Part shown: in pieces, positions 1 through 64,000 of the stretch
How the letters are laid out: the number at the start of each line of letters is the position of its first letter
How positions within the stretch are numbered: the stretch's first letter is position 1
DNA from: Streptomyces sp. 11x1
Lineage (GTDB): Bacteria > Actinomycetota > Actinomycetes > Streptomycetales > Streptomycetaceae
DNA: 64,000 nt
Direction of reading: 5' to 3'
NCBI RefSeq assembly: GCF_032598905.1
Contig: NZ_CP122458.1
Span: forward strand, 9,015,001 to 9,079,000
The notes under the pieces: generated by a model
What the model was told of the DNA's origin: nothing
The model's input: only the letters and a program-made list of their open reading frames with translations
Database searches by the model: none
Position numbers and translations under genes: made by a program

Positions 1-149
1 CGTGACGCGGTCCGCATGGGCCACCGACGAGAGGCAGAGGAAGATGGTCTTCAGCAAGCAAGAGACGGCGGGCGCTCCGACGTGTTGTCACGCGGCCAGG
101 TAATGCAGGATTCCCGGTTGCGCCGACGCTTGATGTGAGGCTGTTTCCC

Positions 150-1568
150 ATGTTCGAACCGGTCATAGCGCCCAGCGGTACGCTGCTCGGCCTGCTGCAG
201 AGGGGCCGCGGCGACGGCACCCTGCATGCGCTCACCGCCCCGCGGGCCGAGGCGCTCGCGGCGCTGAACCACTGTGTGCTGAGCGACCCCCGCCACGACT
301 GGCAGGTGGAGAACCGCTCGCTCTACTACGCCCGTCTGTACCTCGACCTGAGCGGTGAGCTCGACGAGATCGAGCGGCACCTCTTCGACGCCGAGGACGT
401 GCTCGACACCGACGAGTCACGCACCGGGCTGGCCCTCGCGGTCCTCGGGCACCTCGCCTCGTACGGCAGGCGGGACGCGCTCGAACTGCTGCGCAGGTAC
501 GCCGCCGTGGGCACCAGCTGGGCCTGGGCCCTGGACGAGCTGGCCCTCAGGGACGACGACGAAGGGCTGCGCTCCCTCGCCGAACCCGTCCTGGCCCGCT
601 TCACCACCGATCCGGAGGGTGAGGCCGAGCTGGCCGCCGCCGTCCGCGACGCCTTCGAACCCCGGCCCTGGCGGCTGTGGGCCGACGACCCCCGCGAGGC
701 GATCGCCACCCGCGTGCGCGCCGCCCACGAGACCGGCTGTTTCGACCGCTGGCAGCGGCAGATGCGACCCAGCGGGCCCCGGCCCGGGTGGAGCGTCAAG
801 GCCGTGTTCGAGTGGGCCCAGCAGGGCATCGAACGCGGAGCGGTCCTCCATGTGCCCGCGGCGCGGTGCCTGACCGCCGTCGCCGGCCCCGACGACCGGC
901 CCGAGATCCTCTCCGCCGCCAGGTCGGGCGACGACGGCGCCCGCTGCACCGCCTTGCGCTACCTCGCCGACGGCAACGATCCCGACGCCCTCGACCTGAT
1001 CGAGGGCGCCATGGCCGACGGCACGACGATGGTCGTGCAGGCCGCCGTCGACGCCTTCGAACGGATGCGCAGTATGGCCGCCGTCGACCGGGCACGCGGC
1101 TGGGTGCACCGGCCCGACCCCCTGGGCGCCGCCGCCGGACGCATGCTCGCCTGTCTCGGCGGGACCAAGGACAGGGACCTGGTGCTCGGCGCGTTGCGCG
1201 AGGCCGTACGCGGCGAGGGACCGGACGCGCCGACCCTGTGGACCCTCGTCGACGGCACCGGACGCCTCGGCATCGTCTGCGCCGCGCCCGTCCTGCGCCA
1301 CATCTACCGCGAGACCGCCTCCTCCCACCTGCGCGGCCGCGCCGCCCGCGCGCTCGCCGCCACCGACCCCTCCTTCGCCGCCGGCTTCGCCGTCGAGTGC
1401 CTCTGGGACTGCGAGGAGACCACCCGCGAGATCGCCGCCCGGCACGCCGAGACGGGAGACGCGCGCGTCGTCGACCAGCTCCGCAGGCTCGCCGCCGACC
1501 CGGCCGAGGAGGCCGAGGTCCAGACAGCTGTACGCAGCCGAATCGGTCCTGACATGCCCGCAATGTGA
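150..1568 (+). CDS. HEAT-repeat-like protein of unknown function
   Basis: Predicted soluble protein of about 472 residues. The sequence is a run of helical pairs rich in Ala, Arg and Leu (for example ALAVLGHLASYGRRDALELLR and RCTALRYLADGNDPDALDLI), typical of HEAT/Armadillo-like scaffolds. There is no signal peptide, membrane segment or catalytic motif. I chose the ATG at 150 because GAGG ends 9 bases upstream; a GTG at 135 would add five residues. The next operon on the same strand begins 139 bases downstream, so the gene is probably transcribed alone. Such scaffolds usually mediate protein-protein contacts, but no partner can be named. The fold call is inference from the helical repeat pattern; the reading frame itself is well supported. 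Confidence 0.75.
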   Translation: MFEPVIAPSGTLLGLLQRGRGDGTLHALTAPRAEALAALNHCVLSDPRHDWQVENRSLYYARLYLDLSGELDEIERHLFDAEDVLDTDESRTGLALAVLGHLASYGRRDALELLRRYAAVGTSWAWALDELALRDDDEGLRSLAEPVLARFTTDPEGEAELAAAVRDAFEPRPWRLWADDPREAIATRVRAAHETGCFDRWQRQMRPSGPRPGWSVKAVFEWAQQGIERGAVLHVPAARCLTAVAGPDDRPEILSAARSGDDGARCTALRYLADGNDPDALDLIEGAMADGTTMVVQAAVDAFERMRSMAAVDRARGWVHRPDPLGAAAGRMLACLGGTKDRDLVLGALREAVRGEGPDAPTLWTLVDGTGRLGIVCAAPVLRHIYRETASSHLRGRAARALAATDPSFAAGFAVECLWDCEETTREIAARHAETGDARVVDQLRRLAADPAEEAEVQTAVRSRIGPDMPAM

Positions 1569-1707
1569 ACAGGGGGTGACCCGGACATCAGGCGGGCATG
1601 GACACGGTCCGACCAGGACAGGTGGGCAGCGCAACGCTCACGGGACGTTCCCCGCGCGGAAAGATCCACGTTGACGCGGCCACGTCCGGCACGACGACAA
1701 CACCGGT

Positions 1708-2832
1708 ATGCGTGTCGTCATAGTGACCGAGTCCTTTCCCCCCGATGTGAACGGCGTGGCCCACTGCGCCCTGCAGACCGCGCGGCACCTCGTCGCGCGG
1801 GGGCACGCCCCGCTCGTCGTGGCCCCGGCCACCGCCCAGGGAGCCGAAGCCGATCTCCAGGCGCCGTGCCCGGTCGTCCGCGTCCCCTCCCTCCCGCTCC
1901 CGGGCTACCCCCAGGTCCGCGTCGCCCTGCCCAGCCGCCGGGTCGCCGCGGCGATCGTCGAACACCGGGCCGACATCGTCCACCTGGCCAGCCCCTTCGT
2001 CCTCGGCGTGCGCGGCATGGCGGCCGCCGCCCGCCTCGGCGTCCCCGCCGTCGCCATCTACCAGACCGACCTCGCCGGCTACGCCCGCACCTACGTGCAC
2101 GCCGGTGAGGCGGCGGCCTGGCGGCGCATCCGCTCCGTGCACGGCGCCGCCGACCGCACCCTCGCCCCGTCCAGCGCGGCCCTGCGCGACCTGGAGGCAC
2201 ACGGTGTGCCTCGGGTCAGCCTGTGGCCGCGCGGCGTCGACACCGTCCGATTCCGCCCCGACCTGCGCGACGCGGCACTGCGCCGCGAACTGGCCCCGAA
2301 CGGCGAGCTGATCGTCGGCTACGTCGGCCGTCTCGCCCCCGAGAAGCAGATCGAACTGCTCGCCGGGGTGTGCGGCCTGGAGGGCGTGCGGGTCGTGGTC
2401 GTGGGCGACGGGCCGAGCGAACCCGGGCTGCGCGAAGCGCTGCCGGGAGCCGTCTTCCTGGGCCGGCGCACCGGCGAGGAACTCGCGCGGATCTTCGCCT
2501 CGTTCGACGTCTTCGCCCACACCGGCCCCTTCGAGACCTTCTGCCAGACGGTGCAGGAGGCCATGGCCAGCGGGGTGCCCGTGGTGGCGCCCGCCGCCGG
2601 GGGCCCGCTGGACCTCGTCGCCCACGGGCGCACGGGTCTCCTGGTCCCGCCGCGCGACGCGGCCGCCGTACGCGACGCCGTGTGGTCGCTCGCCGCCGAC
2701 CCTGGACTGCGGGCCGCCTACGGGGCCGCCGGACGGGCCATGGTCGAGGGGCGCACCTGGGCGGCCGTCGGCGACCAGCTCATCGGGCACTACGCCGACG
2801 TGCTGACGGCGCGGACGGCGGTGGCGGCATGA
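1708..2832 (+). CDS. GT4-family glycosyltransferase, MgtA-like (GDP-mannose type likely)
   Basis: Retaining GT-B glycosyltransferase of 374 residues. The N-terminal Rossmann domain opens with RVVIVTESFPPDVNGVA, which contains the glycine-rich acceptor-side loop. The C-terminal donor domain carries VGRLAPEKQIELL, VVGDGP and the E-x7-E element ETFCQTVQE followed by ASGVPVVAPAAGG. This layout matches actinobacterial mannosyltransferases such as MgtA, which use GDP-mannose on membrane lipids or lipoglycans; the substrate here is inference. No clear Shine-Dalgarno sequence precedes the ATG. The stop overlaps the start of the next glycosyltransferase (ATGA), so the two are translationally coupled. 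Confidence 0.88.
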   Translation: MRVVIVTESFPPDVNGVAHCALQTARHLVARGHAPLVVAPATAQGAEADLQAPCPVVRVPSLPLPGYPQVRVALPSRRVAAAIVEHRADIVHLASPFVLGVRGMAAAARLGVPAVAIYQTDLAGYARTYVHAGEAAAWRRIRSVHGAADRTLAPSSAALRDLEAHGVPRVSLWPRGVDTVRFRPDLRDAALRRELAPNGELIVGYVGRLAPEKQIELLAGVCGLEGVRVVVVGDGPSEPGLREALPGAVFLGRRTGEELARIFASFDVFAHTGPFETFCQTVQEAMASGVPVVAPAAGGPLDLVAHGRTGLLVPPRDAAAVRDAVWSLAADPGLRAAYGAAGRAMVEGRTWAAVGDQLIGHYADVLTARTAVAA

Positions 2833-4013
2833 GCACGGCTGCCGACGGGGCACCGAGGAACGGTGCCCGGACGGGGCTGCGGATCGTGCGGCTCGCCAAT
2901 TTTGTCGCGCCCTCCTCCGGCGGACTGCGGACCGCGCTGCGGGAACTGGGCCGCGGCTACGAGGCGGCCGGGCACGAGGCCGTGCTGGTCGTGCCCGGAG
3001 AGCGGTACACCGACCGCGCGACCGAGCAGGGGCGGATGATCACCCTGCCCGGGCCGCTGCTGCCGGGCACCGGCGGCTACCGCGTCCTCATGGACAGGCG
3101 GCGGGTGGCCGGACTCCTGGAATCGCTGGAGCCCGGCCGGCTGGAGGTCTCCGACCGGACCACGCTGCGCTGGACGGGGAAGTGGGCCCGGCGGGCCAGG
3201 GTGCGCGCGGTGATGGTCTCGCACGAGACCGCCGACGGGGTGCTGCGGACCTGGGGGCTCTCCGAGGGCATGGCCCGCCGGGCCTCGGACGCCCTCAACG
3301 TCCGTACGGCCCACACCTACTCGCGGGTGGTGTGCACCACCGAGTTCGCCGAACGGGAGTTCGTGCGGATCGGCGCGCGGAACGTCGTCCGGGCACCCCT
3401 GGGTGTCGACCTCGTGGGACGCCACCCGGCCCTGCGCGACCGGGGACTGCGGCAGCGGCACGCGCGCAAGGACGAGATCCTGCTGGTGATGTGCTCGCGG
3501 CTGTCCGTGGAGAAGCGGCCCGGCACGGCCGTCGATGCCCTGGAGGCGCTGCTCGCGCGCGGGCGGCGGGCCGTGCTGGTCGTCGCCGGGGACGGGCCAC
3601 TGCGCGGCAGGCTCGAACAGCGCGCCCGCGGGCTGCCGGTGACCTTCCTGGGCCACGTGGGCGACCGCGGGGCGCTGGGCGCCCTTCAGGCGTCCGCCGA
3701 CGTGGCACTGGCCCCCGGCCCCGCCGAGACGTTCGGGCTGGCCGCCCTGGAGGCCATGGCCTGCGGTACGCCCGTGGTGGCCAGCTCCTCGTCCGCGCTG
3801 CCGGAGGTCGTCGGACCGGCAGGCGCAACGGCTTCGGACAACGGGGAGTCCTTCGCGGACGCCGTCGAACTGCTGCTGGACCGGTCCGAGGGCGAGCGCA
3901 GGGAGGCGGCACGCGCGCGTGCCGAGTGCTTCGGCTGGCGGACGGCGGTGGACGCCTTCCTCGCCGCGCACGACGCGACCGTCGGACGCCCGGTGTGGGA
4001 GGAAGTGGGATGA
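2829..4013 (+). CDS. GT4-family glycosyltransferase
   Basis: Second GT-B glycosyltransferase of the operon, about 394 residues. It starts at the ATG overlapping the preceding stop codon. The N-terminal domain shows RIVRLANFVAPSSGGLRTAL. The donor-binding domain shows CSRLSVEKRPGTAVDAL, VVAGDGPLRGRLE and the E-x7-E element ETFGLAALE followed by ACGTPVVASSSSALPEVVG. It is only distantly similar to its neighbour, so the pair probably adds two different sugars or linkages rather than being a recent duplication. It overlaps the downstream SGNH hydrolase by four bases. The acceptor is unknown; a glycolipid or cell-envelope glycan is a reasonable inference from the pairing. Confidence 0.87.
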   Translation: MSTAADGAPRNGARTGLRIVRLANFVAPSSGGLRTALRELGRGYEAAGHEAVLVVPGERYTDRATEQGRMITLPGPLLPGTGGYRVLMDRRRVAGLLESLEPGRLEVSDRTTLRWTGKWARRARVRAVMVSHETADGVLRTWGLSEGMARRASDALNVRTAHTYSRVVCTTEFAEREFVRIGARNVVRAPLGVDLVGRHPALRDRGLRQRHARKDEILLVMCSRLSVEKRPGTAVDALEALLARGRRAVLVVAGDGPLRGRLEQRARGLPVTFLGHVGDRGALGALQASADVALAPGPAETFGLAALEAMACGTPVVASSSSALPEVVGPAGATASDNGESFADAVELLLDRSEGERREAARARAECFGWRTAVDAFLAAHDATVGRPVWEEVG

Positions 4014-4858
4014 GAGCCCGGCGGTTCGTGGCACTCGGCGACTCCCTCACCGAGGGCGTGGGCGACCCCGTCGCGGGCGGTCGGCGGGGCTGGGCCGCGC
4101 TGCTCGCCCACGGACTCGGACCCGGCATGGAGTTCACCAACCTGGCCGTCAGCGGTTCCCAGACGCGCGACGTCCTGGACCGGCAGCTGGCTGCCGCGCT
4201 CGACCTCCGCCCGGACGTCGCCTCGGTCGTCATCGGGGTCAACGACACCCTGCGGTGCACCTTCGACATCCACGCCGTCGCCGCCCGTCTCGACACGGTC
4301 TACGGCGCCCTGCGCGCGTCCGGAGCCGTGCTGCTCACCGCCTGTCTGCCCGACCCCGGGGCGATGCTCGGCCTGCCCGGGGCGCTCGCCCGGCCCCTGG
4401 CCCGACGGCAGCGGGCCGTCAACACCGTCGTGCACGCCCTGTCCGAGCGCCACGGCGCCGTCCATCTGCACGCGTCGGAGGGCGCCTGGCTGACGGACCG
4501 CGCGATGTGGAGCGCGGACCGGCTGCATCCCGGCGAGCGGGGGCACCGACAGCTCGCCCTCCGGTTCCACACCCTCCTCGCCGGGGCGGGAGTCGCCACG
4601 GGCCCCGCGCCCTCTGCCGAGCCCGACTCCCCGGCCCCCACCCGCGGCGCCGGCCTCTGGTGGCTGGCCACCGCGGGGACGGGCTGGGTGGCCCGGCGCT
4701 GCACCGACCTGCTCCCGCAGCTCCTGGCCCTCGCCGCCGCCGAGGTGCGCCACAGGGCGCGCGGCACCAGCGCGCGGCTGGACCTGTCCGCCTCCCACGC
4801 GGTGGCGTCCGCCCTGGCCGCGCTGTCCGCCGCCGAGCAACGGCCGGAGGTGGCGTAG
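4010..4858 (+). CDS. SGNH/GDSL-type hydrolase
   Basis: Serine hydrolase of about 282 residues with the SGNH blocks in order: FVALGDSLTEG (nucleophile Ser, block I) near residue 12, NLAVSGSQTRD (block II), VVIGVNDTL (block III, with N of the oxyanion hole), and DRLHPGERGH (block V, Asp and His). There is no signal peptide, so it probably acts in the cytoplasm. A C-terminal extension of about 70 residues follows the catalytic domain. The start overlaps the stop of the second glycosyltransferase. The coupling suggests it removes or transfers an acyl group on the product of those enzymes, but that is inference. Confidence 0.85.
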   Translation: MRARRFVALGDSLTEGVGDPVAGGRRGWAALLAHGLGPGMEFTNLAVSGSQTRDVLDRQLAAALDLRPDVASVVIGVNDTLRCTFDIHAVAARLDTVYGALRASGAVLLTACLPDPGAMLGLPGALARPLARRQRAVNTVVHALSERHGAVHLHASEGAWLTDRAMWSADRLHPGERGHRQLALRFHTLLAGAGVATGPAPSAEPDSPAPTRGAGLWWLATAGTGWVARRCTDLLPQLLALAAAEVRHRARGTSARLDLSASHAVASALAALSAAEQRPEVA

Positions 4859-4888
4859 GGCGGCCCGAGGCGCCGGCACCGCCCGCGG

Positions 4889-5761
4889 TCAGCGACGGTG
4901 CCGAACAGCGACGAACCGCACCGGCGTGCCCGGCGTGGCCTGGGCCGCGCCGGGCAGGTCCGCCGGGTGGACGACCGCGATCACCGGATAGCCCCCGGTG
5001 GTCGGATGGTCGGCGAGGAAGACGACCGGGCGGCCGTCCGGCGGCACCTGGACGGCGCCCAGCACCATCCCCTCGCTGGGGAGTTCACCCGCCCGGGAGC
5101 GCTCCAGAGCGGGCCCCTCCGTGCGCAGCCCGATGCGGTTGCTCGCGGACGACACGGCATAGGGATGCCGGGTGAGGGTGCGCAGTGCCGCCTCGGTGAA
5201 CCAGTCGTCGCGCGGGCCCAGGGTGACGCGCAGCACCAGCTCCGAGGGCGGCGCCGGATGCGGGACGACATCCACGCGCGCGTGCGGGCGGCCCGGGCGG
5301 CCGAGCGGGAGCACGGTGCCGTCCGTCAGCGGGAGCGGGCCGAGGCCGGACAGCAGGTCCGTGGAGCGGCTGCCCAGCACCGGTTCGACGGCCACCCCGC
5401 CGGAGACGGCCAGATAGCCGCGTACGCCGGAGCGGGCGGGGCCGATGTCGAGGAGGGCCCCGCCGGGGACCCGTACCGGTGCACCCCACGGGGCCGGGCG
5501 GCCGTCCACGGTGACCGCACAGGGGGCCCCGCCGACCGCCACGACGGTCGCCGAGCGGGGCCGCACGGAGCAGCCGTTGAGGGTGGTCTCCAGCACCGCT
5601 GCGTCCGGCGGGTTGCCCACCAGACGGTTGACCAGGGCGGCCGCCGGTGCGTCCAGAGCGCCCGAGCGGGGCACGCCGAGGTGGGCGTGGCCGGGGCGGC
5701 CCAGGTCCTGGACGGTGGTCAGGGCACCCGCACGGACCACCACGAGGGCATCGTCCGTCAC
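4889..5761 (-). CDS. pxpC: 5-oxoprolinase subunit PxpC (biotin-dependent carboxyltransferase-like)
   Basis: About 290 residues, starting VRAGALTTVQDLGRPGHAHL after a GTG start that overlaps the pxpB stop (GTGA). The family (PF02626, KipA/allophanate hydrolase subunit 2) forms PxpABC with PxpA and PxpB. That complex hydrolyses 5-oxo-L-proline to L-glutamate using ATP. Conserved family elements include GVPRSGALDAPA near the N terminus and LASNRIGLR-like SSASNRIGLRTEGP in the last third. It is the last gene of the minus-strand operon and converges on the SGNH hydrolase with only 30 bases between. A general carboxyltransferase or urea-amidolyase role is less likely because pxpA and pxpB are adjacent. 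Confidence 0.9.
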   Translation of the reverse strand: MTDDALVVVRAGALTTVQDLGRPGHAHLGVPRSGALDAPAAALVNRLVGNPPDAAVLETTLNGCSVRPRSATVVAVGGAPCAVTVDGRPAPWGAPVRVPGGALLDIGPARSGVRGYLAVSGGVAVEPVLGSRSTDLLSGLGPLPLTDGTVLPLGRPGRPHARVDVVPHPAPPSELVLRVTLGPRDDWFTEAALRTLTRHPYAVSSASNRIGLRTEGPALERSRAGELPSEGMVLGAVQVPPDGRPVVFLADHPTTGGYPVIAVVHPADLPGAAQATPGTPVRFVAVRHRR

Positions 5762-6369
5762 GGCGTCTCCAAAAGGGTGAAGCGGACCAGGGTGCCCGGC
5801 GCCAGCAGCGCGGCCGGTACGCGCTGGTGGTCCCACAGCACCGCGTCCGTCGTACCGATCAGCTGCCAGCCGCCCGGGGACGCACGTGGGTACACGCCGG
5901 TGTAGGGGCCGGCCAGGGCGACGGACCCCGCCGGGACCGACGTGCGCGGGGTTGCCCGGCGCGGGACCTCGCGAGGCAGGCCCGTGAGGTAGCCGAAGCC
6001 GGGGGCGAAGCCGCAGAACGCGACGCGATATGCGGCGCCGGCGTGGATCCGGGCCACCTCGGTGACATCGACACCCCAGTGGGCGGCGACGTCCGGCAGG
6101 TCGGGGCCGTCGTACCGTACGGGGATCTCGACGACGTCCTGCGTGCGCGTGGGGATCGGGGGGACGTCCCAAGTGGCGAGGAGTTCGGCGAGGCGGAACG
6201 GGTCGTCGAGGCCGTCCAGGAGCACCGTGTGGGCGGCGGGGACGATCTCGCCCACCGACAGTTCGCCCGTGGCGCGGCGGCGCAGCAGTTCGGCGTGCAG
6301 GGCCTCGGCCTCGTCGCCCGTGGCCACCTCGATCAGCAGCGCGCGGGCTCCGACAGGCAGAGCTCTCAT
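5758..6369 (-). CDS. pxpB: 5-oxoprolinase subunit PxpB (KipI family)
   Basis: 203 residues with the KipI/allophanate-hydrolase subunit 1 signature. VRYDGPDLPDVA is followed by the conserved core VAFCGFAPGFGYLTGLP and then PAGSVALAGPYTGVYPRASPGGWQLIG. The family member acts as part of cytosolic PxpABC in cleaving pyroglutamate to glutamate. The start ATG overlaps the pxpA stop and the stop overlaps the pxpC start, which gives tight translational coupling across the three subunits and supports equal production. It could alternatively act like Bacillus KipI (kinase inhibitor), but no kinase gene is nearby. Confidence 0.92.
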   Translation of the reverse strand: MRALPVGARALLIEVATGDEAEALHAELLRRRATGELSVGEIVPAAHTVLLDGLDDPFRLAELLATWDVPPIPTRTQDVVEIPVRYDGPDLPDVAAHWGVDVTEVARIHAGAAYRVAFCGFAPGFGYLTGLPREVPRRATPRTSVPAGSVALAGPYTGVYPRASPGGWQLIGTTDAVLWDHQRVPAALLAPGTLVRFTLLETP

Positions 6370-7124
6370 GAGAACGCCTCCACCCGCACCCCCGCCGCCG
6401 CCAGCTCGGCCCGCACCCGCCGGGCCAACTCCACCGAGCCCGGTGTGTCACCGTGCAGGCAGAGAGAGCGGGCCCGGACGAGAATCCGTTCACCCGAGTG
6501 GGCGACGACTGTGCCGGAACAGGCCAGGCCGACGGACCGCTCGACCACGGCGTCGGCGTCCGTGATCACGGAACCTTCCTGGTCGCGCAGCACCAGTGTC
6601 CCCTCGTCGGTGTACGCGCGGTCCGCGAACGCCTCGGTGACGGCGGCCAGCCCGACCCTCTCGGCCAGCTTGAGGAGATGCGAGCCGGGCAGGCCGAGGA
6701 CGGGCAGCGTGGCGTCGGCGAGGAGCACTCCCTCGACCACCGCCGCCGCCTGCTCCTCGTCGTGCACGACGCGGTTGTAGAGCGCGCCGTGCGGCTTCAC
6801 GTACGACACGCGCGTGCCCGCCGCGCGTGCGAAGACCTCCAGGGCACCGATCTGGTACGCCACCTCGGCCGCCAGTTCGGCGGGCGGTACGTCCATCGCG
6901 CGCCGCCCGAAGCCCGCCAGGTCGCGGTACGAGACCTGGGCGCCGATCCGGACCCCGCGCTCGGCCGCCAGCTCGCAGACCCGCCGCATGGTGACCGCGT
7001 CCCCCGCATGGAAGCCGCAGGCCACATTGGCGCTGGTGACGACGGAGAGCAGTCGCTCGTCGTCGGTCAGCGTCCAGCGGCCGAAGCCCTCGCCGAGGTC
7101 GGCGTTCAGATCGATGGAGCTCAT
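6366..7124 (-). CDS. pxpA: 5-oxoprolinase subunit PxpA (LamB/YcsF family)
   Basis: 252 residues. The N terminus MSSIDLNADLGEGFGRW and the element SANVACGFHAGD are the metal and substrate-site signatures of LamB/YcsF proteins, the catalytic PxpA subunit of 5-oxoprolinase. I start at the ATG at 7124 because GGGAG lies about 10 bases upstream; an ATG three codons earlier sits directly on that sequence. The gene is 26 bases downstream of the DUF1445 gene and overlaps pxpB by four bases. The enzyme opens the 5-oxoproline ring with ATP and works with PxpB and PxpC. Confidence 0.93.
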   Translation of the reverse strand: MSSIDLNADLGEGFGRWTLTDDERLLSVVTSANVACGFHAGDAVTMRRVCELAAERGVRIGAQVSYRDLAGFGRRAMDVPPAELAAEVAYQIGALEVFARAAGTRVSYVKPHGALYNRVVHDEEQAAAVVEGVLLADATLPVLGLPGSHLLKLAERVGLAAVTEAFADRAYTDEGTLVLRDQEGSVITDADAVVERSVGLACSGTVVAHSGERILVRARSLCLHGDTPGSVELARRVRAELAAAGVRVEAFS

Positions 7125-7150
7125 GGATCCCATTCTCCCGCTCGGGTGTG

Positions 7151-8035
7151 TCAGAGGACGCGGTACTGCTCGTCGCGGGCGTCGGTCAGGAACATCTGGC
7201 CCGGCGCGTGCGTGATCGCGAACGACGGGCGTGAGGCCGTCACGGCGGCCTGCGGTGTCACCCCGCAGGCCCAGAACACCGGGATGTCGTCCGGCTCGGC
7301 GTCCACGGGGTCGCCGAAGTCCGGACGGGACAGGTCGGCGATGCCGAGGCCCGTCGGCTCGCCGCAGTGCACCGGACCACCGTGCACGGCCGGCAGCAGA
7401 CTGCTCTCCCGGATCGCCGCCGCCAGGTGCGCGGGTGGCACCGGGCGCATCGACACCACCATCGGGCCGTGCAGCCGCCCGGCGGGCCGGCACATGCGGT
7501 CGGTCACGTACATCGAGACGTTGCGGCCCTGCTCGACGTGGCGCATCGGCACGCCCGCGGCGGTCAGCGCCGACTCGAAGGTGAAGCTGCAGCCGATCAG
7601 GAACGACACCAGGTCCTTGCGCCAGACGTCGACCACGTCCGTCGGCTCGGCCACCAACTCGCCGTGCTCCCAGACGCGGTAGCGCGGCAGATCGGTGCGC
7701 AGGTCCGCGCCCGGGGCCAGCGGGGTCGTCCACGCTCCGGCGTCCGTGACGTCGAGCACGGGGCACGGCTTGGGGTTGCGCTGGCAGAACAGCAGCATGT
7801 CGTAGGCCCAGTCGGCGGGCACCGAGATCAGGTTCGCCTGGGTGTGCCCGGCGGCCACCCCGGCGGTGGGGCCCGCGGCGCCCGAACGGAACCGGGCACG
7901 TGCCTCCTCGGGGGTCCACGCGTGCGCGCGCGGGTCGACGGCGGCGAAGGGGCGGTCGTAGGGGGTGGCGGGGGTGGCCGGACGGTCGTGCGCAGCGGTG
8001 GCGGGGCCGGCGTGCCGCGTGGTCATGTCGTTCAC
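7151..8035 (-). CDS. DUF1445 protein, D-glutamate cyclase-like
   Basis: 294 residues from the GTG at 8035, which overlaps the MFS stop codon (GTGA); the first ATG lies three codons inside. The protein matches the DUF1445 (PF07286) family, with hallmarks such as [30 protein letters not shown] and [11 protein letters not shown]. The mammalian relative is D-glutamate cyclase, which interconverts D-glutamate and 5-oxo-D-proline; bacterial members are often called putative hydro-lyases. Its place between a permease and pxpABC supports a role feeding cyclised glutamate or a related compound into oxoprolinase. The exact substrate and stereochemistry are inference. Confidence 0.87.
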
Positions 8036-9351
8036 ACGAGTTCCCTTCCACGTGTCTCCGGGAGGCCGAGCAGGGCCACCGCCGCCAGGCCGTAGCCGAG
8101 CGCGCCGAAGACCAGCGCGCCGCCCACGCCCCAGCTGTCCGCGAGGAAGCCGACCGTGGTCGGGAAGACGGCACCGACCGCGCGCCCGGTGTTGTACGTG
8201 AAGCCCTGCCCGGTGCCCCGGACGGCCGACGGGTACAGCTCGCTGAGGAAGGAACCGAAGCCGCTGAAGATGGCCGACATGCAGAACCCGAGCGGGAAAC
8301 CGAGCACCAGCAGCAGCGTGTTGGCGCCGTCGGGGAGGTTCGCGTACGCCAGGATGCACAGCGCCGAGAGCACGGCGAAGAGCCAGATGTTCCGGCGGCG
8401 GCCCAGCACGTCGGTGAGATAGCCGCCGGTGAGATAGCCGATGAAGGCACCGGAGATCAGGAACGTGAGGTAGCCGCCGGTGCCGACGACCGACAGACCG
8501 CGCTCCGTCTTCAGATAGGTCGGCACCCAGGTCGCCAGGGTGTAGTAGCCGCCCTGGACGCCGGTGGAGAGCAGCACCGCGAACACCGTGGTGCGCAGCA
8601 GTCCCGGCGCGGAGGCCGTGCCCGGCCGGAAGATCACGGCGAACGAGCCCTTCTCGGCGCTCCGCTCGCGTGCGGCCTTGGCCTTCGGGGCGTCCTCGAC
8701 CGAGCGGCGCACCCAGATCACCAGCAGCGCCGGCAGCGCGCCGGTCCAGAACATCACGCGCCAGGCCAGGTCGTCGTCGAGGAAGGAGAAGACCATCGTG
8801 TAGACGATCACGGCCAGACCCCAGCCCACCGCCCAGGAGCTCTGGATCGCGCCGAGCGTACGCCCCCGGTGCTTGGCGCTCGCGTACTCGGCGACGAGGA
8901 TCGCGCCGACCGCCCACTCACCGCCGAAGCCGAGCCCCTGGAGGGCACGGAAGACCAGCAGGGTCTCGTAGTTGGGCGCGAAGCCGCAGGCCACGGTGAA
9001 CACGGCGTAGGTGATCACGGTGATCATCAGCGCCTTCACCCGGCCTATCCGGTCCGCGAGCACACCCGCGGCGGCGCCGCCGATGGCGGAGACGACCAGG
9101 GTGACCGTGGTGAACAGCCCGGTCTGGCCGTTGTCCAGGCCGAAGTAGACCGTGAGCGCGACCATGCTCAGCGGCAGCGTGAAGTAGTCGTACGAGTCGA
9201 GCGCGTAGCCGCCGAACGCGCCGCCGAAGGCGCGGCGGCCGCGTGGGCCGAGGGCTCGCAGCCAGCCGAGGGGACCGTCGTCGGCGACAGGGCCGTCGGG
9301 GTGGGGTTCGCCTGTGGAGGTCAGGGCCTGGGAGGGAGGGTTCGTGCTCAT
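8032..9351 (-). CDS. MFS transporter
   Basis: 439 residues with about 12 hydrophobic segments. The MFS loop motif is present between helices 2 and 3 ([13 protein letters not shown]). Other family elements are [16 protein letters not shown] and the central loop [15 protein letters not shown]. It resembles the proton-coupled organic-acid/sialate group of MFS permeases. It starts at the ATG at 9351, preceded by GAGG. As the first gene of the oxoproline operon it is the likely importer of pyroglutamate or a related acid; this assignment is by context only. The promoter upstream contains a perfect palindrome, described separately. Confidence 0.9.
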
Positions 9352-9417
9352 GAGCACCTCGCAGTGAGGGGGGGGAGGGTGCGTGAGGACCGAGCCGTGG
9401 AGAGGGGGCTGTCCAGC

Positions 9418-9447
9418 AAGGTAGAGGATCGTTGAACGATCCTTCAA
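9418..9447 (-). promoter_or_regulatory. Promoter of the MFS-pxp operon with embedded palindromic operator
   Basis: On the minus strand a -35 TTGAAG (9447-9442) and -10 TACCTT (9423-9418) are separated by 18 bases. That spacer is filled by the perfect inverted repeat AGGATCGTTGAACGATCCT (9425-9443, 9-base arms about a central G). The site lies between two divergent starts, 83 bases from the permease and 57 bases from the GntR gene. Its place between -35 and -10 predicts repression by the adjacent FCD-type GntR protein, relieved by a pathway metabolite. Confidence 0.75.
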
Positions 9448-9490
9448 TACCCCTGTTGTTTCGTTCTCGTGTCTGCGCTTGAATTCCGGC

Positions 9491-10189
9491 ATGGCCGCCG
9501 AACTGACGGGACTTGCCGACGACCGTGCCCTCCTGGGACGCACCAGCACCGCCGAGCGGGTTGCGGACATCCTCCGCAGCCGCATCGCCGAAGGCTTCTT
9601 CCCACCCGGGACCCGGCTCTCCGAGGACAGCATCGGCGGTGCCCTCGGCGTCTCCCGCAACACCCTCCGTGAGGCGTTCCGCCTGCTCACCCACGAACGT
9701 CTCCTCGTCCATGAGCTCAACCGGGGTGTCTTCGTCCGGGTGTTGACCGTCGAGGACGTGGCGGACATCTACCGCACCCGCCGTCTCGTCGAGTGCGCCG
9801 TCGTGCGCGGGCTCGGGGATCCGCCGTACCGCTTGGAAGGGCTCGCCGAAGCCGTCGCCGAGGGGCAGCGGGACGCCCGCGAAGGTGACTGGAAAGGCGT
9901 GTCCACCGCCAACATCCACTTCCACCGCGAGCTGGTCGCGCTCGCCGGCAGCGCCCGCACCGACGAGCTGATGCGCAGCGTCTTCGCCGAACTCAGGCTC
10001 GCGTTCCACGTGGTGGACAATCCGCGCGAGCTGTACGAGCCGTACCTGGCACGCAACCTGCTCATCCTGCGGACGCTGCAACGGGGGGAGCGGGCCGAGG
10101 CCGAACGCATGCTGGTCGAGTATCTCGACGACTCGCTGCGGCGCATGGTCGAGGTCTATGGGCGGAGGGTGCGGGACAGCGCCCTGTGA
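9491..10189 (+). CDS. GntR-family (FadR/FCD) transcriptional regulator
   Basis: 232 residues. The winged-helix domain (about 20-90) contains the GntR signature RIAEGFFPPGTRLSEDSIGGALGVSRNTLREAFRLL. The C-terminal all-helical FCD domain (about 95-225) carries the usual metal/ligand residues in D-x-H motifs (NIHFHRELV and the later helices). I use the ATG at 9491. It is transcribed divergently from the MFS-DUF1445-pxpABC operon and is therefore its likely local repressor. The palindrome between them is the likely operator, which may also give autoregulation. The inducer is unknown; 5-oxoproline or glutamate derivatives are plausible. Confidence 0.92.
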   Translation: MAAELTGLADDRALLGRTSTAERVADILRSRIAEGFFPPGTRLSEDSIGGALGVSRNTLREAFRLLTHERLLVHELNRGVFVRVLTVEDVADIYRTRRLVECAVVRGLGDPPYRLEGLAEAVAEGQRDAREGDWKGVSTANIHFHRELVALAGSARTDELMRSVFAELRLAFHVVDNPRELYEPYLARNLLILRTLQRGERAEAERMLVEYLDDSLRRMVEVYGRRVRDSAL

Positions 10190-10230
10190 GCGGCCGCCCC
10201 GTGAGCGGCGCCGTGGCTCGGGGCTCGTTC

Positions 10231-10268
10231 GGTGGCTCGTCCGGCGGCTGGGTGGCTCGTCCGGCGGC
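10231..10268 (+). repeat. Two-copy tandem repeat, 20-base period
   Basis: GGTGGCTCGTCCGGCGGC occurs at 10231-10248 and again at 10251-10268. A partly matching copy (GGGGCTCGTTCGG) lies just before. It sits between the GntR stop and the promoter of the SMC operon. Probably slippage in GC-rich spacer DNA; no function is visible. Confidence 0.7.
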
Positions 10269-10280
10269 GCGTTTGGGTCG

Positions 10281-10303
10281 TTGTCAGACCCAGGACCTAG
10301 TCT
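10281..10303 (+). promoter_or_regulatory. RecA-NDp/PafBC-like promoter of the SMC operon
   Basis: TTGTCAGAC (10281-10289), then 8 bases, then TAGTCT (10298-10303). The mycobacterial DNA-damage promoter consensus is TTGTCRGTG-N8-TAnnnT, with TGTCR and the -10 bases best conserved; all of these match here, and only the last two bases of the upstream element differ. Seven bases separate the -10 from the GTG at 10311, so the transcript would be leaderless. Regulation by DNA damage is inference. Confidence 0.6.
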
Positions 10304-10310
10304 GTGCACC

Positions 10311-11834
10311 GTGACTTCACCCGCATCGACGGACAGTGTTCCGCCCCAGCTCAGCGCGGGGCCGCGCCCCGCGCAGGGGCCGGCCGCCGACGAGGGGCTG
10401 GCGCGGCGGCTGCGCGCGCTCGCCTGCACCGCGCCGCTGCACGACCTGGACGCGCGCAAGGCGAACCTCGCCGGTGAGTACACGGTGTACGGCATGGCCG
10501 AGGTAGCGCTCGCCGCCATCGACCTGGTCACCCTGAACATGGACTTCGACACGGGCGCGGACCACGACCAGATCGTCGCCCGCCTCATCCCGCGCATCGC
10601 CGCCCAGGCACCCGGGCGGCCCGTGGAGGAGCACGAGCGGGTGGCCCGCTGGGTCCTGGAGAACCTGATCAACGTCGGCAGCGTCGACCGCGGCTTCCGG
10701 GCGGTGTACGGGACCTTCACCCCCGACGGCACCTACGTCCGGCGCGACTACGACTTCAAACTGATCGAGGAGGTCCCGGGCTACGGCGGCGGTGTCTACC
10801 TCCGCACGACCGACGAGGCCGTCAACGTTCTCGTGGGCGCCCTCGACACGGACGTCACCAGCGCCCAGATCGCCGCCGAGGTCAAGCTGGAGGTCCTGAT
10901 CAGCCGGGGCCGCCTCGCCGACGCCCAGCTCGCCGCCGAGCAGGCCCGCTACCGGACCGTGCAGTACTCCGAGACGCTGCGCAAGGCCCTGGACGCGACC
11001 CGGCGCAACGTCCGCGCGGTCGACTGGCTCCAGACCGTGCCCGACATGATCGCCGAGGCCCTCGACCACGTCGCCGACCGCTACCGCCACGAGAACGCGA
11101 TTCTCACGAACATCCGCAAGGCCCGGGACGAGTCGGAGGATCCCGAGCAGAAGCGGCGCGCCGCCGAGCTGGTCGACATCGTCAAGGACTGCATCCGGCG
11201 GCACACACAGCTGCAGTCCCGCCTGCTGGAGGCCGGCCCGCTCTTCCGTGCCGAGCAGGACCGGCAGGCCTTCGCCACCCCGATGACGACCTCCGGGATA
11301 GACCTGTACGGGCATCTCGTCGGGCCCCTGCTGCCCCTGCCCGTGGAGCAGGCGCGGCGGGTGACCGACGCGTTCTTCGCTCGCGGCACCGGTTTGCGCA
11401 CACCCGGATCCGTGCGGGTCGGGGACCTCGTGGAGCTGCTGTTCACCCCGCCCGTCGAGCGGGAGCACCTCGGGGTGGAGATGCCGGAGCCCGATCTGAT
11501 CGCCACGCCCGACGACAGCCGGTTCAGCGAGGAGCAGCTGGCTGCGGCGAAGGTGCTGCTGGATCTGCCGGCGGACGCGCCCCGGCGGCTGTCGGGGCTG
11601 TTGGCGCAGGCGCGGCTCCAGGACCCCGAACTGCCCTATCTGGTCGCCCTGTTGGCTGTGCACGCGGCGAGTCCGCCGGTCGGTACGGCCTATCGGCAGG
11701 GGGAGGAGAGGCTGCTGTTCGCCGTGGACGACGGGACGGAGCTGGACGACCCCGAGTTCGGTGGGGCCGATCTGATCGTGGGCATGGCCCTGCTGGATTC
11801 CGCGGGCATGGCGGCGGACAGGGAGGCGGTGTGA
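10311..11834 (+). CDS. MksF/JetA-like kleisin subunit of an SMC complex (putative)
   Basis: 507 residues from a GTG start that appears leaderless. The protein is mainly helical, with charged helices in the middle (residues about 190-330, for example AQLAAEQARYRTVQYSETLRKALDATRRN) and an acidic C terminus. It has no enzymatic motif. Order and sizes (507, 292 and 1565 residues, the last an SMC-type ATPase) match mksF-mksE-mksB or Wadjet jetA-jetB-jetC operons, so I assign the kleisin role by context. In those systems the kleisin bridges the ATPase heads and binds the MksE subunit. Sequence identity to known JetA is not obvious by eye. The next gene starts 148 bases later. Confidence 0.65.
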   Translation: MTSPASTDSVPPQLSAGPRPAQGPAADEGLARRLRALACTAPLHDLDARKANLAGEYTVYGMAEVALAAIDLVTLNMDFDTGADHDQIVARLIPRIAAQAPGRPVEEHERVARWVLENLINVGSVDRGFRAVYGTFTPDGTYVRRDYDFKLIEEVPGYGGGVYLRTTDEAVNVLVGALDTDVTSAQIAAEVKLEVLISRGRLADAQLAAEQARYRTVQYSETLRKALDATRRNVRAVDWLQTVPDMIAEALDHVADRYRHENAILTNIRKARDESEDPEQKRRAAELVDIVKDCIRRHTQLQSRLLEAGPLFRAEQDRQAFATPMTTSGIDLYGHLVGPLLPLPVEQARRVTDAFFARGTGLRTPGSVRVGDLVELLFTPPVEREHLGVEMPEPDLIATPDDSRFSEEQLAAAKVLLDLPADAPRRLSGLLAQARLQDPELPYLVALLAVHAASPPVGTAYRQGEERLLFAVDDGTELDDPEFGGADLIVGMALLDSAGMAADREAV

Positions 11835-11982
11835 GGACGCCCTCGGGTTTTTGCCCGTGGTCGGTGTGCGGCTGCTTCGTGGCTGACCGTGCTCACGCGG
11901 CCGGGCCGCACATGTCACCGTCCCGCGCCCCCGCGAGGGCGCTTGCCGTACCCCCTGGTTATGAGATCGAGGAGTTCCTGTC

Positions 11983-12861
11983 GTGAGTGAGCATGTCGAG
12001 TGGGGTGAGCCGGAGACGGCAGCCGCTCCGGTGGCTGCCGCCCTCACTCCCGCCGACGCCGCCGACGCCGCTCGGCTCGTCTCTTTCGGGCTTCAGCCGA
12101 AGCTGCAGCCCGCCCGGGACCAGGAGTACGGGGAGCTGTTGCGCCGGTACCGCGAGGATCCGCCGTTCGCCCGGCTCGCCGACGCCGTCGCCACCGGGCT
12201 GGGGCTGGTCGTCCTGGAGGTGTCGCCGCGGGCGGGGATGGCGGTGACGGCCGCCGAGGACTCCGTCTTCGCGGTGCGGATGGGCGAGTACGCACGACGG
12301 ACGTCGGCGGACTCGGTGGACCGCTTCCTGCACGGGCTGGCCCACCTCGCCGTGGCCGCGATGGCGTTCCCCCGCCCGGAGGACCTCGCGGACGACGGAT
12401 ACATCGGGCGGGTCTCGGTCAACGGGGTCGACGCCTTCGTACGGCAGGCCTGCCGACGCCTGGAGGAGCGGGCCGAGGAGCAGGGCGAGAACACCGACCC
12501 GGCGACCGACGCGCCCGGCCTGGAGTCGGCCTGGCGGATCTGGGCGCGACGCAGCTCCACCGGGGCCACCAAGGACGCCCGCCGGCTCGCCGGGTCCACC
12601 ACCGGCATCATCGGCAAGGCGGTGGGCTTCCTGACCGACTCGGGCTTCCTCCAGCGCACCGGCGACGACAACGGCGGTACGTATCGCACGACCGCGCGTT
12701 ATCAGCTCCAGGTGCGGGACATGGCGGGCAGCGCCGCGATGGCGGAACTGCTGGAACTGGGTGTCGTACCGGTCACCGACGGTTCGGCCACGCTGCTGCC
12801 CGCCGAGGACACCGACGACCTGGAGCTGGTGGCCGACGCCGGACTGCCGTTCCACTCCTGA
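11983..12861 (+). CDS. MksE/JetB-like winged-helix subunit (putative)
   Basis: 292 residues from a GTG with GAGGAG eight bases upstream. The middle part, ARLADAVATGLGLVVLEVSPR..., and the C-terminal half with TTGIIGKAVGFLTDSGFLQRTGDDNGGTYRTTARYQLQV look like helix-turn-helix and wing segments, as in MukE/MksE/JetB. That C-terminal piece reads as a typical winged helix. It lies between the putative kleisin and the SMC ATPase, 83 bases before the latter. In the MukBEF/MksBEF family this subunit binds the kleisin and DNA. The assignment is from gene order plus the visible winged-helix pattern. Confidence 0.65.
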   Translation: MSEHVEWGEPETAAAPVAAALTPADAADAARLVSFGLQPKLQPARDQEYGELLRRYREDPPFARLADAVATGLGLVVLEVSPRAGMAVTAAEDSVFAVRMGEYARRTSADSVDRFLHGLAHLAVAAMAFPRPEDLADDGYIGRVSVNGVDAFVRQACRRLEERAEEQGENTDPATDAPGLESAWRIWARRSSTGATKDARRLAGSTTGIIGKAVGFLTDSGFLQRTGDDNGGTYRTTARYQLQVRDMAGSAAMAELLELGVVPVTDGSATLLPAEDTDDLELVADAGLPFHS

Positions 12862-12944
12862 CCCCGACCTCCGTCCCCCACCACCGTCCTCGACCTCCTC
12901 CCCCCCCGCACGATCCACCGTCACGACCGCGAAAGTCCGCCGCC

Positions 12945-15900
12945 ATGTACGAGCTGTCCCGGGTCCGCCTCTACTCCATCGGGCCGGCCGGTGCGCGCTA
13001 CGCCGACACCGTGCTGGACCTGAGAGGTGTGGGCGAGTACGTGCCCGACCCCGCGCCGCAGCAGGCGGAGTTCTTCGAGGACGAGCCGACCGAGCCGCCG
13101 CGCAGGCCCGCGCCGGCCGGGGTGCTCTTCCTGGAGAACGGCGGCGGCAAATCCGTACTGCTCAAGCTGATCTTCTCGGTGATGCTGCCGGGCCACCGGA
13201 ACACGCTGGGCGGCGCCAGCTCCGGTGTGCTGCGGAAGTTCCTGCTCGCGGAAGACTGTGGGCACGTCGCCCTGGAGTGGCAGCACACGCTGACCGGCGA
13301 GTGCGTGGTCGTGGGCAAGGTGAGCGAGTGGCGGGGGCGCCAGGTCTCCAACGATCCGCGGAAGTTCGCCGAGGCCTGGTACTCCTTCCGGCCCGGCCCG
13401 GGTCTGAGCCTCGACAATCTGCCCGTCGCCGAGGCCACCGCCGTACGGCCGTCCGTCGAGGGCACGTCCGGCGCGCGGGGGCGGCGGCGGACCATGAAGG
13501 GGTTCCGGGACGCCCTCACCGACGCGGGCAAGGCGTATCCGCACCTCGAAGTGCACTGGGAGGAGATCCACGACCGCTGGAACGAGCATCTGACGGACCT
13601 CGGTCTCGATCCCGAACTCTTCCGCTACCAGCGCGAGATGAACGCCGACGAGGGCGAGGCCGCCGGCCTCTTCGCGGTGAAGAAGGACTCCGACTTCACC
13701 GACCTGCTGCTGCGGGCCGTGACCGACACCCGGGACACGGACGGACTGGCCGACCTTGTCTCCGGATTCGGCAACAAGCTCGGGCGGCGGGCGGAACTGA
13801 TCGCCGAACGGGACTTCACGGCCGGGTCCGTGGATCTGCTGAGCCGGATCGTGGAGGCGGCCGAGGGACGCTCCAGGGCCCGGGACGTCCACGCGGGCGC
13901 CGAGCGGCGCACCCGTACCCTGGCGCGGCGGCTGTCGGCGCGTGCCGCTCGGGAGCGACTGCGGGGCACCGATCTCGCCCAGCGGGTCACCGCGGCCGCG
14001 TACGCGGTCACGCACTCCGAGGCCGCCCGGGACCGCAGCGCCCTCATCGCCGCCGAACTGGCCTACCGGCACGCTTCGTTGGCGCTCGCCGCCGCCGAGA
14101 AGGCGGCCGCGGCGCAGAAGCGGGAGCTGGCCGACGCGCGCACCCTGCACTCCGCCTGGCAGGCCGCCGAGGCGGTGCTCAGGCACCGGGCCGCCGCCGA
14201 CCGCGTCGCCCGGGTGGCAGCCGCCATCCAGGAGGCAGAACGGGACGCCGCTCCCGCGCTCGCCGCCCGCGCCAAGGCCGCCGTCGACCTCGTACGCGCC
14301 CTGCACGCCGCCGCCGAGAGCGCCGAGGAGCTCGCGAACGAGGGCGAGGAGAAGTCGGCCGCCCTGCAAGAGGTCGGCGAGACCGCCTACCGGGACTCCA
14401 CCGTCGCCGCCACCGAGGCGCAGCGCGCCCGCAGCGAGATCGGACACCTGAAGCAGCGGCTCAGCGAGGTCGAGCAGGAGACCGCCGAGGCGGTCCGCGC
14501 GGGCTGGCTGGACGACAGCGCGCCCGACGCCGACCCGGCTCGGGCCGCGCTCGCCGCCAGCGACGCCGAGAAGACGGCCGTCGCCGCCTGGGACACCGCG
14601 CGCGAGACCTCGCGCCGCGCCTCCGAGCACGCCCGGGAGGCGGCCGCCGCCGAGTCCCGCGCGGAGCTCACGGCCGCCCGCGCGGCGGACGCGGCGATCG
14701 CCGCCGAGCGCGCCTACGACGGGGAGCGACGCACGGCGGAGGCCCTCGCGGCGGAGGAGCGGCTGGCGGAGCTGCTGAGTCTGCCGGGTGCCGTGGGCCG
14801 GGCAGCGGGCGGGGCCTCGGGCGCGGTGCCGGGTCCTCGCAGGGGAGGGGCCGAGGCCGACGTCGACGGCGGATCGGACGGTCCCGGTGGCTCGGGTGGC
14901 TCGAGCGGCGACGGCGGCCCCCTCACCCCCGAGGAGCTGGACCGCTTCGCCGACGAACTGCGCGAACTGCTCGACGAGAACGTGTCGTCCGCCGAGCGCC
15001 ACCTCTTCGAGCTGCGGACCGCCGCGGCCGACGACGCCCGCATCCTCGGCGCCCTCGGCGACGGCGGACTGCTGCCGCCCGGCCCGGACGTCCTGGCCAC
15101 CGTCGAGTTCCTCGGTGAGCACGGTATCCCCGCCCTCCCCGGCTGGCGCTACCTCGCCCAGGCTGTCGACCCCACCGACCACGCCCGCGTGCTCGCCGCG
15201 CGTCCCGAACTGGTCGACGGCGTGATCATCACCGACCCGGACTCGCACGCCCGGGCCCGCGAGGCACTGAGTGACGCCGCACTGCTCCCGAGGTCCGCCG
15301 TGGCCGTCGGCACGGCGGCGGCCCTGCTGGCCCCGACGCCGCCGATGGACGCGGGCGACGGGCACGCTTCCGACGTCTTCCTCGTCCCGCCGAACCCGGC
15401 CATGCACGACGAGCACGCGGCGGACGAGGAGCGGCAGGCGCTGCGCGCGCGGGCCACCGAGCGGGACGAGGAGATCCGGGAGCTGGCGGCCCGCCTCGGC
15501 AAGGACCGGGAGCTGGCGGCCCGGCTCTCCTCCTGGCGCACGGGCTGCCCGGCGGGACGGCTCACCGAACTGGCGGACACCGCGCGGGAGACGCGTGCCT
15601 TCGCCGAGGAGGCCGAGGCGGAGCTCGCCGAGGCGCGGACCGTGCGGGCCGAGGCCGAGGAGGCGGCCGCCGAGGCGGCGCAGGTGCGGGACGAACGGCA
15701 GGAGGCAGCACAGAAGTCCCGCCGTGCCGCCGACGCCCTCGCCGGACTGGCCTTCCGGCTGCGCGAGCGGGCCGGCTGGCAGGTCAAGCTCCGTGAACTC
15801 GCCGACGAGGCCGCCGAGTCCGAGGCCCGCGCCCAGTCCTGCCTGGACCGGGCCCGCGCCGCCGACGAGGACCGGCGTGCCGCCCAGCGCGGCGCGGACG

Positions 15901-17642
15901 ACGCCCGCCGCACGGCGCGTGCGCTGCGCGCCGAGCGGGCCGAGATCGCGGGCGCCCCCGACGACGTACCGGAGACGGACTCCGACGCGTCCAAGCAGCC
16001 CCTCGCGGCCCTCCGCGAGGCCTACCGCGCCGCGTCCCAGGTGTACGAGAAGGTCGGCGTCGATGCCGACCTGCGGGCCGAACAGGCGCGGGCCGAGAGC
16101 GACGAGAGCGCCGCGATCGCCGAGCTCGACCGGCTCACCAACAAGGTCCGCAACCGCGCCGAGCAACTGCTCCAGTCGCCCGACGGCTCCGACGGGCCGT
16201 CGCGGCAGGCGGCGGCCGCGCGTGCCGAGGAACTCGTCCAGCTCCTGGAAACCCGGATGTCCACCGCGAGCGAGCAGCTCGGCCGGTTGCGCGGCGAGGC
16301 CGAGCGGCACGCGCCACAGGACGGCGAGGCGCACACCGAACTGCCCGAGGAACTGCTCCCGCGCGACGCCGACCACGCCCAGGCCCTGCTGCGCACGGCC
16401 ACGGCCGAACTGGCCGCCCGCGCCGAGGCGTTGACCCAGGCCCGGGAGGCCCACGCCGAGCTGCTGGAGTCCCACCGCGCCGCCGAGGACGCGGCCGGCG
16501 GCTTCGACGAGACCGCCGCCCTCCTGCGGGACCTCCTGCGCGACCACTCCGCTGACGACGACCAGGAGGAGCCCGAGCCGTACCCCGGAGGGTTGGAAGA
16601 GGCCCGCAGGGCCGCCGGGGAGGCCCGCCGTTCCCTGCGCGGCTGCGCCGCCGACCTCTCCGCCGCCGAGGGCTCCGTGCGCGAGGCGAGCGACGTCCTC
16701 GTACGCCACGCCAACTCCACGCGCTACGAACAGGTCCGTACGCCCGCCCGCCAGCAGATCCGGGAGCTGCCCGCCGCCTCGCTCCCGGAGCACGCGCAGA
16801 AGTGGGCCGACGCGTTCGCGCCCCGACTCCGGGTCCTCACAGACGAGTTGGCCCAGCTGGAGCGCAACCGGGACTCCATCGTCGACCGGCTGCGGGGGCT
16901 CGTGGAGTCGGCCCTCGCGACGCTGCGCTCCGCCCAGCGGCTCTCCCGGCTCCCCGAGGGCCTCGGGGAGTGGTCCGGTCAGGAGTTCCTCCGGATCCGC
17001 TTCGAGGAGCCCGACCAGGCCACCCTCACCGAACGTCTCGGCGAGGTCGTCGACGAGGCGACCCGCGCGGCCGTGAAGAAGAACTCCGACATGCGCCGCG
17101 ACGGCATGTCCCTGCTGCTGCGGGGCGTCAGCGCCGCGCTCCAGCCCAGGGGGGTCGCCGTGGAGATCCTCAAGCCGGACGCGGTGCTGAGGGCCGAACG
17201 CGTCCCCGTCGGCCAGATGGGCGACGTCTTCTCGGGCGGCCAGCTGCTCACCGCGGCCATCGCCCTGTACTGCACGATGGCGGCGCTGCGCAGCAACGAC
17301 CGGGGCCGGGACAAGCACCGTCACGCCGGCACCCTGTTCCTGGACAACCCCATCGGACGCGCCAACGCGACGTACCTGCTGGAACTCCAGCGCGCGGTCT
17401 CGGACGCCCTCGGCGTCCAGCTCCTCTACACCACCGGGCTCTTCGACACGACGGCCCTGGCGGAGTTCCCCTTGGTCATCCGGCTGCGCAACGACGCCGA
17501 CCTACGAGCGGGCCTCAAGTACATCAGCGTGGAGGAGCACCTCCGCCCGGGTCTGCCCCCACAGCCCCAGCCGGGAGAGACGGCCCACACGGAGATCACG
17601 GCGACACGTATGTACAAGAGGCCCACCACGACCGCGCCCTGA
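12945..17642 (+). CDS. SMC/MukB-like ATPase (MksB/JetC type)
   Basis: 1565 residues. Walker A is ENGGGKS at residues 64-70. The ABC signature FSGGQ is near 1429 and Walker B LFLDNP near 1465. Between them lie two long Ala/Glu/Arg-rich coiled coils (about 290-610 and 840-1340). These flank a compact domain at about 690-822 (GGLLPPGPD...IPALPGWRYL...DGVIITDP) that I take as the hinge. A Gly/Ser-rich linker at about 614-662 just precedes it. This is the architecture of a cytosolic, DNA-translocating SMC protein, not the housekeeping Smc, which is shorter and has a different Walker A. It follows two small partner genes. No JetD-like topoisomerase/nuclease gene is adjacent; the next gene is convergent and metabolic. 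Confidence 0.88.
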   Translation: MYELSRVRLYSIGPAGARYADTVLDLRGVGEYVPDPAPQQAEFFEDEPTEPPRRPAPAGVLFLENGGGKSVLLKLIFSVMLPGHRNTLGGASSGVLRKFLLAEDCGHVALEWQHTLTGECVVVGKVSEWRGRQVSNDPRKFAEAWYSFRPGPGLSLDNLPVAEATAVRPSVEGTSGARGRRRTMKGFRDALTDAGKAYPHLEVHWEEIHDRWNEHLTDLGLDPELFRYQREMNADEGEAAGLFAVKKDSDFTDLLLRAVTDTRDTDGLADLVSGFGNKLGRRAELIAERDFTAGSVDLLSRIVEAAEGRSRARDVHAGAERRTRTLARRLSARAARERLRGTDLAQRVTAAAYAVTHSEAARDRSALIAAELAYRHASLALAAAEKAAAAQKRELADARTLHSAWQAAEAVLRHRAAADRVARVAAAIQEAERDAAPALAARAKAAVDLVRALHAAAESAEELANEGEEKSAALQEVGETAYRDSTVAATEAQRARSEIGHLKQRLSEVEQETAEAVRAGWLDDSAPDADPARAALAASDAEKTAVAAWDTARETSRRASEHAREAAAAESRAELTAARAADAAIAAERAYDGERRTAEALAAEERLAELLSLPGAVGRAAGGASGAVPGPRRGGAEADVDGGSDGPGGSGGSSGDGGPLTPEELDRFADELRELLDENVSSAERHLFELRTAAADDARILGALGDGGLLPPGPDVLATVEFLGEHGIPALPGWRYLAQAVDPTDHARVLAARPELVDGVIITDPDSHARAREALSDAALLPRSAVAVGTAAALLAPTPPMDAGDGHASDVFLVPPNPAMHDEHAADEERQALRARATERDEEIRELAARLGKDRELAARLSSWRTGCPAGRLTELADTARETRAFAEEAEAELAEARTVRAEAEEAAAEAAQVRDERQEAAQKSRRAADALAGLAFRLRERAGWQVKLRELADEAAESEARAQSCLDRARAADEDRRAAQRGADDARRTARALRAERAEIAGAPDDVPETDSDASKQPLAALREAYRAASQVYEKVGVDADLRAEQARAESDESAAIAELDRLTNKVRNRAEQLLQSPDGSDGPSRQAAAARAEELVQLLETRMSTASEQLGRLRGEAERHAPQDGEAHTELPEELLPRDADHAQALLRTATAELAARAEALTQAREAHAELLESHRAAEDAAGGFDETAALLRDLLRDHSADDDQEEPEPYPGGLEEARRAAGEARRSLRGCAADLSAAEGSVREASDVLVRHANSTRYEQVRTPARQQIRELPAASLPEHAQKWADAFAPRLRVLTDELAQLERNRDSIVDRLRGLVESALATLRSAQRLSRLPEGLGEWSGQEFLRIRFEEPDQATLTERLGEVVDEATRAAVKKNSDMRRDGMSLLLRGVSAALQPRGVAVEILKPDAVLRAERVPVGQMGDVFSGGQLLTAAIALYCTMAALRSNDRGRDKHRHAGTLFLDNPIGRANATYLLELQRAVSDALGVQLLYTTGLFDTTALAEFPLVIRLRNDADLRAGLKYISVEEHLRPGLPPQPQPGETAHTEITATRMYKRPTTTAP

Positions 17643-17651
17643 AAGGGGCGC

Positions 17652-17692
17652 GGGGAACTGCGCGACCGGCCCGAACGGATCCGCAGTTCCCC
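17652..17692 (+). terminator. Hairpin terminator, Streptomyces intergenic repeat type
   Basis: GGGGAACTGCG (17652-17662) pairs perfectly with CGCAGTTCCCC (17682-17692) across a 19-base loop, just after the SMC stop and before the convergent GMC gene end. The GGGGCGCGGGGAACTGCGCG sequence is, from general knowledge, a recurrent intergenic hairpin in Streptomyces genomes. It could serve both strands. Confidence 0.75.
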
Positions 17693-17713
17693 ACGGCCTC
17701 GTCACTGCGGCGG

Positions 17714-19264
17714 CTACGCGTCGGCCTTCAAGAGATCCGCACACTTCTCGCCGATCATCATCGTCGTGATGCACGGATTCACGGTCACCAGATCCGGCAT
17801 CACCGACCCGTCCGCCACCCGCAGCCCCTCGATCCCCTTCACCCGCAGCCGCGCGTCCAGCGGGGCCGAGGCGTCGTCGTCCGCACCCATCTTCACCGTG
17901 CAGGCCGGGTGGTAGACGGTGTTGTGGGTCTTGCGGATGTAGTCGAACAGCTCCTCGTCGGTCCGCACGTCGGGTCCGGGCGCCAGCTCGGCCCCGGCCC
18001 ACCCGCTCAGCGCCGGCTGCGCCGCGATCCGCCGGGCGAGCCGGAGACCGTACGTCATCACGCGCACGTCGTGCTCGTGCGTGAAGTAGCGCGGGTCGAC
18101 CTTCGGCTTGTCCCGGTAGTCGCGGGTGCGCAGCCGCACGGTGCCCCGGGACATCGCCCGCGTCACGTTCGGCGTCAGACAGAACGCGTTCTCGGACGTG
18201 GGGTAGCCGTGCCGGGCCGTGTTCATGTCGAACGGCACGGCCCCGTAGTGGAACATCAGGTCCGGCCGGTCCAGGCCCGGCTCGGTGTCGTAGAAGATGC
18301 CCGCCTCCCACCACTGGTTGGACGTGGTGGGCATCGGCTGTGCGGCCTCCCACATGATGACGCCCTCGGGGTGGTCCTGGAGGTTCTCGCCGACGCCCGC
18401 CGAGTCCACGACCACGTCGACACCCACCTCGCGCAGCTGTTCGGCGGGGCCGATGCCGGAGAGCATCAGGATCTTGGGAGTGTCGATGGCGCCGCAGGAG
18501 ACGACGACCTCACGCCGCGCGCGCACCGTCCGGGTGTGGATCAGGTCCGGGTCCAGATACTCGGCGCCGACGCAGCGCCGCCCGTCGAGCACCAGCTTCT
18601 TGGCGCGGACCCCGGTGCGCACGTCCAGGTTCGGACGCCGGCCCATGATCGGGTGCAGATACGCCACCGACGAGGACTGGCGGATGTTGTTCTCGTCGGA
18701 GTTGATCTGGAACCAGTTGGCGCCCCGGACCACCGTCGTGCCCGTGTTGAACGGCGTCGTCGGGATACCCACCTGGACGCACGCCTCCAGCAGGGCGTTG
18801 CCGCACGGGTCCTCGCTCTTGATGGTGCGCAGCTTCACCGGTCCGGAGCGGCCGTGGTGGTCGCCGGGCGCGTCGTTGGTCTCCAGGCGCTGGTAGAGCG
18901 GGAAGAGATCGGCCGCCGACCAGCCCGTGCAGCCCGCGGCCGCCCAGTCGTCGAGGTCCTCCGCCGGTGCCCAGAAGGCGATGCAGGAGTTGTGGGACGA
19001 GCAGCCGCCGAGGACCTTCGCCCTCGCGTGCCGCATGAAGCTGTTGCCGCTGTCCTGCGGTTCCACCGGGTAGTCCCAGTCGTAGCCGGACTCCAACAGG
19101 CCCATCCAGCGTTCCAGCTTCAGGACGTCGTCGTCGCCGACGTCGCTGGGGCCCGCCTCCAGGACGCACACCGTGACCGACGGGTCCTCGGAGAGTCTGG
19201 CCGCCACCACGTTGCCCGCGGTGCCGCCGCCGACCACTACGTAGTCGAACTCGTCTTCGAACAT
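17714..19264 (-). CDS. GMC-family FAD oxidoreductase (choline dehydrogenase-like)
   Basis: 516 residues. The N-terminal FAD-binding motif is VVVGGGTAGNVVAARL. The GMC signatures GGCSSHNSCIAFW and VVVSCGAIDTPKILMLSGIGP are present. The C-terminal active-site region has the His in NTVYHPACTVKMG and VNPCITTMMIGEKCADLL. It is related to choline dehydrogenase and alcohol oxidases, which oxidise an alcohol to an aldehyde in the cytoplasm. It is last in a minus-strand trio with an APC permease and an aldehyde dehydrogenase. Choline oxidation to glycine betaine is plausible; another amino-alcohol is possible. AGGAGG precedes the ATG. Confidence 0.88.
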   Translation of the reverse strand: MFEDEFDYVVVGGGTAGNVVAARLSEDPSVTVCVLEAGPSDVGDDDVLKLERWMGLLESGYDWDYPVEPQDSGNSFMRHARAKVLGGCSSHNSCIAFWAPAEDLDDWAAAGCTGWSAADLFPLYQRLETNDAPGDHHGRSGPVKLRTIKSEDPCGNALLEACVQVGIPTTPFNTGTTVVRGANWFQINSDENNIRQSSSVAYLHPIMGRRPNLDVRTGVRAKKLVLDGRRCVGAEYLDPDLIHTRTVRARREVVVSCGAIDTPKILMLSGIGPAEQLREVGVDVVVDSAGVGENLQDHPEGVIMWEAAQPMPTTSNQWWEAGIFYDTEPGLDRPDLMFHYGAVPFDMNTARHGYPTSENAFCLTPNVTRAMSRGTVRLRTRDYRDKPKVDPRYFTHEHDVRVMTYGLRLARRIAAQPALSGWAGAELAPGPDVRTDEELFDYIRKTHNTVYHPACTVKMGADDDASAPLDARLRVKGIEGLRVADGSVMPDLVTVNPCITTMMIGEKCADLLKADA

Positions 19265-19327
19265 GGGGAGTTGACCTCCTGGGTGCTGTGCTGTCGAGCT
19301 GCTGTGCCGTGCTGTGCTGGGCGGCGC
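19265..19327 (-). repeat. Short GTGCT/CAGCA-rich spacer repeat
   Basis: The 63 bases between the permease stop and the oxidoreductase start are a degenerate run of GTGCT-type pentamers on the plus strand (CAGCA on the transcribed strand). It ends in the AGGAGG ribosome-binding site. It looks like slippage-prone spacer DNA. Confidence 0.5.
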
Positions 19328-20917
19328 TCAGTCCGCCGCCGGGGTGGCGAGAGGGGCGGCGGGCGGCGCGGGCGGCGTGGTGTCGGCCTCGGCGACCACG
19401 CGGTGCTCGGCGAGTACGCCGGTCTTGTGCCGCTGGACGAACCAGTAGTAGGCGAAGCCTCCGCCGCCGATGATCCCGACGAAGAGGACCGCGCCCCACT
19501 GCAGGTACCAGTGGAACGGGGCGGCCGCGTTGTAGACCGCCGCGCGCGGCCAGATCAGGTTGAGGGTCATGCCCGCGCCCCAGAGCACGGCGAGGATGTT
19601 CACGGGCAGGCCCCAGCGGCCCAGCGAGAACCGGCCGTCCCCGGCGGGCTGCCACGTGCCGCGCAGCCGCGCCACCAGCATCGGCACGGTGACGCCCAGA
19701 TAGGCCAGGTAGATCATGATGATGCCGATGCTGGTCACCACGGTGAAGATCTGCGGCTGACGGATGTTGACCACGAGGATCGCCAGCGCCAGCACGCCGA
19801 TGATCACGGTCGGCAGGACCGGCGTCTGGAAACGCGGGTGACACTTGGCCAGCTTCGAGGACGCGGGCAGGTTGTTGTCGCGGGCCATCGCGAACGCCAG
19901 CCGGACGGCCGCGGTGTGGACGGCCAGAGCGCACACGGTGACCGCGATCAGGACGCACCACAGCATGGCCTTGCCGGCCGTCGGGCCGAGCACGTTGAGC
20001 ACCACGTACTGCAGGCCGTCCGTGGACAGCTGCTCGCCCTTCAGGCTGGAGACGCTCATCAGCGCCAGGAGCAGGATCAGACCGCCGAGGACGAACGAGG
20101 CGACGATCGCCCGGATGATCGCGCGCGGGGCGTTGCGGGTCGGGTCCAGGGACTCCTCGCCGAGCGAGGCGGCCGTGTCGAAGCCGTACATGACGTACGC
20201 CGACGCCAGCGACGCCACGAGGAACGCGCCCAGGTAGCCGTTGCCGTAGCCGTCCCCCGTGCCGTTGGTCTCCAGGACCACCTGCGGGCCGCGGGTGATG
20301 TGGACGGCGAACAGCACGATCAGGACGACGGTGGCGATCAGCTCGATGAACACGCCCGCGGTGTTGATCCGTGCCATCAACTTGACGCCGAAGGCGTTCA
20401 CCAAGGTGGTGAACAGGATCAGCACCGCGGCCAGGACGACCGCGTTGGTCGCCACGTCGTACTTGCCGGTGCCGTCGCCGACGAACTGGAACACGTCTGA
20501 GATCTGCGGCAGCGTCAGCTGGTAGGCCAGCGCTACCGCCGCGATCGACACGACGGAGGCGGCCAGCATCATCCAGCCCGCGAGCCAGCCCAGATGCGGA
20601 TTGCCTATCTTCTTCGACCAGTTGTAGACCGAGCCCGCGACCGGGTAGCGGGCGGCCAGCTCGGCGAAACACAGCGCGACCATGAACTGGCCGACGAACA
20701 CCATCGGCCACGACCACCAGTAGGCCGGGCCGCCACTGGCGAAGCCGAAGTAGAACAGCTGGAAGGTGCCGGTCAGGATCGAGATATAGCTGATCCCGGC
20801 GGCGAAGGTGTGGAAGTTGCCCAGGGTGCGCTTGAGTTCGGGCTTGTAGCCGAACTCGGTGAGTTCGGTGTCGTCGGAGGAGTTCTTCGGTCCGGTGGGT
20901 TGCTCGATGGTCGTCAT
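19328..20917 (-). CDS. APC-superfamily amino acid/amine permease
   Basis: 529 residues with about 12 transmembrane helices. The N-terminal family region FGYKPELKRTLGNFHTFAAGISYISILTG is followed by the conserved YPVAGSVYNWSKKIGNPHLGWLAGW. A middle segment MYGFDTAASLGEESLDPTRNAPRAI is typical of the GABA/ethanolamine/choline branch of APC transporters. It probably imports the substrate of the flanking dehydrogenases. The start is the ATG at 20917; longer upstream extensions lack membrane character. It is 67 bases downstream of the aldehyde dehydrogenase and so is in the same operon. Confidence 0.9.
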   Translation of the reverse strand: MTTIEQPTGPKNSSDDTELTEFGYKPELKRTLGNFHTFAAGISYISILTGTFQLFYFGFASGGPAYWWSWPMVFVGQFMVALCFAELAARYPVAGSVYNWSKKIGNPHLGWLAGWMMLAASVVSIAAVALAYQLTLPQISDVFQFVGDGTGKYDVATNAVVLAAVLILFTTLVNAFGVKLMARINTAGVFIELIATVVLIVLFAVHITRGPQVVLETNGTGDGYGNGYLGAFLVASLASAYVMYGFDTAASLGEESLDPTRNAPRAIIRAIVASFVLGGLILLLALMSVSSLKGEQLSTDGLQYVVLNVLGPTAGKAMLWCVLIAVTVCALAVHTAAVRLAFAMARDNNLPASSKLAKCHPRFQTPVLPTVIIGVLALAILVVNIRQPQIFTVVTSIGIIMIYLAYLGVTVPMLVARLRGTWQPAGDGRFSLGRWGLPVNILAVLWGAGMTLNLIWPRAAVYNAAAPFHWYLQWGAVLFVGIIGGGGFAYYWFVQRHKTGVLAEHRVVAEADTTPPAPPAAPLATPAAD

Positions 20918-20984
20918 GAGCGGACTCCTGATGGGCCTGGGGAGGGGAGGGGGGAGCGGCTCTGCGGGTGCCGAGATCAGCGGA

Positions 20985-22451
20985 CTAGGCGAACCAACCC
21001 TGCGGTGCCGGGGCCGTGTTGCGCCAGATGTGCTTCGCCTCGCGGTATTCGGCGAGTCCCGTCGGCCCGAGCTCACGGCCGAATCCGGACTGCTTGCATC
21101 CGCCCCACTCGGCCTGCGGCACATAGGGGTGGTAGTCGTTGATCCACACCGTGCCGATCCGCAGCCGGGCCGCCGTCCGCCGGGCCCTGGCCTCGTCCGT
21201 CGTCCATACGGCGCCGGCCAGACCGTAGATGGTGTCGTTGGCCAGCCGTACGGCCTCGTCCTCGCTGCTGAACCGTTCCACCGTCAGCACCGGCCCGAAC
21301 GACTCGTCCTGGACCACGGACATCGAGGCCGTGCACTCGTCCAGGACGGTCGGCAGGTAGTAGAAGCCCTCGTCGTACGCGTCGCCGCTCGGCCGCTCGC
21401 CGCCGCAGCGCAGCACCGCGCCCTCGGCGATGCCCCGGGCGACGTACTCCTCGACCTTCGCGCGGTGGGCGGCGGAGATCAGCGGGCCGGTCTGCGCCCG
21501 CTCGTCGAAGGGCCCGCCCAACCGGATCTCCCGCGTCCGGCGGACGACCTCGTCGACGAACCGGTCGTGCAACGAGTCCTCCACCAGCAGACGGGCGCCC
21601 GCCGAGCAGACCTGCCCCGAGTGCAGGAAGACCGCGGTCAGCGCCATGTCGACGGCCGTGTCGAAGTCGGCGTCCGCGAAGACGATGTTCGGGTTCTTGC
21701 CGCCGAGCTCCAGGGCGACCTTCTTCACGCTCGCGGCGGCGTTGGCCATCAGCCGACGGCCGGTCTCGAGGCCACCGGTGAACGAGACCAGGTCCACATC
21801 GGGGTGCTCCGACAGCGGGGCACCCGCCTCGGGACCGGCGCCCAGGACGAGGTTGGCCACGCCCTCCGGCACCCCGGCCTCCGCCAGCAACCGCATCAGA
21901 AGGATCGCGGTGTGCGGGGTCAGCTCGCTCGGCTTCAGCACGAACGTGTTGCCGGCCGCGAGCGCCGGAGCGACCTTCCAGGCCGTCTGGAGCAGGGGAT
22001 AGTTCCAGGGGGTGATCAGCGCGCACACCCCGACCGGCTCGTACACGACCTGGCTGTCGACGCCCGGCTGACCGGTGTCGACGACCCGGCCCGTCTCGGC
22101 GGTGGCCGCACGCCCGAAGTAGCGGAAGCAGTTCGCGATGTCGTCGATGTCGTACTCGCTCTCCACCAGCCGCTTGCCGGTGTCGAGGGACTCGGCGCGG
22201 GCGAGCGCGTCCTTGTCGCGTACGAGGAGATCAGCCACCCGAAGCAGCAGGTCACCGCGATCGGCGGGCGAGGTGGTGGGCCACGGGCCCTCGTCGAAGG
22301 CGCGCCGCGCGGCGGCGATCGCCTCCACGGTGTCCTTGGCGCCGGCCTCGTCGACGACCGCGACCAGGCTGCCGTCGGCGGGGCAGCGGATCTCACGCGT
22401 CCGGCCGTCGAGCGCGGATCGCCATGCTCCGCCGATGAAAAGTTCGGGCAT
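20985..22451 (-). CDS. NAD-dependent aldehyde dehydrogenase (betaine aldehyde dehydrogenase-like)
   Basis: 488 residues. The general-base Glu is E248 in VALELGGKNPNIVF and the catalytic Cys is C282 in HSGQVCSAGARLL. The Rossmann element SFTGGLETGRR and ITPWNYPLLQTAWKVAPALAAGNTFVLKPSE are also present. This is the standard ALDH length and layout. As first gene of the operon with a permease and a GMC oxidoreductase, it likely oxidises the aldehyde made by the GMC enzyme, for example betaine aldehyde to glycine betaine. The substrate is inferred. TTGACT occurs twice, 11 bases apart, about 90 bases upstream on the coding strand and may be part of the promoter. Confidence 0.92.
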   Translation of the reverse strand: MPELFIGGAWRSALDGRTREIRCPADGSLVAVVDEAGAKDTVEAIAAARRAFDEGPWPTTSPADRGDLLLRVADLLVRDKDALARAESLDTGKRLVESEYDIDDIANCFRYFGRAATAETGRVVDTGQPGVDSQVVYEPVGVCALITPWNYPLLQTAWKVAPALAAGNTFVLKPSELTPHTAILLMRLLAEAGVPEGVANLVLGAGPEAGAPLSEHPDVDLVSFTGGLETGRRLMANAAASVKKVALELGGKNPNIVFADADFDTAVDMALTAVFLHSGQVCSAGARLLVEDSLHDRFVDEVVRRTREIRLGGPFDERAQTGPLISAAHRAKVEEYVARGIAEGAVLRCGGERPSGDAYDEGFYYLPTVLDECTASMSVVQDESFGPVLTVERFSSEDEAVRLANDTIYGLAGAVWTTDEARARRTAARLRIGTVWINDYHPYVPQAEWGGCKQSGFGRELGPTGLAEYREAKHIWRNTAPAPQGWFA

Positions 22452-22672
22452 GTCTTTCGTTCCTCCTGGTCAGCGCCGTACGGCAGGCGCCCTCGCGGCT
22501 GAGCGCCTAACCGGAAGACTGCGTTCTATGCCCAAGAGGGAGTCAAATGTGACAGTCAACACGCCTGGTCAGGAGCATCGCCCTCGGCGAGGGACGACAG
22601 GAGGAGGCGGTCGGGCGGCAGAACCGCCGCCCGAGGGGGCGGGCCCTTCTCGCAAGGCCCGCCCCTGCCGCC

Positions 22673-23224
22673 CTACGGGTGCGACAACTGCCCGGCGCCA
22701 CCCCGACGGCGTATTCGCGCCTGCGCACGCTCGGCCGCCCGTGCCTCATGGCGGGCCCGCCGCCGCTCCCGGCGCAGCGAACGCGCCGTGCTGCTCGGGG
22801 CGGAGACCACCCCGTTGCGCTGCTTCCACACCTGGCGGGTCACCCAGACGTCCAGGACGCCCCAGGTGGCCGCGATCGTGCTCGCCACGCTGCTCAGCAC
22901 CATGGGGAACGCCAGCCAGGAACCCGCGAGGGTGCACAGGACCGCCACCATCGCCTGAAGCAGTGTCACCGCGATGATGAGGACCGCGCGCACCGCCGCC
23001 GTCCGCACCGGATCGGGCAGCCGCCGCCTGCGGGCCGGCTCCTCGATCCACAACGGCCGGTAATACACCTGCTCTTCGTCGCCACGCGCGGAGAGCCCCC
23101 GTTCTTCCACCGCGACGCCGCCCCCCGTCAGGAGGCCGCGGTCCGGTGTGCGAGCGCTCCGCGCCGCCACCTCGGGCGCAGCTGCTCCGTCACCGGACGC
23201 TGCGCGCCGCTCCGCCGTGCCCAT
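22673..23224 (-). CDS. Small membrane protein of unknown function
   Basis: About 183 residues from the ATG at 23224 (GGGGAG ten bases upstream); an upstream in-frame start would add 21 residues. A hydrophilic N terminus of about 80 residues is followed by two or three hydrophobic helices (AVRAVLIIAVTLLQAMVAVL, GSWLAFPMVLSSVASTIAATW). A very basic C terminus, rich in Arg, follows and is probably cytoplasmic. No catalytic motif is visible. It is transcribed away from the conservon and lies alone between the betaine-type operon and cvnA. Confidence 0.7.
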   Translation of the reverse strand: MGTAERRAASGDGAAAPEVAARSARTPDRGLLTGGGVAVEERGLSARGDEEQVYYRPLWIEEPARRRRLPDPVRTAAVRAVLIIAVTLLQAMVAVLCTLAGSWLAFPMVLSSVASTIAATWGVLDVWVTRQVWKQRNGVVSAPSSTARSLRRERRRARHEARAAERAQARIRRRGGAGQLSHP

Positions 23225-23642
23225 CAACTCGTCACTCCCCACCGCCGGTGGACCAACAGATCCGGATCCATGGACCCGGCCCCCCACTGGTGCCCGACTT
23301 CCTCTGGTTTACGCCGCCTGAGAGCGGCCTGCGGGATCTATGGCCGATTCCGCCTCCGATTCCCGTACAGAAAGACGATCGAGGTCCGCCGAAGATTCCC
23401 GCGGAACGAAAAAATCCGGCCAACCGGCAGACTTCCCCGACGGGATGTCATTGGTTCAAGTGCCGGACGGCTGGCGGCAATCTCCCCCAATGAACGGACA
23501 ACTCCCCCTGTCCGGTTCGCCTCTGGTGCCGCGGGCGCCCGGACGCCTCTTCGAGATACGTGTGAGTCGGTAGTAGGCTCACGCCGTTTGTTGACGCACA
23601 TGTGTACCCCCGGACCTGGCGGGGGTCGAGCTGGGGGAGGCC
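23225..23642 (+). promoter_or_regulatory. Intergenic region with probable conservon promoter
   Basis: This 418-base spacer lies between divergent genes and holds no convincing gene. A candidate cvn promoter is TTCGAG (23550-23555), an 18-base spacer and TAGGCT (23574-23579). It leaves a leader of about 57 bases before the GGGGGAGG site of cvnA. A 13-base palindrome CCACCGCCGGTGG (23239-23251) sits near the start of the divergent membrane-protein gene. Confidence 0.5.
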
Positions 23643-26426
23643 ATGCGCTTTCGCGGGAAATCGATCCGCCGGAAGATCGTGGCGCTGTTGCTCGTGCCCT
23701 TGGTGGCCCTGACGGGTGTCTGGACCTTCGCCACGGTGCTGACGGGCCGTGAGGCGAGCGATCTCTTCAGGGTCGCGGACATCGTCGAGGAAGTCGGCTT
23801 CCCCACCGAGGACACCATCCGTGTGCTCCAGCAGGAACGCCGTCAGACCCTCGTCTACCTCGCCGACCCCCGGTCCGACGAGGCGGTCGCGGCACTCGAC
23901 CGCAGCCGGGCCGCCACGGACAAGGCCGTCGGGGAGTTCCGCAAGCACGCCGCTGACGCCGACCTGCGGGACGAGATGGGCGAGTCCACCTCGCTGCGGC
24001 TGACGACGATCCTGGACGCCCTCGACACCCTGCCCTCCCTGCGGACGACCGTCGAGAGCGGCACCGTCACCGTCACCCAGGCCCTCGGCCACTACAACGA
24101 ACTGGTCGACCCCTGCTTCACCCTGCTCTCCGACCTGCCCGCGCTCGACAGCGTGGAGATGGACAAGCAGGGCCGCGCCCTGGTCAACGTCGGCCGCGCC
24201 CGTGAACTCCTCTCCCGCGAGGACGCGCTGCTCAGCTCGGTGCTCGTCGCGGACCGCATCACCAAGGAGGAGATCCGCGACTTCTCCGACCTGGTCGCCC
24301 AGCGCACCCTGATGTACGACATCAGCCTGCCGCAGCTGCCCACCGCCGACCGCGACCGTTTCGCCGACTACTGGAAGAACGCCAGCACCGCGCCCCTGCG
24401 TTCGGTCGAACAGGCCGTCATCGCCTCCGACCCAGGCAGGCCCACCAAGTTCACCGCGAAGAGCTGGGACACCTCGGTCGAGCCCGTGCTCGCCGACCTC
24501 CGCGACCTCAGCATCGAAGCGGGCGACCGCTACCAGGACCGGGTCCGCCCGCTGGTCACCAACGTCATCCTGAAGGCCGCCGTCGCCGGTGTCCTCGGCC
24601 TCTTCGCCCTGCTCTTCTCGCTCTTCATGTCCGTCCGCATCGGCCGCATCCTCATCCGCGACCTGCGCCGGCTCCGCCAGGAGGCCCACGAGACCGCCGG
24701 GGTCCGGCTGCCCAGCGTGATGCGCCGGCTCGCCGCGGGCGAACAGGTCGACGTGGAGACCGAGGTGCCCCACCTCGAGTACGACAAGAACGAGATCGGC
24801 GAGGTCAGCCAGGCCCTCAACACCCTGCAGCGGGCGGCCGTCGAGGCCGCCGTCAAGCAGTCCGAACTCCGCAGCGGGATCTCCGAAGTCTTCGTCAACC
24901 TCGCCCGCCGCAGCCAGGTCCTGCTGCACAAGCAGCTCACCCTCCTCGACACCATGGAACGCCGGACCGAGGACACCGACGAACTCGCCGACCTGTTCCG
25001 TCTGGACCACCTGACGACCCGTATGCGCCGCCACGCCGAGGGCCTGGTCATCCTCTCCGGAGCGGCCCCCTCCCGGCAGTGGCGCAAGCCGATCCAGCTG
25101 ATGGACGTCGTGCGCGCGGCCGTCGCCGAGGTCGAGGACTACGAGCGGATCGAGGTCCGTCGGCTGCCCCGGGTCGCCGTGACCGGCCCCGCGGTCGCCG
25201 ACCTCACCCACCTGGTGGCCGAACTCCTGGAGAACGCCACGGTGTTCTCGCCCCCGCACACCGCCGTCCAGGTGCACGGCGAGCGGGTCGCGAACGGCTT
25301 CACCCTGGAGATCCACGACCGAGGCCTCGGCATGTCGGCCGAGGCGCTCCTGGACGCCAACCTCAAGCTCGCCGAGACCCCCGACTTCGAACTCTCCGAC
25401 ACCGACCGGCTCGGGCTCTTCGTGGTCAGCCGGCTCGCCCAGCGGCAGAAGGTCCGCGTCTCCCTCCAGCCCTCCCCGTACGGCGGCACGACGGCCGTGG
25501 TGTTCATCCCGGACGCCCTGCTCACCGACGACGTCCCCGACACCAACGGCATCGGCTTCCGGCTCGACCGCGCTCACCCCACCCGCGAGGCCGAACTGGA
25601 GGAGGAGCGCAACGCGGCCCTCTCCCAGGTGCCGGTCCGGCTCCCTGGGCTCACCGCGGGCATCCTCGACGGCCCGGTGGAGCTGGAAGCACCGGTCGAC
25701 CTGGAGCCCCTGGGCGGCTTCCCGGCCCCCCTCGGCGACGAGGAGCCCGAGCAGGGCGGGCTGTTCCGGCCCCGCCGTTCGCTCACCGGGATCACCGACG
25801 ACCAGCAGCCGGCGCGTGACGGTGAAGGGCGGCAGGCCCCCTTCACCGACCCCGACCCGACGCTCGGCCCCGTGCCGCTGCCCCAGCGCCGGACCCCCCA
25901 TCTCGTCAGCTCGCACGGCCGTTCGGTGACCGGGGCCAGGACCAGGCACCCGGAGGACGAGCTTGCTCAGGGCCGCCCGGCGGGCCCCGAGGGCACCGCG
26001 GACACCCGCCCGCTCACCGCCCTGCCCCCCGGCGGCCACGACGGCCCCGCGCTGCCCCAGCGCCGCCGCACGACCCCGGCGGGCGACTCGGCCCCGACGA
26101 CCTCGCCGTACGGCACGGGCGAGCCCACCCCGCGCGCGGACACGACGACCGACCAGGCAGAATCAGCTCCGAGCCCGCTGCCCCGTCGTGTCCGACAGGC
26201 CAGCCTGGCACCGCAGTTGAAGGAGGGACCGGACCGGCGCAACGAACGCGAGAGGTCCCGCCCCGAGCGGCACCAGGACCCGGCCGAGCGGGACGCAGAC
26301 GAGGTACGCAGCCGTATGGCCTCGCTCCAACGGGGTTGGCAGCGCGGCCGCGAGGAGAACGTCGAGGGCGATGGCGCCCGGGACGGCTCAGCACCACGAG
26401 GAACGACTAAGGGGGACGGTCGATGA
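23643..26426 (+). CDS. cvnA: Conservon sensor-like histidine kinase CvnA
   Basis: 927 residues. A transmembrane helix at about 11-32 is followed by an extracytoplasmic NIT-type sensing domain (about 60-290). A second helix lies at about 306-333, with a HAMP-like linker to about 400. The ATPase domain has the N box LLENATVFSPP near 528 and the G1 box DRGLGMS near 560. A Pro-rich, disordered tail runs from about 700 to the end. This is the usual conservon first gene. In Streptomyces the Cvn proteins form a membrane-associated complex that works like a G-protein-coupled signalling unit in development and secondary metabolism. The stop overlaps cvnB (ATGA). The signal is unknown. Confidence 0.93.
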   Translation: MRFRGKSIRRKIVALLLVPLVALTGVWTFATVLTGREASDLFRVADIVEEVGFPTEDTIRVLQQERRQTLVYLADPRSDEAVAALDRSRAATDKAVGEFRKHAADADLRDEMGESTSLRLTTILDALDTLPSLRTTVESGTVTVTQALGHYNELVDPCFTLLSDLPALDSVEMDKQGRALVNVGRARELLSREDALLSSVLVADRITKEEIRDFSDLVAQRTLMYDISLPQLPTADRDRFADYWKNASTAPLRSVEQAVIASDPGRPTKFTAKSWDTSVEPVLADLRDLSIEAGDRYQDRVRPLVTNVILKAAVAGVLGLFALLFSLFMSVRIGRILIRDLRRLRQEAHETAGVRLPSVMRRLAAGEQVDVETEVPHLEYDKNEIGEVSQALNTLQRAAVEAAVKQSELRSGISEVFVNLARRSQVLLHKQLTLLDTMERRTEDTDELADLFRLDHLTTRMRRHAEGLVILSGAAPSRQWRKPIQLMDVVRAAVAEVEDYERIEVRRLPRVAVTGPAVADLTHLVAELLENATVFSPPHTAVQVHGERVANGFTLEIHDRGLGMSAEALLDANLKLAETPDFELSDTDRLGLFVVSRLAQRQKVRVSLQPSPYGGTTAVVFIPDALLTDDVPDTNGIGFRLDRAHPTREAELEEERNAALSQVPVRLPGLTAGILDGPVELEAPVDLEPLGGFPAPLGDEEPEQGGLFRPRRSLTGITDDQQPARDGEGRQAPFTDPDPTLGPVPLPQRRTPHLVSSHGRSVTGARTRHPEDELAQGRPAGPEGTADTRPLTALPPGGHDGPALPQRRRTTPAGDSAPTTSPYGTGEPTPRADTTTDQAESAPSPLPRRVRQASLAPQLKEGPDRRNERERSRPERHQDPAERDADEVRSRMASLQRGWQRGREENVEGDGARDGSAPRGTTKGDGR

Positions 26427-26857
26427 CCGCACCGAACGCCGACAGGACCGCGACCGGCACGTCCGGGGAGCTGAACTGGCTCCTGGACGACCTGGTGGAG
26501 CGTGTCGCCAGCATCCGCAAGGCGCTCGTGCTCTCCAGCGACGGACTGCCCACGGGCGTCTCCAAGGATCTCACCAGAGAGGACAGCGAGCACCTGGCCG
26601 CCGTCTCCTCCGGCTTCCACAGCCTCGCCAAGGGCGTCGGCCGTCACTTCGAGGCCGGCAGCGTCCGGCAGACCGTCGTCGAGCTCGACGAGGCCTTCCT
26701 CTTCGTCACGGCCGCCGGTGACGGCAGCTGCCTCGCCGTCCTCGCGGACTCCGACGCGGACATCGGCCAGGTCGCCTACGAGATGACCCTCCTCGTCAAG
26801 CGGGTCGGCGTCCATCTGGGATCCGCCCCGCGCACCGACGTGGCCCAGGGCGGGTAG
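26423..26857 (+). CDS. cvnB: Conservon roadblock/LC7 protein CvnB
   Basis: 144 residues of roadblock/LC7 fold, beginning near LNWLLDDLVERVASIRKALVLSSDGLP. The family regulates small GTPases, in keeping with the Ras-like CvnD encoded two genes on. Overlapping start with cvnA indicates translational coupling. It is expected to bind CvnA or CvnD in a cytoplasmic, membrane-attached complex. Confidence 0.95.
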   Translation: MTAPNADRTATGTSGELNWLLDDLVERVASIRKALVLSSDGLPTGVSKDLTREDSEHLAAVSSGFHSLAKGVGRHFEAGSVRQTVVELDEAFLFVTAAGDGSCLAVLADSDADIGQVAYEMTLLVKRVGVHLGSAPRTDVAQGG

Positions 26858-26866
26858 TGGGATGGC

Positions 26867-27262
26867 ATGAGCGGAGACGGTCAGGGAAGAAGCCACTGGT
26901 TCGACGACGAGGCCGGACCAGTGGTGCGTCCGTACGCGATGACACGCGGCCGGACCAATCACGCGATCCAGCACCGCCTCGACCTGATCGCCGTGGTCGT
27001 CACGGAACCGCACGTCGACGACCCGGAGGAGGACCACTCCCTCTCCCCTGAGCACGTCCGTATCGTCGAGCTCTGCCGCGACACCCCTCAGTCGGTGGCC
27101 GAACTGGCCGCCGACCTCGACCTCCCCGTCGGGGTGGTCCGCGTCCTCGTCGGAGACCTCGTGGACGAGGAACTCGTCCACGTGACCCGCCCCGTACCGC
27201 CTGCCGAGCTGGTGGACGAGAGCATCCTGCGCGACGTCATCAACGGCCTCCGGGCGCTCTGA
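26867..27262 (+). CDS. cvnC: Conservon DUF742 protein CvnC
   Basis: 131 residues. The DUF742 core contains VRPYAMTRGRT at the N-terminal side, then HVRIVELCRDTPQSVAELAADLDLPVGVVRVLVGDLVDEELVHV, a winged-helix-like segment. It ends in INGLRAL as most family members do. It follows cvnB by nine bases. Its function inside the conservon is not known in detail, but it is an invariant member of cvn operons. Confidence 0.95.
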   Translation: MSGDGQGRSHWFDDEAGPVVRPYAMTRGRTNHAIQHRLDLIAVVVTEPHVDDPEEDHSLSPEHVRIVELCRDTPQSVAELAADLDLPVGVVRVLVGDLVDEELVHVTRPVPPAELVDESILRDVINGLRAL

Positions 27263-27320
27263 GCGGCGCGGAGGCGGAGCGAACACGTGACAGACACCCC
27301 TTCCAGCAGGAGAAAGACCG

Positions 27321-27926
27321 ATGATCCTCGGGCGCTCTGAGCGCGGCACACCCCCGGTCGAGCCCGTCACGCTCAAGATCCTCGTGGCCGGCGGCTTCGG
27401 CGTGGGCAAGACGACCTGTGTCGGCGCGGTCAGCGAGATCAAGCCACTGCGCACCGAGGAGGTGCTGACCGAGGCGGGCCGCCCGGTCGACGACACCAGC
27501 GGTGTGGAGAACAAGACGACGACCACCGTCGCCATGGACTTCGGCCGTATCACCCTGCGCGAGGACCTCGTCCTGTACCTCTTCGGCACCCCCGGACAGG
27601 ACCGTTTCTGGTTCCTCTGGGACGAACTCGCCTCCGGCGCCCTCGGGGCCGTCGTCCTCGTCGACACCCGCCGCCTGGAGGACTGCTTCGCCGCCGTCGA
27701 CTACTTCGAGCGGCGCTCCATACCTTTCGTGATCGGCGTCAACTGCTTCGACGACGCCGCGCGTTACCCGGCCGAGACGGTCCGCCAGGCCCTCGACCTC
27801 GACCCCGACGTACCGGTCGTCCTGTGCGACGCCCGCCAGCGGGACTCGGTCAAGGACATCCTCGTCGCCGTCGTCCGGCACGCGATGGCCCACGCCTCGG
27901 GGCAGCGCCAGACCGTCACCACCTGA
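27321..27926 (+). CDS. cvnD: Conservon small GTPase CvnD
   Basis: 201 residues. The P loop is GGFGVGKTT at about 24-32, the switch II element is FGTPGQDRFWFLWDEL, and the nucleotide-specificity region is VNCFDD. It resembles MglA/Ras-like bacterial GTPases. AGGAG lies eight bases before the ATG. The gap to cvnC is 58 bases, longer than the usual near-overlap. It ends in a strong hairpin, so the conservon is a four-gene unit with no cytochrome P450 gene attached. Confidence 0.95.
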   Translation: MILGRSERGTPPVEPVTLKILVAGGFGVGKTTCVGAVSEIKPLRTEEVLTEAGRPVDDTSGVENKTTTTVAMDFGRITLREDLVLYLFGTPGQDRFWFLWDELASGALGAVVLVDTRRLEDCFAAVDYFERRSIPFVIGVNCFDDAARYPAETVRQALDLDPDVPVVLCDARQRDSVKDILVAVVRHAMAHASGQRQTVTT

Positions 27927-27928
27927 GG

Positions 27929-27966
27929 CACGGCCCGTACCCCCGCCGACAGGGGTACGGGCCGTG
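27929..27966 (+). terminator. Terminator after the conservon
   Basis: CACGGCCCGTACCCC (27929-27943) pairs with GGGGTACGGGCCGTG (27952-27966) around an 8-base loop, immediately after the cvnD stop. It is a strong hairpin with no long U tract, as is usual in Streptomyces. It can also terminate the convergent glpK transcript. Confidence 0.85.
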
Positions 27967-28037
27967 GCTTCATGGGCACGCGCGCGGGGAGCCCCGTACG
28001 ACGCCGACGCCGACGCACGCTCGCGTGGGTCTCGCCG

Positions 28038-29558
28038 TCAGTTCGCGTCGTCCTCGTGCCAGCCGAGGCTCTTCTCCACCGCCTTGCGCCAGTTGTGGTA
28101 CTCGCGGTCACGCACAGAGGCCTCCATGGCGGGCGTCCACTCGACGTCCCGCTGCCAGTGCGACTTCAGCTCGTCCAGGTCGTTCCACACGCCGGTCGCG
28201 AGACCGGCGGCGTACGCGGCCCCCAGACAGGTCGTCTCCGAGACCCTGGGCCGGATCACCGGTACGCCCAGGACGTCCGCCTGGTGCTGCATCAGCAGGT
28301 TGTTCTTGGTCATGCCGCCGTCGACCTTGAGCGTCGTGATGGGGACCCCGGAGTCCTGGAACATGGCGTCCACCACCTCCCGCGTCTGCCAGCTCGTCGC
28401 CTCCAGCACAGCCCGCGCGAGATGCGCCTTCGTGACGTAACGCGTCAGCCCGGTCACGACGCCCCGCGCGTCCGAGCGCCAGTAGGGGGCGAACAGACCC
28501 GAGAACGCGGGCACGATGTACGCCCCGCCGTTGTCGTCGACGCTCGCCGCGAGGGACTCGATCTCGTCGGCGCTGCGGATGATGCCGAGCTGGTCCCGGA
28601 ACCACTGGACCAGGGCCCCCGTGATCGCGATCGACCCCTCCAGGCAGTACACCGGTGCCTCCGAGCCGATCTTGTACCCCATGGTGGTGAGCAGCCCGCT
28701 CTTCGAGGGCACGGGCCGGTTCCCGGTGTTGAGCAGCAGGAAGCTTCCGGTGCCGTAGGTGTTCTTCGCCGTGCCCACGTCGTAGCAGGCCTGGCCGAAC
28801 ACCGCCGCCTGCTGGTCGCCGAGTGCCGAGGCGACGGGCACGCCGGCGAGGGAGCCGACCGCGGTGCCGTACACCTCGGCGGAGGACCTGATCTCCGGCA
28901 GCACCGCCTCCGGAATGTTCATCGCGGAGAGGATCGAGGCGTCCCACTGGAGGGTCTCCAGGTTCATCAACATGGTGCGTCCGGCGTTGGTGACATCGGT
29001 GACGTGCCGGCCGCCGTCCGTACCACCGGTCAGGTTCCAGATCAGCCAGGAGTCGATCGTGCCGAACGCGATCTCGCCGTGCTCGGCACGTGCGCGCAGA
29101 CCGGCCACGTTGTCGAGCAGCCAGGCGGCCTTCGGACCGGAGAAGTAGCTGGCCAGGGGCAGCCCGGTCTGCTCACGGAAACGGTCCTGCCCGTCCGTGC
29201 CGCCGAGTTCGTTGCACAGCGCCGACGTACGGGTGTCCTGCCAGACGATCGCGTTGTGCACGGGCTTGCCCGTCGCCCGGTCCCACAGGACCGTCGTCTC
29301 CCGTTGGTTGGTGATGCCGAGCGCGCTGATCTGCTCCGCCCGCAGGCCCGCCTTCGCGATGGCCCCGGCGACGACCGCCTGCACCTTCGACCAGATCTCC
29401 GTGGCGTCGTGCTCGACCCAGCCCGGCTTGGGGAAGATCTGACGGTGCTCGCGCTGGTCGACGGCGACGATGGCACCGCCCTGGTCGAAGATGATGCAAC
29501 GGCTCGAAGTGGTGCCCTGATCGATGGCGGCGACGTACTTCTGGGCGTTGTCCGGCAT
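28038..29558 (-). CDS. glpK: Glycerol kinase
   Basis: 506 residues, the full family length. FGGY-kinase motifs are clear: [18 protein letters not shown] (phosphate 1), [13 protein letters not shown], the substrate region IVWQDTR, and [18 protein letters not shown] near the C terminus. The enzyme phosphorylates glycerol to glycerol-3-phosphate in the cytoplasm. It follows glpF on the same strand after 46 bases, so uptake and phosphorylation are co-expressed. GAGGGG precedes the ATG. No glpD or IclR-type gylR gene is beside it, unlike the classical glycerol operon of Streptomyces. Confidence 0.97.
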
Positions 29559-29604
29559 GACATCCCCTCACGTCTTGCGTCGATTCACGTCTTACGGCGG
29601 TGCG

Positions 29605-30390
29605 TCAGAAGGCTGCGTTGTAGACGAGGCCCGCGAGGACCCCGCCGACCAGGGGGCCGACCACCGGGATCCAGGCGTAACCCCAATCCGAGGTGCCCTT
29701 GTTGGGGATCGGCAGGAAGGTGTGCACGATGCGCGGGCCGAGGTCACGGGCCGGGTTGATGGCGTAGCCGGTCGGACCGCCCAGCGAGAGGCCGATGCCG
29801 ACCACCAGGAACGCCACCAGCAGGACCGAGATCCCGGAGCCGTAGATCCCGGCCTCCTCGCCGGGGATCTGGCCGATGCCGATGCCCGTGTTCCGGCCGA
29901 ACGCGAGGATCGGCAGCACCAGGGCGATCGTCGCGATGACCTCGGTGATCAGGTTGGCGACCGGGCTCCGGATCTCCGGGATGGTCGAGAAGATCCCGAG
30001 GGTCGGCGTCGGTTCGTCCGCCGTACCCTCCGTGGTGCCCTCCTTGCGGACGTTCGCCTGGAACTGCGCGAGATAGACGAGGTAGGCGAGCAGGGCGCCG
30101 ATCATCGCGCCGACCATCTGGCCGAGCAGATACACCCACACCTTGTCCCAGGTCTCCGTGTCGACCGCGATCCCCAGGGTCACCGCCGGGTTGAGGTGCC
30201 CGCCCGAGAGGGGAGCGGCGGTGTAGGCGCCCGCCAGTACGGCGAAGCCCCAGCCGAACGCGATGACGATCCAGCCCGACGCCCTCGCCTTCGAGAACCT
30301 GAGAGTGACGGCGGCGCACACACCGGCGCCGAAGAGAATCAGGATCGCCGTACCGATGACCTCACCGACGAATATGTCTCCGTTGCTCAT
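29605..30390 (-). CDS. glpF: Glycerol uptake facilitator (MIP family)
   Basis: 261 residues with six membrane helices and the two half-helix NPA motifs, [10 protein letters not shown] and [12 protein letters not shown]. The Asp after the second NPAR marks the aquaglyceroporin (glycerol-conducting) branch instead of water-only channels. The start ATG at 30390 has AGGAG nine bases upstream. It is upstream of and co-transcribed with glpK. Confidence 0.95.
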
Positions 30391-30553
30391 GGCGGCTCCT
30401 TGGCCCCGGCCCGGAGCGATCGGCCCCGGGCCTCCGTGACGAGCGTGCCGTCGCGGCCGCATCGCCCGTGGCGATGGTCCGTTGCAGGCGGGGAGCCCGA
30501 GCGGCGCGGTGCGCAAAGACGCCCGAATCCGGCGATGCCGACCGACACCCGGA

Positions 30554-30582
30554 AGTGTTCACCGGCACCTAGGGGGCGTCAA
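30554..30582 (-). promoter_or_regulatory. Candidate promoter of glpF-glpK
   Basis: On the minus strand, -35 TTGACG (30582-30577), 17-base spacer and -10 AACACT (30559-30554). The start site would be near 30547, leaving a leader of about 157 bases before glpF. The rest of the 337-base gap (30391-30727) shows no gene. No clear IclR-type operator could be identified by eye. Confidence 0.5.
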
Positions 30583-30727
30583 GAACACGCACAACAACGG
30601 TTGAAGGCGCCTACGGGGCGCACCCGTCGGAGCGCACGGCACGTACCGCCCGGCGACCGCTCACAGCGCCGCAGAGGATCACATGCCCACGATCACCGAC
30701 CGACCCGCCCTCACCGAACCGCCGCCC

Positions 30728-31918
30728 TCACCGGACAGCGATCACCGCCGACCCGTGCCCGAACAGGCCCTGGTTGGCGCTGAGCCCCACCCGCGCCCCA
30801 TCGACCTGCCGGTCCGTCGCCGCGCCGCGCAACTGCCGGACCAGCTCGCACACCTGGGCGATCGCCTGCGCCGGGACGGCCTCCCCGAAAGACGCCAGCC
30901 CTCCGCTGCAGTTCACCGGTACACGGCCGCCCAGTGCCGTTGCGCCGTCCCGCAGCAGCTTCGCGGCCTCGCCCTCACCACACAGCCCCAGATCCTCGTA
31001 CCACTGCAACTCCAGCGCGGTGGACAGGTCGTAGACCTCGGCGAACGAGAGATCCCCGGGCCCGATCCCCGCCTCCTCGTACGCCGCCCGCGCGATCGAC
31101 GCCCGGAACGTCTCGTCCGACGGCGCCACCGCGACCGCCGAGTCCGTGGCGATGTCCGGCAGATCCAGCACCGTGTTGGGGTAGCGGGGCGTCACCGTGG
31201 ACACCGCCCGTATCCGCACCGGCTCGGGCACCCCGTGCCGCCGCGCGAACTCCATACTGGACAGCACCAGCGCCGCACCTCCGTCCGAGGTCGCGCAGAT
31301 GTCCAGCAGCCGCAGCGGGTCGGCGACTACGGCCGAGGCCGCGACCTCCTCCGCGGTGACCCGCTTGCGATAGCGCGCGTACGGATTGAGCGCCCCCGCC
31401 GCCGAGTTCTTCACCTTGACCCGCGCGAAGTCCTCCGTCGTGTCCCCGTGCACCGCCATCCGCCGCCGCGCGTACAGCGCGAAGTACGTCGGATTGGTGG
31501 CACCGAGGACCCGGAACCGCAACCAGTCCGGATCGTCCGCCCGGTCCCCGCCCGCCGGCCGGAAGAACCCCTTCGGAGCCGAGTCCGCGCCCACCACCAG
31601 CACCACGTCCGCGAGACCCGCGAGGATCTGGGCCCGCGCGGTGCCGACCGCCTGCGCCCCGGACGCGCAGGCCGCGTACACGCTCGTGACCCGGGCCCCC
31701 TGCCAGCCCAGCGCCTTCGCGAAGGTCGCCCCCGCCACGTAGCCCGGATAACCGCCCCGCACCGTGTCCGCGCCGACGATCGACCCGACGTCCCGCCAGT
31801 CGAGGCCCGCGTCCGTCAGCGCCGCGCGCGCGGCCACCGTCCCGTACTCGACGAAGCTCCTGCCCCACTTGCCCCACGGGTGCATGCCCGCGCCGAGCAC
31901 CGCCACCTCGCCCGTCAT
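30728..31918 (-). CDS. Thiolase-family protein (acetyl-CoA acetyltransferase/lipid-transfer type)
   Basis: 396 residues. The nucleophilic Cys is C84 in VYAACASGAQAVG. The C-terminal His lies in SANQGLFGHGSAVI, and NCSGGLASFGEAVPAQ is the family's glycine-rich substrate loop. It belongs to the SCP-x-like group that works with a DUF35 OB-fold partner, and that gene overlaps its start by four bases here. In steroid-degrading actinobacteria such pairs act as retro-aldolases or thiolases on CoA thioesters. No other steroid genes are visible, so the substrate remains open. Confidence 0.87.
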   Translation of the reverse strand: MTGEVAVLGAGMHPWGKWGRSFVEYGTVAARAALTDAGLDWRDVGSIVGADTVRGGYPGYVAGATFAKALGWQGARVTSVYAACASGAQAVGTARAQILAGLADVVLVVGADSAPKGFFRPAGGDRADDPDWLRFRVLGATNPTYFALYARRRMAVHGDTTEDFARVKVKNSAAGALNPYARYRKRVTAEEVAASAVVADPLRLLDICATSDGGAALVLSSMEFARRHGVPEPVRIRAVSTVTPRYPNTVLDLPDIATDSAVAVAPSDETFRASIARAAYEEAGIGPGDLSFAEVYDLSTALELQWYEDLGLCGEGEAAKLLRDGATALGGRVPVNCSGGLASFGEAVPAQAIAQVCELVRQLRGAATDRQVDGARVGLSANQGLFGHGSAVIAVR

Positions 31919-32361
31919 GCCGTCACCCCCGTCGGCCGCCACTGCCAGGTCGTCCAGACCGTCTCCGCGTCCTCGTTCAGGACCCCGGGGACGAGCTCCA
32001 CCTCCATGCCCACCGCCAGATCGGCGACGGTGACCCCGGGAACCGCCTGTCCCAGCACCACGAGACGTTCTTCGGTCAGTTCCACAGCGATCAACGCGTA
32101 CGGCTCCCACGGAACTTCCGGATCGGACACGTAGGGTGACGGAGGCCGGTACCGGCCGTCCGTGTACGACCACACCCGCCCCCGGCGCGACAGCGGGACC
32201 TCGCGCAGCTCACCCCCCGGACAGCCCGGATTGCGACAGAAGACGTCCTCACGGGGGAAGAACACCGAGGCGCACGCGGCACAGCGTGTGCCGAGCAGCC
32301 GGAACTCCTCGCCCTCCCCGGTGAACCAGCCCGCGACCACAGGTGTGCGACTCCGCGACAA
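31915..32361 (-). CDS. DUF35 OB-fold protein with zinc ribbon, thiolase partner
   Basis: About 148 residues from a TTG at 32361 preceded by GGGAGGGG. The zinc ribbon has Cys27, Cys30, Cys42 and Cys47, and the OB-fold follows (VWSYTDGRY...YALIAVELTEERLVVLGQAV). DUF35 proteins bind acyl-CoA and pair with thiolase-like enzymes. The stop overlaps the thiolase start (ATGA). The TTG start is a judgement: an in-frame ATG 18 codons upstream lacks a ribosome-binding site, and family lengths favour the shorter form. Confidence 0.8.
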   Translation of the reverse strand: MSRSRTPVVAGWFTGEGEEFRLLGTRCAACASVFFPREDVFCRNPGCPGGELREVPLSRRGRVWSYTDGRYRPPSPYVSDPEVPWEPYALIAVELTEERLVVLGQAVPGVTVADLAVGMEVELVPGVLNEDAETVWTTWQWRPTGVTA

Positions 32362-32587
32362 AACCCCTCCCGGCGTACGGATCTGATGAACCGTCAGGAA
32401 GTTTGGCACGGGCATCCGGAATTGGGCAGGCCCTTCGGCGAACCAACGAGCCCCTCCCGGCGTCGCTGTATCGGGAGGACCGGCCGGGGCCCACGGGGGT
32501 GGTTCCGGCCGGCCCTCACCCGTACGGGCGGGCCCCACGGCGTGGCGCGTACAGCCGCCCCGACGAGACGACCAGCAGATGATCGGA

Positions 32588-32593
32588 TACAGT
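32588..32593 (+). promoter_or_regulatory. -10 box of a leaderless Nudix transcript
   Basis: TACAGT lies seven bases before the GTG at 32601, the spacing typical of leaderless actinobacterial promoters. No convincing -35 and no Shine-Dalgarno sequence are seen. Confidence 0.55.
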
Positions 32594-32600
32594 CCGCCGC

Positions 32601-33137
32601 GTGTCCGCTAATCAACACCCACCCGCCAACTTCGCACCGGACTCGCACTGTTCGAGCTGCGGAGCGCCCTACGGAGAGGGCGTTTCCGGCTGGCCCCGCA
32701 CCTGCGAGGCCTGCCACTCAGTGGCCTACCGCAATCCGATCCCCGTCGCGGTGGCCCTCCAGCCCGTGTACGACACCCAGGGCACCGCCCTCGTGGTGAT
32801 CACACGGACCATCGCCCCCGCGCGCGGGGGCACCGCCCTGCCCGGCGGCTTCATCGACCACCGGGAGGACTGGCGCCACGCCGTCGCCCGTGAACTCAAG
32901 GAGGAGACGGGCATCTGCGTGGCCGACCGCGACGTACGCCTCGCCGACGCCATGAGCTCGCCCGCCGGTCATCTCCTGCTCTTCGGGCTCCTCCCGGAGC
33001 GCCCGGCCGCCGGCCTCCCGGCGCCCGTCGCCACCGACGAGACGGAGGGCTGGCACCTGCTGCGCAGACCCACCGAACTCGCCTTCCCCCTGCACACCCT
33101 GGCCGTCCAGGCGTTCTTCGACGGCCGCTACATCTGA
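32601..33137 (+). CDS. Nudix hydrolase with N-terminal zinc ribbon
   Basis: 178 residues. An N-terminal zinc ribbon (CSSCGAPY and TCEACHSVAY) is followed by the Nudix domain. The Nudix box runs from GGFIDHREDW through ARELKEETGI, with all Glu ligands for Mg present. The family cleaves nucleoside diphosphates linked to another group; the ribbon arrangement recalls NADH-pyrophosphatase-like or NrtR-like Nudix proteins, but the substrate is unknown. It is probably leaderless and monocistronic, and converges on the GH31 gene 30 bases downstream. Confidence 0.9.
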   Translation: MSANQHPPANFAPDSHCSSCGAPYGEGVSGWPRTCEACHSVAYRNPIPVAVALQPVYDTQGTALVVITRTIAPARGGTALPGGFIDHREDWRHAVARELKEETGICVADRDVRLADAMSSPAGHLLLFGLLPERPAAGLPAPVATDETEGWHLLRRPTELAFPLHTLAVQAFFDGRYI

Positions 33138-33167
33138 GCCGAAGCCACGCCTGAGCCACCACCGGGC

Positions 33168-35546
33168 TCACCCCTGGTCGAGCCCGCGCACCTTCACGGG
33201 ATACGCGGGCTCGACCGGCCCCTCGTCCCCCTCCCGCTCCACGACCAGCCGCGACCCCTCCCAACGCGCCGTGTACCGCTCGACCTCCGGCTCGTCCCAG
33301 CCGTCCCCGGCGTCCGGCACCACGAGCCCGCCCCCCGTCCGCCCGCGCGCAGGTGCCCACACCTCCAGCTCCAGGCCGCCGTCGGCGCCCCGGACCGGAA
33401 CCACGGCACCCGCGCGCGCGAGTACCGGCACACGCGACAGCGGCGCGTCCAGCAGCACCTGCCCCGGCCCCTGGTACGCCCGCCCCGTCACCGTGTCGTA
33501 CCAACGGCCGCGAGGCAGCCGCACCGCACGCCGCTCCACGCCCGGCTCCAGCACCGGCGCCACCAGCAGACAGTCACCCAGGAGAAACGCGTCCTCGCAG
33601 TCGCGCAGCGTCCGGTCCTCGGGCGCACCCCACCACAACGGGCGCACATAGGGCGCCCCCGTACGACGCGCCAGATGGGCCAGCGTCATGAAGTAGGGCG
33701 ACAGCCGCCGCCGCTCGACGAGCGCCACGCGCGCGTGCTCGACGATCTCGTCCCCGAACTCCCACGGCTCGCGCCGCCCCGCCCGCAGACTCGCGTGCGT
33801 ACGGAACAGCGGCAGATACGCGCCCAGCTGGAACCACCGCAGATACAGCTCCGGCGAGGGACTCCCGTCGAATCCGCCCACGTCCGGCCCCGAGTACGGC
33901 ACCCCGCACAGCCCCAGCCCCAGCACCAGCGCGAGCGACGCCCGCAGCCCCGGCCAGCCCGTCGCCACGTCCCCCGACCACGTCCCGCCGTAGCGCTGCA
34001 TCCCTGCCCACCCGGAGCGCGAGAAGACGAACGGCCGCTCCTCGGGCACCAGCTCACGCAGCGACTCGTACCCCGCGCGGGCCATGCAGAGCGCGTACAC
34101 GTTGTGTGCCTCGCGATGATCACCGCCCCGGCCCTCCAGATCGTGCCGGGCCGACCGGGGCAGCGTGTTCTCCCCGAACGCCGTGAACGACGTCGGCTCG
34201 TTCATGTCGTGCCAGAACCCCGCGAAGCCCTGCGCCAGCCGCTCCCCGTAGAGACCACCCCACCACGCGCGCGTACGCGCGCGTGTGAAGTCCGGGAAGA
34301 CCGAATCCCCGGGCCACACGAGCCCCTCCGCGACCTTCCCGGTGGCGTCGCGCACGAAGGCGTCCTCGGCCGTCCCGCTGTCGTACACCGCGTCGCCCGG
34401 CCGCGCACCGACCGCCGCGTCCACGATCGACACCAACCGGATCCCCTCCCGCCGCAACTCCTCGGCGAGCACCGGCAGCTTCGGGAAGTGCTCCGCGTCG
34501 ACCGTGAAGACCTGGTGGGCGTCGTAGTGGTCGATGTCCAGATGGACCGCGTCGAGCGGCAGCCCGTGCTCCCGGTAGCCCGCGACGATCCGCCGCACCT
34601 CCTGCTCGCTCCCGAAGCCCCACCGCGCGTGATGATGGCCCAACGCCCACGCCGGCGGCAGCGCCGGAGCCCCGGTCAGCGCGGCCCAGGCGTGCAGCAC
34701 GCGCGCGGGCGTGCCGACTATGACCCAGCAGCGCAGGGGCCCGCCGTCCATCCGCAGCTCGGACGTCCCGGCCCGGTCGTGCCCGGACCCGGCGCCCTCC
34801 TCGCCCTCCCGCAGCGTCACCGTGCCGTCCCAGGTGGTGTCGTGGAACACCAGATGCGTGGCCGCGTCCGCCACCACCATCTGCACCGGCATCGTGATGT
34901 ACAGCGGGTCGTCGCCCGGCGCGAACGGACGACCGGGGTCCGTGTTCCACAGCCGATACGTTCCGCCCCGCAGCCGGGGACCCGACGCCCGTCCGCCCAG
35001 CCCGAAGAACCGCGCGTCGGCCGCCACCTCCGACCGCTGCACCCACCGTGCCTCACCTCCACCCACCGGCTCCCACCACCGGGGCGGCAGATCACGCCGC
35101 AGGACCACTCCACCGGGCGTACGCACCTCCACGGCGCCCAGCCGCGACACCACGACCGTGACGCGCTCGGCCACGACCCGCCAGGCGCCGTCCTTGTCCG
35201 GCTCCAGCACGGCCCGCGGATCCGGCTCCGGGCACCGGCCCGCCAGCGCGTACGACGGCTCGGGACCGGCCCCGTCCCAGCCCCAGAAGACCGCGCCGTG
35301 CACATCGACGGTGACCCGCAGCTCGGACCTGCTGAACCGTACGACCCCGCCGCCGGGCCCCGGCTCCACACCCACCACCGGCCCCGGCACCCTGGCACGC
35401 TCGGCACCCCGCGTCGGCAGAGCGGCCGCGTCGGCACGCCTCCTGCGCCATGCGGCCCGCACGGTGCGCAGCCCTTGCGCCACCCCCGCCGAACCGATCG
35501 TTTTCACCGAACGCACCAGGTCACGACCGTTCATGACGCTCACCAT
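33168..35546 (-). CDS. Glycoside hydrolase family 31 (alpha-glucosidase/alpha-xylosidase type)
   Basis: About 792 residues. The catalytic nucleophile is the Asp of FWHDMNEPTSF, near residue 447. The acid/base is the Asp of GTWSGDVATGW, near 526. The (beta/alpha)8 barrel elements VHLDIDHYDAHQVFT and CGVPYSGPDVGGFDG are intact. An N-terminal beta-sandwich and a C-terminal beta domain complete the family layout. There is no secretion signal, so it acts in the cytoplasm on imported alpha-glucosides. Start choice is uncertain: GTG 35555, ATG 35546 and ATG 35534 are all possible. Confidence 0.92.
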   Translation of the reverse strand: MVSVMNGRDLVRSVKTIGSAGVAQGLRTVRAAWRRRRADAAALPTRGAERARVPGPVVGVEPGPGGGVVRFSRSELRVTVDVHGAVFWGWDGAGPEPSYALAGRCPEPDPRAVLEPDKDGAWRVVAERVTVVVSRLGAVEVRTPGGVVLRRDLPPRWWEPVGGGEARWVQRSEVAADARFFGLGGRASGPRLRGGTYRLWNTDPGRPFAPGDDPLYITMPVQMVVADAATHLVFHDTTWDGTVTLREGEEGAGSGHDRAGTSELRMDGGPLRCWVIVGTPARVLHAWAALTGAPALPPAWALGHHHARWGFGSEQEVRRIVAGYREHGLPLDAVHLDIDHYDAHQVFTVDAEHFPKLPVLAEELRREGIRLVSIVDAAVGARPGDAVYDSGTAEDAFVRDATGKVAEGLVWPGDSVFPDFTRARTRAWWGGLYGERLAQGFAGFWHDMNEPTSFTAFGENTLPRSARHDLEGRGGDHREAHNVYALCMARAGYESLRELVPEERPFVFSRSGWAGMQRYGGTWSGDVATGWPGLRASLALVLGLGLCGVPYSGPDVGGFDGSPSPELYLRWFQLGAYLPLFRTHASLRAGRREPWEFGDEIVEHARVALVERRRLSPYFMTLAHLARRTGAPYVRPLWWGAPEDRTLRDCEDAFLLGDCLLVAPVLEPGVERRAVRLPRGRWYDTVTGRAYQGPGQVLLDAPLSRVPVLARAGAVVPVRGADGGLELEVWAPARGRTGGGLVVPDAGDGWDEPEVERYTARWEGSRLVVEREGDEGPVEPAYPVKVRGLDQG

Positions 35547-35748
35547 GCCATCCACCGGACGATTCGTGTGAACCGTTCAACTGCCGTTCACCCACCGTGC
35601 CGCCACATGTTCACCTCGACGTCCGGCAGCGGCTCACCCTGGTGCGGAAGTCGATCACATGGCATCGTCCGTGTCAGCCACGTCACGCGCACACCCCTGC
35701 CCGTGCGCGCCCGACGCGCACCACGCGCACAGCCCCGGGAGCCACCCC

Positions 35749-37716
35749 ATGACCTCAGCGAACCCCTCGCCGCTCTGGCAACCCGACGCGGACCGCATCG
35801 CCCGGGCCCGGATCACCGCATTCCAGTCCTGGGCGGCCGAACACCACGGAGCCCCCGCCGAAGGCGGATACCCGGCCCTGCACCGCTGGTCCGTCGACGA
35901 ACTCGAGACGTTCTGGACAGCCGTCACCGAATGGTTCGACGTACGGTTCTCCACCCCCTACACGCGCGTGCTCGGCGACCGCACCATGCCCGGCGCCCCA
36001 TGGTTCCCCGGAGCCACCCTCAACTACGCCGAACACGCACTCCGCGCGGCCGACGCCCGCGCCGACGAACCGGCCCTGCTCCACGTCGACGAGACCCACG
36101 AACCCCGCCCCGTGACCTGGGCGGAGCTGCGCCGCCAGGTCGGCTCCCTCGCCGCCGAACTGCGCGCCCTCGGCGTACGCCCGGGTGACCGCGTCAGCGG
36201 CTACCTCCCGAACATCCCGCAGGCCGTCGTCGCCCTCCTCGCCACGGCCGCCGTGGGCGGCGTCTGGACCTCCTGCGCACCGGACTTCGGCGCCCGCAGC
36301 GTCCTCGACCGCTTCCAGCAGGTCGAGCCCGTCGTCCTGTTCACCGTCGACGGCTACCGTTACGGCGGCAAGGAACACGACCGCCGCGACATCGTCGCCG
36401 AACTCCGCCGCGAACTGCCCACCCTGCGCGCCGTGGTCCACATCCCAGTCCTCGGCACCGACGCCCCCGAGGGCGCCCTGGAATGGTCCGCCCTGACCTC
36501 CGCGGACGTGGCACCCACCTTCGAACAGGTCCCGTTCGACCACCCCCTGTGGGTGCTCTACTCCTCCGGCACCACCGGCCTGCCCAAAGCCCTCGTCCAG
36601 TCCCAGGGCGGCATCCTCGTCGAACACCTCAAACAACTCGGCCTGCACTGTGATCTCGGCCCCGAGGACCGCTTCTTCTGGTACACCTCCACCGGCTGGA
36701 TGATGTGGAACTTCCTCGTCTCAGGCCTCCTCACCGGCACCACCGTCGTCCTGTACGACGGCAGCCCCGGGTACCCCGACACAGGCGCCCAGTGGAGCGT
36801 CGCCGAACGCACCGGCGCCACCCTCTTCGGCACCTCCGCCGCGTACGTGATGGCCTGCGCCAAGGCTGGCGTCCACCCCGGCCGCGACTACGACCTCTCC
36901 CGCGTCCAGTGCGTCGGCACCACCGGCTCCCCGCTCCCGCCCGACGGCTTCCGCTGGCTCCACGACGAGGTCCGCGAGGATCTCTGGATCGCCTCCGTCA
37001 GCGGCGGCACCGACGTGTGCTCCTGCTTCGCGGGAGCCGTCCCCACCCTCCCCGTCCACATCGGCGAACTCCAGGCCCCCTGCCTCGGCACCGACCTGCA
37101 GTCCTGGGACCCCAGCGGCAAACCCCTCGTCGACGAGGTCGGCGAACTCGTCGTCACCAACCCCATGCCGTCCATGCCGATCCACTTCTGGAACGACCCC
37201 GACGGCACCCGTTACCACGACAGCTACTTCGACACCTACCCCGGCGTCTGGCGCCACGGCGACTGGATCACCCTCACCTCCCGGGGCTCCGTCGTGGTCC
37301 ACGGCCGCTCCGACTCCACCCTCAACCGCCAGGGCGTCCGCATGGGATCGGCCGACATCTACGAGGCCGTCGAACGCCTCCCCGAGATCAAGGAGTCCCT
37401 CGTCCTCGGCATCGAACAGCCGGACGGCGGCTACTGGATGCCCCTCTTCGTCCAACTCGCCCCGGGGGCAACCCTCGACGAGGCCCTCCTCACCCGCATC
37501 AAACGCACCATCCGCGAACAGCTCTCACCCCGCCACGTCCCGGACGAGGTCATCGAAGTCCCCGGCGTCCCGCACACCCTCACCGGCAAACGCATCGAGG
37601 TCCCCGTCAAACGCCTCCTCCAGGGCACCCCACTGGAAAAGGCGGTCAACCCCGGCTCCATCGACAACCTCGACCTCCTGCACTTCTACGAGGACCTGGC
37701 CCGCCGGCGCTCCTGA
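35749..37716 (+). CDS. Acetoacetyl-CoA synthetase (acetoacetate-CoA ligase)
   Basis: 655 residues, matching the family length. Adenylate-forming motifs are LWVLYSSGTTGLPKALVQ (P loop), FFWYTSTGWMMWN, and the A8 and A10 regions, ending with Lys in PHTLTGKRIEVPVKRLL. That Lys is the residue acetylated in regulated acyl-CoA synthetases. The WFPGATLNYAEH and CAPDFGARSVLDRFQQ elements are specific to acetoacetyl-CoA synthetases. It activates acetoacetate to acetoacetyl-CoA with ATP. GGGAG precedes the ATG at 35749 by seven bases, so I reject the longer frame from 35659. It appears monocistronic. Confidence 0.94.
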   Translation: MTSANPSPLWQPDADRIARARITAFQSWAAEHHGAPAEGGYPALHRWSVDELETFWTAVTEWFDVRFSTPYTRVLGDRTMPGAPWFPGATLNYAEHALRAADARADEPALLHVDETHEPRPVTWAELRRQVGSLAAELRALGVRPGDRVSGYLPNIPQAVVALLATAAVGGVWTSCAPDFGARSVLDRFQQVEPVVLFTVDGYRYGGKEHDRRDIVAELRRELPTLRAVVHIPVLGTDAPEGALEWSALTSADVAPTFEQVPFDHPLWVLYSSGTTGLPKALVQSQGGILVEHLKQLGLHCDLGPEDRFFWYTSTGWMMWNFLVSGLLTGTTVVLYDGSPGYPDTGAQWSVAERTGATLFGTSAAYVMACAKAGVHPGRDYDLSRVQCVGTTGSPLPPDGFRWLHDEVREDLWIASVSGGTDVCSCFAGAVPTLPVHIGELQAPCLGTDLQSWDPSGKPLVDEVGELVVTNPMPSMPIHFWNDPDGTRYHDSYFDTYPGVWRHGDWITLTSRGSVVVHGRSDSTLNRQGVRMGSADIYEAVERLPEIKESLVLGIEQPDGGYWMPLFVQLAPGATLDEALLTRIKRTIREQLSPRHVPDEVIEVPGVPHTLTGKRIEVPVKRLLQGTPLEKAVNPGSIDNLDLLHFYEDLARRRS

Positions 37717-37733
37717 CCCCGGTCGCGACCGCG

Positions 37734-37756
37734 TTGTCAGTGCCCTCGATTACTGT
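37734..37756 (+). promoter_or_regulatory. RecA-NDp/PafBC-type DNA-damage promoter, exact consensus match
   Basis: TTGTCAGTG (37734-37742), 8 bases, TACTGT (37751-37756) matches TTGTCRGTG-N8-TAnnnT at every defined base. Transcription would start near 37763, about 32 bases before the ATG of the next gene. In mycobacteria this motif is activated by PafBC after DNA damage. Activity here is inferred. Confidence 0.75.
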
Positions 37757-37794
37757 GAGTGAGCATTGATCGACCGTTCGCACAGGGGGAAGAC

Positions 37795-38703
37795 ATGGCA
37801 CACACCAGCCACCAGGGCATGCGCCGCGTCCTGCGCCGCGAGATCGCGGGCACCATCGGCCTGCTGGCCGACGAACACGACTTCACCGCGATGCGCCGCT
37901 ACCGCAGCTTCGCCTTCGACGATCACACGACCTACCTCCGACAGGTGGAAGCCCTGCTCCGGACCCTCTCCGCGCAGGGCAACCACACCACGGTCGCCCT
38001 CTTCGACCCCGAGGAGTACGCCGAGTTCTGCGCCGACACCGGCCTAGAACCCGACACCCCCTCCAGCCGCACCCGCTTCACCGCCGAGCTGGCCGCGACG
38101 GGCGCCGCCGTCCCGTACGAAGGACAGCCCCTCGCCGAGCTCGTCCCCGACCTCATCGACGAAGCCGTCCGCCTCGCCACCTGGGAGTACGCCACCACTC
38201 GCCTCGCCCAGATCGGCGACTGCGCCTGCTGCGGCGAGGACATCGGACGCGCGGCCTTCTCCCGCGCCATGCACCTGCTCAAGCGCATCCTCGACACCGC
38301 GGGCCCGGGCGAACGCCACCTGGTCTGCAGCGTCTCGGCCGAACCCCAGGCATTGACCGCCGTCCTCCACGTCGACCAGAGCACCGAAGGAGCCACCCGG
38401 CTCGACGAGGCCGAAGCTCTGGAGTTCGCCACCGTTCTCGCCCTCGGCCTCGCCACCCGGAGCCCCGGCGGACTCGTCATGCGCACCACCGCCCCGGACC
38501 GGACCGAGCGCGTCTACGGCTGGCGCCTGCGCGGCGACGACCTCGCACCACTCACCGCGGGAGAGGTCTTCGACGCCTACTGCACCGACATGGAATCCGG
38601 AGACCTCGTCTCCCCGGAGTCCGGCGTCGACTACTGCACCCCACCCGACCTCGGCGACGACCTCGGCGAGGGAGGCCCGACCTCGCACGGCCACGCCCAC
38701 TGA
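37795..38703 (+). CDS. Unrecognised cytosolic protein, probably DNA-damage inducible
   Basis: 302 residues from an ATG with AGGGGGAAG just upstream. The N terminus is basic and helical (MRRVLRREIAGTIGLLADEHDF). A mid-protein cluster CACCGEDIG has three Cys and might bind metal. The C terminus is acidic and ends in a His-rich tail (HGHAH). No known enzymatic motif, signal peptide or membrane segment is visible. It stands alone between acetoacetyl-CoA synthetase and the convergent ptsI, and ends in a strong hairpin. The promoter matches the RecA-NDp consensus, the only functional hint. Function is unknown. Confidence 0.85.
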   Translation: MAHTSHQGMRRVLRREIAGTIGLLADEHDFTAMRRYRSFAFDDHTTYLRQVEALLRTLSAQGNHTTVALFDPEEYAEFCADTGLEPDTPSSRTRFTAELAATGAAVPYEGQPLAELVPDLIDEAVRLATWEYATTRLAQIGDCACCGEDIGRAAFSRAMHLLKRILDTAGPGERHLVCSVSAEPQALTAVLHVDQSTEGATRLDEAEALEFATVLALGLATRSPGGLVMRTTAPDRTERVYGWRLRGDDLAPLTAGEVFDAYCTDMESGDLVSPESGVDYCTPPDLGDDLGEGGPTSHGHAH

Positions 38704-38708
38704 ACGGG

Positions 38709-38743
38709 CGAGGGGCGCCCCACCCAAGGTGGAGCGCCCCTCG
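38709..38743 (+). terminator. Bidirectional terminator between convergent genes
   Basis: CGAGGGGCGCcCCAC (38709-38723) pairs with GTGGaGCGCCCCTCG (38729-38743) around a 5-base loop, with one mismatch. It lies between the unrecognised gene and the end of ptsI. Confidence 0.8.
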
Positions 38744-38764
38744 ACGCCGGCCGGACCCTCCCGG

Positions 38765-40435
38765 CTACTCGCCCGACAGCACCGCCTGCGCGGCGCCACG
38801 CGCCTCCTCGGCCGTGTCCGCCGCCCGCGCGGCGGCCGCCGCCCGCTCGCACTGCGCCAGCGTGTACTTCGCCAAGGTCGCCCGCACATACGGAATCGAC
38901 GCCGCACCCATGGACAGGGAGGTGACACCCAGACCGGTCAGCACACACGCGAGCAGCGGATCCGACGCCGCCTCGCCGCAGACGCCACAGCTCTTGCCCT
39001 CGGCCTTCGCCGCCTCGGCGGACAGCGCGACGAGATCGAGCAGCGCCGGCTGCCACGGGTCCTGGAGCCGGGACACCGCCCCCACCTGCCGGTCGGCCGC
39101 GAACGTGTACTGCGCGAGGTCGTTCGTCCCCAGGGAGAGGAACTCCACCTCCCGCAGGATCGACCGCGCCCGCAGCGCCGCCGACGGAATCTCCACCATG
39201 GCACCGAACTTGGCCCGCAGCCCCGCCTCGCGACACGCGTCGGCGAACGCCTTGGCGTCCGTGCGGTCCGCGACCATCGGCGCCATGACCTCGAGATGGA
39301 CCGGCAGACCCTCGGCGGCCTTCGCGAGCGCCGTCAACTGCGTCCGCAACACCTCGGGATGATCGAGAAGCGTCCGCAGACCACGCACACCGAGCGCCGG
39401 GTTCGGCTCGTCGGCCGGAGTGAGGAACTCCAGCGGCTTGTCGGCGCCGGCGTCCAGCACCCGCACGACCACACGCCCCTCGGGGAAGGCCTCCAGCACC
39501 TTGCGATACGCCTCGACCTGCTTCTCCTCGGACGGCGCCGCCTTGCTGTCGTCCAGGAAGAGGAACTCGGTCCGGAACAGCCCGACCCCCTCGGCCCCGG
39601 CCTCCACGGCCGCCGGCACATCAGCGGGGCCGCCCACGTTGGCCAGCAACGGAACCCGATGGCCGTCGGAGGTCGCGCCGGGCCCGCTCGACGCGGCCAG
39701 CGCGGCCTTCCGCGCCGCCGCGGCGGCCTCCAGCTCGGCCTTCTTCTCCGCACTCGGGTTCACGAAGATCTCACCGGTACTGCCGTCCACGGCGATCATT
39801 GTGCCCTCGGCGAGCTCCCCGGCCCCCGGCAGCGCCACCACGGCCGGCACCCCGAGCGCCCGCGCCAGGATCGCACTGTGACTGGTCGGCCCGCCCTCCT
39901 CGGTGACGAAACCGAGGACGAGCGTCGGGTCGAGCAGCGCCGTGTCCGCGGGCGCGAGGTCACGGGCGATGAGGACGTACGGCTCGACGCTGTCCGGTAC
40001 CCCCGGCATCGGAACCCCGAGGAGCCGGGCGACGATACGATTCCGCACATCGTCGAGGTCCGCCACGCGACCCGCGAGGTACTCGCCGGCCGCGGCCAGC
40101 AGCGCCCGGTACGCGGCGAAGGCATCGTAGACACCACGCTCCGCCGTGCTCCCCACGGCGATACGTCGCTCCACATCCGCCATCAGCTCCGGGTCCTGGG
40201 CCATCAGCGCCTGGGCCTCCAGGACAGCCTGGGCCTCGCCACCGGCCAGATTGCCGCGCGCGATCAGATCGGCGGCCACGGCGTCCACGGCCTTACGGGC
40301 TCGCCCCTGCTCGCGCTCCGCGTCCTCCGCCGGAATCTGCTTGGCGGGCGGCTCCAGCACCGCCGTTCCCATGTGCCGAACCTCGCCGATCGCCACACCG
40401 TGGCTCACACCGACGCCTCGCAGCGTTGTCTCCAT
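38765..40435 (-). CDS. ptsI: PTS enzyme I (phosphoenolpyruvate-protein phosphotransferase)
   Basis: 556 residues from the ATG at 40435, with GGAG nine bases upstream; a longer frame from 40468 has no site. The phosphorylated His is H186 in GGPTSHSAILARALG. The PEP-binding and metal-binding barrel carries GVGLFRTEFLFLD and EFLSLGTNDLAQYTFAADR, and the C-terminal Cys lies in GKSCGVCGEAA. It transfers phosphate from PEP to HPr in the cytoplasm. HPr (ptsH) is not in this window. It is 78 bases downstream of crr, so the two form an operon. Confidence 0.97.
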   Translation of the reverse strand: METTLRGVGVSHGVAIGEVRHMGTAVLEPPAKQIPAEDAEREQGRARKAVDAVAADLIARGNLAGGEAQAVLEAQALMAQDPELMADVERRIAVGSTAERGVYDAFAAYRALLAAAGEYLAGRVADLDDVRNRIVARLLGVPMPGVPDSVEPYVLIARDLAPADTALLDPTLVLGFVTEEGGPTSHSAILARALGVPAVVALPGAGELAEGTMIAVDGSTGEIFVNPSAEKKAELEAAAAARKAALAASSGPGATSDGHRVPLLANVGGPADVPAAVEAGAEGVGLFRTEFLFLDDSKAAPSEEKQVEAYRKVLEAFPEGRVVVRVLDAGADKPLEFLTPADEPNPALGVRGLRTLLDHPEVLRTQLTALAKAAEGLPVHLEVMAPMVADRTDAKAFADACREAGLRAKFGAMVEIPSAALRARSILREVEFLSLGTNDLAQYTFAADRQVGAVSRLQDPWQPALLDLVALSAEAAKAEGKSCGVCGEAASDPLLACVLTGLGVTSLSMGAASIPYVRATLAKYTLAQCERAAAAARAADTAEEARGAAQAVLSGE

Positions 40436-40513
40436 CTCACCTGTCTCCGTTAGTGCGACGGTTCCCACCGCCGCGGTGGTTGTGGAACTCGGGGTCCGGT
40501 ACGGCCTCCGGCA

Positions 40514-40963
40514 TCACCGCCAGCCGAAGAGGGTGTCGCCGGCCTTCACCTCCCCGTCCTCGCGGAGCTCGGTGAGGGAGTCGGCCGTCGCCTCCAGGGC
40601 CACCACGGGGCAGACCGGCGACTTGCCCGCGGCCTCCACGGCGGCGGGGTTCCAGCGCACCACGGCCTGACCCCGTCGTACGGTGTCGCCCTTGCTCACG
40701 AGCAGCTCGAACCCTTCACCGTTGAGCTGCACGGTATCGATCCCGAGATGCGTCAGCACGCCGTGCCCCTCGCCGTCCACCACGACGAACGCGTGCGGGT
40801 GCAGGGAGACGATGACCCCGTCGACGGGAGCGACGGCCTCTCCTGCCTCACGCTCGGGGTCGATCGCCGTGCCGGGGCCGACCATCGCCCCCGAGAACAC
40901 GGGGTCCGGTACGGCGGCCAGTCCGATGGCGCGTCCTGCGAGAGGGGACGTCACGGTGGTCAT
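40514..40963 (-). CDS. crr: PTS enzyme IIA, glucose/Crr type
   Basis: 149 residues. The phosphorylated His is H72 in GVLTHLGIDTVQLNG and the second active-site His is H57 in SLHPHAFVVV. This is a stand-alone IIA(Crr), accepting phosphate from HPr and passing it to IIB domains of sugar permeases such as the GlcNAc system; in Streptomyces glucose itself enters mainly by a non-PTS permease. GGGAGG lies six bases before the ATG. It is divergent from the rrn leader and directly upstream of ptsI. Confidence 0.96.
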   Translation of the reverse strand: MTTVTSPLAGRAIGLAAVPDPVFSGAMVGPGTAIDPEREAGEAVAPVDGVIVSLHPHAFVVVDGEGHGVLTHLGIDTVQLNGEGFELLVSKGDTVRRGQAVVRWNPAAVEAAGKSPVCPVVALEATADSLTELREDGEVKAGDTLFGWR

Positions 40964-41534
40964 GGGAAGCCTCCCAGGTGGAGATCTATGAGGACACCGT
41001 CCCCGCTTGTCCCGGGACGGCGCTCTGAGCAGCAGGGTAGTCAGTTGAAGTACCCGTTCCGCACGATAGCTTCGCATGAGAGGTCTAGACCACCCCTCGA
41101 AGTGATTTGCACCCGCTCCGCGGCCCGTTGTAGAGTCGTAGACCTGCCTCGGGGCGAGCGGCACTGCGTGTCCGACCCCGGCAGTACCGAACTCGATCAG
41201 ATGGTTCAGATCCTATCCTGGGATCATTTTCTGCATGCCTGCAGGATGGTGGTCAGGGGGCCGGAAAAACACTGATAGAGTTTGGAACACCGAAGGGAAG
41301 CGCCCGGAGGAAAACCCAGGAAATTGCTTGGGTGAGTACAAAGGAAGCGTCCGTTCCTTGAGAACTCAACAGCGTGCCAAAAATCAACGCCAGATATGTT
41401 GATACCCCGTTCCTGGCCGATCTCGGCTGGGGCGAGGTTCCTTTGAAACAAACACAGCGAGGATGCTGTGAACCATCGGACTATTCCTCCGGTGGTTCCG
41501 CTCTCGTGTGTGTGCACCGGATTACCGGTAAACA
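40964..41534 (+). promoter_or_regulatory. rRNA operon promoter and leader region
   Basis: A 571-base non-coding region between crr and 16S rRNA. Candidate promoters are TTGAAG-N16-TAGCTT (41045-41072) and TTGCAC-N18-TAGAGT (41107-41136). A third -10, TAGAGT (41276-41281), has only a weak -35. Multiple tandem promoters are normal for Streptomyces rrn operons. A boxA-type antitermination element, TTGAGAACTCAACAGCGTG, lies at 41358-41376 and has a relative in the 16S-23S spacer. Processing stems are expected beyond this but were not mapped. Confidence 0.75.
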
Positions 41535-46491
<4,957 letters not shown>

Positions 46492-46585
46492 CAGTTGCTC
46501 GCGTCCACTGTGTTGGTTCTGAAACCACGAACAACCCCATTTCTCATGGTCATGAGGGATGGTGCGGTATTCATAGTTTCATAGT

Positions 46586-46705
46586 GTTTCGGTGGTCATA
46601 GCGTGAGGGAAACGCCCGGTTACATTCCGAACCCGGAAGCTAAGCCTTACAGCGCCGATGGTACTGCAGGGGGGACCCTGTGGGAGAGTAGGACGCCGCC
46701 GAACT
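46586..46705 (+). rRNA. rrf: 5S ribosomal RNA
   Basis: About 120 bases, from GTTTCGGTGGTCATAGCG to GGACGCCGCCGAAC. It contains CCCGGTTACATTCCGAACCC (loop B/C region) and GGGAGAGTAGGACGCCGCC. The two ends pair in helix I. It follows 23S after a spacer of about 95 bases. Confidence 0.95.
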
Positions 46706-46713
46706 CCTTTTAG

Positions 46714-46758
46714 AGCTCTGGCTCTTGGGCACACAAGCCCAGGAGCCAGAGCTTTTTT
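46714..46758 (+). terminator. Strong intrinsic terminator of the rrn operon
   Basis: AGCTCTGGCTC...TGGGC (46714-46730) pairs with GCCCAGGAGCCAGAGCT (46737-46753) with one mismatch, followed by six T residues. It is the only hairpin in the window with a classical U tract. Confidence 0.93.
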
Positions 46759-46815
46759 GCGTTGAGGTAGGGTCAGGGGGCATCGTTGGCTCATTTTCCC
46801 CCAGGAGGCACCCGG

Positions 46816-47424
46816 GTGGAGGTCCAGGAGACACGGGTCCAGACGGACCGGGTCCTCACCATCCCGAACATCCTCAGCATGGCGCGGCTCGTTGGCGTTC
46901 CCGTCTTCCTGTGGCTGATTCTCTGGCCCGAGTTCGGCGGCCCCAAGGCCGACGGCTGGGCGCTCCTGGTGCTCGCTCTCAGCGGCGTCAGTGACTATCT
47001 GGACGGCATGCTGGCTCGACGCTGGAACCAGATCAGCAGCCTCGGCCGGCTTCTCGATCCCGCGGCTGACAGGTTGTACATCCTGTCAACTCTCGTGGGG
47101 CTCACCTGGCGCGAGATTCTGCCCTTGTGGTTGACCGCTGTCCTGCTCCTGCGTGAGCTGGTTCTGCTGGTGATGGTGGGCATCCTCAGACGGCACGGCT
47201 ATCCGCCGCCCCAGGTGAACTTCCTCGGCAAGGCGGCTACGTTCAACCTTATGTATGCCTTCCCGTTGCTGCTGCTCAGTGACGGAAGCGGATGGATCTC
47301 GTCACTCGCTGCTATTTTCGGATGGGCGTTCGCCGGATGGGGTACAACGCTGTACTGGTGGGCAGGGATCCTCTACGTGGTTCAGGTCCGCCGACTCGTC
47401 AGTGCGGACGCCATGGCCGATTGA
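46816..47424 (+). CDS. CDP-alcohol phosphatidyltransferase (PgsA-like)
   Basis: 202 residues from a GTG at 46816 with AGGAGG seven bases upstream; an earlier ATG at 46786 has no site. The CDP-alcohol motif D-G-x2-A-R-x8-G-x3-D-x3-D is complete, starting at DGMLAR and ending at LLDPAAD. About five membrane helices follow. The family joins an alcohol such as glycerol-phosphate or inositol-phosphate to CDP-diacylglycerol in the membrane. The orthologous position in mycobacteria is occupied by pgsA2, of uncertain substrate. It is the first gene after the rrn terminator. Confidence 0.9.
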   Translation: MEVQETRVQTDRVLTIPNILSMARLVGVPVFLWLILWPEFGGPKADGWALLVLALSGVSDYLDGMLARRWNQISSLGRLLDPAADRLYILSTLVGLTWREILPLWLTAVLLLRELVLLVMVGILRRHGYPPPQVNFLGKAATFNLMYAFPLLLLSDGSGWISSLAAIFGWAFAGWGTTLYWWAGILYVVQVRRLVSADAMAD

Positions 47425-47536
47425 GCCCGCCCAGTGGGCGGCCGTTAGTGGCTCGATGGCCCGTGTCGGAAAAGTGCGGGACAATCTGGACGGGTGAAGT
47501 CGGCTAGACCGTCTCTTCAAGGAGGACGCTTCCGAC

Positions 47537-50032
47537 ATGAAGGCCGTCGTGATGGCCGGAGGCGAAGGCACACGCCTTCGCCCCATGACCTCGAGCATGC
47601 CCAAACCGCTCCTGCCCGTGGCGAACCGCCCGATCATGGAGCACGTACTGCGGCTGCTCAAAAGGCATGGGCTCAATGAGACCGTCGTTACTGTCCAGTT
47701 CCTGGCGTCACTCGTCAAGAACTACTTCGGGGACGGCGAGGAGCTCGGGATGGAGCTCTCCTATGCCAACGAGGAGAAGCCACTCGGTACCGCCGGGAGC
47801 GTCAAGAACGCCGAGGAGGCGCTGAAGGACGATGCCTTCCTCGTCATCTCCGGGGATGCCCTCACCGACTTCGACCTCACCGAGCTCATCAATTTCCACA
47901 AGGAAAAGGGTGCGCTGGTCACCGTCTGTCTGACTCGGGTGCCGAATCCATTGGAATTCGGTATCACGATCGTGGACGAGGAAGGCAAGGTCGAGCGATT
48001 CCTGGAGAAGCCCACCTGGGGCCAGGTCTTCTCCGACACCGTCAACACGGGCATCTATGTGATGGAGCCGGAGGTCTTCGACTACGTCGAGGCAGACGTT
48101 CCCGTCGACTGGTCCGGCGATGTCTTCCCGCAGCTGATGAAGGAGGGCAAGCCGGTCTACGGCTATGTCGCCGAGGGCTACTGGGAGGACGTCGGCACGC
48201 ACGAGAGCTATGTGAAGGCTCAGGCCGACGTGCTGGAGGGCAAGGTCGACGTCGAGATCGACGGGTTCGAGCTCTCGCCCGGTGTGTGGATCGCCGAAGG
48301 CGCCGAAGTGCACCCCGACGCCGTGCTGCGCGGGCCGCTGTACATCGGGGACTACGCCAAGGTGGAAGCAGGCGCCGAAATCCGCGAGCACACGGTCGTG
48401 GGCTCGAACGTCGTCGTCAAGAGCGGGGCCTTTCTGCACAAGGCCGTGGTCCACGACAACGTCTACATCGGGCAGCACAGCAATTTGCGTGGCTGCGTGG
48501 TCGGAAAGAACACCGACATCATGCGCGCCGCGCGGATCGAGGACGGCGCGGTGATCGGCGACGAGTGTCTCGTCGGCGAAGAATCGATCATCCAGGGGAA
48601 CGTGCGCGTCTACCCCTTCAAGACGATCGAGGCCGGTGCTTTCGTCAACACCTCGGTGATCTGGGAATCCCGAGGGCAAGCCCACCTGTTCGGTGCCCGG
48701 GGCGTCTCCGGCATCCTGAATGTGGAGATCACCCCCGAGCTGGCCGTGAGGCTCGCGGGTGCCTATGCCACGACCCTCAAGAAGGGTTCCACGGTCACCA
48801 CCGCCCGCGACCACTCCCGAGGCGCCCGCGCGCTGAAGCGGGCGGTCATCTCGGCGCTGCAGGCCAGCGCCATCGACGTACGGGACCTGGAGAACGTCCC
48901 GCTGCCGGTGGCTCGGCAGCAGACCGCCCGGGGCAGCGCCGGCGGGATCATGATCCGGACGACACCGGGCGTTCCCGACTCCGTCGACATCATGTTCTTC
49001 GACGGGCAGGGCGCCGACCTGTCGCAGGCCAGCCAGCGCAAGCTGGACCGGGTGTTCGCGCGGCAGGAGTACAGGCGCGCGTTCCCGGGCGAGATCGGGG
49101 ACCTGCACTTCCCGGCCAGTGTGTTCGACTCGTACACCGGGTCGTTGCTCCGCAACGTCGACACCACCGGGATCGCCGAGTCGGGGCTCAAGGTCGTCGT
49201 GGACGCGTCCAACGGCAGCGCCGGTCTGGTGCTGCCGAGTCTGCTCGGCAAGCTGGGTGTCGACTCGCTGACGATCAACCCGGGTCTCGACGAGTCGCGC
49301 CCGACGGAGACGGGCGACATGAGGCGCTCCGGTCTGGTGCGACTGGGCGAGATCGTCGCGTCCTCGCGGGCCGCATTCGGCGTCCGGTTCGACCCTGTCG
49401 GTGAACGGCTGTCGCTCGTCGACGAGAAGGGCCGGATCGTCGAGGACGACCGGGCCCTGCTGGTCATGCTCGACCTGGTGGCCGCCGAACGGCGGAGCGG
49501 ACGGGTCGCGCTCCCTGTCACCACCACCAGGATCGGCGAGCAGGTCGCCGCGTACCACGGCACGCAGGTCGAGTGGACGACCACCTCGCCCGACGACCTC
49601 ACGCGGGTCGGCGGGGACGAGACGACCATCTTCGGCGGCGACGGGCGCGGCGGTTTCATCGTGCCGGAGTTCAGCAGCGTCTTCGACGGGACGGCGGCCT
49701 TCGTACGGCTCATCGGGTTGGTGGCGCGCACGCAGCTCACGCTCAGCCAGATCGACGCGCGGATTCCGCGGGCGCACGTCCTGAAGCGGGATCTCGCCAC
49801 TCCGTGGGCCGTCAAGGGCCTGGTGATGCGGCGGGTCGTGGAGGCGGCCGGGGACCGTTTCGTGGACACCACCGACGGGGTGCGGGTCGTGGAGACCGAC
49901 GGGCGGTGGGTGATGGTCCTCCCGGATCCCGCCGAAGCCGTCACACATCTGTGGGCCGAGGGGCCCGACGACGCCTCGGCGCAGGCCCTGCTGGACGAGT
50001 GGGCGGCGGTCGTGGACAGCGCCGGCCGCTGA
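47537..50032 (+). CDS. GDP-mannose pyrophosphorylase fused to a degenerate phosphomannomutase domain
   Basis: 831 residues. The N-terminal nucleotidyltransferase (1-230) has MKAVVMAGGEGTRLRPMT, the K of PKPLLPVANRP, and VISGDALTDFD. Left-handed beta-helix repeats follow (about 250-370: IAEGAEVHPDAV, YIGDYAKVEAG). The C-terminal 420 residues have the alpha-phosphohexomutase fold, but the active site is altered. The TASHNP serine loop reads GGIMIRTTPGVPDSV, the metal loop DGDxDR reads FDPVGERL, and the sugar loop GGExSGH reads GGDGRGGFI. So the mutase part is probably not catalytic. The protein likely makes GDP-mannose for glycolipids or polysaccharide. AAGGAGG precedes the ATG by 11 bases. Confidence 0.88.
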   Translation: MKAVVMAGGEGTRLRPMTSSMPKPLLPVANRPIMEHVLRLLKRHGLNETVVTVQFLASLVKNYFGDGEELGMELSYANEEKPLGTAGSVKNAEEALKDDAFLVISGDALTDFDLTELINFHKEKGALVTVCLTRVPNPLEFGITIVDEEGKVERFLEKPTWGQVFSDTVNTGIYVMEPEVFDYVEADVPVDWSGDVFPQLMKEGKPVYGYVAEGYWEDVGTHESYVKAQADVLEGKVDVEIDGFELSPGVWIAEGAEVHPDAVLRGPLYIGDYAKVEAGAEIREHTVVGSNVVVKSGAFLHKAVVHDNVYIGQHSNLRGCVVGKNTDIMRAARIEDGAVIGDECLVGEESIIQGNVRVYPFKTIEAGAFVNTSVIWESRGQAHLFGARGVSGILNVEITPELAVRLAGAYATTLKKGSTVTTARDHSRGARALKRAVISALQASAIDVRDLENVPLPVARQQTARGSAGGIMIRTTPGVPDSVDIMFFDGQGADLSQASQRKLDRVFARQEYRRAFPGEIGDLHFPASVFDSYTGSLLRNVDTTGIAESGLKVVVDASNGSAGLVLPSLLGKLGVDSLTINPGLDESRPTETGDMRRSGLVRLGEIVASSRAAFGVRFDPVGERLSLVDEKGRIVEDDRALLVMLDLVAAERRSGRVALPVTTTRIGEQVAAYHGTQVEWTTTSPDDLTRVGGDETTIFGGDGRGGFIVPEFSSVFDGTAAFVRLIGLVARTQLTLSQIDARIPRAHVLKRDLATPWAVKGLVMRRVVEAAGDRFVDTTDGVRVVETDGRWVMVLPDPAEAVTHLWAEGPDDASAQALLDEWAAVVDSAGR

Positions 50033-50050
50033 TCGACCTCGCACGCGCGC

Positions 50051-50088
50051 GTGCCGGACAAGTGCCCCCAACGGGGCCTGTCCGGCAC
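50051..50088 (+). terminator. Two-tier hairpin after the pyrophosphorylase gene
   Basis: GTGCCGGACA (50051-50060) pairs perfectly with TGTCCGGCAC (50079-50088). Inside, CCCC (50065-50068) pairs with GGGG (50073-50076). No T tract follows. It is placed 19 bases after the stop. Confidence 0.75.
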
Positions 50089-50130
50089 GCCGGTGGGGCC
50101 ATTCGGAGGTAGTGGTCGCGACGTGCGACG

Positions 50131-51036
50131 ATGTGCGGCATGCCGCAGCAGCCCCCCGTTCGGAGCACACCCGCGCGCCCGTCGCGTCCGGACGCCTCCA
50201 TGTCGCTGCTCAACAACGTCATGGACCACAGCCTCGACGACGGATACGCCGAGGCCGCCGCCCGCAAGAAGGCCGCGGGCACCGCGGGCATGCCGAAGAC
50301 GGTGCGGGCCAAGCTGGGACTCGCGGTCGGTCTGGTCCTCGCCGCCCTGGTGGTGACGGTGGGTGCCGCGCAGGCACGCATCAGCGCGCCCGTGGTCGCC
50401 AAGGAGCGCGAGGAGCTCATCGACCGCATCCAGGAGGAGACCGCCGCCGCGGACGAGCTCGAGGACTCCGTGGACGAGCTCCGGGACGACGTGAGCGCAC
50501 GCCAGCGCAAAGCCCTCAAGGACGACGGCGGCAGCGACGGGAACGACCTGATGGGCATCCTGTCGGGCGCCGTCGAGGTGCACGGCCCCGGAGTCCGCCT
50601 CGTCGTCAACGACTCCAAGGGCGCCGGTCAGGGCGGTGACGGAGACCCGCGGGAGACCTCCGGGTTCTCGGACACGGGCCGTGTGCGGGACCGTGACATG
50701 CAGCGGGTCGTCAACGGGCTGTGGGAGTCCGGCGCCGAAGCCATCTCGGTCAACGGCCAGCGGCTCACCGCGCTGTCGGCGATCAGGGCCGCGGGCGACG
50801 CGATACTGGTCGACAACAAGCCCCTGGCACCGCCGTACACGGTCCTCGCGGTGGGGGACGGGCAGCGGCTGAGCACCAGGTTCCAGAACAGCCCCGACGG
50901 GCTGTATCTGCATGCCCTCCAGGAGAACTTCGGCATCCGGACGAGCATTTCCGTCGAGGACGACCTCAAGGTGCCGGCCGCGCCGAGCGTGATCGTACGA
51001 ACAGCAGAACCCAGCACAGAGAAGGGCACATCGTGA
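50131..51036 (+). CDS. DUF881 membrane-anchored protein (first copy)
   Basis: About 301 residues from the ATG at 50131, or 298 from the ATG at 50140; no ribosome-binding site lies at normal distance from either. A single membrane helix (LGLAVGLVLAALVVTVGAAQA, near residue 70) is followed by a short coiled coil (ELIDRIQEETAAADELEDSVDELRDDV). The DUF881 domain then follows (GPGVRLVVNDSK...ESGAEAISVNGQRL...). It is expected to face the outside, by analogy with septum-related proteins, but its role is unknown. It overlaps the DUF1290 gene and forms the conserved DUF881-DUF1290-DUF881 module. Confidence 0.85.
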   Translation: MCGMPQQPPVRSTPARPSRPDASMSLLNNVMDHSLDDGYAEAAARKKAAGTAGMPKTVRAKLGLAVGLVLAALVVTVGAAQARISAPVVAKEREELIDRIQEETAAADELEDSVDELRDDVSARQRKALKDDGGSDGNDLMGILSGAVEVHGPGVRLVVNDSKGAGQGGDGDPRETSGFSDTGRVRDRDMQRVVNGLWESGAEAISVNGQRLTALSAIRAAGDAILVDNKPLAPPYTVLAVGDGQRLSTRFQNSPDGLYLHALQENFGIRTSISVEDDLKVPAAPSVIVRTAEPSTEKGTS

Positions 51037-51365
51037 TCGCCGTACTGGGCCTCGTCCTCGGAGTCGTGGCCGGACTGTTGGTCCGGCCCGAGGTACCGGC
51101 GGTGGTAGAGCCGTATCTCCCCATCGCCGTGGTGGCGGCGCTGGACGCCGTCTTCGGTGGTCTGCGCGCGATGTTGGACGGCATCTTCGACGACAAGGTC
51201 TTCGTCGTGTCGTTCCTGTCGAACGTGGTCGTGGCCGCCCTGATCGTCTTCCTCGGTGACAAGTTGGGCGTCGGCGCCCAGCTGTCCACGGGCGTCGTGG
51301 TCGTTCTCGGCATCCGCATCTTCTCCAACGCCGCGGCGATCCGCCGGCACGTGTTCCGGGCGTGA
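51033..51365 (+). CDS. DUF1290 small membrane protein
   Basis: 110 residues, the family's standard length, with three or four hydrophobic helices (IAVLGLVLGVVAGLLV, YLPIAVVAALDAVFGGLRA, FVVSFLSNVVVAALIVFLG). The GTG start overlaps the upstream stop (GTGA), and its own stop overlaps the next start, so all three genes are translationally coupled. Family function is unknown (small basic protein family). Confidence 0.92.
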   Translation: MIAVLGLVLGVVAGLLVRPEVPAVVEPYLPIAVVAALDAVFGGLRAMLDGIFDDKVFVVSFLSNVVVAALIVFLGDKLGVGAQLSTGVVVVLGIRIFSNAAAIRRHVFRA

Positions 51366-52255
51366 GGCCGATGAGCGACCAGGACCGCACGCCCGACCCG
51401 AAGCCGACTCCCGGTGCGGGAGAGGACGACGCGCCCACGACCCGGCTGCGCCGGGAACTTCCGCAGGAAGTGGCCCCCACGGCCCCCACGGCCATCGAGG
51501 AGACCGGTGAGGCACCTCAGGAGGAGAAAAACAGGCTGACCGGGCGGCAGCGGCTGGCCCAGGGGCTGTGGCCGCCGCGCTTCACCCGTGCCCAACTCAT
51601 CGTGGCCCTGCTGCTGTTCGGCCTCGGCTTCGGGCTGGCCATCCAGGTGGCCTCCAACAACGACGACAGTGCGCTCCGCGGAGCGCGCCAGGAGGACCTC
51701 GTTCGCATCCTGGATGAACTGGATGACCGTACGCAGCGTCTGGAGGAGGAGAAGCAGGGTCTGGAGGATCAGCGCACCGAGCTGGAGAACAGCTCGGACC
51801 AGGCTGAGGAGGCGCGCAAGCAGACGGTCGAGAAGGAGCGGCAACTCGGAATTCTGGCGGGCACGGTGGCGGCGCAGGGGCCCGGCATCACACTGACGAT
51901 CGACGACACGAAGGGGACGGTCGAGGCGGACATGTTGCTCGACGCGATCCAGGAGCTGCGCGCGGCCGGCGCGGAGGCGATCCAGGTGAACGGTGTGCGG
52001 GTCGTGGCCAGCACGTATCTGACCGATTCCGACGACGGAATCAGTGTCGACGGGAACAAGATCACCCAGCCGTTTCGTTTCAAGGTCATCGGCAACCCGC
52101 AGGACCTCGAGCCCGCACTGAACATCCCCGGAGGAGTGGTGCAGACACTGGAGAAGGAGCAGGCCACCGTGACCGTGCGGCGGGCGGAGAAGATCGTCGT
52201 GGACGCCTTGCGAGCGGCGAAGCGGCCTGACTACGCTCGGTCGTCCTCCCAGTGA
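51362..52255 (+). CDS. DUF881 membrane-anchored protein (second copy)
   Basis: 297 residues from a GTG overlapping the DUF1290 stop (an ATG is three codons further). A charged cytoplasmic N terminus of about 70 residues leads to a membrane helix (LIVALLLFGLGFGLAIQVA). A coiled coil (EDLVRILDELDDRTQRLEEEK through KQTVEKERQLG) and the DUF881 domain (GPGITLTIDDTK...GAEAIQVNGVRVV) follow. It parallels the first copy in layout but is diverged in sequence, so the duplication is old. It may form a complex with DUF1290. Confidence 0.88.
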   Translation: MRPMSDQDRTPDPKPTPGAGEDDAPTTRLRRELPQEVAPTAPTAIEETGEAPQEEKNRLTGRQRLAQGLWPPRFTRAQLIVALLLFGLGFGLAIQVASNNDDSALRGARQEDLVRILDELDDRTQRLEEEKQGLEDQRTELENSSDQAEEARKQTVEKERQLGILAGTVAAQGPGITLTIDDTKGTVEADMLLDAIQELRAAGAEAIQVNGVRVVASTYLTDSDDGISVDGNKITQPFRFKVIGNPQDLEPALNIPGGVVQTLEKEQATVTVRRAEKIVVDALRAAKRPDYARSSSQ

Positions 52256-52445
52256 ACCGCAGGTGCATGGGGCCCGTCCGTCGAGGGCATGAGGTTGCGG
52301 GGGGTCGGCGCACCGAATGGGTGGTGCGTGGTGGAAACTGTCCGGTGGGTACGGACGTTGTGAGGTTGTCCGGCTCGGCCGGTGTGTTCAGTCAGGGTTC
52401 GTCCTGCCCCACGGGCGGGTCTGTTTCGGTCAAGGGGAATCGCCC

Positions 52446-53288
52446 GTGAAGTTGTTTGCGAAGTTGTTCGGCAAGAGCGCGCGAGAGGGCAGCGACAACG
52501 CGACCTCCCGCCATCGCGCGCAGCCTTCGGAGGCGGAGGGCCAGGGCGGTGAGCGCCCCATGTTCCGGGACCAGGTCGCTGGTCCGGGAGGTGACATTTC
52601 CGGAGGTCAGGGCGCGCCGTCTGTTGACCCTGCCCAGTCGGGCCGCATAGGTTTCGGGGATCCGTCAACCTCAGGTACGGGTGGAGGTTTCGCTTCAGAC
52701 CCGTATGCGTCCAATGCCCCGGCGGGGCAGCCGCGGCAGGAGGATCCGTCGATGTCGGCCCTGGTGTGTACGAGGTGCGGTAACCGCAACGCGGAGAACA
52801 GTCGCTTCTGCTCGAACTGCGGTGCTCCGCTGCGGGCCGGCGCGACTCCCGAGCGTCCGTCCGAGACGACCTCCACGATCTCCATCTCCGGCCTCGAGGC
52901 CTATGACTCCGAGGTCACCGGCCAGACCCAGCTGCCGGCGCTTTCTCCCGAGGCCCAGGCCGCCGTCGACGCGCTCCCGCTCGGCTCGGCACTCCTCGTC
53001 GTGCGTCGCGGCCCGAACGCGGGCAGCCGCTTCCTGCTGGACGGCGATCTGACCACGGCCGGCCGTCACCCGCAGAGCGACATCTTCCTGGACGACGTGA
53101 CCGTGTCGCGTCGCCATGTGGAGTTCCGCCGGGGCCAGGACGGCTCGTTCACGGTCGCTGACGTCGGCAGCCTGAACGGCACGTACGTCAATCGTGAGCG
53201 GATCGACCAGGTCGCCCTGCACAACGGCGACGAGGTGCAGATCGGCAAGTACCGGCTGGTCTTCTACGCGAGCCAGCGGGGCTACTGA
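52446..53288 (+). CDS. garA: FHA protein of the GarA/OdhI type with an added zinc ribbon
   Basis: 280 residues from a GTG with AAGGGGAA upstream. Residues 1-100 are low-complexity. A zinc ribbon (LVCTRCGN...FCSNCGAPL) lies at about 105-130. The phosphorylation motif ETTS is at 140-143, and the FHA domain covers about 180-278 (GSALLVVRRGPNAGSRFLLD, AGRHPQSDIFLDDVTVSRRH, VGSLNGTYVNRE). FHA and ETTS match GarA/OdhI closely. Those proteins inhibit 2-oxoglutarate dehydrogenase and alter glutamate metabolism unless phosphorylated by Ser/Thr kinases. Mycobacterial GarA is about 160 residues, so the extra N terminus is notable. ftsR follows, as in corynebacteria. Confidence 0.92.
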   Translation: MKLFAKLFGKSAREGSDNATSRHRAQPSEAEGQGGERPMFRDQVAGPGGDISGGQGAPSVDPAQSGRIGFGDPSTSGTGGGFASDPYASNAPAGQPRQEDPSMSALVCTRCGNRNAENSRFCSNCGAPLRAGATPERPSETTSTISISGLEAYDSEVTGQTQLPALSPEAQAAVDALPLGSALLVVRRGPNAGSRFLLDGDLTTAGRHPQSDIFLDDVTVSRRHVEFRRGQDGSFTVADVGSLNGTYVNRERIDQVALHNGDEVQIGKYRLVFYASQRGY

Positions 53289-53292
53289 CCCT

Positions 53293-53313
53293 CCCCCGGA
53301 CCGCGTCCGGGGG
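53293..53313 (+). terminator. Short GC hairpin between garA and ftsR
   Basis: CCCCCGGA (53293-53300) pairs with TCCGGGGG (53306-53313) around a 5-base loop. It may terminate or attenuate, since the MerR gene starts 18 bases later. Confidence 0.6.
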
Positions 53314-53330
53314 GACCCCAGGGAAGGTCC

Positions 53331-54086
53331 ATGCTTCGAACAACGAGCGGTGGTGCCGACCACGGCACCGCCGCCGCGGACAGTGGCCTAGTGAGCATCG
53401 GCACGGTGCTGAACGCACTGCGCGAGGAGTTCCCCGAGGTAACCATCTCCAAGATCCGTTTCCTGGAGTCGGAGGGGCTCATCGAGCCGCAGCGGACCCC
53501 CTCGGGGTATCGCAAGTTCAGCGCCGAGGACGTCGAGCGCCTGGGGCACGTTCTCAGGATGCAGCGGGACCACTATCTGCCGCTCAAGGTGATCCGCGAG
53601 TATCTGGAGGCCCTGGAGCGCGGCGAGGACGTACGGCTGCCGTCCGTGGGGCGTCAGCGTGACGTGGGCGACGGAGAGCGCCTGAGCGAGCTCTTCGGGG
53701 AGCCGGAGGAGACGCCGGCGGCCCGGATCGGGCGTGATGAGCTTCTGGCCGGCGCCGGGATCGACGAGGAGCAGCTGGCGGAGTGGGAGTCGTACGGGCT
53801 GGTGGCCGCGCTGCCGGACGGTTCGTACGAGGCCGAGACGCTCACCGTCGCCACGCTTGTGGTCGAACTGGGGCGGTTCGGTATCGAGCCACGGCATCTG
53901 AGGGTGATGCGGGCCGCCGCGGATCGCGAGGCGGGGCTCGTGGATCAGGTGGTGGCGCCGCTGCGTCTGCATCGCAATCCGCAGACCAGGGCCCATGCGG
54001 AGGACCGCACGCGGGAGCTGGCGGGGCTCACGGTGAAGCTGCACGCGGCTCTGGTGCGCAGCGCGCTGGGCGTTCGAATCCGCTGA
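53331..54086 (+). CDS. ftsR: MerR-family regulator FtsR
   Basis: 251 residues. The N-terminal MerR winged helix covers about 20-95 (SIGTVLNALREEFPEVTISKIRFLESEGLI, GYRKFSAEDVERL, QRDHYLPLKVIREYL). A longer C-terminal region has FGIEPRHLRVMRAAADREAGL. It matches mycobacterial Rv1828 and corynebacterial FtsR, which activates ftsZ, in sequence and in position after garA/odhI. Here it probably links cell division to metabolism. The effector is unknown; metal or thiol cysteines of classical MerR proteins are absent. Confidence 0.92.
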   Translation: MLRTTSGGADHGTAAADSGLVSIGTVLNALREEFPEVTISKIRFLESEGLIEPQRTPSGYRKFSAEDVERLGHVLRMQRDHYLPLKVIREYLEALERGEDVRLPSVGRQRDVGDGERLSELFGEPEETPAARIGRDELLAGAGIDEEQLAEWESYGLVAALPDGSYEAETLTVATLVVELGRFGIEPRHLRVMRAAADREAGLVDQVVAPLRLHRNPQTRAHAEDRTRELAGLTVKLHAALVRSALGVRIR

Positions 54087-54158
54087 GGCGCGGTGTTCGC
54101 CTGTGGCGGATCGGGCGGCCGATCTGTGCCCGACTACCCAAACGTCCCGAGCACGGCC

Positions 54159-54164
54159 TAGGGT
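54159..54164 (+). promoter_or_regulatory. -10 box of a leaderless DUF151 transcript
   Basis: TAGGGT lies six bases before the GTG at 54171, with no Shine-Dalgarno sequence. The transcript probably starts at or next to the GTG. Confidence 0.55.
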
Positions 54165-54170
54165 TGCTGT

Positions 54171-54644
54171 GTGAACGAGCTCGATGTCGTAGGTGTCCGG
54201 GTCGAGATGCCCTCCAACCAACCGATCGTGCTCCTGCGCGAAGTGGGAGGCGATCGTTACCTCCCCATCTGGATCGGGCCGGGGGAGGCGACGGCGATCG
54301 CTTTCGCCCAGCAGGGCATGGCCCCCGCGCGGCCGCTGACCCACGACCTGTTCAAGGATGTGCTGGAGGCCGTCGGCCAGGAGCTCACGGAAGTGCGCAT
54401 CACCGACCTGCGTGAGGGCGTCTTCTACGCGGAGCTGGTGTTCGCCAGTGGGGTCGAGGTGAGTGCGCGGCCGTCCGACGCCATAGCGCTGGCGTTGCGT
54501 ACCGGTACGCCGATCTTTGGCAGTGACGGGGTGCTCGACGACGCGGGCATCGCGATCCCGGACGAGCAGGAGGACGAGGTGGAGAAGTTCCGCGAGTTCC
54601 TCGACCAGATCTCGCCCGAGGACTTCGGTACGAACAGTCAGTGA
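54171..54644 (+). CDS. Bifunctional nuclease family protein (DUF151)
   Basis: 157 residues with the DUF151 hallmarks VVGVRVEMPSNQPIVLLRE, YLPIWIGPGEATAIAFAQQG, TRPLTHDL-like ARPLTHDLFKDVLEA, and the acidic DAIALALRTGTPIF. Plant and archaeal relatives have DNase/RNase activity; the bacterial role is unproven. It lies between ftsR and a second MerR gene, exactly as in mycobacteria (Rv1828-Rv1829-Rv1830), supporting a shared role in growth control. GTG start, probably leaderless. Confidence 0.93.
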   Translation: MNELDVVGVRVEMPSNQPIVLLREVGGDRYLPIWIGPGEATAIAFAQQGMAPARPLTHDLFKDVLEAVGQELTEVRITDLREGVFYAELVFASGVEVSARPSDAIALALRTGTPIFGSDGVLDDAGIAIPDEQEDEVEKFREFLDQISPEDFGTNSQ

Positions 54645-54886
54645 GCCGGGTGGGCGGTGGTGCGAGGCCGTGCGGTCTCGGCGCCGCCGTCGCGGATGTC
54701 CGTGCATGTATCCAGGTGGCGGGGCGTTGCTGCTCTGAGGGCGTCCGAGCGGGGCCCGCACGTGCCGGGGACTGTGCACCGTCAGTCGGCTCCGCCGGAG
54801 TGCATTCAGCTAGCCTTTCCCCGCGGGAGGGCACGCGAAACCACTCTCAGGGTGATTATCACTCGGCGTGGCGAGTGCGGTGGTCG

Positions 54887-54915
54887 TTGACGCACCCTTG
54901 GTGGCTGCCTACCGT
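54887..54915 (+). promoter_or_regulatory. Promoter of the second MerR gene
   Basis: TTGACG (54887-54892), 17-base spacer, TACCGT (54910-54915). The leader is about 24 bases with GGAGG before the GTG. A short palindrome GTGATTATCAC (54852-54862) lies 25 bases upstream of the -35 and may be an operator. Confidence 0.65.
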
Positions 54916-54945
54916 CGATAAGGCAGGTCAAGGACGGAGGTCGGC

Positions 54946-55590
54946 GTGAGAAGCAGCGGCGACGGTACGGCTGGGGGTGCCCCCGGACGCAGGCTGGGGG
55001 ACAGCGGCCCGTACCAGCTTCACAGCAGCGCGGCCGGTCACATCCCGCAGCGGCCCGCGGTCGTGCAGGACAGCGCGGAGGCGGCGTCCGAGCCGCATGA
55101 GAACGTCGGCTACCGCGGTCCCACCGCGTGCGCGGCGGCCGGCATCACCTACCGGCAGCTCGACTACTGGGCCCGCACGGGTCTCGTGGAGCCGAGTGTG
55201 CGTTCAGCGCAGGGCTCCGGGACGCAGCGCCTCTACAGCTTCCGGGACGTCGTCGTCCTCAAGATCGTGAAACGGTTCCTCGACACGGGGGTGTCGCTGC
55301 AGAACATCCGCAGCGCCGTCCAGCACCTGAGGGAGCGGGGCTTCAGTGATCTGGAGCGGATGACGCTGATGAGCGACGGGGCGACGGTCTACGAGTGCAC
55401 CTCGCCCGACGAGGTCCACGCCCTGCTCCAGGGCGGCCAGGGGGTCTTCGGGATTGCCGTGGGGGTCGTTTGGCGTGATGTGGAAAGCGCTCTCTCCCAG
55501 CTGCACGGAGAACGGGTCGACACCGGGGAGACATTCGTGGGACACAACCCGTCGGACGAGTTGGCGCGGCGACGCAACCGGGCGGTCTGA
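54946..55590 (+). CDS. MerR-family regulator (Rv1830/McdR type)
   Basis: 214 residues. A disordered N terminus of about 55 residues precedes the MerR DNA-binding domain (GYRGPTACAAAGITYRQLDYWARTGLVEPS, SQRLYSF-like TQRLYSFRDVVVLKIVKRFLDTGVSLQNIR). A C-terminal domain with TVYECTSPDEVHALLQGGQGVFGIAVG follows. The match to the mycobacterial Rv1830 family is strong in sequence and synteny. Those regulators control growth and division timing. GTG start with GGAGG five bases upstream. Confidence 0.92.
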   Translation: MRSSGDGTAGGAPGRRLGDSGPYQLHSSAAGHIPQRPAVVQDSAEAASEPHENVGYRGPTACAAAGITYRQLDYWARTGLVEPSVRSAQGSGTQRLYSFRDVVVLKIVKRFLDTGVSLQNIRSAVQHLRERGFSDLERMTLMSDGATVYECTSPDEVHALLQGGQGVFGIAVGVVWRDVESALSQLHGERVDTGETFVGHNPSDELARRRNRAV

Positions 55591-55653
55591 GAGGCCGGCG
55601 CGGGGCCGGGAGGTGTGAGCAGCGATGCCGTCGTCGACGCGGGACATGGGGCA

Positions 55654-55676
55654 TTGTCAGTGGCGTAGGGCAGCAT
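55654..55676 (+). promoter_or_regulatory. RecA-NDp/PafBC-like promoter of dinB, leaderless
   Basis: TTGTCAGTG (55654-55662), 8 bases, CAGCAT (55671-55676). The upstream element is perfect; the -10 has C for the first T. Seven bases separate it from the GTG of dinB, the same spacing as at the SMC operon. Damage-induced expression of a translesion polymerase from such a promoter is biologically sensible. Confidence 0.7.
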
Positions 55677-55683
55677 CGGACAT

Positions 55684-57045
55684 GTGAGAACCGCGCCCAC
55701 CATCCTGCATCTCGACATGGATGCCTTCTATGCCTCGGCGGAGCAGGCGTCCAAGCCGAGTCTGCGCGGGAAAGCCGTTGTGGTGGGCGGGTTGGGGCCC
55801 CGGGGAGTGGTCGCGACCGCCTCGTACGAGGCGCGGGTCTTCGGGGTGCACTCGGCGATGCCGATGGCGCAGGCGCGTCGGCTCGCTCCCAACGCCGCGT
55901 ATCTCACGCCGCGCTTCACGTTCTACCGGGCGATCAGCGATCAGGTCATGGGGCTCTTGCGGGATCTGTCTCCACTGGTGGAGCCGTTGAGCCTGGACGA
56001 GGCGTTCGTGGACCTGGAGGCCGGAGGAGCGGCCTGGGACGAGGAGTCCGCGCGGCTGGTGGGGGTGCGGTTGCGGGCGGACATACGGGCGGTGACCGCG
56101 CTCACCGGCTCCGTGGGGCTCGCGGCCTCCAAGATGATCGCGAAGATCGCTTCCGAGCAGGCCAAGCCGGACGGGCTGGTGCTGATCGAGCCCGGGACCG
56201 AGCGGGCGTTGTTGGGGCCGATGTCCGTACGGATCCTGCCGGGCGTGGGGCCGGCGACCGGGGACCATCTGCGGCGGGCAGGGATCGCCACGGTCGAGGA
56301 GATCGTGGAGGCCGGGGAGGACGAGATCGTCCGGCTGCTGGGCAAGGCGCACGGGCACGGGCTGTACGCGATGGCGCTGGCGCGGGACGACCGCGCGGTC
56401 GTGGCCGAGCGGGACACCAAGTCGGTGTCGGTGGAGGACACGTACGACGTCGACATCCATGACCGGGTGCGGGTGCGGATGGAGGTGCAGCGGCTCGCGG
56501 ACCGGTGTGTGCGGAGGCTGCGGGGGGCCGGGCTGTCGGGGCGGACGATCGTGCTGAAGGTGCGGCGGTACGACTTCTCGACGCTGACCCGGTCCGAGAC
56601 GTTGCGGGGGCCCACGGACGACCCCACGGTGGTGCGGGAGGCGGCGGGGCGGCTGCTGGAGGCCGTGGACACGACAGGTGGTGTGCGGCTGCTGGGGGTG
56701 GGCGTCAGCGGTCTCGCCGACTACACGCAGGAGGACCTGTTCGCGCAGGCGGCCGGTGAGGTGGGTCCTGTCCAGGACGATGCCGGGGCCGCCGGGGTCG
56801 CTGTGGATGCGCCCGCTGTCGAGGAGCGTGCGGGTGGGGAGCGGCAGTGGAGAGCCGGGCACGACGTGCGCCATGCCGAGTACGGGCACGGGTGGGTGCA
56901 GGGAAGTGGACTGGGGCGGGTGACCGTGCGGTTCGAGACGCCGGACGACGTGGAGCCCGGGCGTGTGCGGACGTTCCGGACCGACGATCCGGAGCTGGAA
57001 CCGGCTGAGCCGTTGCCGTTGGTGCAGGGTGGGGTGCGGGGCTGA
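55684..57045 (+). CDS. dinB: DNA polymerase IV (Y-family translesion polymerase)
   Basis: 453 residues. Catalytic metal ligands are in ILHLDMDAFYASAEQ (Asp11 and Asp13) and LSLDEAFVDLE (near residue 102). The helix-hairpin-helix region ILPGVGPATGDHLRRAGI and the little-finger domain are complete. After residue 345 comes an extra C-terminal domain with a beta-clamp-binding-like sequence TQEDLFAQ, followed by a linker and a terminal segment seen in actinobacterial DinB proteins. The enzyme copies damaged DNA. GTG start, apparently leaderless. It lies between the MerR gene and the PRC-barrel gene, an insertion relative to the mycobacterial cluster. Confidence 0.95.
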   Translation: MRTAPTILHLDMDAFYASAEQASKPSLRGKAVVVGGLGPRGVVATASYEARVFGVHSAMPMAQARRLAPNAAYLTPRFTFYRAISDQVMGLLRDLSPLVEPLSLDEAFVDLEAGGAAWDEESARLVGVRLRADIRAVTALTGSVGLAASKMIAKIASEQAKPDGLVLIEPGTERALLGPMSVRILPGVGPATGDHLRRAGIATVEEIVEAGEDEIVRLLGKAHGHGLYAMALARDDRAVVAERDTKSVSVEDTYDVDIHDRVRVRMEVQRLADRCVRRLRGAGLSGRTIVLKVRRYDFSTLTRSETLRGPTDDPTVVREAAGRLLEAVDTTGGVRLLGVGVSGLADYTQEDLFAQAAGEVGPVQDDAGAAGVAVDAPAVEERAGGERQWRAGHDVRHAEYGHGWVQGSGLGRVTVRFETPDDVEPGRVRTFRTDDPELEPAEPLPLVQGGVRG

Positions 57046-57189
57046 GCAAGGCTGGGCGCCGCCGGGCCGTGCCGCCGGGGCTGAGCGCCGTCGCGGCGGG
57101 GATCAGGGGCAGGCCGGGAATGAAAGGGCGGTGGCTCGCGAGAGGGCCGGGGGTGGCGGCCCCGGGAGGGCCCGTGCCGGGTCAGGCGG

Positions 57190-57280
57190 GTGGCCGGCTC
57201 GGGGGAGGGCCGGACGGGTCGCCGACTCGCGGGAGGGTCGGGCGGATGGTCGGCTCGGGGGGAGGGCCGGTTCGGGGAGG
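57190..57280 (+). repeat. Imperfect GC-rich direct repeats
   Basis: GGCTCGGGGGAGGGCCGG at 57196-57213 recurs with one extra G at 57252-57270, with a weaker copy (GACTCGCGGGAGGGTCGG) between them. The spacing is about 28 bases. They sit between the dinB stop and the convergent PRC-barrel gene, in a 242-base gap with no gene. Confidence 0.6.
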
Positions 57281-57287
57281 GGCGGGG

Positions 57288-57656
57288 TCAGGTGTCGTCC
57301 TTGCCTGCTGTGTTGCCGAAGTCGTGGTCCAGGGGTGGGGGTGGGGCCGTGTCCAGGCCGTAGTGGTGGTAGAGCTGGAGTTCCTGTTCCGGGGAGAGGT
57401 GGCGGCCCACGCCGAAGTCGGGGGCGTCCTTGATGAGGGAGCGTTCGAAGGGAACGCGGAGGGTGCCCTCGACCAGTTCGCTGGGCTCCAGGGGGACGAA
57501 AGCGTCGCGGCCGAAGAAGCCCATGCGTATCGCGGCCCACTCGGGGATGCCCGTGGCGTCGTCGAGGTAGACCTCGTCCACGGTGCCGATCTTGCTGCCT
57601 CTGCGGTCGAACGCCTTGCGGCCGATCAGGTTGCGCGGATCGATGTCGGTCTGCAC
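57288..57656 (-). CDS. PRC-barrel domain protein
   Basis: About 122 residues from a GTG at 57656 with GGAGG close upstream. The N-terminal PRC barrel (NLIGRKAFDRRGSKIGTVDEVYLDDATGIPEWAAIRMGFFGRDAFVPL) is followed by LSPEQELQLYHHYGLD, a conserved tail. PRC-barrel proteins bind RNA or other proteins; the function here is unknown. It is convergent to dinB and divergent from gcvP. Confidence 0.88.
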   Translation of the reverse strand: MQTDIDPRNLIGRKAFDRRGSKIGTVDEVYLDDATGIPEWAAIRMGFFGRDAFVPLEPSELVEGTLRVPFERSLIKDAPDFGVGRHLSPEQELQLYHHYGLDTAPPPPLDHDFGNTAGKDDT

Positions 57657-57784
57657 GGGCCCTCCATATGGTCGCAAAACAGTCACACATCGTGTCTCAT
57701 GACTACGAAAAGGCACATCGGGGGCGGCGGCCACTCGAAGGTGAGTGCGTTGACCGCGCTGATACGCTGGCAGCGGCTGTTGAC
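57657..57784 (+). promoter_or_regulatory. Promoter region of the gcvP riboswitch transcript
   Basis: This spacer between the divergent PRC-barrel gene and the riboswitch must contain the gcvP promoter. A TTGACC (57750-57755) and a TACGCT (57763-57768) are visible, but not at standard spacing to each other. No firm -35/-10 pair can be assigned. Confidence 0.4.
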
Positions 57785-57990
57785 CCCGTGCGGGAGAGTC
57801 CTCCGGACACCATCCGGAGGCGCCGAAGGAGCAAATCCTCCCCGGAATCTCTCAGGCCCACGTACCGCACGGACGAGGTCACTCTGGAAAGCAGAGCGGG
57901 TGTCACGGCTCCCGCTCTCACCGACGGTGAAAACCGGCCCGAACCAGGACCGGTGAAACTCTCAGGTTGAGATGACAGAGGGGGAGGCCG
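57785..57990 (+). ncRNA. Tandem glycine riboswitch upstream of gcvP
   Basis: Two glycine aptamers lie in series. Aptamer 1 has GCGGGAGAGTC (from 57791), GCGCCGAAGGAGCAA and GGAATCTCTCAGGC. Aptamer 2 has AGCAGAGCGGG (from 57891), CACCGACGGTGAAA and GGTGAAACTCTCAGG. The paired core sequences GCCGAAGGAGCAA and ACCGACGGTGAAA and the two CTCTCAGG closers are the family hallmarks. Glycine-activated gcv riboswitches are known in Streptomyces. Downstream, GGAGGCC (57984-57990) can pair with GGCCTCC (58040-58046), covering the end of the Shine-Dalgarno sequence. A hairpin GGGCACC/GGTGCCC (57995-58016) lies between. This suggests translational control. Confidence 0.93.
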
Positions 57991-58049
57991 TCCGGGCACC
58001 CGTGCCGTGGTGCCCCTCGAAGGTCGTGTCAGACCAGGAGGCCTCCGTA

Positions 58050-60935
<2,886 letters not shown>

Positions 60936-60954
60936 TCGTCCGGGGGTACGCGTC

Positions 60955-60991
60955 GGGGCCGGTTCGGAGAGTGCGTTCTCCGGCCGGCCCC
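60955..60991 (+). terminator. Hairpin terminator after gcvP
   Basis: GGGGCCGG and CGGAGA (60955-60970) pair with TCTCCG and CCGGCCCC (60978-60991) with small bulges, 20 bases after the stop. No T tract. Confidence 0.7.
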
Positions 60992-61052
60992 TCGTCTGTC
61001 CGGGCGGACGTCCCGTGCGGGGACGTTCACCCTGCGCGCACGTCTGTGCGGC

Positions 61053-61253
61053 TCAGGCGGCTGTCACCACGGTGCCCATCGGGCGGTGCGGTGCGATGAT
61101 CTGGCCGTCCGGCAGGAGCTCACCGGTGTCCTCGAAGAGCAGAACGCCGTTGCAGAGCAGGCTCCATCCCTGCTCCGGGTGGTGCGCCACGAGTCGGGCG
61201 CCCTCCCGGTCGGCGGACTCGGCTGTCGGGCACAGTGGCTGGTGCTGGCACAT
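61053..61253 (-). CDS. DUF5999 small protein
   Basis: 66 residues from the ATG at 61253, starting MCQHQPLCPTAESADREGA and ending with GELLPDGQIIAPHRPMG. The sequence LVAHHPEQGWSLLCNGVLLFEDTGELL is strongly conserved among Streptomyces DUF5999 proteins. Cys and His at the N terminus (C-x-H...C) suggest metal binding. The function is unknown. A start at 61331 would add 26 residues of low-complexity sequence and is less likely. Confidence 0.82.
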   Translation of the reverse strand: MCQHQPLCPTAESADREGARLVAHHPEQGWSLLCNGVLLFEDTGELLPDGQIIAPHRPMGTVVTAA

Positions 61254-61662
61254 GGTTGTTGGGATCTTTCGGCTTGTCGTGTGGTCTGAGTCGGCTGGTT
61301 TGTCCGACCCGCGGCTTGAAGCCTCGTTCATGGCCGCCCCCCGTTGTGATAAATCGGTCCGGTCCCAGTGTTGCCCCACGGGCGTCAATCCGCAGGCATT
61401 TCGCAGCACGGCTTCTTCACAGGTTGATGACGCATCCCTTGCGCGGACGGTTCATCCCCGCCCCCCTGTCCCTTCGGGTGGTTCGCCATGGTCGGATGGG
61501 GCTAGTCCGGTGGCGGGATAGCGACCGAATAGCTCGTACGAGCGTATTGCCGCCCGAAAGAGCGCGCATTCTCGGTGGGGGAGCAGAGGGAAAACGAGCG
61601 CCCCGCCACCGGGAAATCGGCAGCGGGGCGCGAGCGATGCGAAGAGGCGAGCCGGCCTTGGT
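61254..61662. other. Intergenic spacer without a gene
   Basis: About 409 bases between two minus-strand genes. It includes an A/T-richer patch (TTGTGATAAATCGG, 61344-61357) that may hold the promoter of the DUF5999 gene. No terminator or repeat stands out. Confidence 0.5.
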
Positions 61663-62247
61663 TCAGGCGGGTGACCCCAGTAGGGGGGCGGGCGTGAGTC
61701 GGGTGGTCAGTACCGGGAGGAGATCGGCGACCCGGTGTGGGCGGTGGGCGGCGATACCGGGCGGTGCCGGCGCCAGCGGGACCAGCAGGTCGTCCGGGGC
61801 CGGATGGCCGGAGGCGCCGTCGGCGGTGGGGCCGGCGTGCAGCCAGAGCGTGATCATGTACAGCTCGGGCACGGACAACAGGCGTGGCTGGTAGGGCAGC
61901 TGCATGACCTCGGCCTGGCGCAGGGCGCGCTCGGTGGAGGTGATGTACGGGCCCTCGAAGAAGTGCGAGAACACCCAGCCGTCCGGGGTCAGCCGGGTCT
62001 CTGCGGCGGCTACGGCGCGGTCGCCGCAGCGGATCAGGAACCGCCATCCGGTGAGCCGGGCGGTGCCCGTGCCCGCCGGGGTGATCCGGTCGAGGACGTG
62101 GACGGGCAGCGGAAGTTCGGGGGTGGCGGGGCCCGAGGCGTTCTTCAGCGACGGGGTTCGCGTCTCGTGGACGGCGGTGGGAGATCCGAGTGCCATGAGG
62201 ACGGTGCGCAGGGCGGGCGCGGGAGCCGGGGGGACATGCAGCGGCAT
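61663..62247 (-). CDS. Unrecognised protein of 194 residues
   Basis: Starts at the ATG at 62247 with GAGAGG nine bases upstream; an ATG six codons earlier has no site. The N terminus is Pro-rich and unstructured. A central region (LTGWRFLIRCGDRAVAAAETRLTPDGWVFSHFFEGPYITSTERALRQAEV) looks like an alpha/beta fold. The C terminus is helical with a hydrophobic stretch (LPVLTTRLTPAPLL). No catalytic motif, signal peptide or membrane helix. Codon usage is typical of the host. Function unknown; it could bind a small ligand. Confidence 0.75.
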   Translation of the reverse strand: MPLHVPPAPAPALRTVLMALGSPTAVHETRTPSLKNASGPATPELPLPVHVLDRITPAGTGTARLTGWRFLIRCGDRAVAAAETRLTPDGWVFSHFFEGPYITSTERALRQAEVMQLPYQPRLLSVPELYMITLWLHAGPTADGASGHPAPDDLLVPLAPAPPGIAAHRPHRVADLLPVLTTRLTPAPLLGSPA

Positions 62248-62815
62248 GGTGGGTCGCCTCTCCATTCGACAGGCACGGTGGCGCGAGGGCGGGGGCGGAC
62301 GGCGCTGTCAGCTCGCGGGGATCGGAGAGACGGGTGCCCGGGGTCCGGGTGCGTGGGTGGGTCCGCCGCGCGTGGTCCGACGGCGGGACCGAGGACCGCG
62401 AGTGCCGCTCTCAGCCTCGTTTGCAGAGTTTATACGACACGTGTTCACACAAGGTTTCGTCTAGCCGTTCCCCATATGAAGAACAAGGCGGTATCAGGTC
62501 GCCAGGAGCTGCCCATCAACCCGCTTTCTCAACAGGGAACGCCGGTGACCATGTAATACCGACGCGTAGCGGACGGCCTGTTCTCGTCGGCGCTTTTCAC
62601 GAAACGCAACAGGTGGAAAGCGCGTGCTCATTCATGCCCGCTGAATGTGCCAGAAGCACGCCGAGTGAATAGTGTCGTAGGTGACCGCGTTCAGCCTAGC
62701 GTGCGCAGGTCGCGGCCGGGACGTTATCAGCGGCTCCACCGGGGCATCATCATTCGTGGACCCGAGACAGCAGTGGCCGGATCGTCGGCATGCCCATCCA
62801 AGGAGGGACCCCTAG
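62248..62815. promoter_or_regulatory. Intergenic region before the ligase-like gene
   Basis: 568 bases between divergent genes, with an A/T-rich stretch at 62425-62470 including the palindrome ACACGTGT (62437-62444). A possible -10 TAGCGT (62697-62702) has no good -35. No gene is seen. Confidence 0.45.
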
Positions 62816-64000
62816 ATGGGAGAGAAGGTCGTGGCGGGGCCGTTCGGCCTCTCCGATCGCCAGCAGTACCGCGACAAGTTGAGGCAGTGCCTGGCGGGGC
62901 TGGCGCGGCTGCTGGAGGAGAAGCGGTTCGATCGTCCCAAGAACCTGATGGGTGTGGAGATCGAGCTGAACCTCGTCGACGGCGACGGGCTGCCCAGAAT
63001 GATGAATGCGCAAGTGCTGGAGCGGATTGCGAGCCGAGATTTCCAAACAGAACTCGCCATGTTCAACCTGGAAGTCAACATTGCTCCACATCGGCTCGGC
63101 GGCCGGGTATTCGACCAGCTTTCCGAGGAGCTGCGCACCTCCCTCGCGTATGCCGACCGCAAGGCGATCGAAGTCGGCGCGGGAATCGTGATGATCGGCA
63201 TTCTGCCGACCCTGGGCCGGGACGACCTGGTCTCCTCGAACCTCTCCGCGGGCGACCGCTACACCCTGCTCAACGATCAGATCGTCGCCGCCCGGGGCGA
63301 GGACTTCACCCTCGACATCGACGGGGTGGAGCGGCTCGTCTGCACCTCGAAGTCCATCGCGCCCGAAGCAGCCTGTACCTCGGTGCAGTTGCACCTCCAG
63401 GTCACCCCGGGCCGGTTCGCCGACGTGTGGAACGCCGCCCAGGCGGTCGCCGCCGCGCAGGTCGCCATCGGCGCCAACTCGCCGTTCCTGTTCGGGCACG
63501 AGCTGTGGCGCGAGTCGCGACCGCCGCTGTTCCAGCAGTCCACCGACACCCGGCCGCCCGAGTTGCAGGCCCAAGGGGTGCGGCCGCGCACCTGGTTCGG
63601 GGAGCGGTGGATCTCCTCGGCGTTCGACCTCTTCGAGGAGAACCTGCGCTTCTTCCCGGCTCTGCTGCCCATCTGCGACGAGGAGGACCCGATGGCCGTC
63701 CTCGACGCGGGCGGCGTGCCCTCTCTCGCCGAACTCACCCTGCACAACGGCACGATCTACCGCTGGAACCGGCCCGTCTACGGCATCGCCGACGGGGTCC
63801 CGCACCTGCGCGTGGAGAACCGGGTGCTGCCCGCAGGGCCGACCATCACGGACGTGATCGCCAACGCCGCCTTCTACTACGGCGTGGTACGCGCCCTCGC
63901 CGAGGAGTCGCGGCCGGTCTGGACACGGCTGCCGTTCGAGGCGGCCGCCGCCAACTTCGACGAGGCGTGCCGACACGGCATCGACGCGCGGCTGCAGTGG
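62816..64000 (+). CDS. Glutamate-cysteine ligase family (GCS2) protein, 5' part
   Basis: At least 395 residues, open at the window edge. AGGAGG lies nine bases before the ATG. Family features are LMGVEIELNLVDGDG (substrate/metal Glu residues), ELAMFNLEVNIAPH, LHLQVTPGRFADVWNAAQ and LPAGPTITDVIANAAFYYG, resembling PF04107 proteins that ligate glutamate to an amine or thiol. A role in gamma-glutamylcysteine or another gamma-glutamyl compound is possible; Streptomyces make mycothiol rather than glutathione, so the product may differ. The stretch 62995-63090 uses unusually many A/T-ending codons (AGA, AAT, CAA, ATT, ACA) for this genome. Confidence 0.85.
   Translation, partial: MGEKVVAGPFGLSDRQQYRDKLRQCLAGLARLLEEKRFDRPKNLMGVEIELNLVDGDGLPRMMNAQVLERIASRDFQTELAMFNLEVNIAPHRLGGRVFDQLSEELRTSLAYADRKAIEVGAGIVMIGILPTLGRDDLVSSNLSAGDRYTLLNDQIVAARGEDFTLDIDGVERLVCTSKSIAPEAACTSVQLHLQVTPGRFADVWNAAQAVAAAQVAIGANSPFLFGHELWRESRPPLFQQSTDTRPPELQAQGVRPRTWFGERWISSAFDLFEENLRFFPALLPICDEEDPMAVLDAGGVPSLAELTLHNGTIYRWNRPVYGIADGVPHLRVENRVLPAGPTITDVIANAAFYYGVVRALAEESRPVWTRLPFEAAAANFDEACRHGIDARLQW

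Follow-up and report, generated by a model that had tools for sequence, protein, structure and literature searches.

Wadjet systems loop DNA to cut small circles, and those described so far use, to our knowledge, the nuclease JetD for the cutting. The locus considered here raises the question of what such a complex may be doing when the nuclease gene is not there. It lies in a window (the whole stretch of 64,000 nt that was analysed) from the genome of Streptomyces sp. 11x1, in which three co-oriented ORFs on the + strand, spanning 10311-17642, are jetA, jetB and jetC. Our preferred reading, to which we assign a probability of about 0.55, is that they encode a domesticated, nuclease-free JetABC of the type III Wadjet kind, fixed in Streptomycetaceae and with a sister lineage among some of the Frankiaceae, that acts as a damage-responsive second condensin. 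The corresponding history, in which an SMC defence complex that cut plasmids shed its nuclease and became a damage-induced second condensin in Streptomycetaceae and the Frankiaceae sister lineage, is offered more tentatively, at a little under even odds. The features referred to below are as follows.

9479..10189, + strand: GntR/FCD regulator, upstream neighbour, outside the complex (family match)
10270..10276, + strand: CGTTTGG element upstream of the -35 box (column conservation in 71 Streptomycetaceae jetA promoters)
10281..10303, + strand: RecA-NDp-like promoter, TTGTCAGAC-N8-TAGTCT, 7 nt upstream of the GTG start
10311..11834, + strand: jetA, kleisin subunit (MukF/JetA-like), 507 aa (PADLOC JetA3 and fold matches)
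11983..12861, + strand: jetB, winged-helix KITE subunit (MukE/JetB-like), 292 aa (JetB homology and fold)
12945..17642, + strand: jetC, SMC ATPase, 1565 aa (PADLOC JetC3 and motifs)
JetC residues 64-70, 1429-1433 and 1464-1469: motifs ENGGGKS, FSGGQ and LFLDNP, respectively
JetC residues about 610-665: low-complexity insert before the presumed hinge
17714-22451, - strand: GMC oxidoreductase, APC transporter and aldehyde dehydrogenase (read from sequence), between jetC and a sensor kinase

Genes, folds and family

The sequence-only reading had proposed three co-oriented genes for a kleisin, a winged-helix subunit and an SMC ATPase, and this much of it stands: the ORFs are found where it had placed them (JetA being 507 aa when counted from the GTG, with the reading frame remaining open farther upstream), and the three roles agree with the PADLOC matches and the predicted folds. 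What has to be amended is the family, which is that of type III Wadjet and not MksBEF; the latter is ruled out by sequence, there being no relevant family in Pfam or NCBIfam. JetA matches the type III Wadjet model JetA3 with an E value of 2.7e-186 and JetC the corresponding model JetC3 with 1404 bits, while JetB is 47.6% identical (E 3e-77) to the JetB of a complete JetABCD locus, neither of these two JetB proteins being matched by any PADLOC model.

Sequence searches with JetC, JetB, JetA and JetD against solved structures yielded chance matches at best, or none. As to fold, MukBEF and Wadjet entries rank first for the predicted structure of JetA, which resembles MukF/JetA, and JetB resembles MukE/JetB: the top seven Foldseek matches are all MukE-MukF, MukBEF or Wadjet entries, and the top two from VIA-align are Wadjet JetABC entries.

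The JetC motifs that had been pointed out earlier (Walker A ENGGGKS, FSGGQ and Walker B LFLDNP) are indeed present, and are invariant in an alignment of eight relatives. All three occur in the window and in nine of nine core loci, in ten of the eleven Frankiaceae rows of the tree described below (the frame chosen for L119 is without ENGGGKS), and in nine of ten JetD-bearing accessory loci, L031-L040 (L039 reads LVLDNP). A glutamate is usual in Walker B where LFLDNP has asparagine, and LFLDNP occurs in JetD-bearing copies as well.

JetD and the lineage that lacks it

JetD was not found anywhere in the 64,000-nt window, which bears out the earlier claim that it is missing next door. Only 71 bases separate jetC from the next gene, a convergent ORF of GMC oxidoreductase type (read from sequence, without family assignment), so there is no space for a jetD remnant. 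Nor did a distant jetD, the search for which had been suggested together with that claim, turn up in the Streptomyces sp. 11x1 genome (10.67 Mb in two contigs, 100% complete) with any of three queries: Pfam JetD_C, for which controls were positive in two genomes, with C. glutamicum among the controls found; a JetD protein query, run without a positive control; and PADLOC JetD3, the same search that detects JetD3 in 48 other genomes.

Of 392 Streptomyces genomes, 388 have JetC3 (378 of the 380 good ones) and 48 have JetD3 (32 of them strong, with E < 1e-40), so that at least 340 genomes have JetC3 without a JetD3 match. Within the family Streptomycetaceae, JetA3 is present in 148 of 150 genomes and in all 17 genera; at the level of the class the figure is 61 of 394, made up of 40 Streptomycetaceae, 19 Frankiaceae, one member of a third family (f46) and one weak match (f17). 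Of the 35 Frankiaceae genomes, 19 have JetA3 and 12 have JetD3, the latter match being strong in four. Relatives with names include Kitasatospora and Actinacidiphila, and on the Frankiaceae side Frankia, Parafrankia and Pseudofrankia. Plasmids yielded five relatives, all below 60% identity, and phage records no jetABC copy.

Inspection of individual loci tells the same story. In the accessory loci L031-L040 (picked for high JetC3 scores; L040 begins after jetA) JetD directly follows JetC in ten of ten, and nine further accessory copies are all JetD-bearing, namely L241-L244 from Streptomycetaceae (wider stretches of L051-L054), L105, L106 and L120 from Frankiaceae, and the two plasmid copies inspected, L239 and L240; the gene is thus present in every one of the 19 accessory and plasmid copies inspected. 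It is found in none of nine window-like core loci (L041-L049), each with more than 6 kb of sequence past jetC, and in none of 80 named loci (72 Streptomycetaceae and 8 Frankiaceae), these having been retrieved with a JetD-free query and hence not being a random sample; at least 1.5 kb beyond jetC is available for 60 of the 72 and 5 of the 8. The JetD-free state is a lineage trait, not a local loss.

The position of the locus is conserved within Streptomycetaceae. The upstream GntR regulator, already proposed as a flank, is confirmed by its family match as a GntR/FCD gene, and homologues of it lie near 48 of the 72 named Streptomycetaceae loci; for a PxpA-like protein, a large sensor kinase and an MFS protein the counts are 45, 44 and 43 (all lower bounds, as some loci end early, and with names other than GntR read from sequence). 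None of the four has a homologue near any of the eight named Frankiaceae loci. Homologues of the GMC and APC genes lie near just 9 and 10 of the 72 loci, so the three-gene block downstream of jetC has the look of a local insertion. A further partner that might be conserved was also sought, with 57 ORFs of the window, L045 and the Frankia loci L151 and L152 as queries (called by a rough procedure that overlooked the GntR gene of the window); within about 10 kb, no gene other than A, B and C has homologues beside the loci of both families. In L151 a TerD-like gene (read from sequence; 6582-7172, minus strand) lies upstream of jetA, with homologues near four of the eight Frankiaceae loci.

These observations bear on the idea that the Wadjet is in fact complete, its nuclease being supplied from another site by a gene that is either unrelated or has diverged strongly. 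Known Wadjets cut with JetD and JetABC is otherwise intact here, and one of the Frankiaceae genomes whose locus lacks JetD has, on a different contig, a partial match to JetD3. However, given the negative outcome of the Pfam, PADLOC and protein queries in the Streptomyces sp. 11x1 genome, and of the search for a gene recurring beside A, B and C, we regard this explanation as improbable.

When the A, B and C sequences are joined and a tree is built from 32 rows, ten JetD-free Streptomycetaceae and eleven Frankiaceae rows (two of the latter uncheckable for JetD) form one clade of 21 rows with SH-aLRT support of 100, its neighbour being the JetD-bearing Frankiaceae copy L105, on a long branch. 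With JetA only, the JetD-free clade is not resolved and the same forks are open. Family f46 contributes a single locus, L122, in which JetABC is again without JetD and lies upstream of what look like gap, pgk and tpi genes. It falls outside the main clade, and the AU test rejects a grouping of all 22 JetD-free rows (p 5e-8), so that it may represent an independent loss of JetD. The trees would be read most simply as a single ancient loss in the main clade, with L122 having lost the gene separately.

The stretch before the presumed JetC hinge is 52-134 residues long in the 21 JetD-free rows as against 48-52 in the 11 JetD-bearing ones and 49 in L122, and the longer versions, which most of the JetD-free proteins have, are variable and of low complexity. 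Residues conserved in JetABCD but altered in both JetD-free groups number only five in A, two in B and five in C; they form no cluster that we would regard as a lost JetD interface.

In principle, the three genes could be what is left of a defence island that has been decaying since jetD was lost. JetD has gone, and elsewhere in the same genome there is a decayed piece of jetA: a second, partial JetA3-like stretch with one internal TGA (C1:197366-198229; about 9366-10229 of locus L123), with no JetB, JetC or JetD match in the surrounding 20 kb, which is probably what remains of an accessory copy. For the locus itself, however, dN is 0.038-0.118 against dS of 0.47-0.66 (NG86, five pairs), indicating purifying selection on all three genes, and with the motifs intact and the promoter conserved throughout the family, decay seems very improbable indeed.

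The promoter of jetA

The site upstream of jetA had been likened to the RecA-NDp motif, whose consensus is TTGTCRGTG-N8-TAN3T; scoring used its 12 fixed positions. The likeness holds for position and for 10 of the 12 bases, but the -35 box has GAC instead of GTG, accounting for both mismatches. With only 7 nt between the promoter and the GTG, a leaderless transcript is likely. Mismatches number 0, 1, 2, 3 and 5 in 20, 17, 13, 4 and 1, respectively, of 55 core Streptomycetaceae loci, so that 54 of 55 lie within three; of the 50 with two or fewer out of 12, 48 have the site exactly 7 nt from the start, an agreement that goes beyond chance. For the named Streptomycetaceae loci all 71 that are testable lie within three mismatches (66 of them at 7 nt), and about half of these, like the window, are without the TG of the -35 box. 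Outside the family the picture is different: none of 16 Frankiaceae/f46 loci, and one of seven testable named Frankiaceae loci, comes within three mismatches. Among JetD-bearing loci one of 16 matches the consensus, perfectly and at 24 nt from the start; this is L053 (wider L244), an accessory four-gene JetABCD locus with a distant jetA (37% identity).

The exact RecA-NDp pattern occurs at 24 sites in the Streptomyces sp. 11x1 genome, and the reversed pattern at none. Ten of the 24 precede repair, replication or nucleotide genes: RecA, UvrB, RuvC, Ung, DnaX, DnaG, ThyX and Ogt score above the curated cut-off, and YoaA/DinG-like and Hel308-like helicases below it, in frames truncated at the end of the stretch. 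At ten others (20 of the 24 were scanned) the following ORF belongs to no repair family. The type of promoter that had been proposed for jetA is therefore one that is conserved across Streptomycetaceae and that also stands before recA and repair genes. One perfect site, TTGTCAGTG-N8-TAN3T, lies within the window itself (37734-37756, + strand), 38 nt before a 302-aa ORF without a Pfam match, and another site of this type in the genome (L137) is followed by a SUKH-4 immunity-type protein. The genome also has two tandem WYL-domain genes, which we take to be good candidates for PafB and PafC.

It must also be weighed whether the second condensin is constitutive and unconnected with DNA damage, the likeness of its promoter being incidental. 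Around half of the 71 named loci do not have the GTG of the -35 box, and the jetA promoters carry an extra element, CGTTT, that is conserved at 94-99% per column across the 71 but is not kept at the genome's 24 other RecA-NDp-type sites and so suggests a different regulator. Against this, 20 of the 55 core loci have no mismatch to the consensus, and the motif marks repair genes in the same genome; we think a constitutive role unlikely, though it deserves to be taken seriously. The same observations do qualify the damage-responsive reading, since the GAC of the window's -35 box, common to about half of the named loci, makes damage control of this particular copy less sure, while the missing TG and the jetA-specific CGTTT together mean that another regulator may act too.

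Possible function and relation to known systems

On the damage-responsive reading, a kleisin-KITE-SMC complex JetA-JetB-JetC would descend from a type III Wadjet that lost its nuclease JetD, JetABC then becoming a fixed chromosomal complex of Streptomycetaceae. By analogy with Wadjet and MukBEF it would still load onto DNA and extrude loops by ATP hydrolysis, while presumably being incapable of cutting. DNA damage would raise its level through the PafBC pathway, and the complex may then compact, tether or segregate damaged or replicating chromosomes, so that its role would be in repair or segregation. Counting against such a damage condensin are the Frankiaceae, where the JetD-free loci mostly have no promoter motif and JetA3 is patchy.

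The most probable of the alternatives, although in our view still unlikely, is that defence against mobile elements persists without cutting, JetABC binding topologically to small DNA circles (plasmids and circular integrative elements) and in this way trapping or silencing them. The closest relatives are JetABCD defence systems, and damage signals can come with invading DNA; but jetABC is near-universal, conserved and set among common neighbours, which accessory copies are not, and its promoter is of a type common to housekeeping repair genes.

If the preferred reading is correct, a near-universal, nuclease-free relative of Wadjet separates loop extrusion from cleavage in nature, and a major antibiotic-producing group, with hundreds of Streptomyces species, has a candidate second condensin; it would also offer a directly testable example of defence genes turned to housekeeping. 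The combination of a near-universal JetD-free complex with a damage-type promoter suggests a defence weapon tamed into a tool for chromosome care. With no Pfam or NCBIfam model available, and with a Wadjet call that expects JetD, a housekeeping SMC complex of this kind would easily be missed.

Among known systems, the MukBEF/MksBEF complexes share with the Streptomyces complex a MukF-like kleisin fold, a MukE-like KITE fold, an SMC ATPase and the lack of a nuclease (some MksBEF operons are without the nuclease MksG), but the Streptomyces proteins have no sequence match to the Pfam or NCBIfam models and sit on the Wadjet III branch. MksBEFG of Corynebacterium glutamicum and EptABCD of mycobacteria are actinobacterial SMC complexes that restrict plasmids and carry a nuclease, MksG or EptD, which the Streptomyces complex does not; they are likened to it here by description, not by sequence. 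With the RecA-NDp/PafBC regulon it has in common a promoter resembling the one found before recA and repair genes, the extra CGTTT element setting the jetA promoter apart, and we know of no SMC complex in that regulon. Closest of all is type III Wadjet, JetABCD, with which JetA, JetB and JetC are homologous over most of their length and which has the same gene order and ATPase motifs; it differs in possessing JetD, in being accessory where the Streptomyces complex is near-universal in its family, in mostly not having a RecA-NDp-type promoter, and in a pre-hinge stretch of JetC that is shorter than in most of the JetD-free rows. Membership of Wadjet is not claimed, because JetD was not found; the Streptomyces complex is related to type III JetABC and would work like it.
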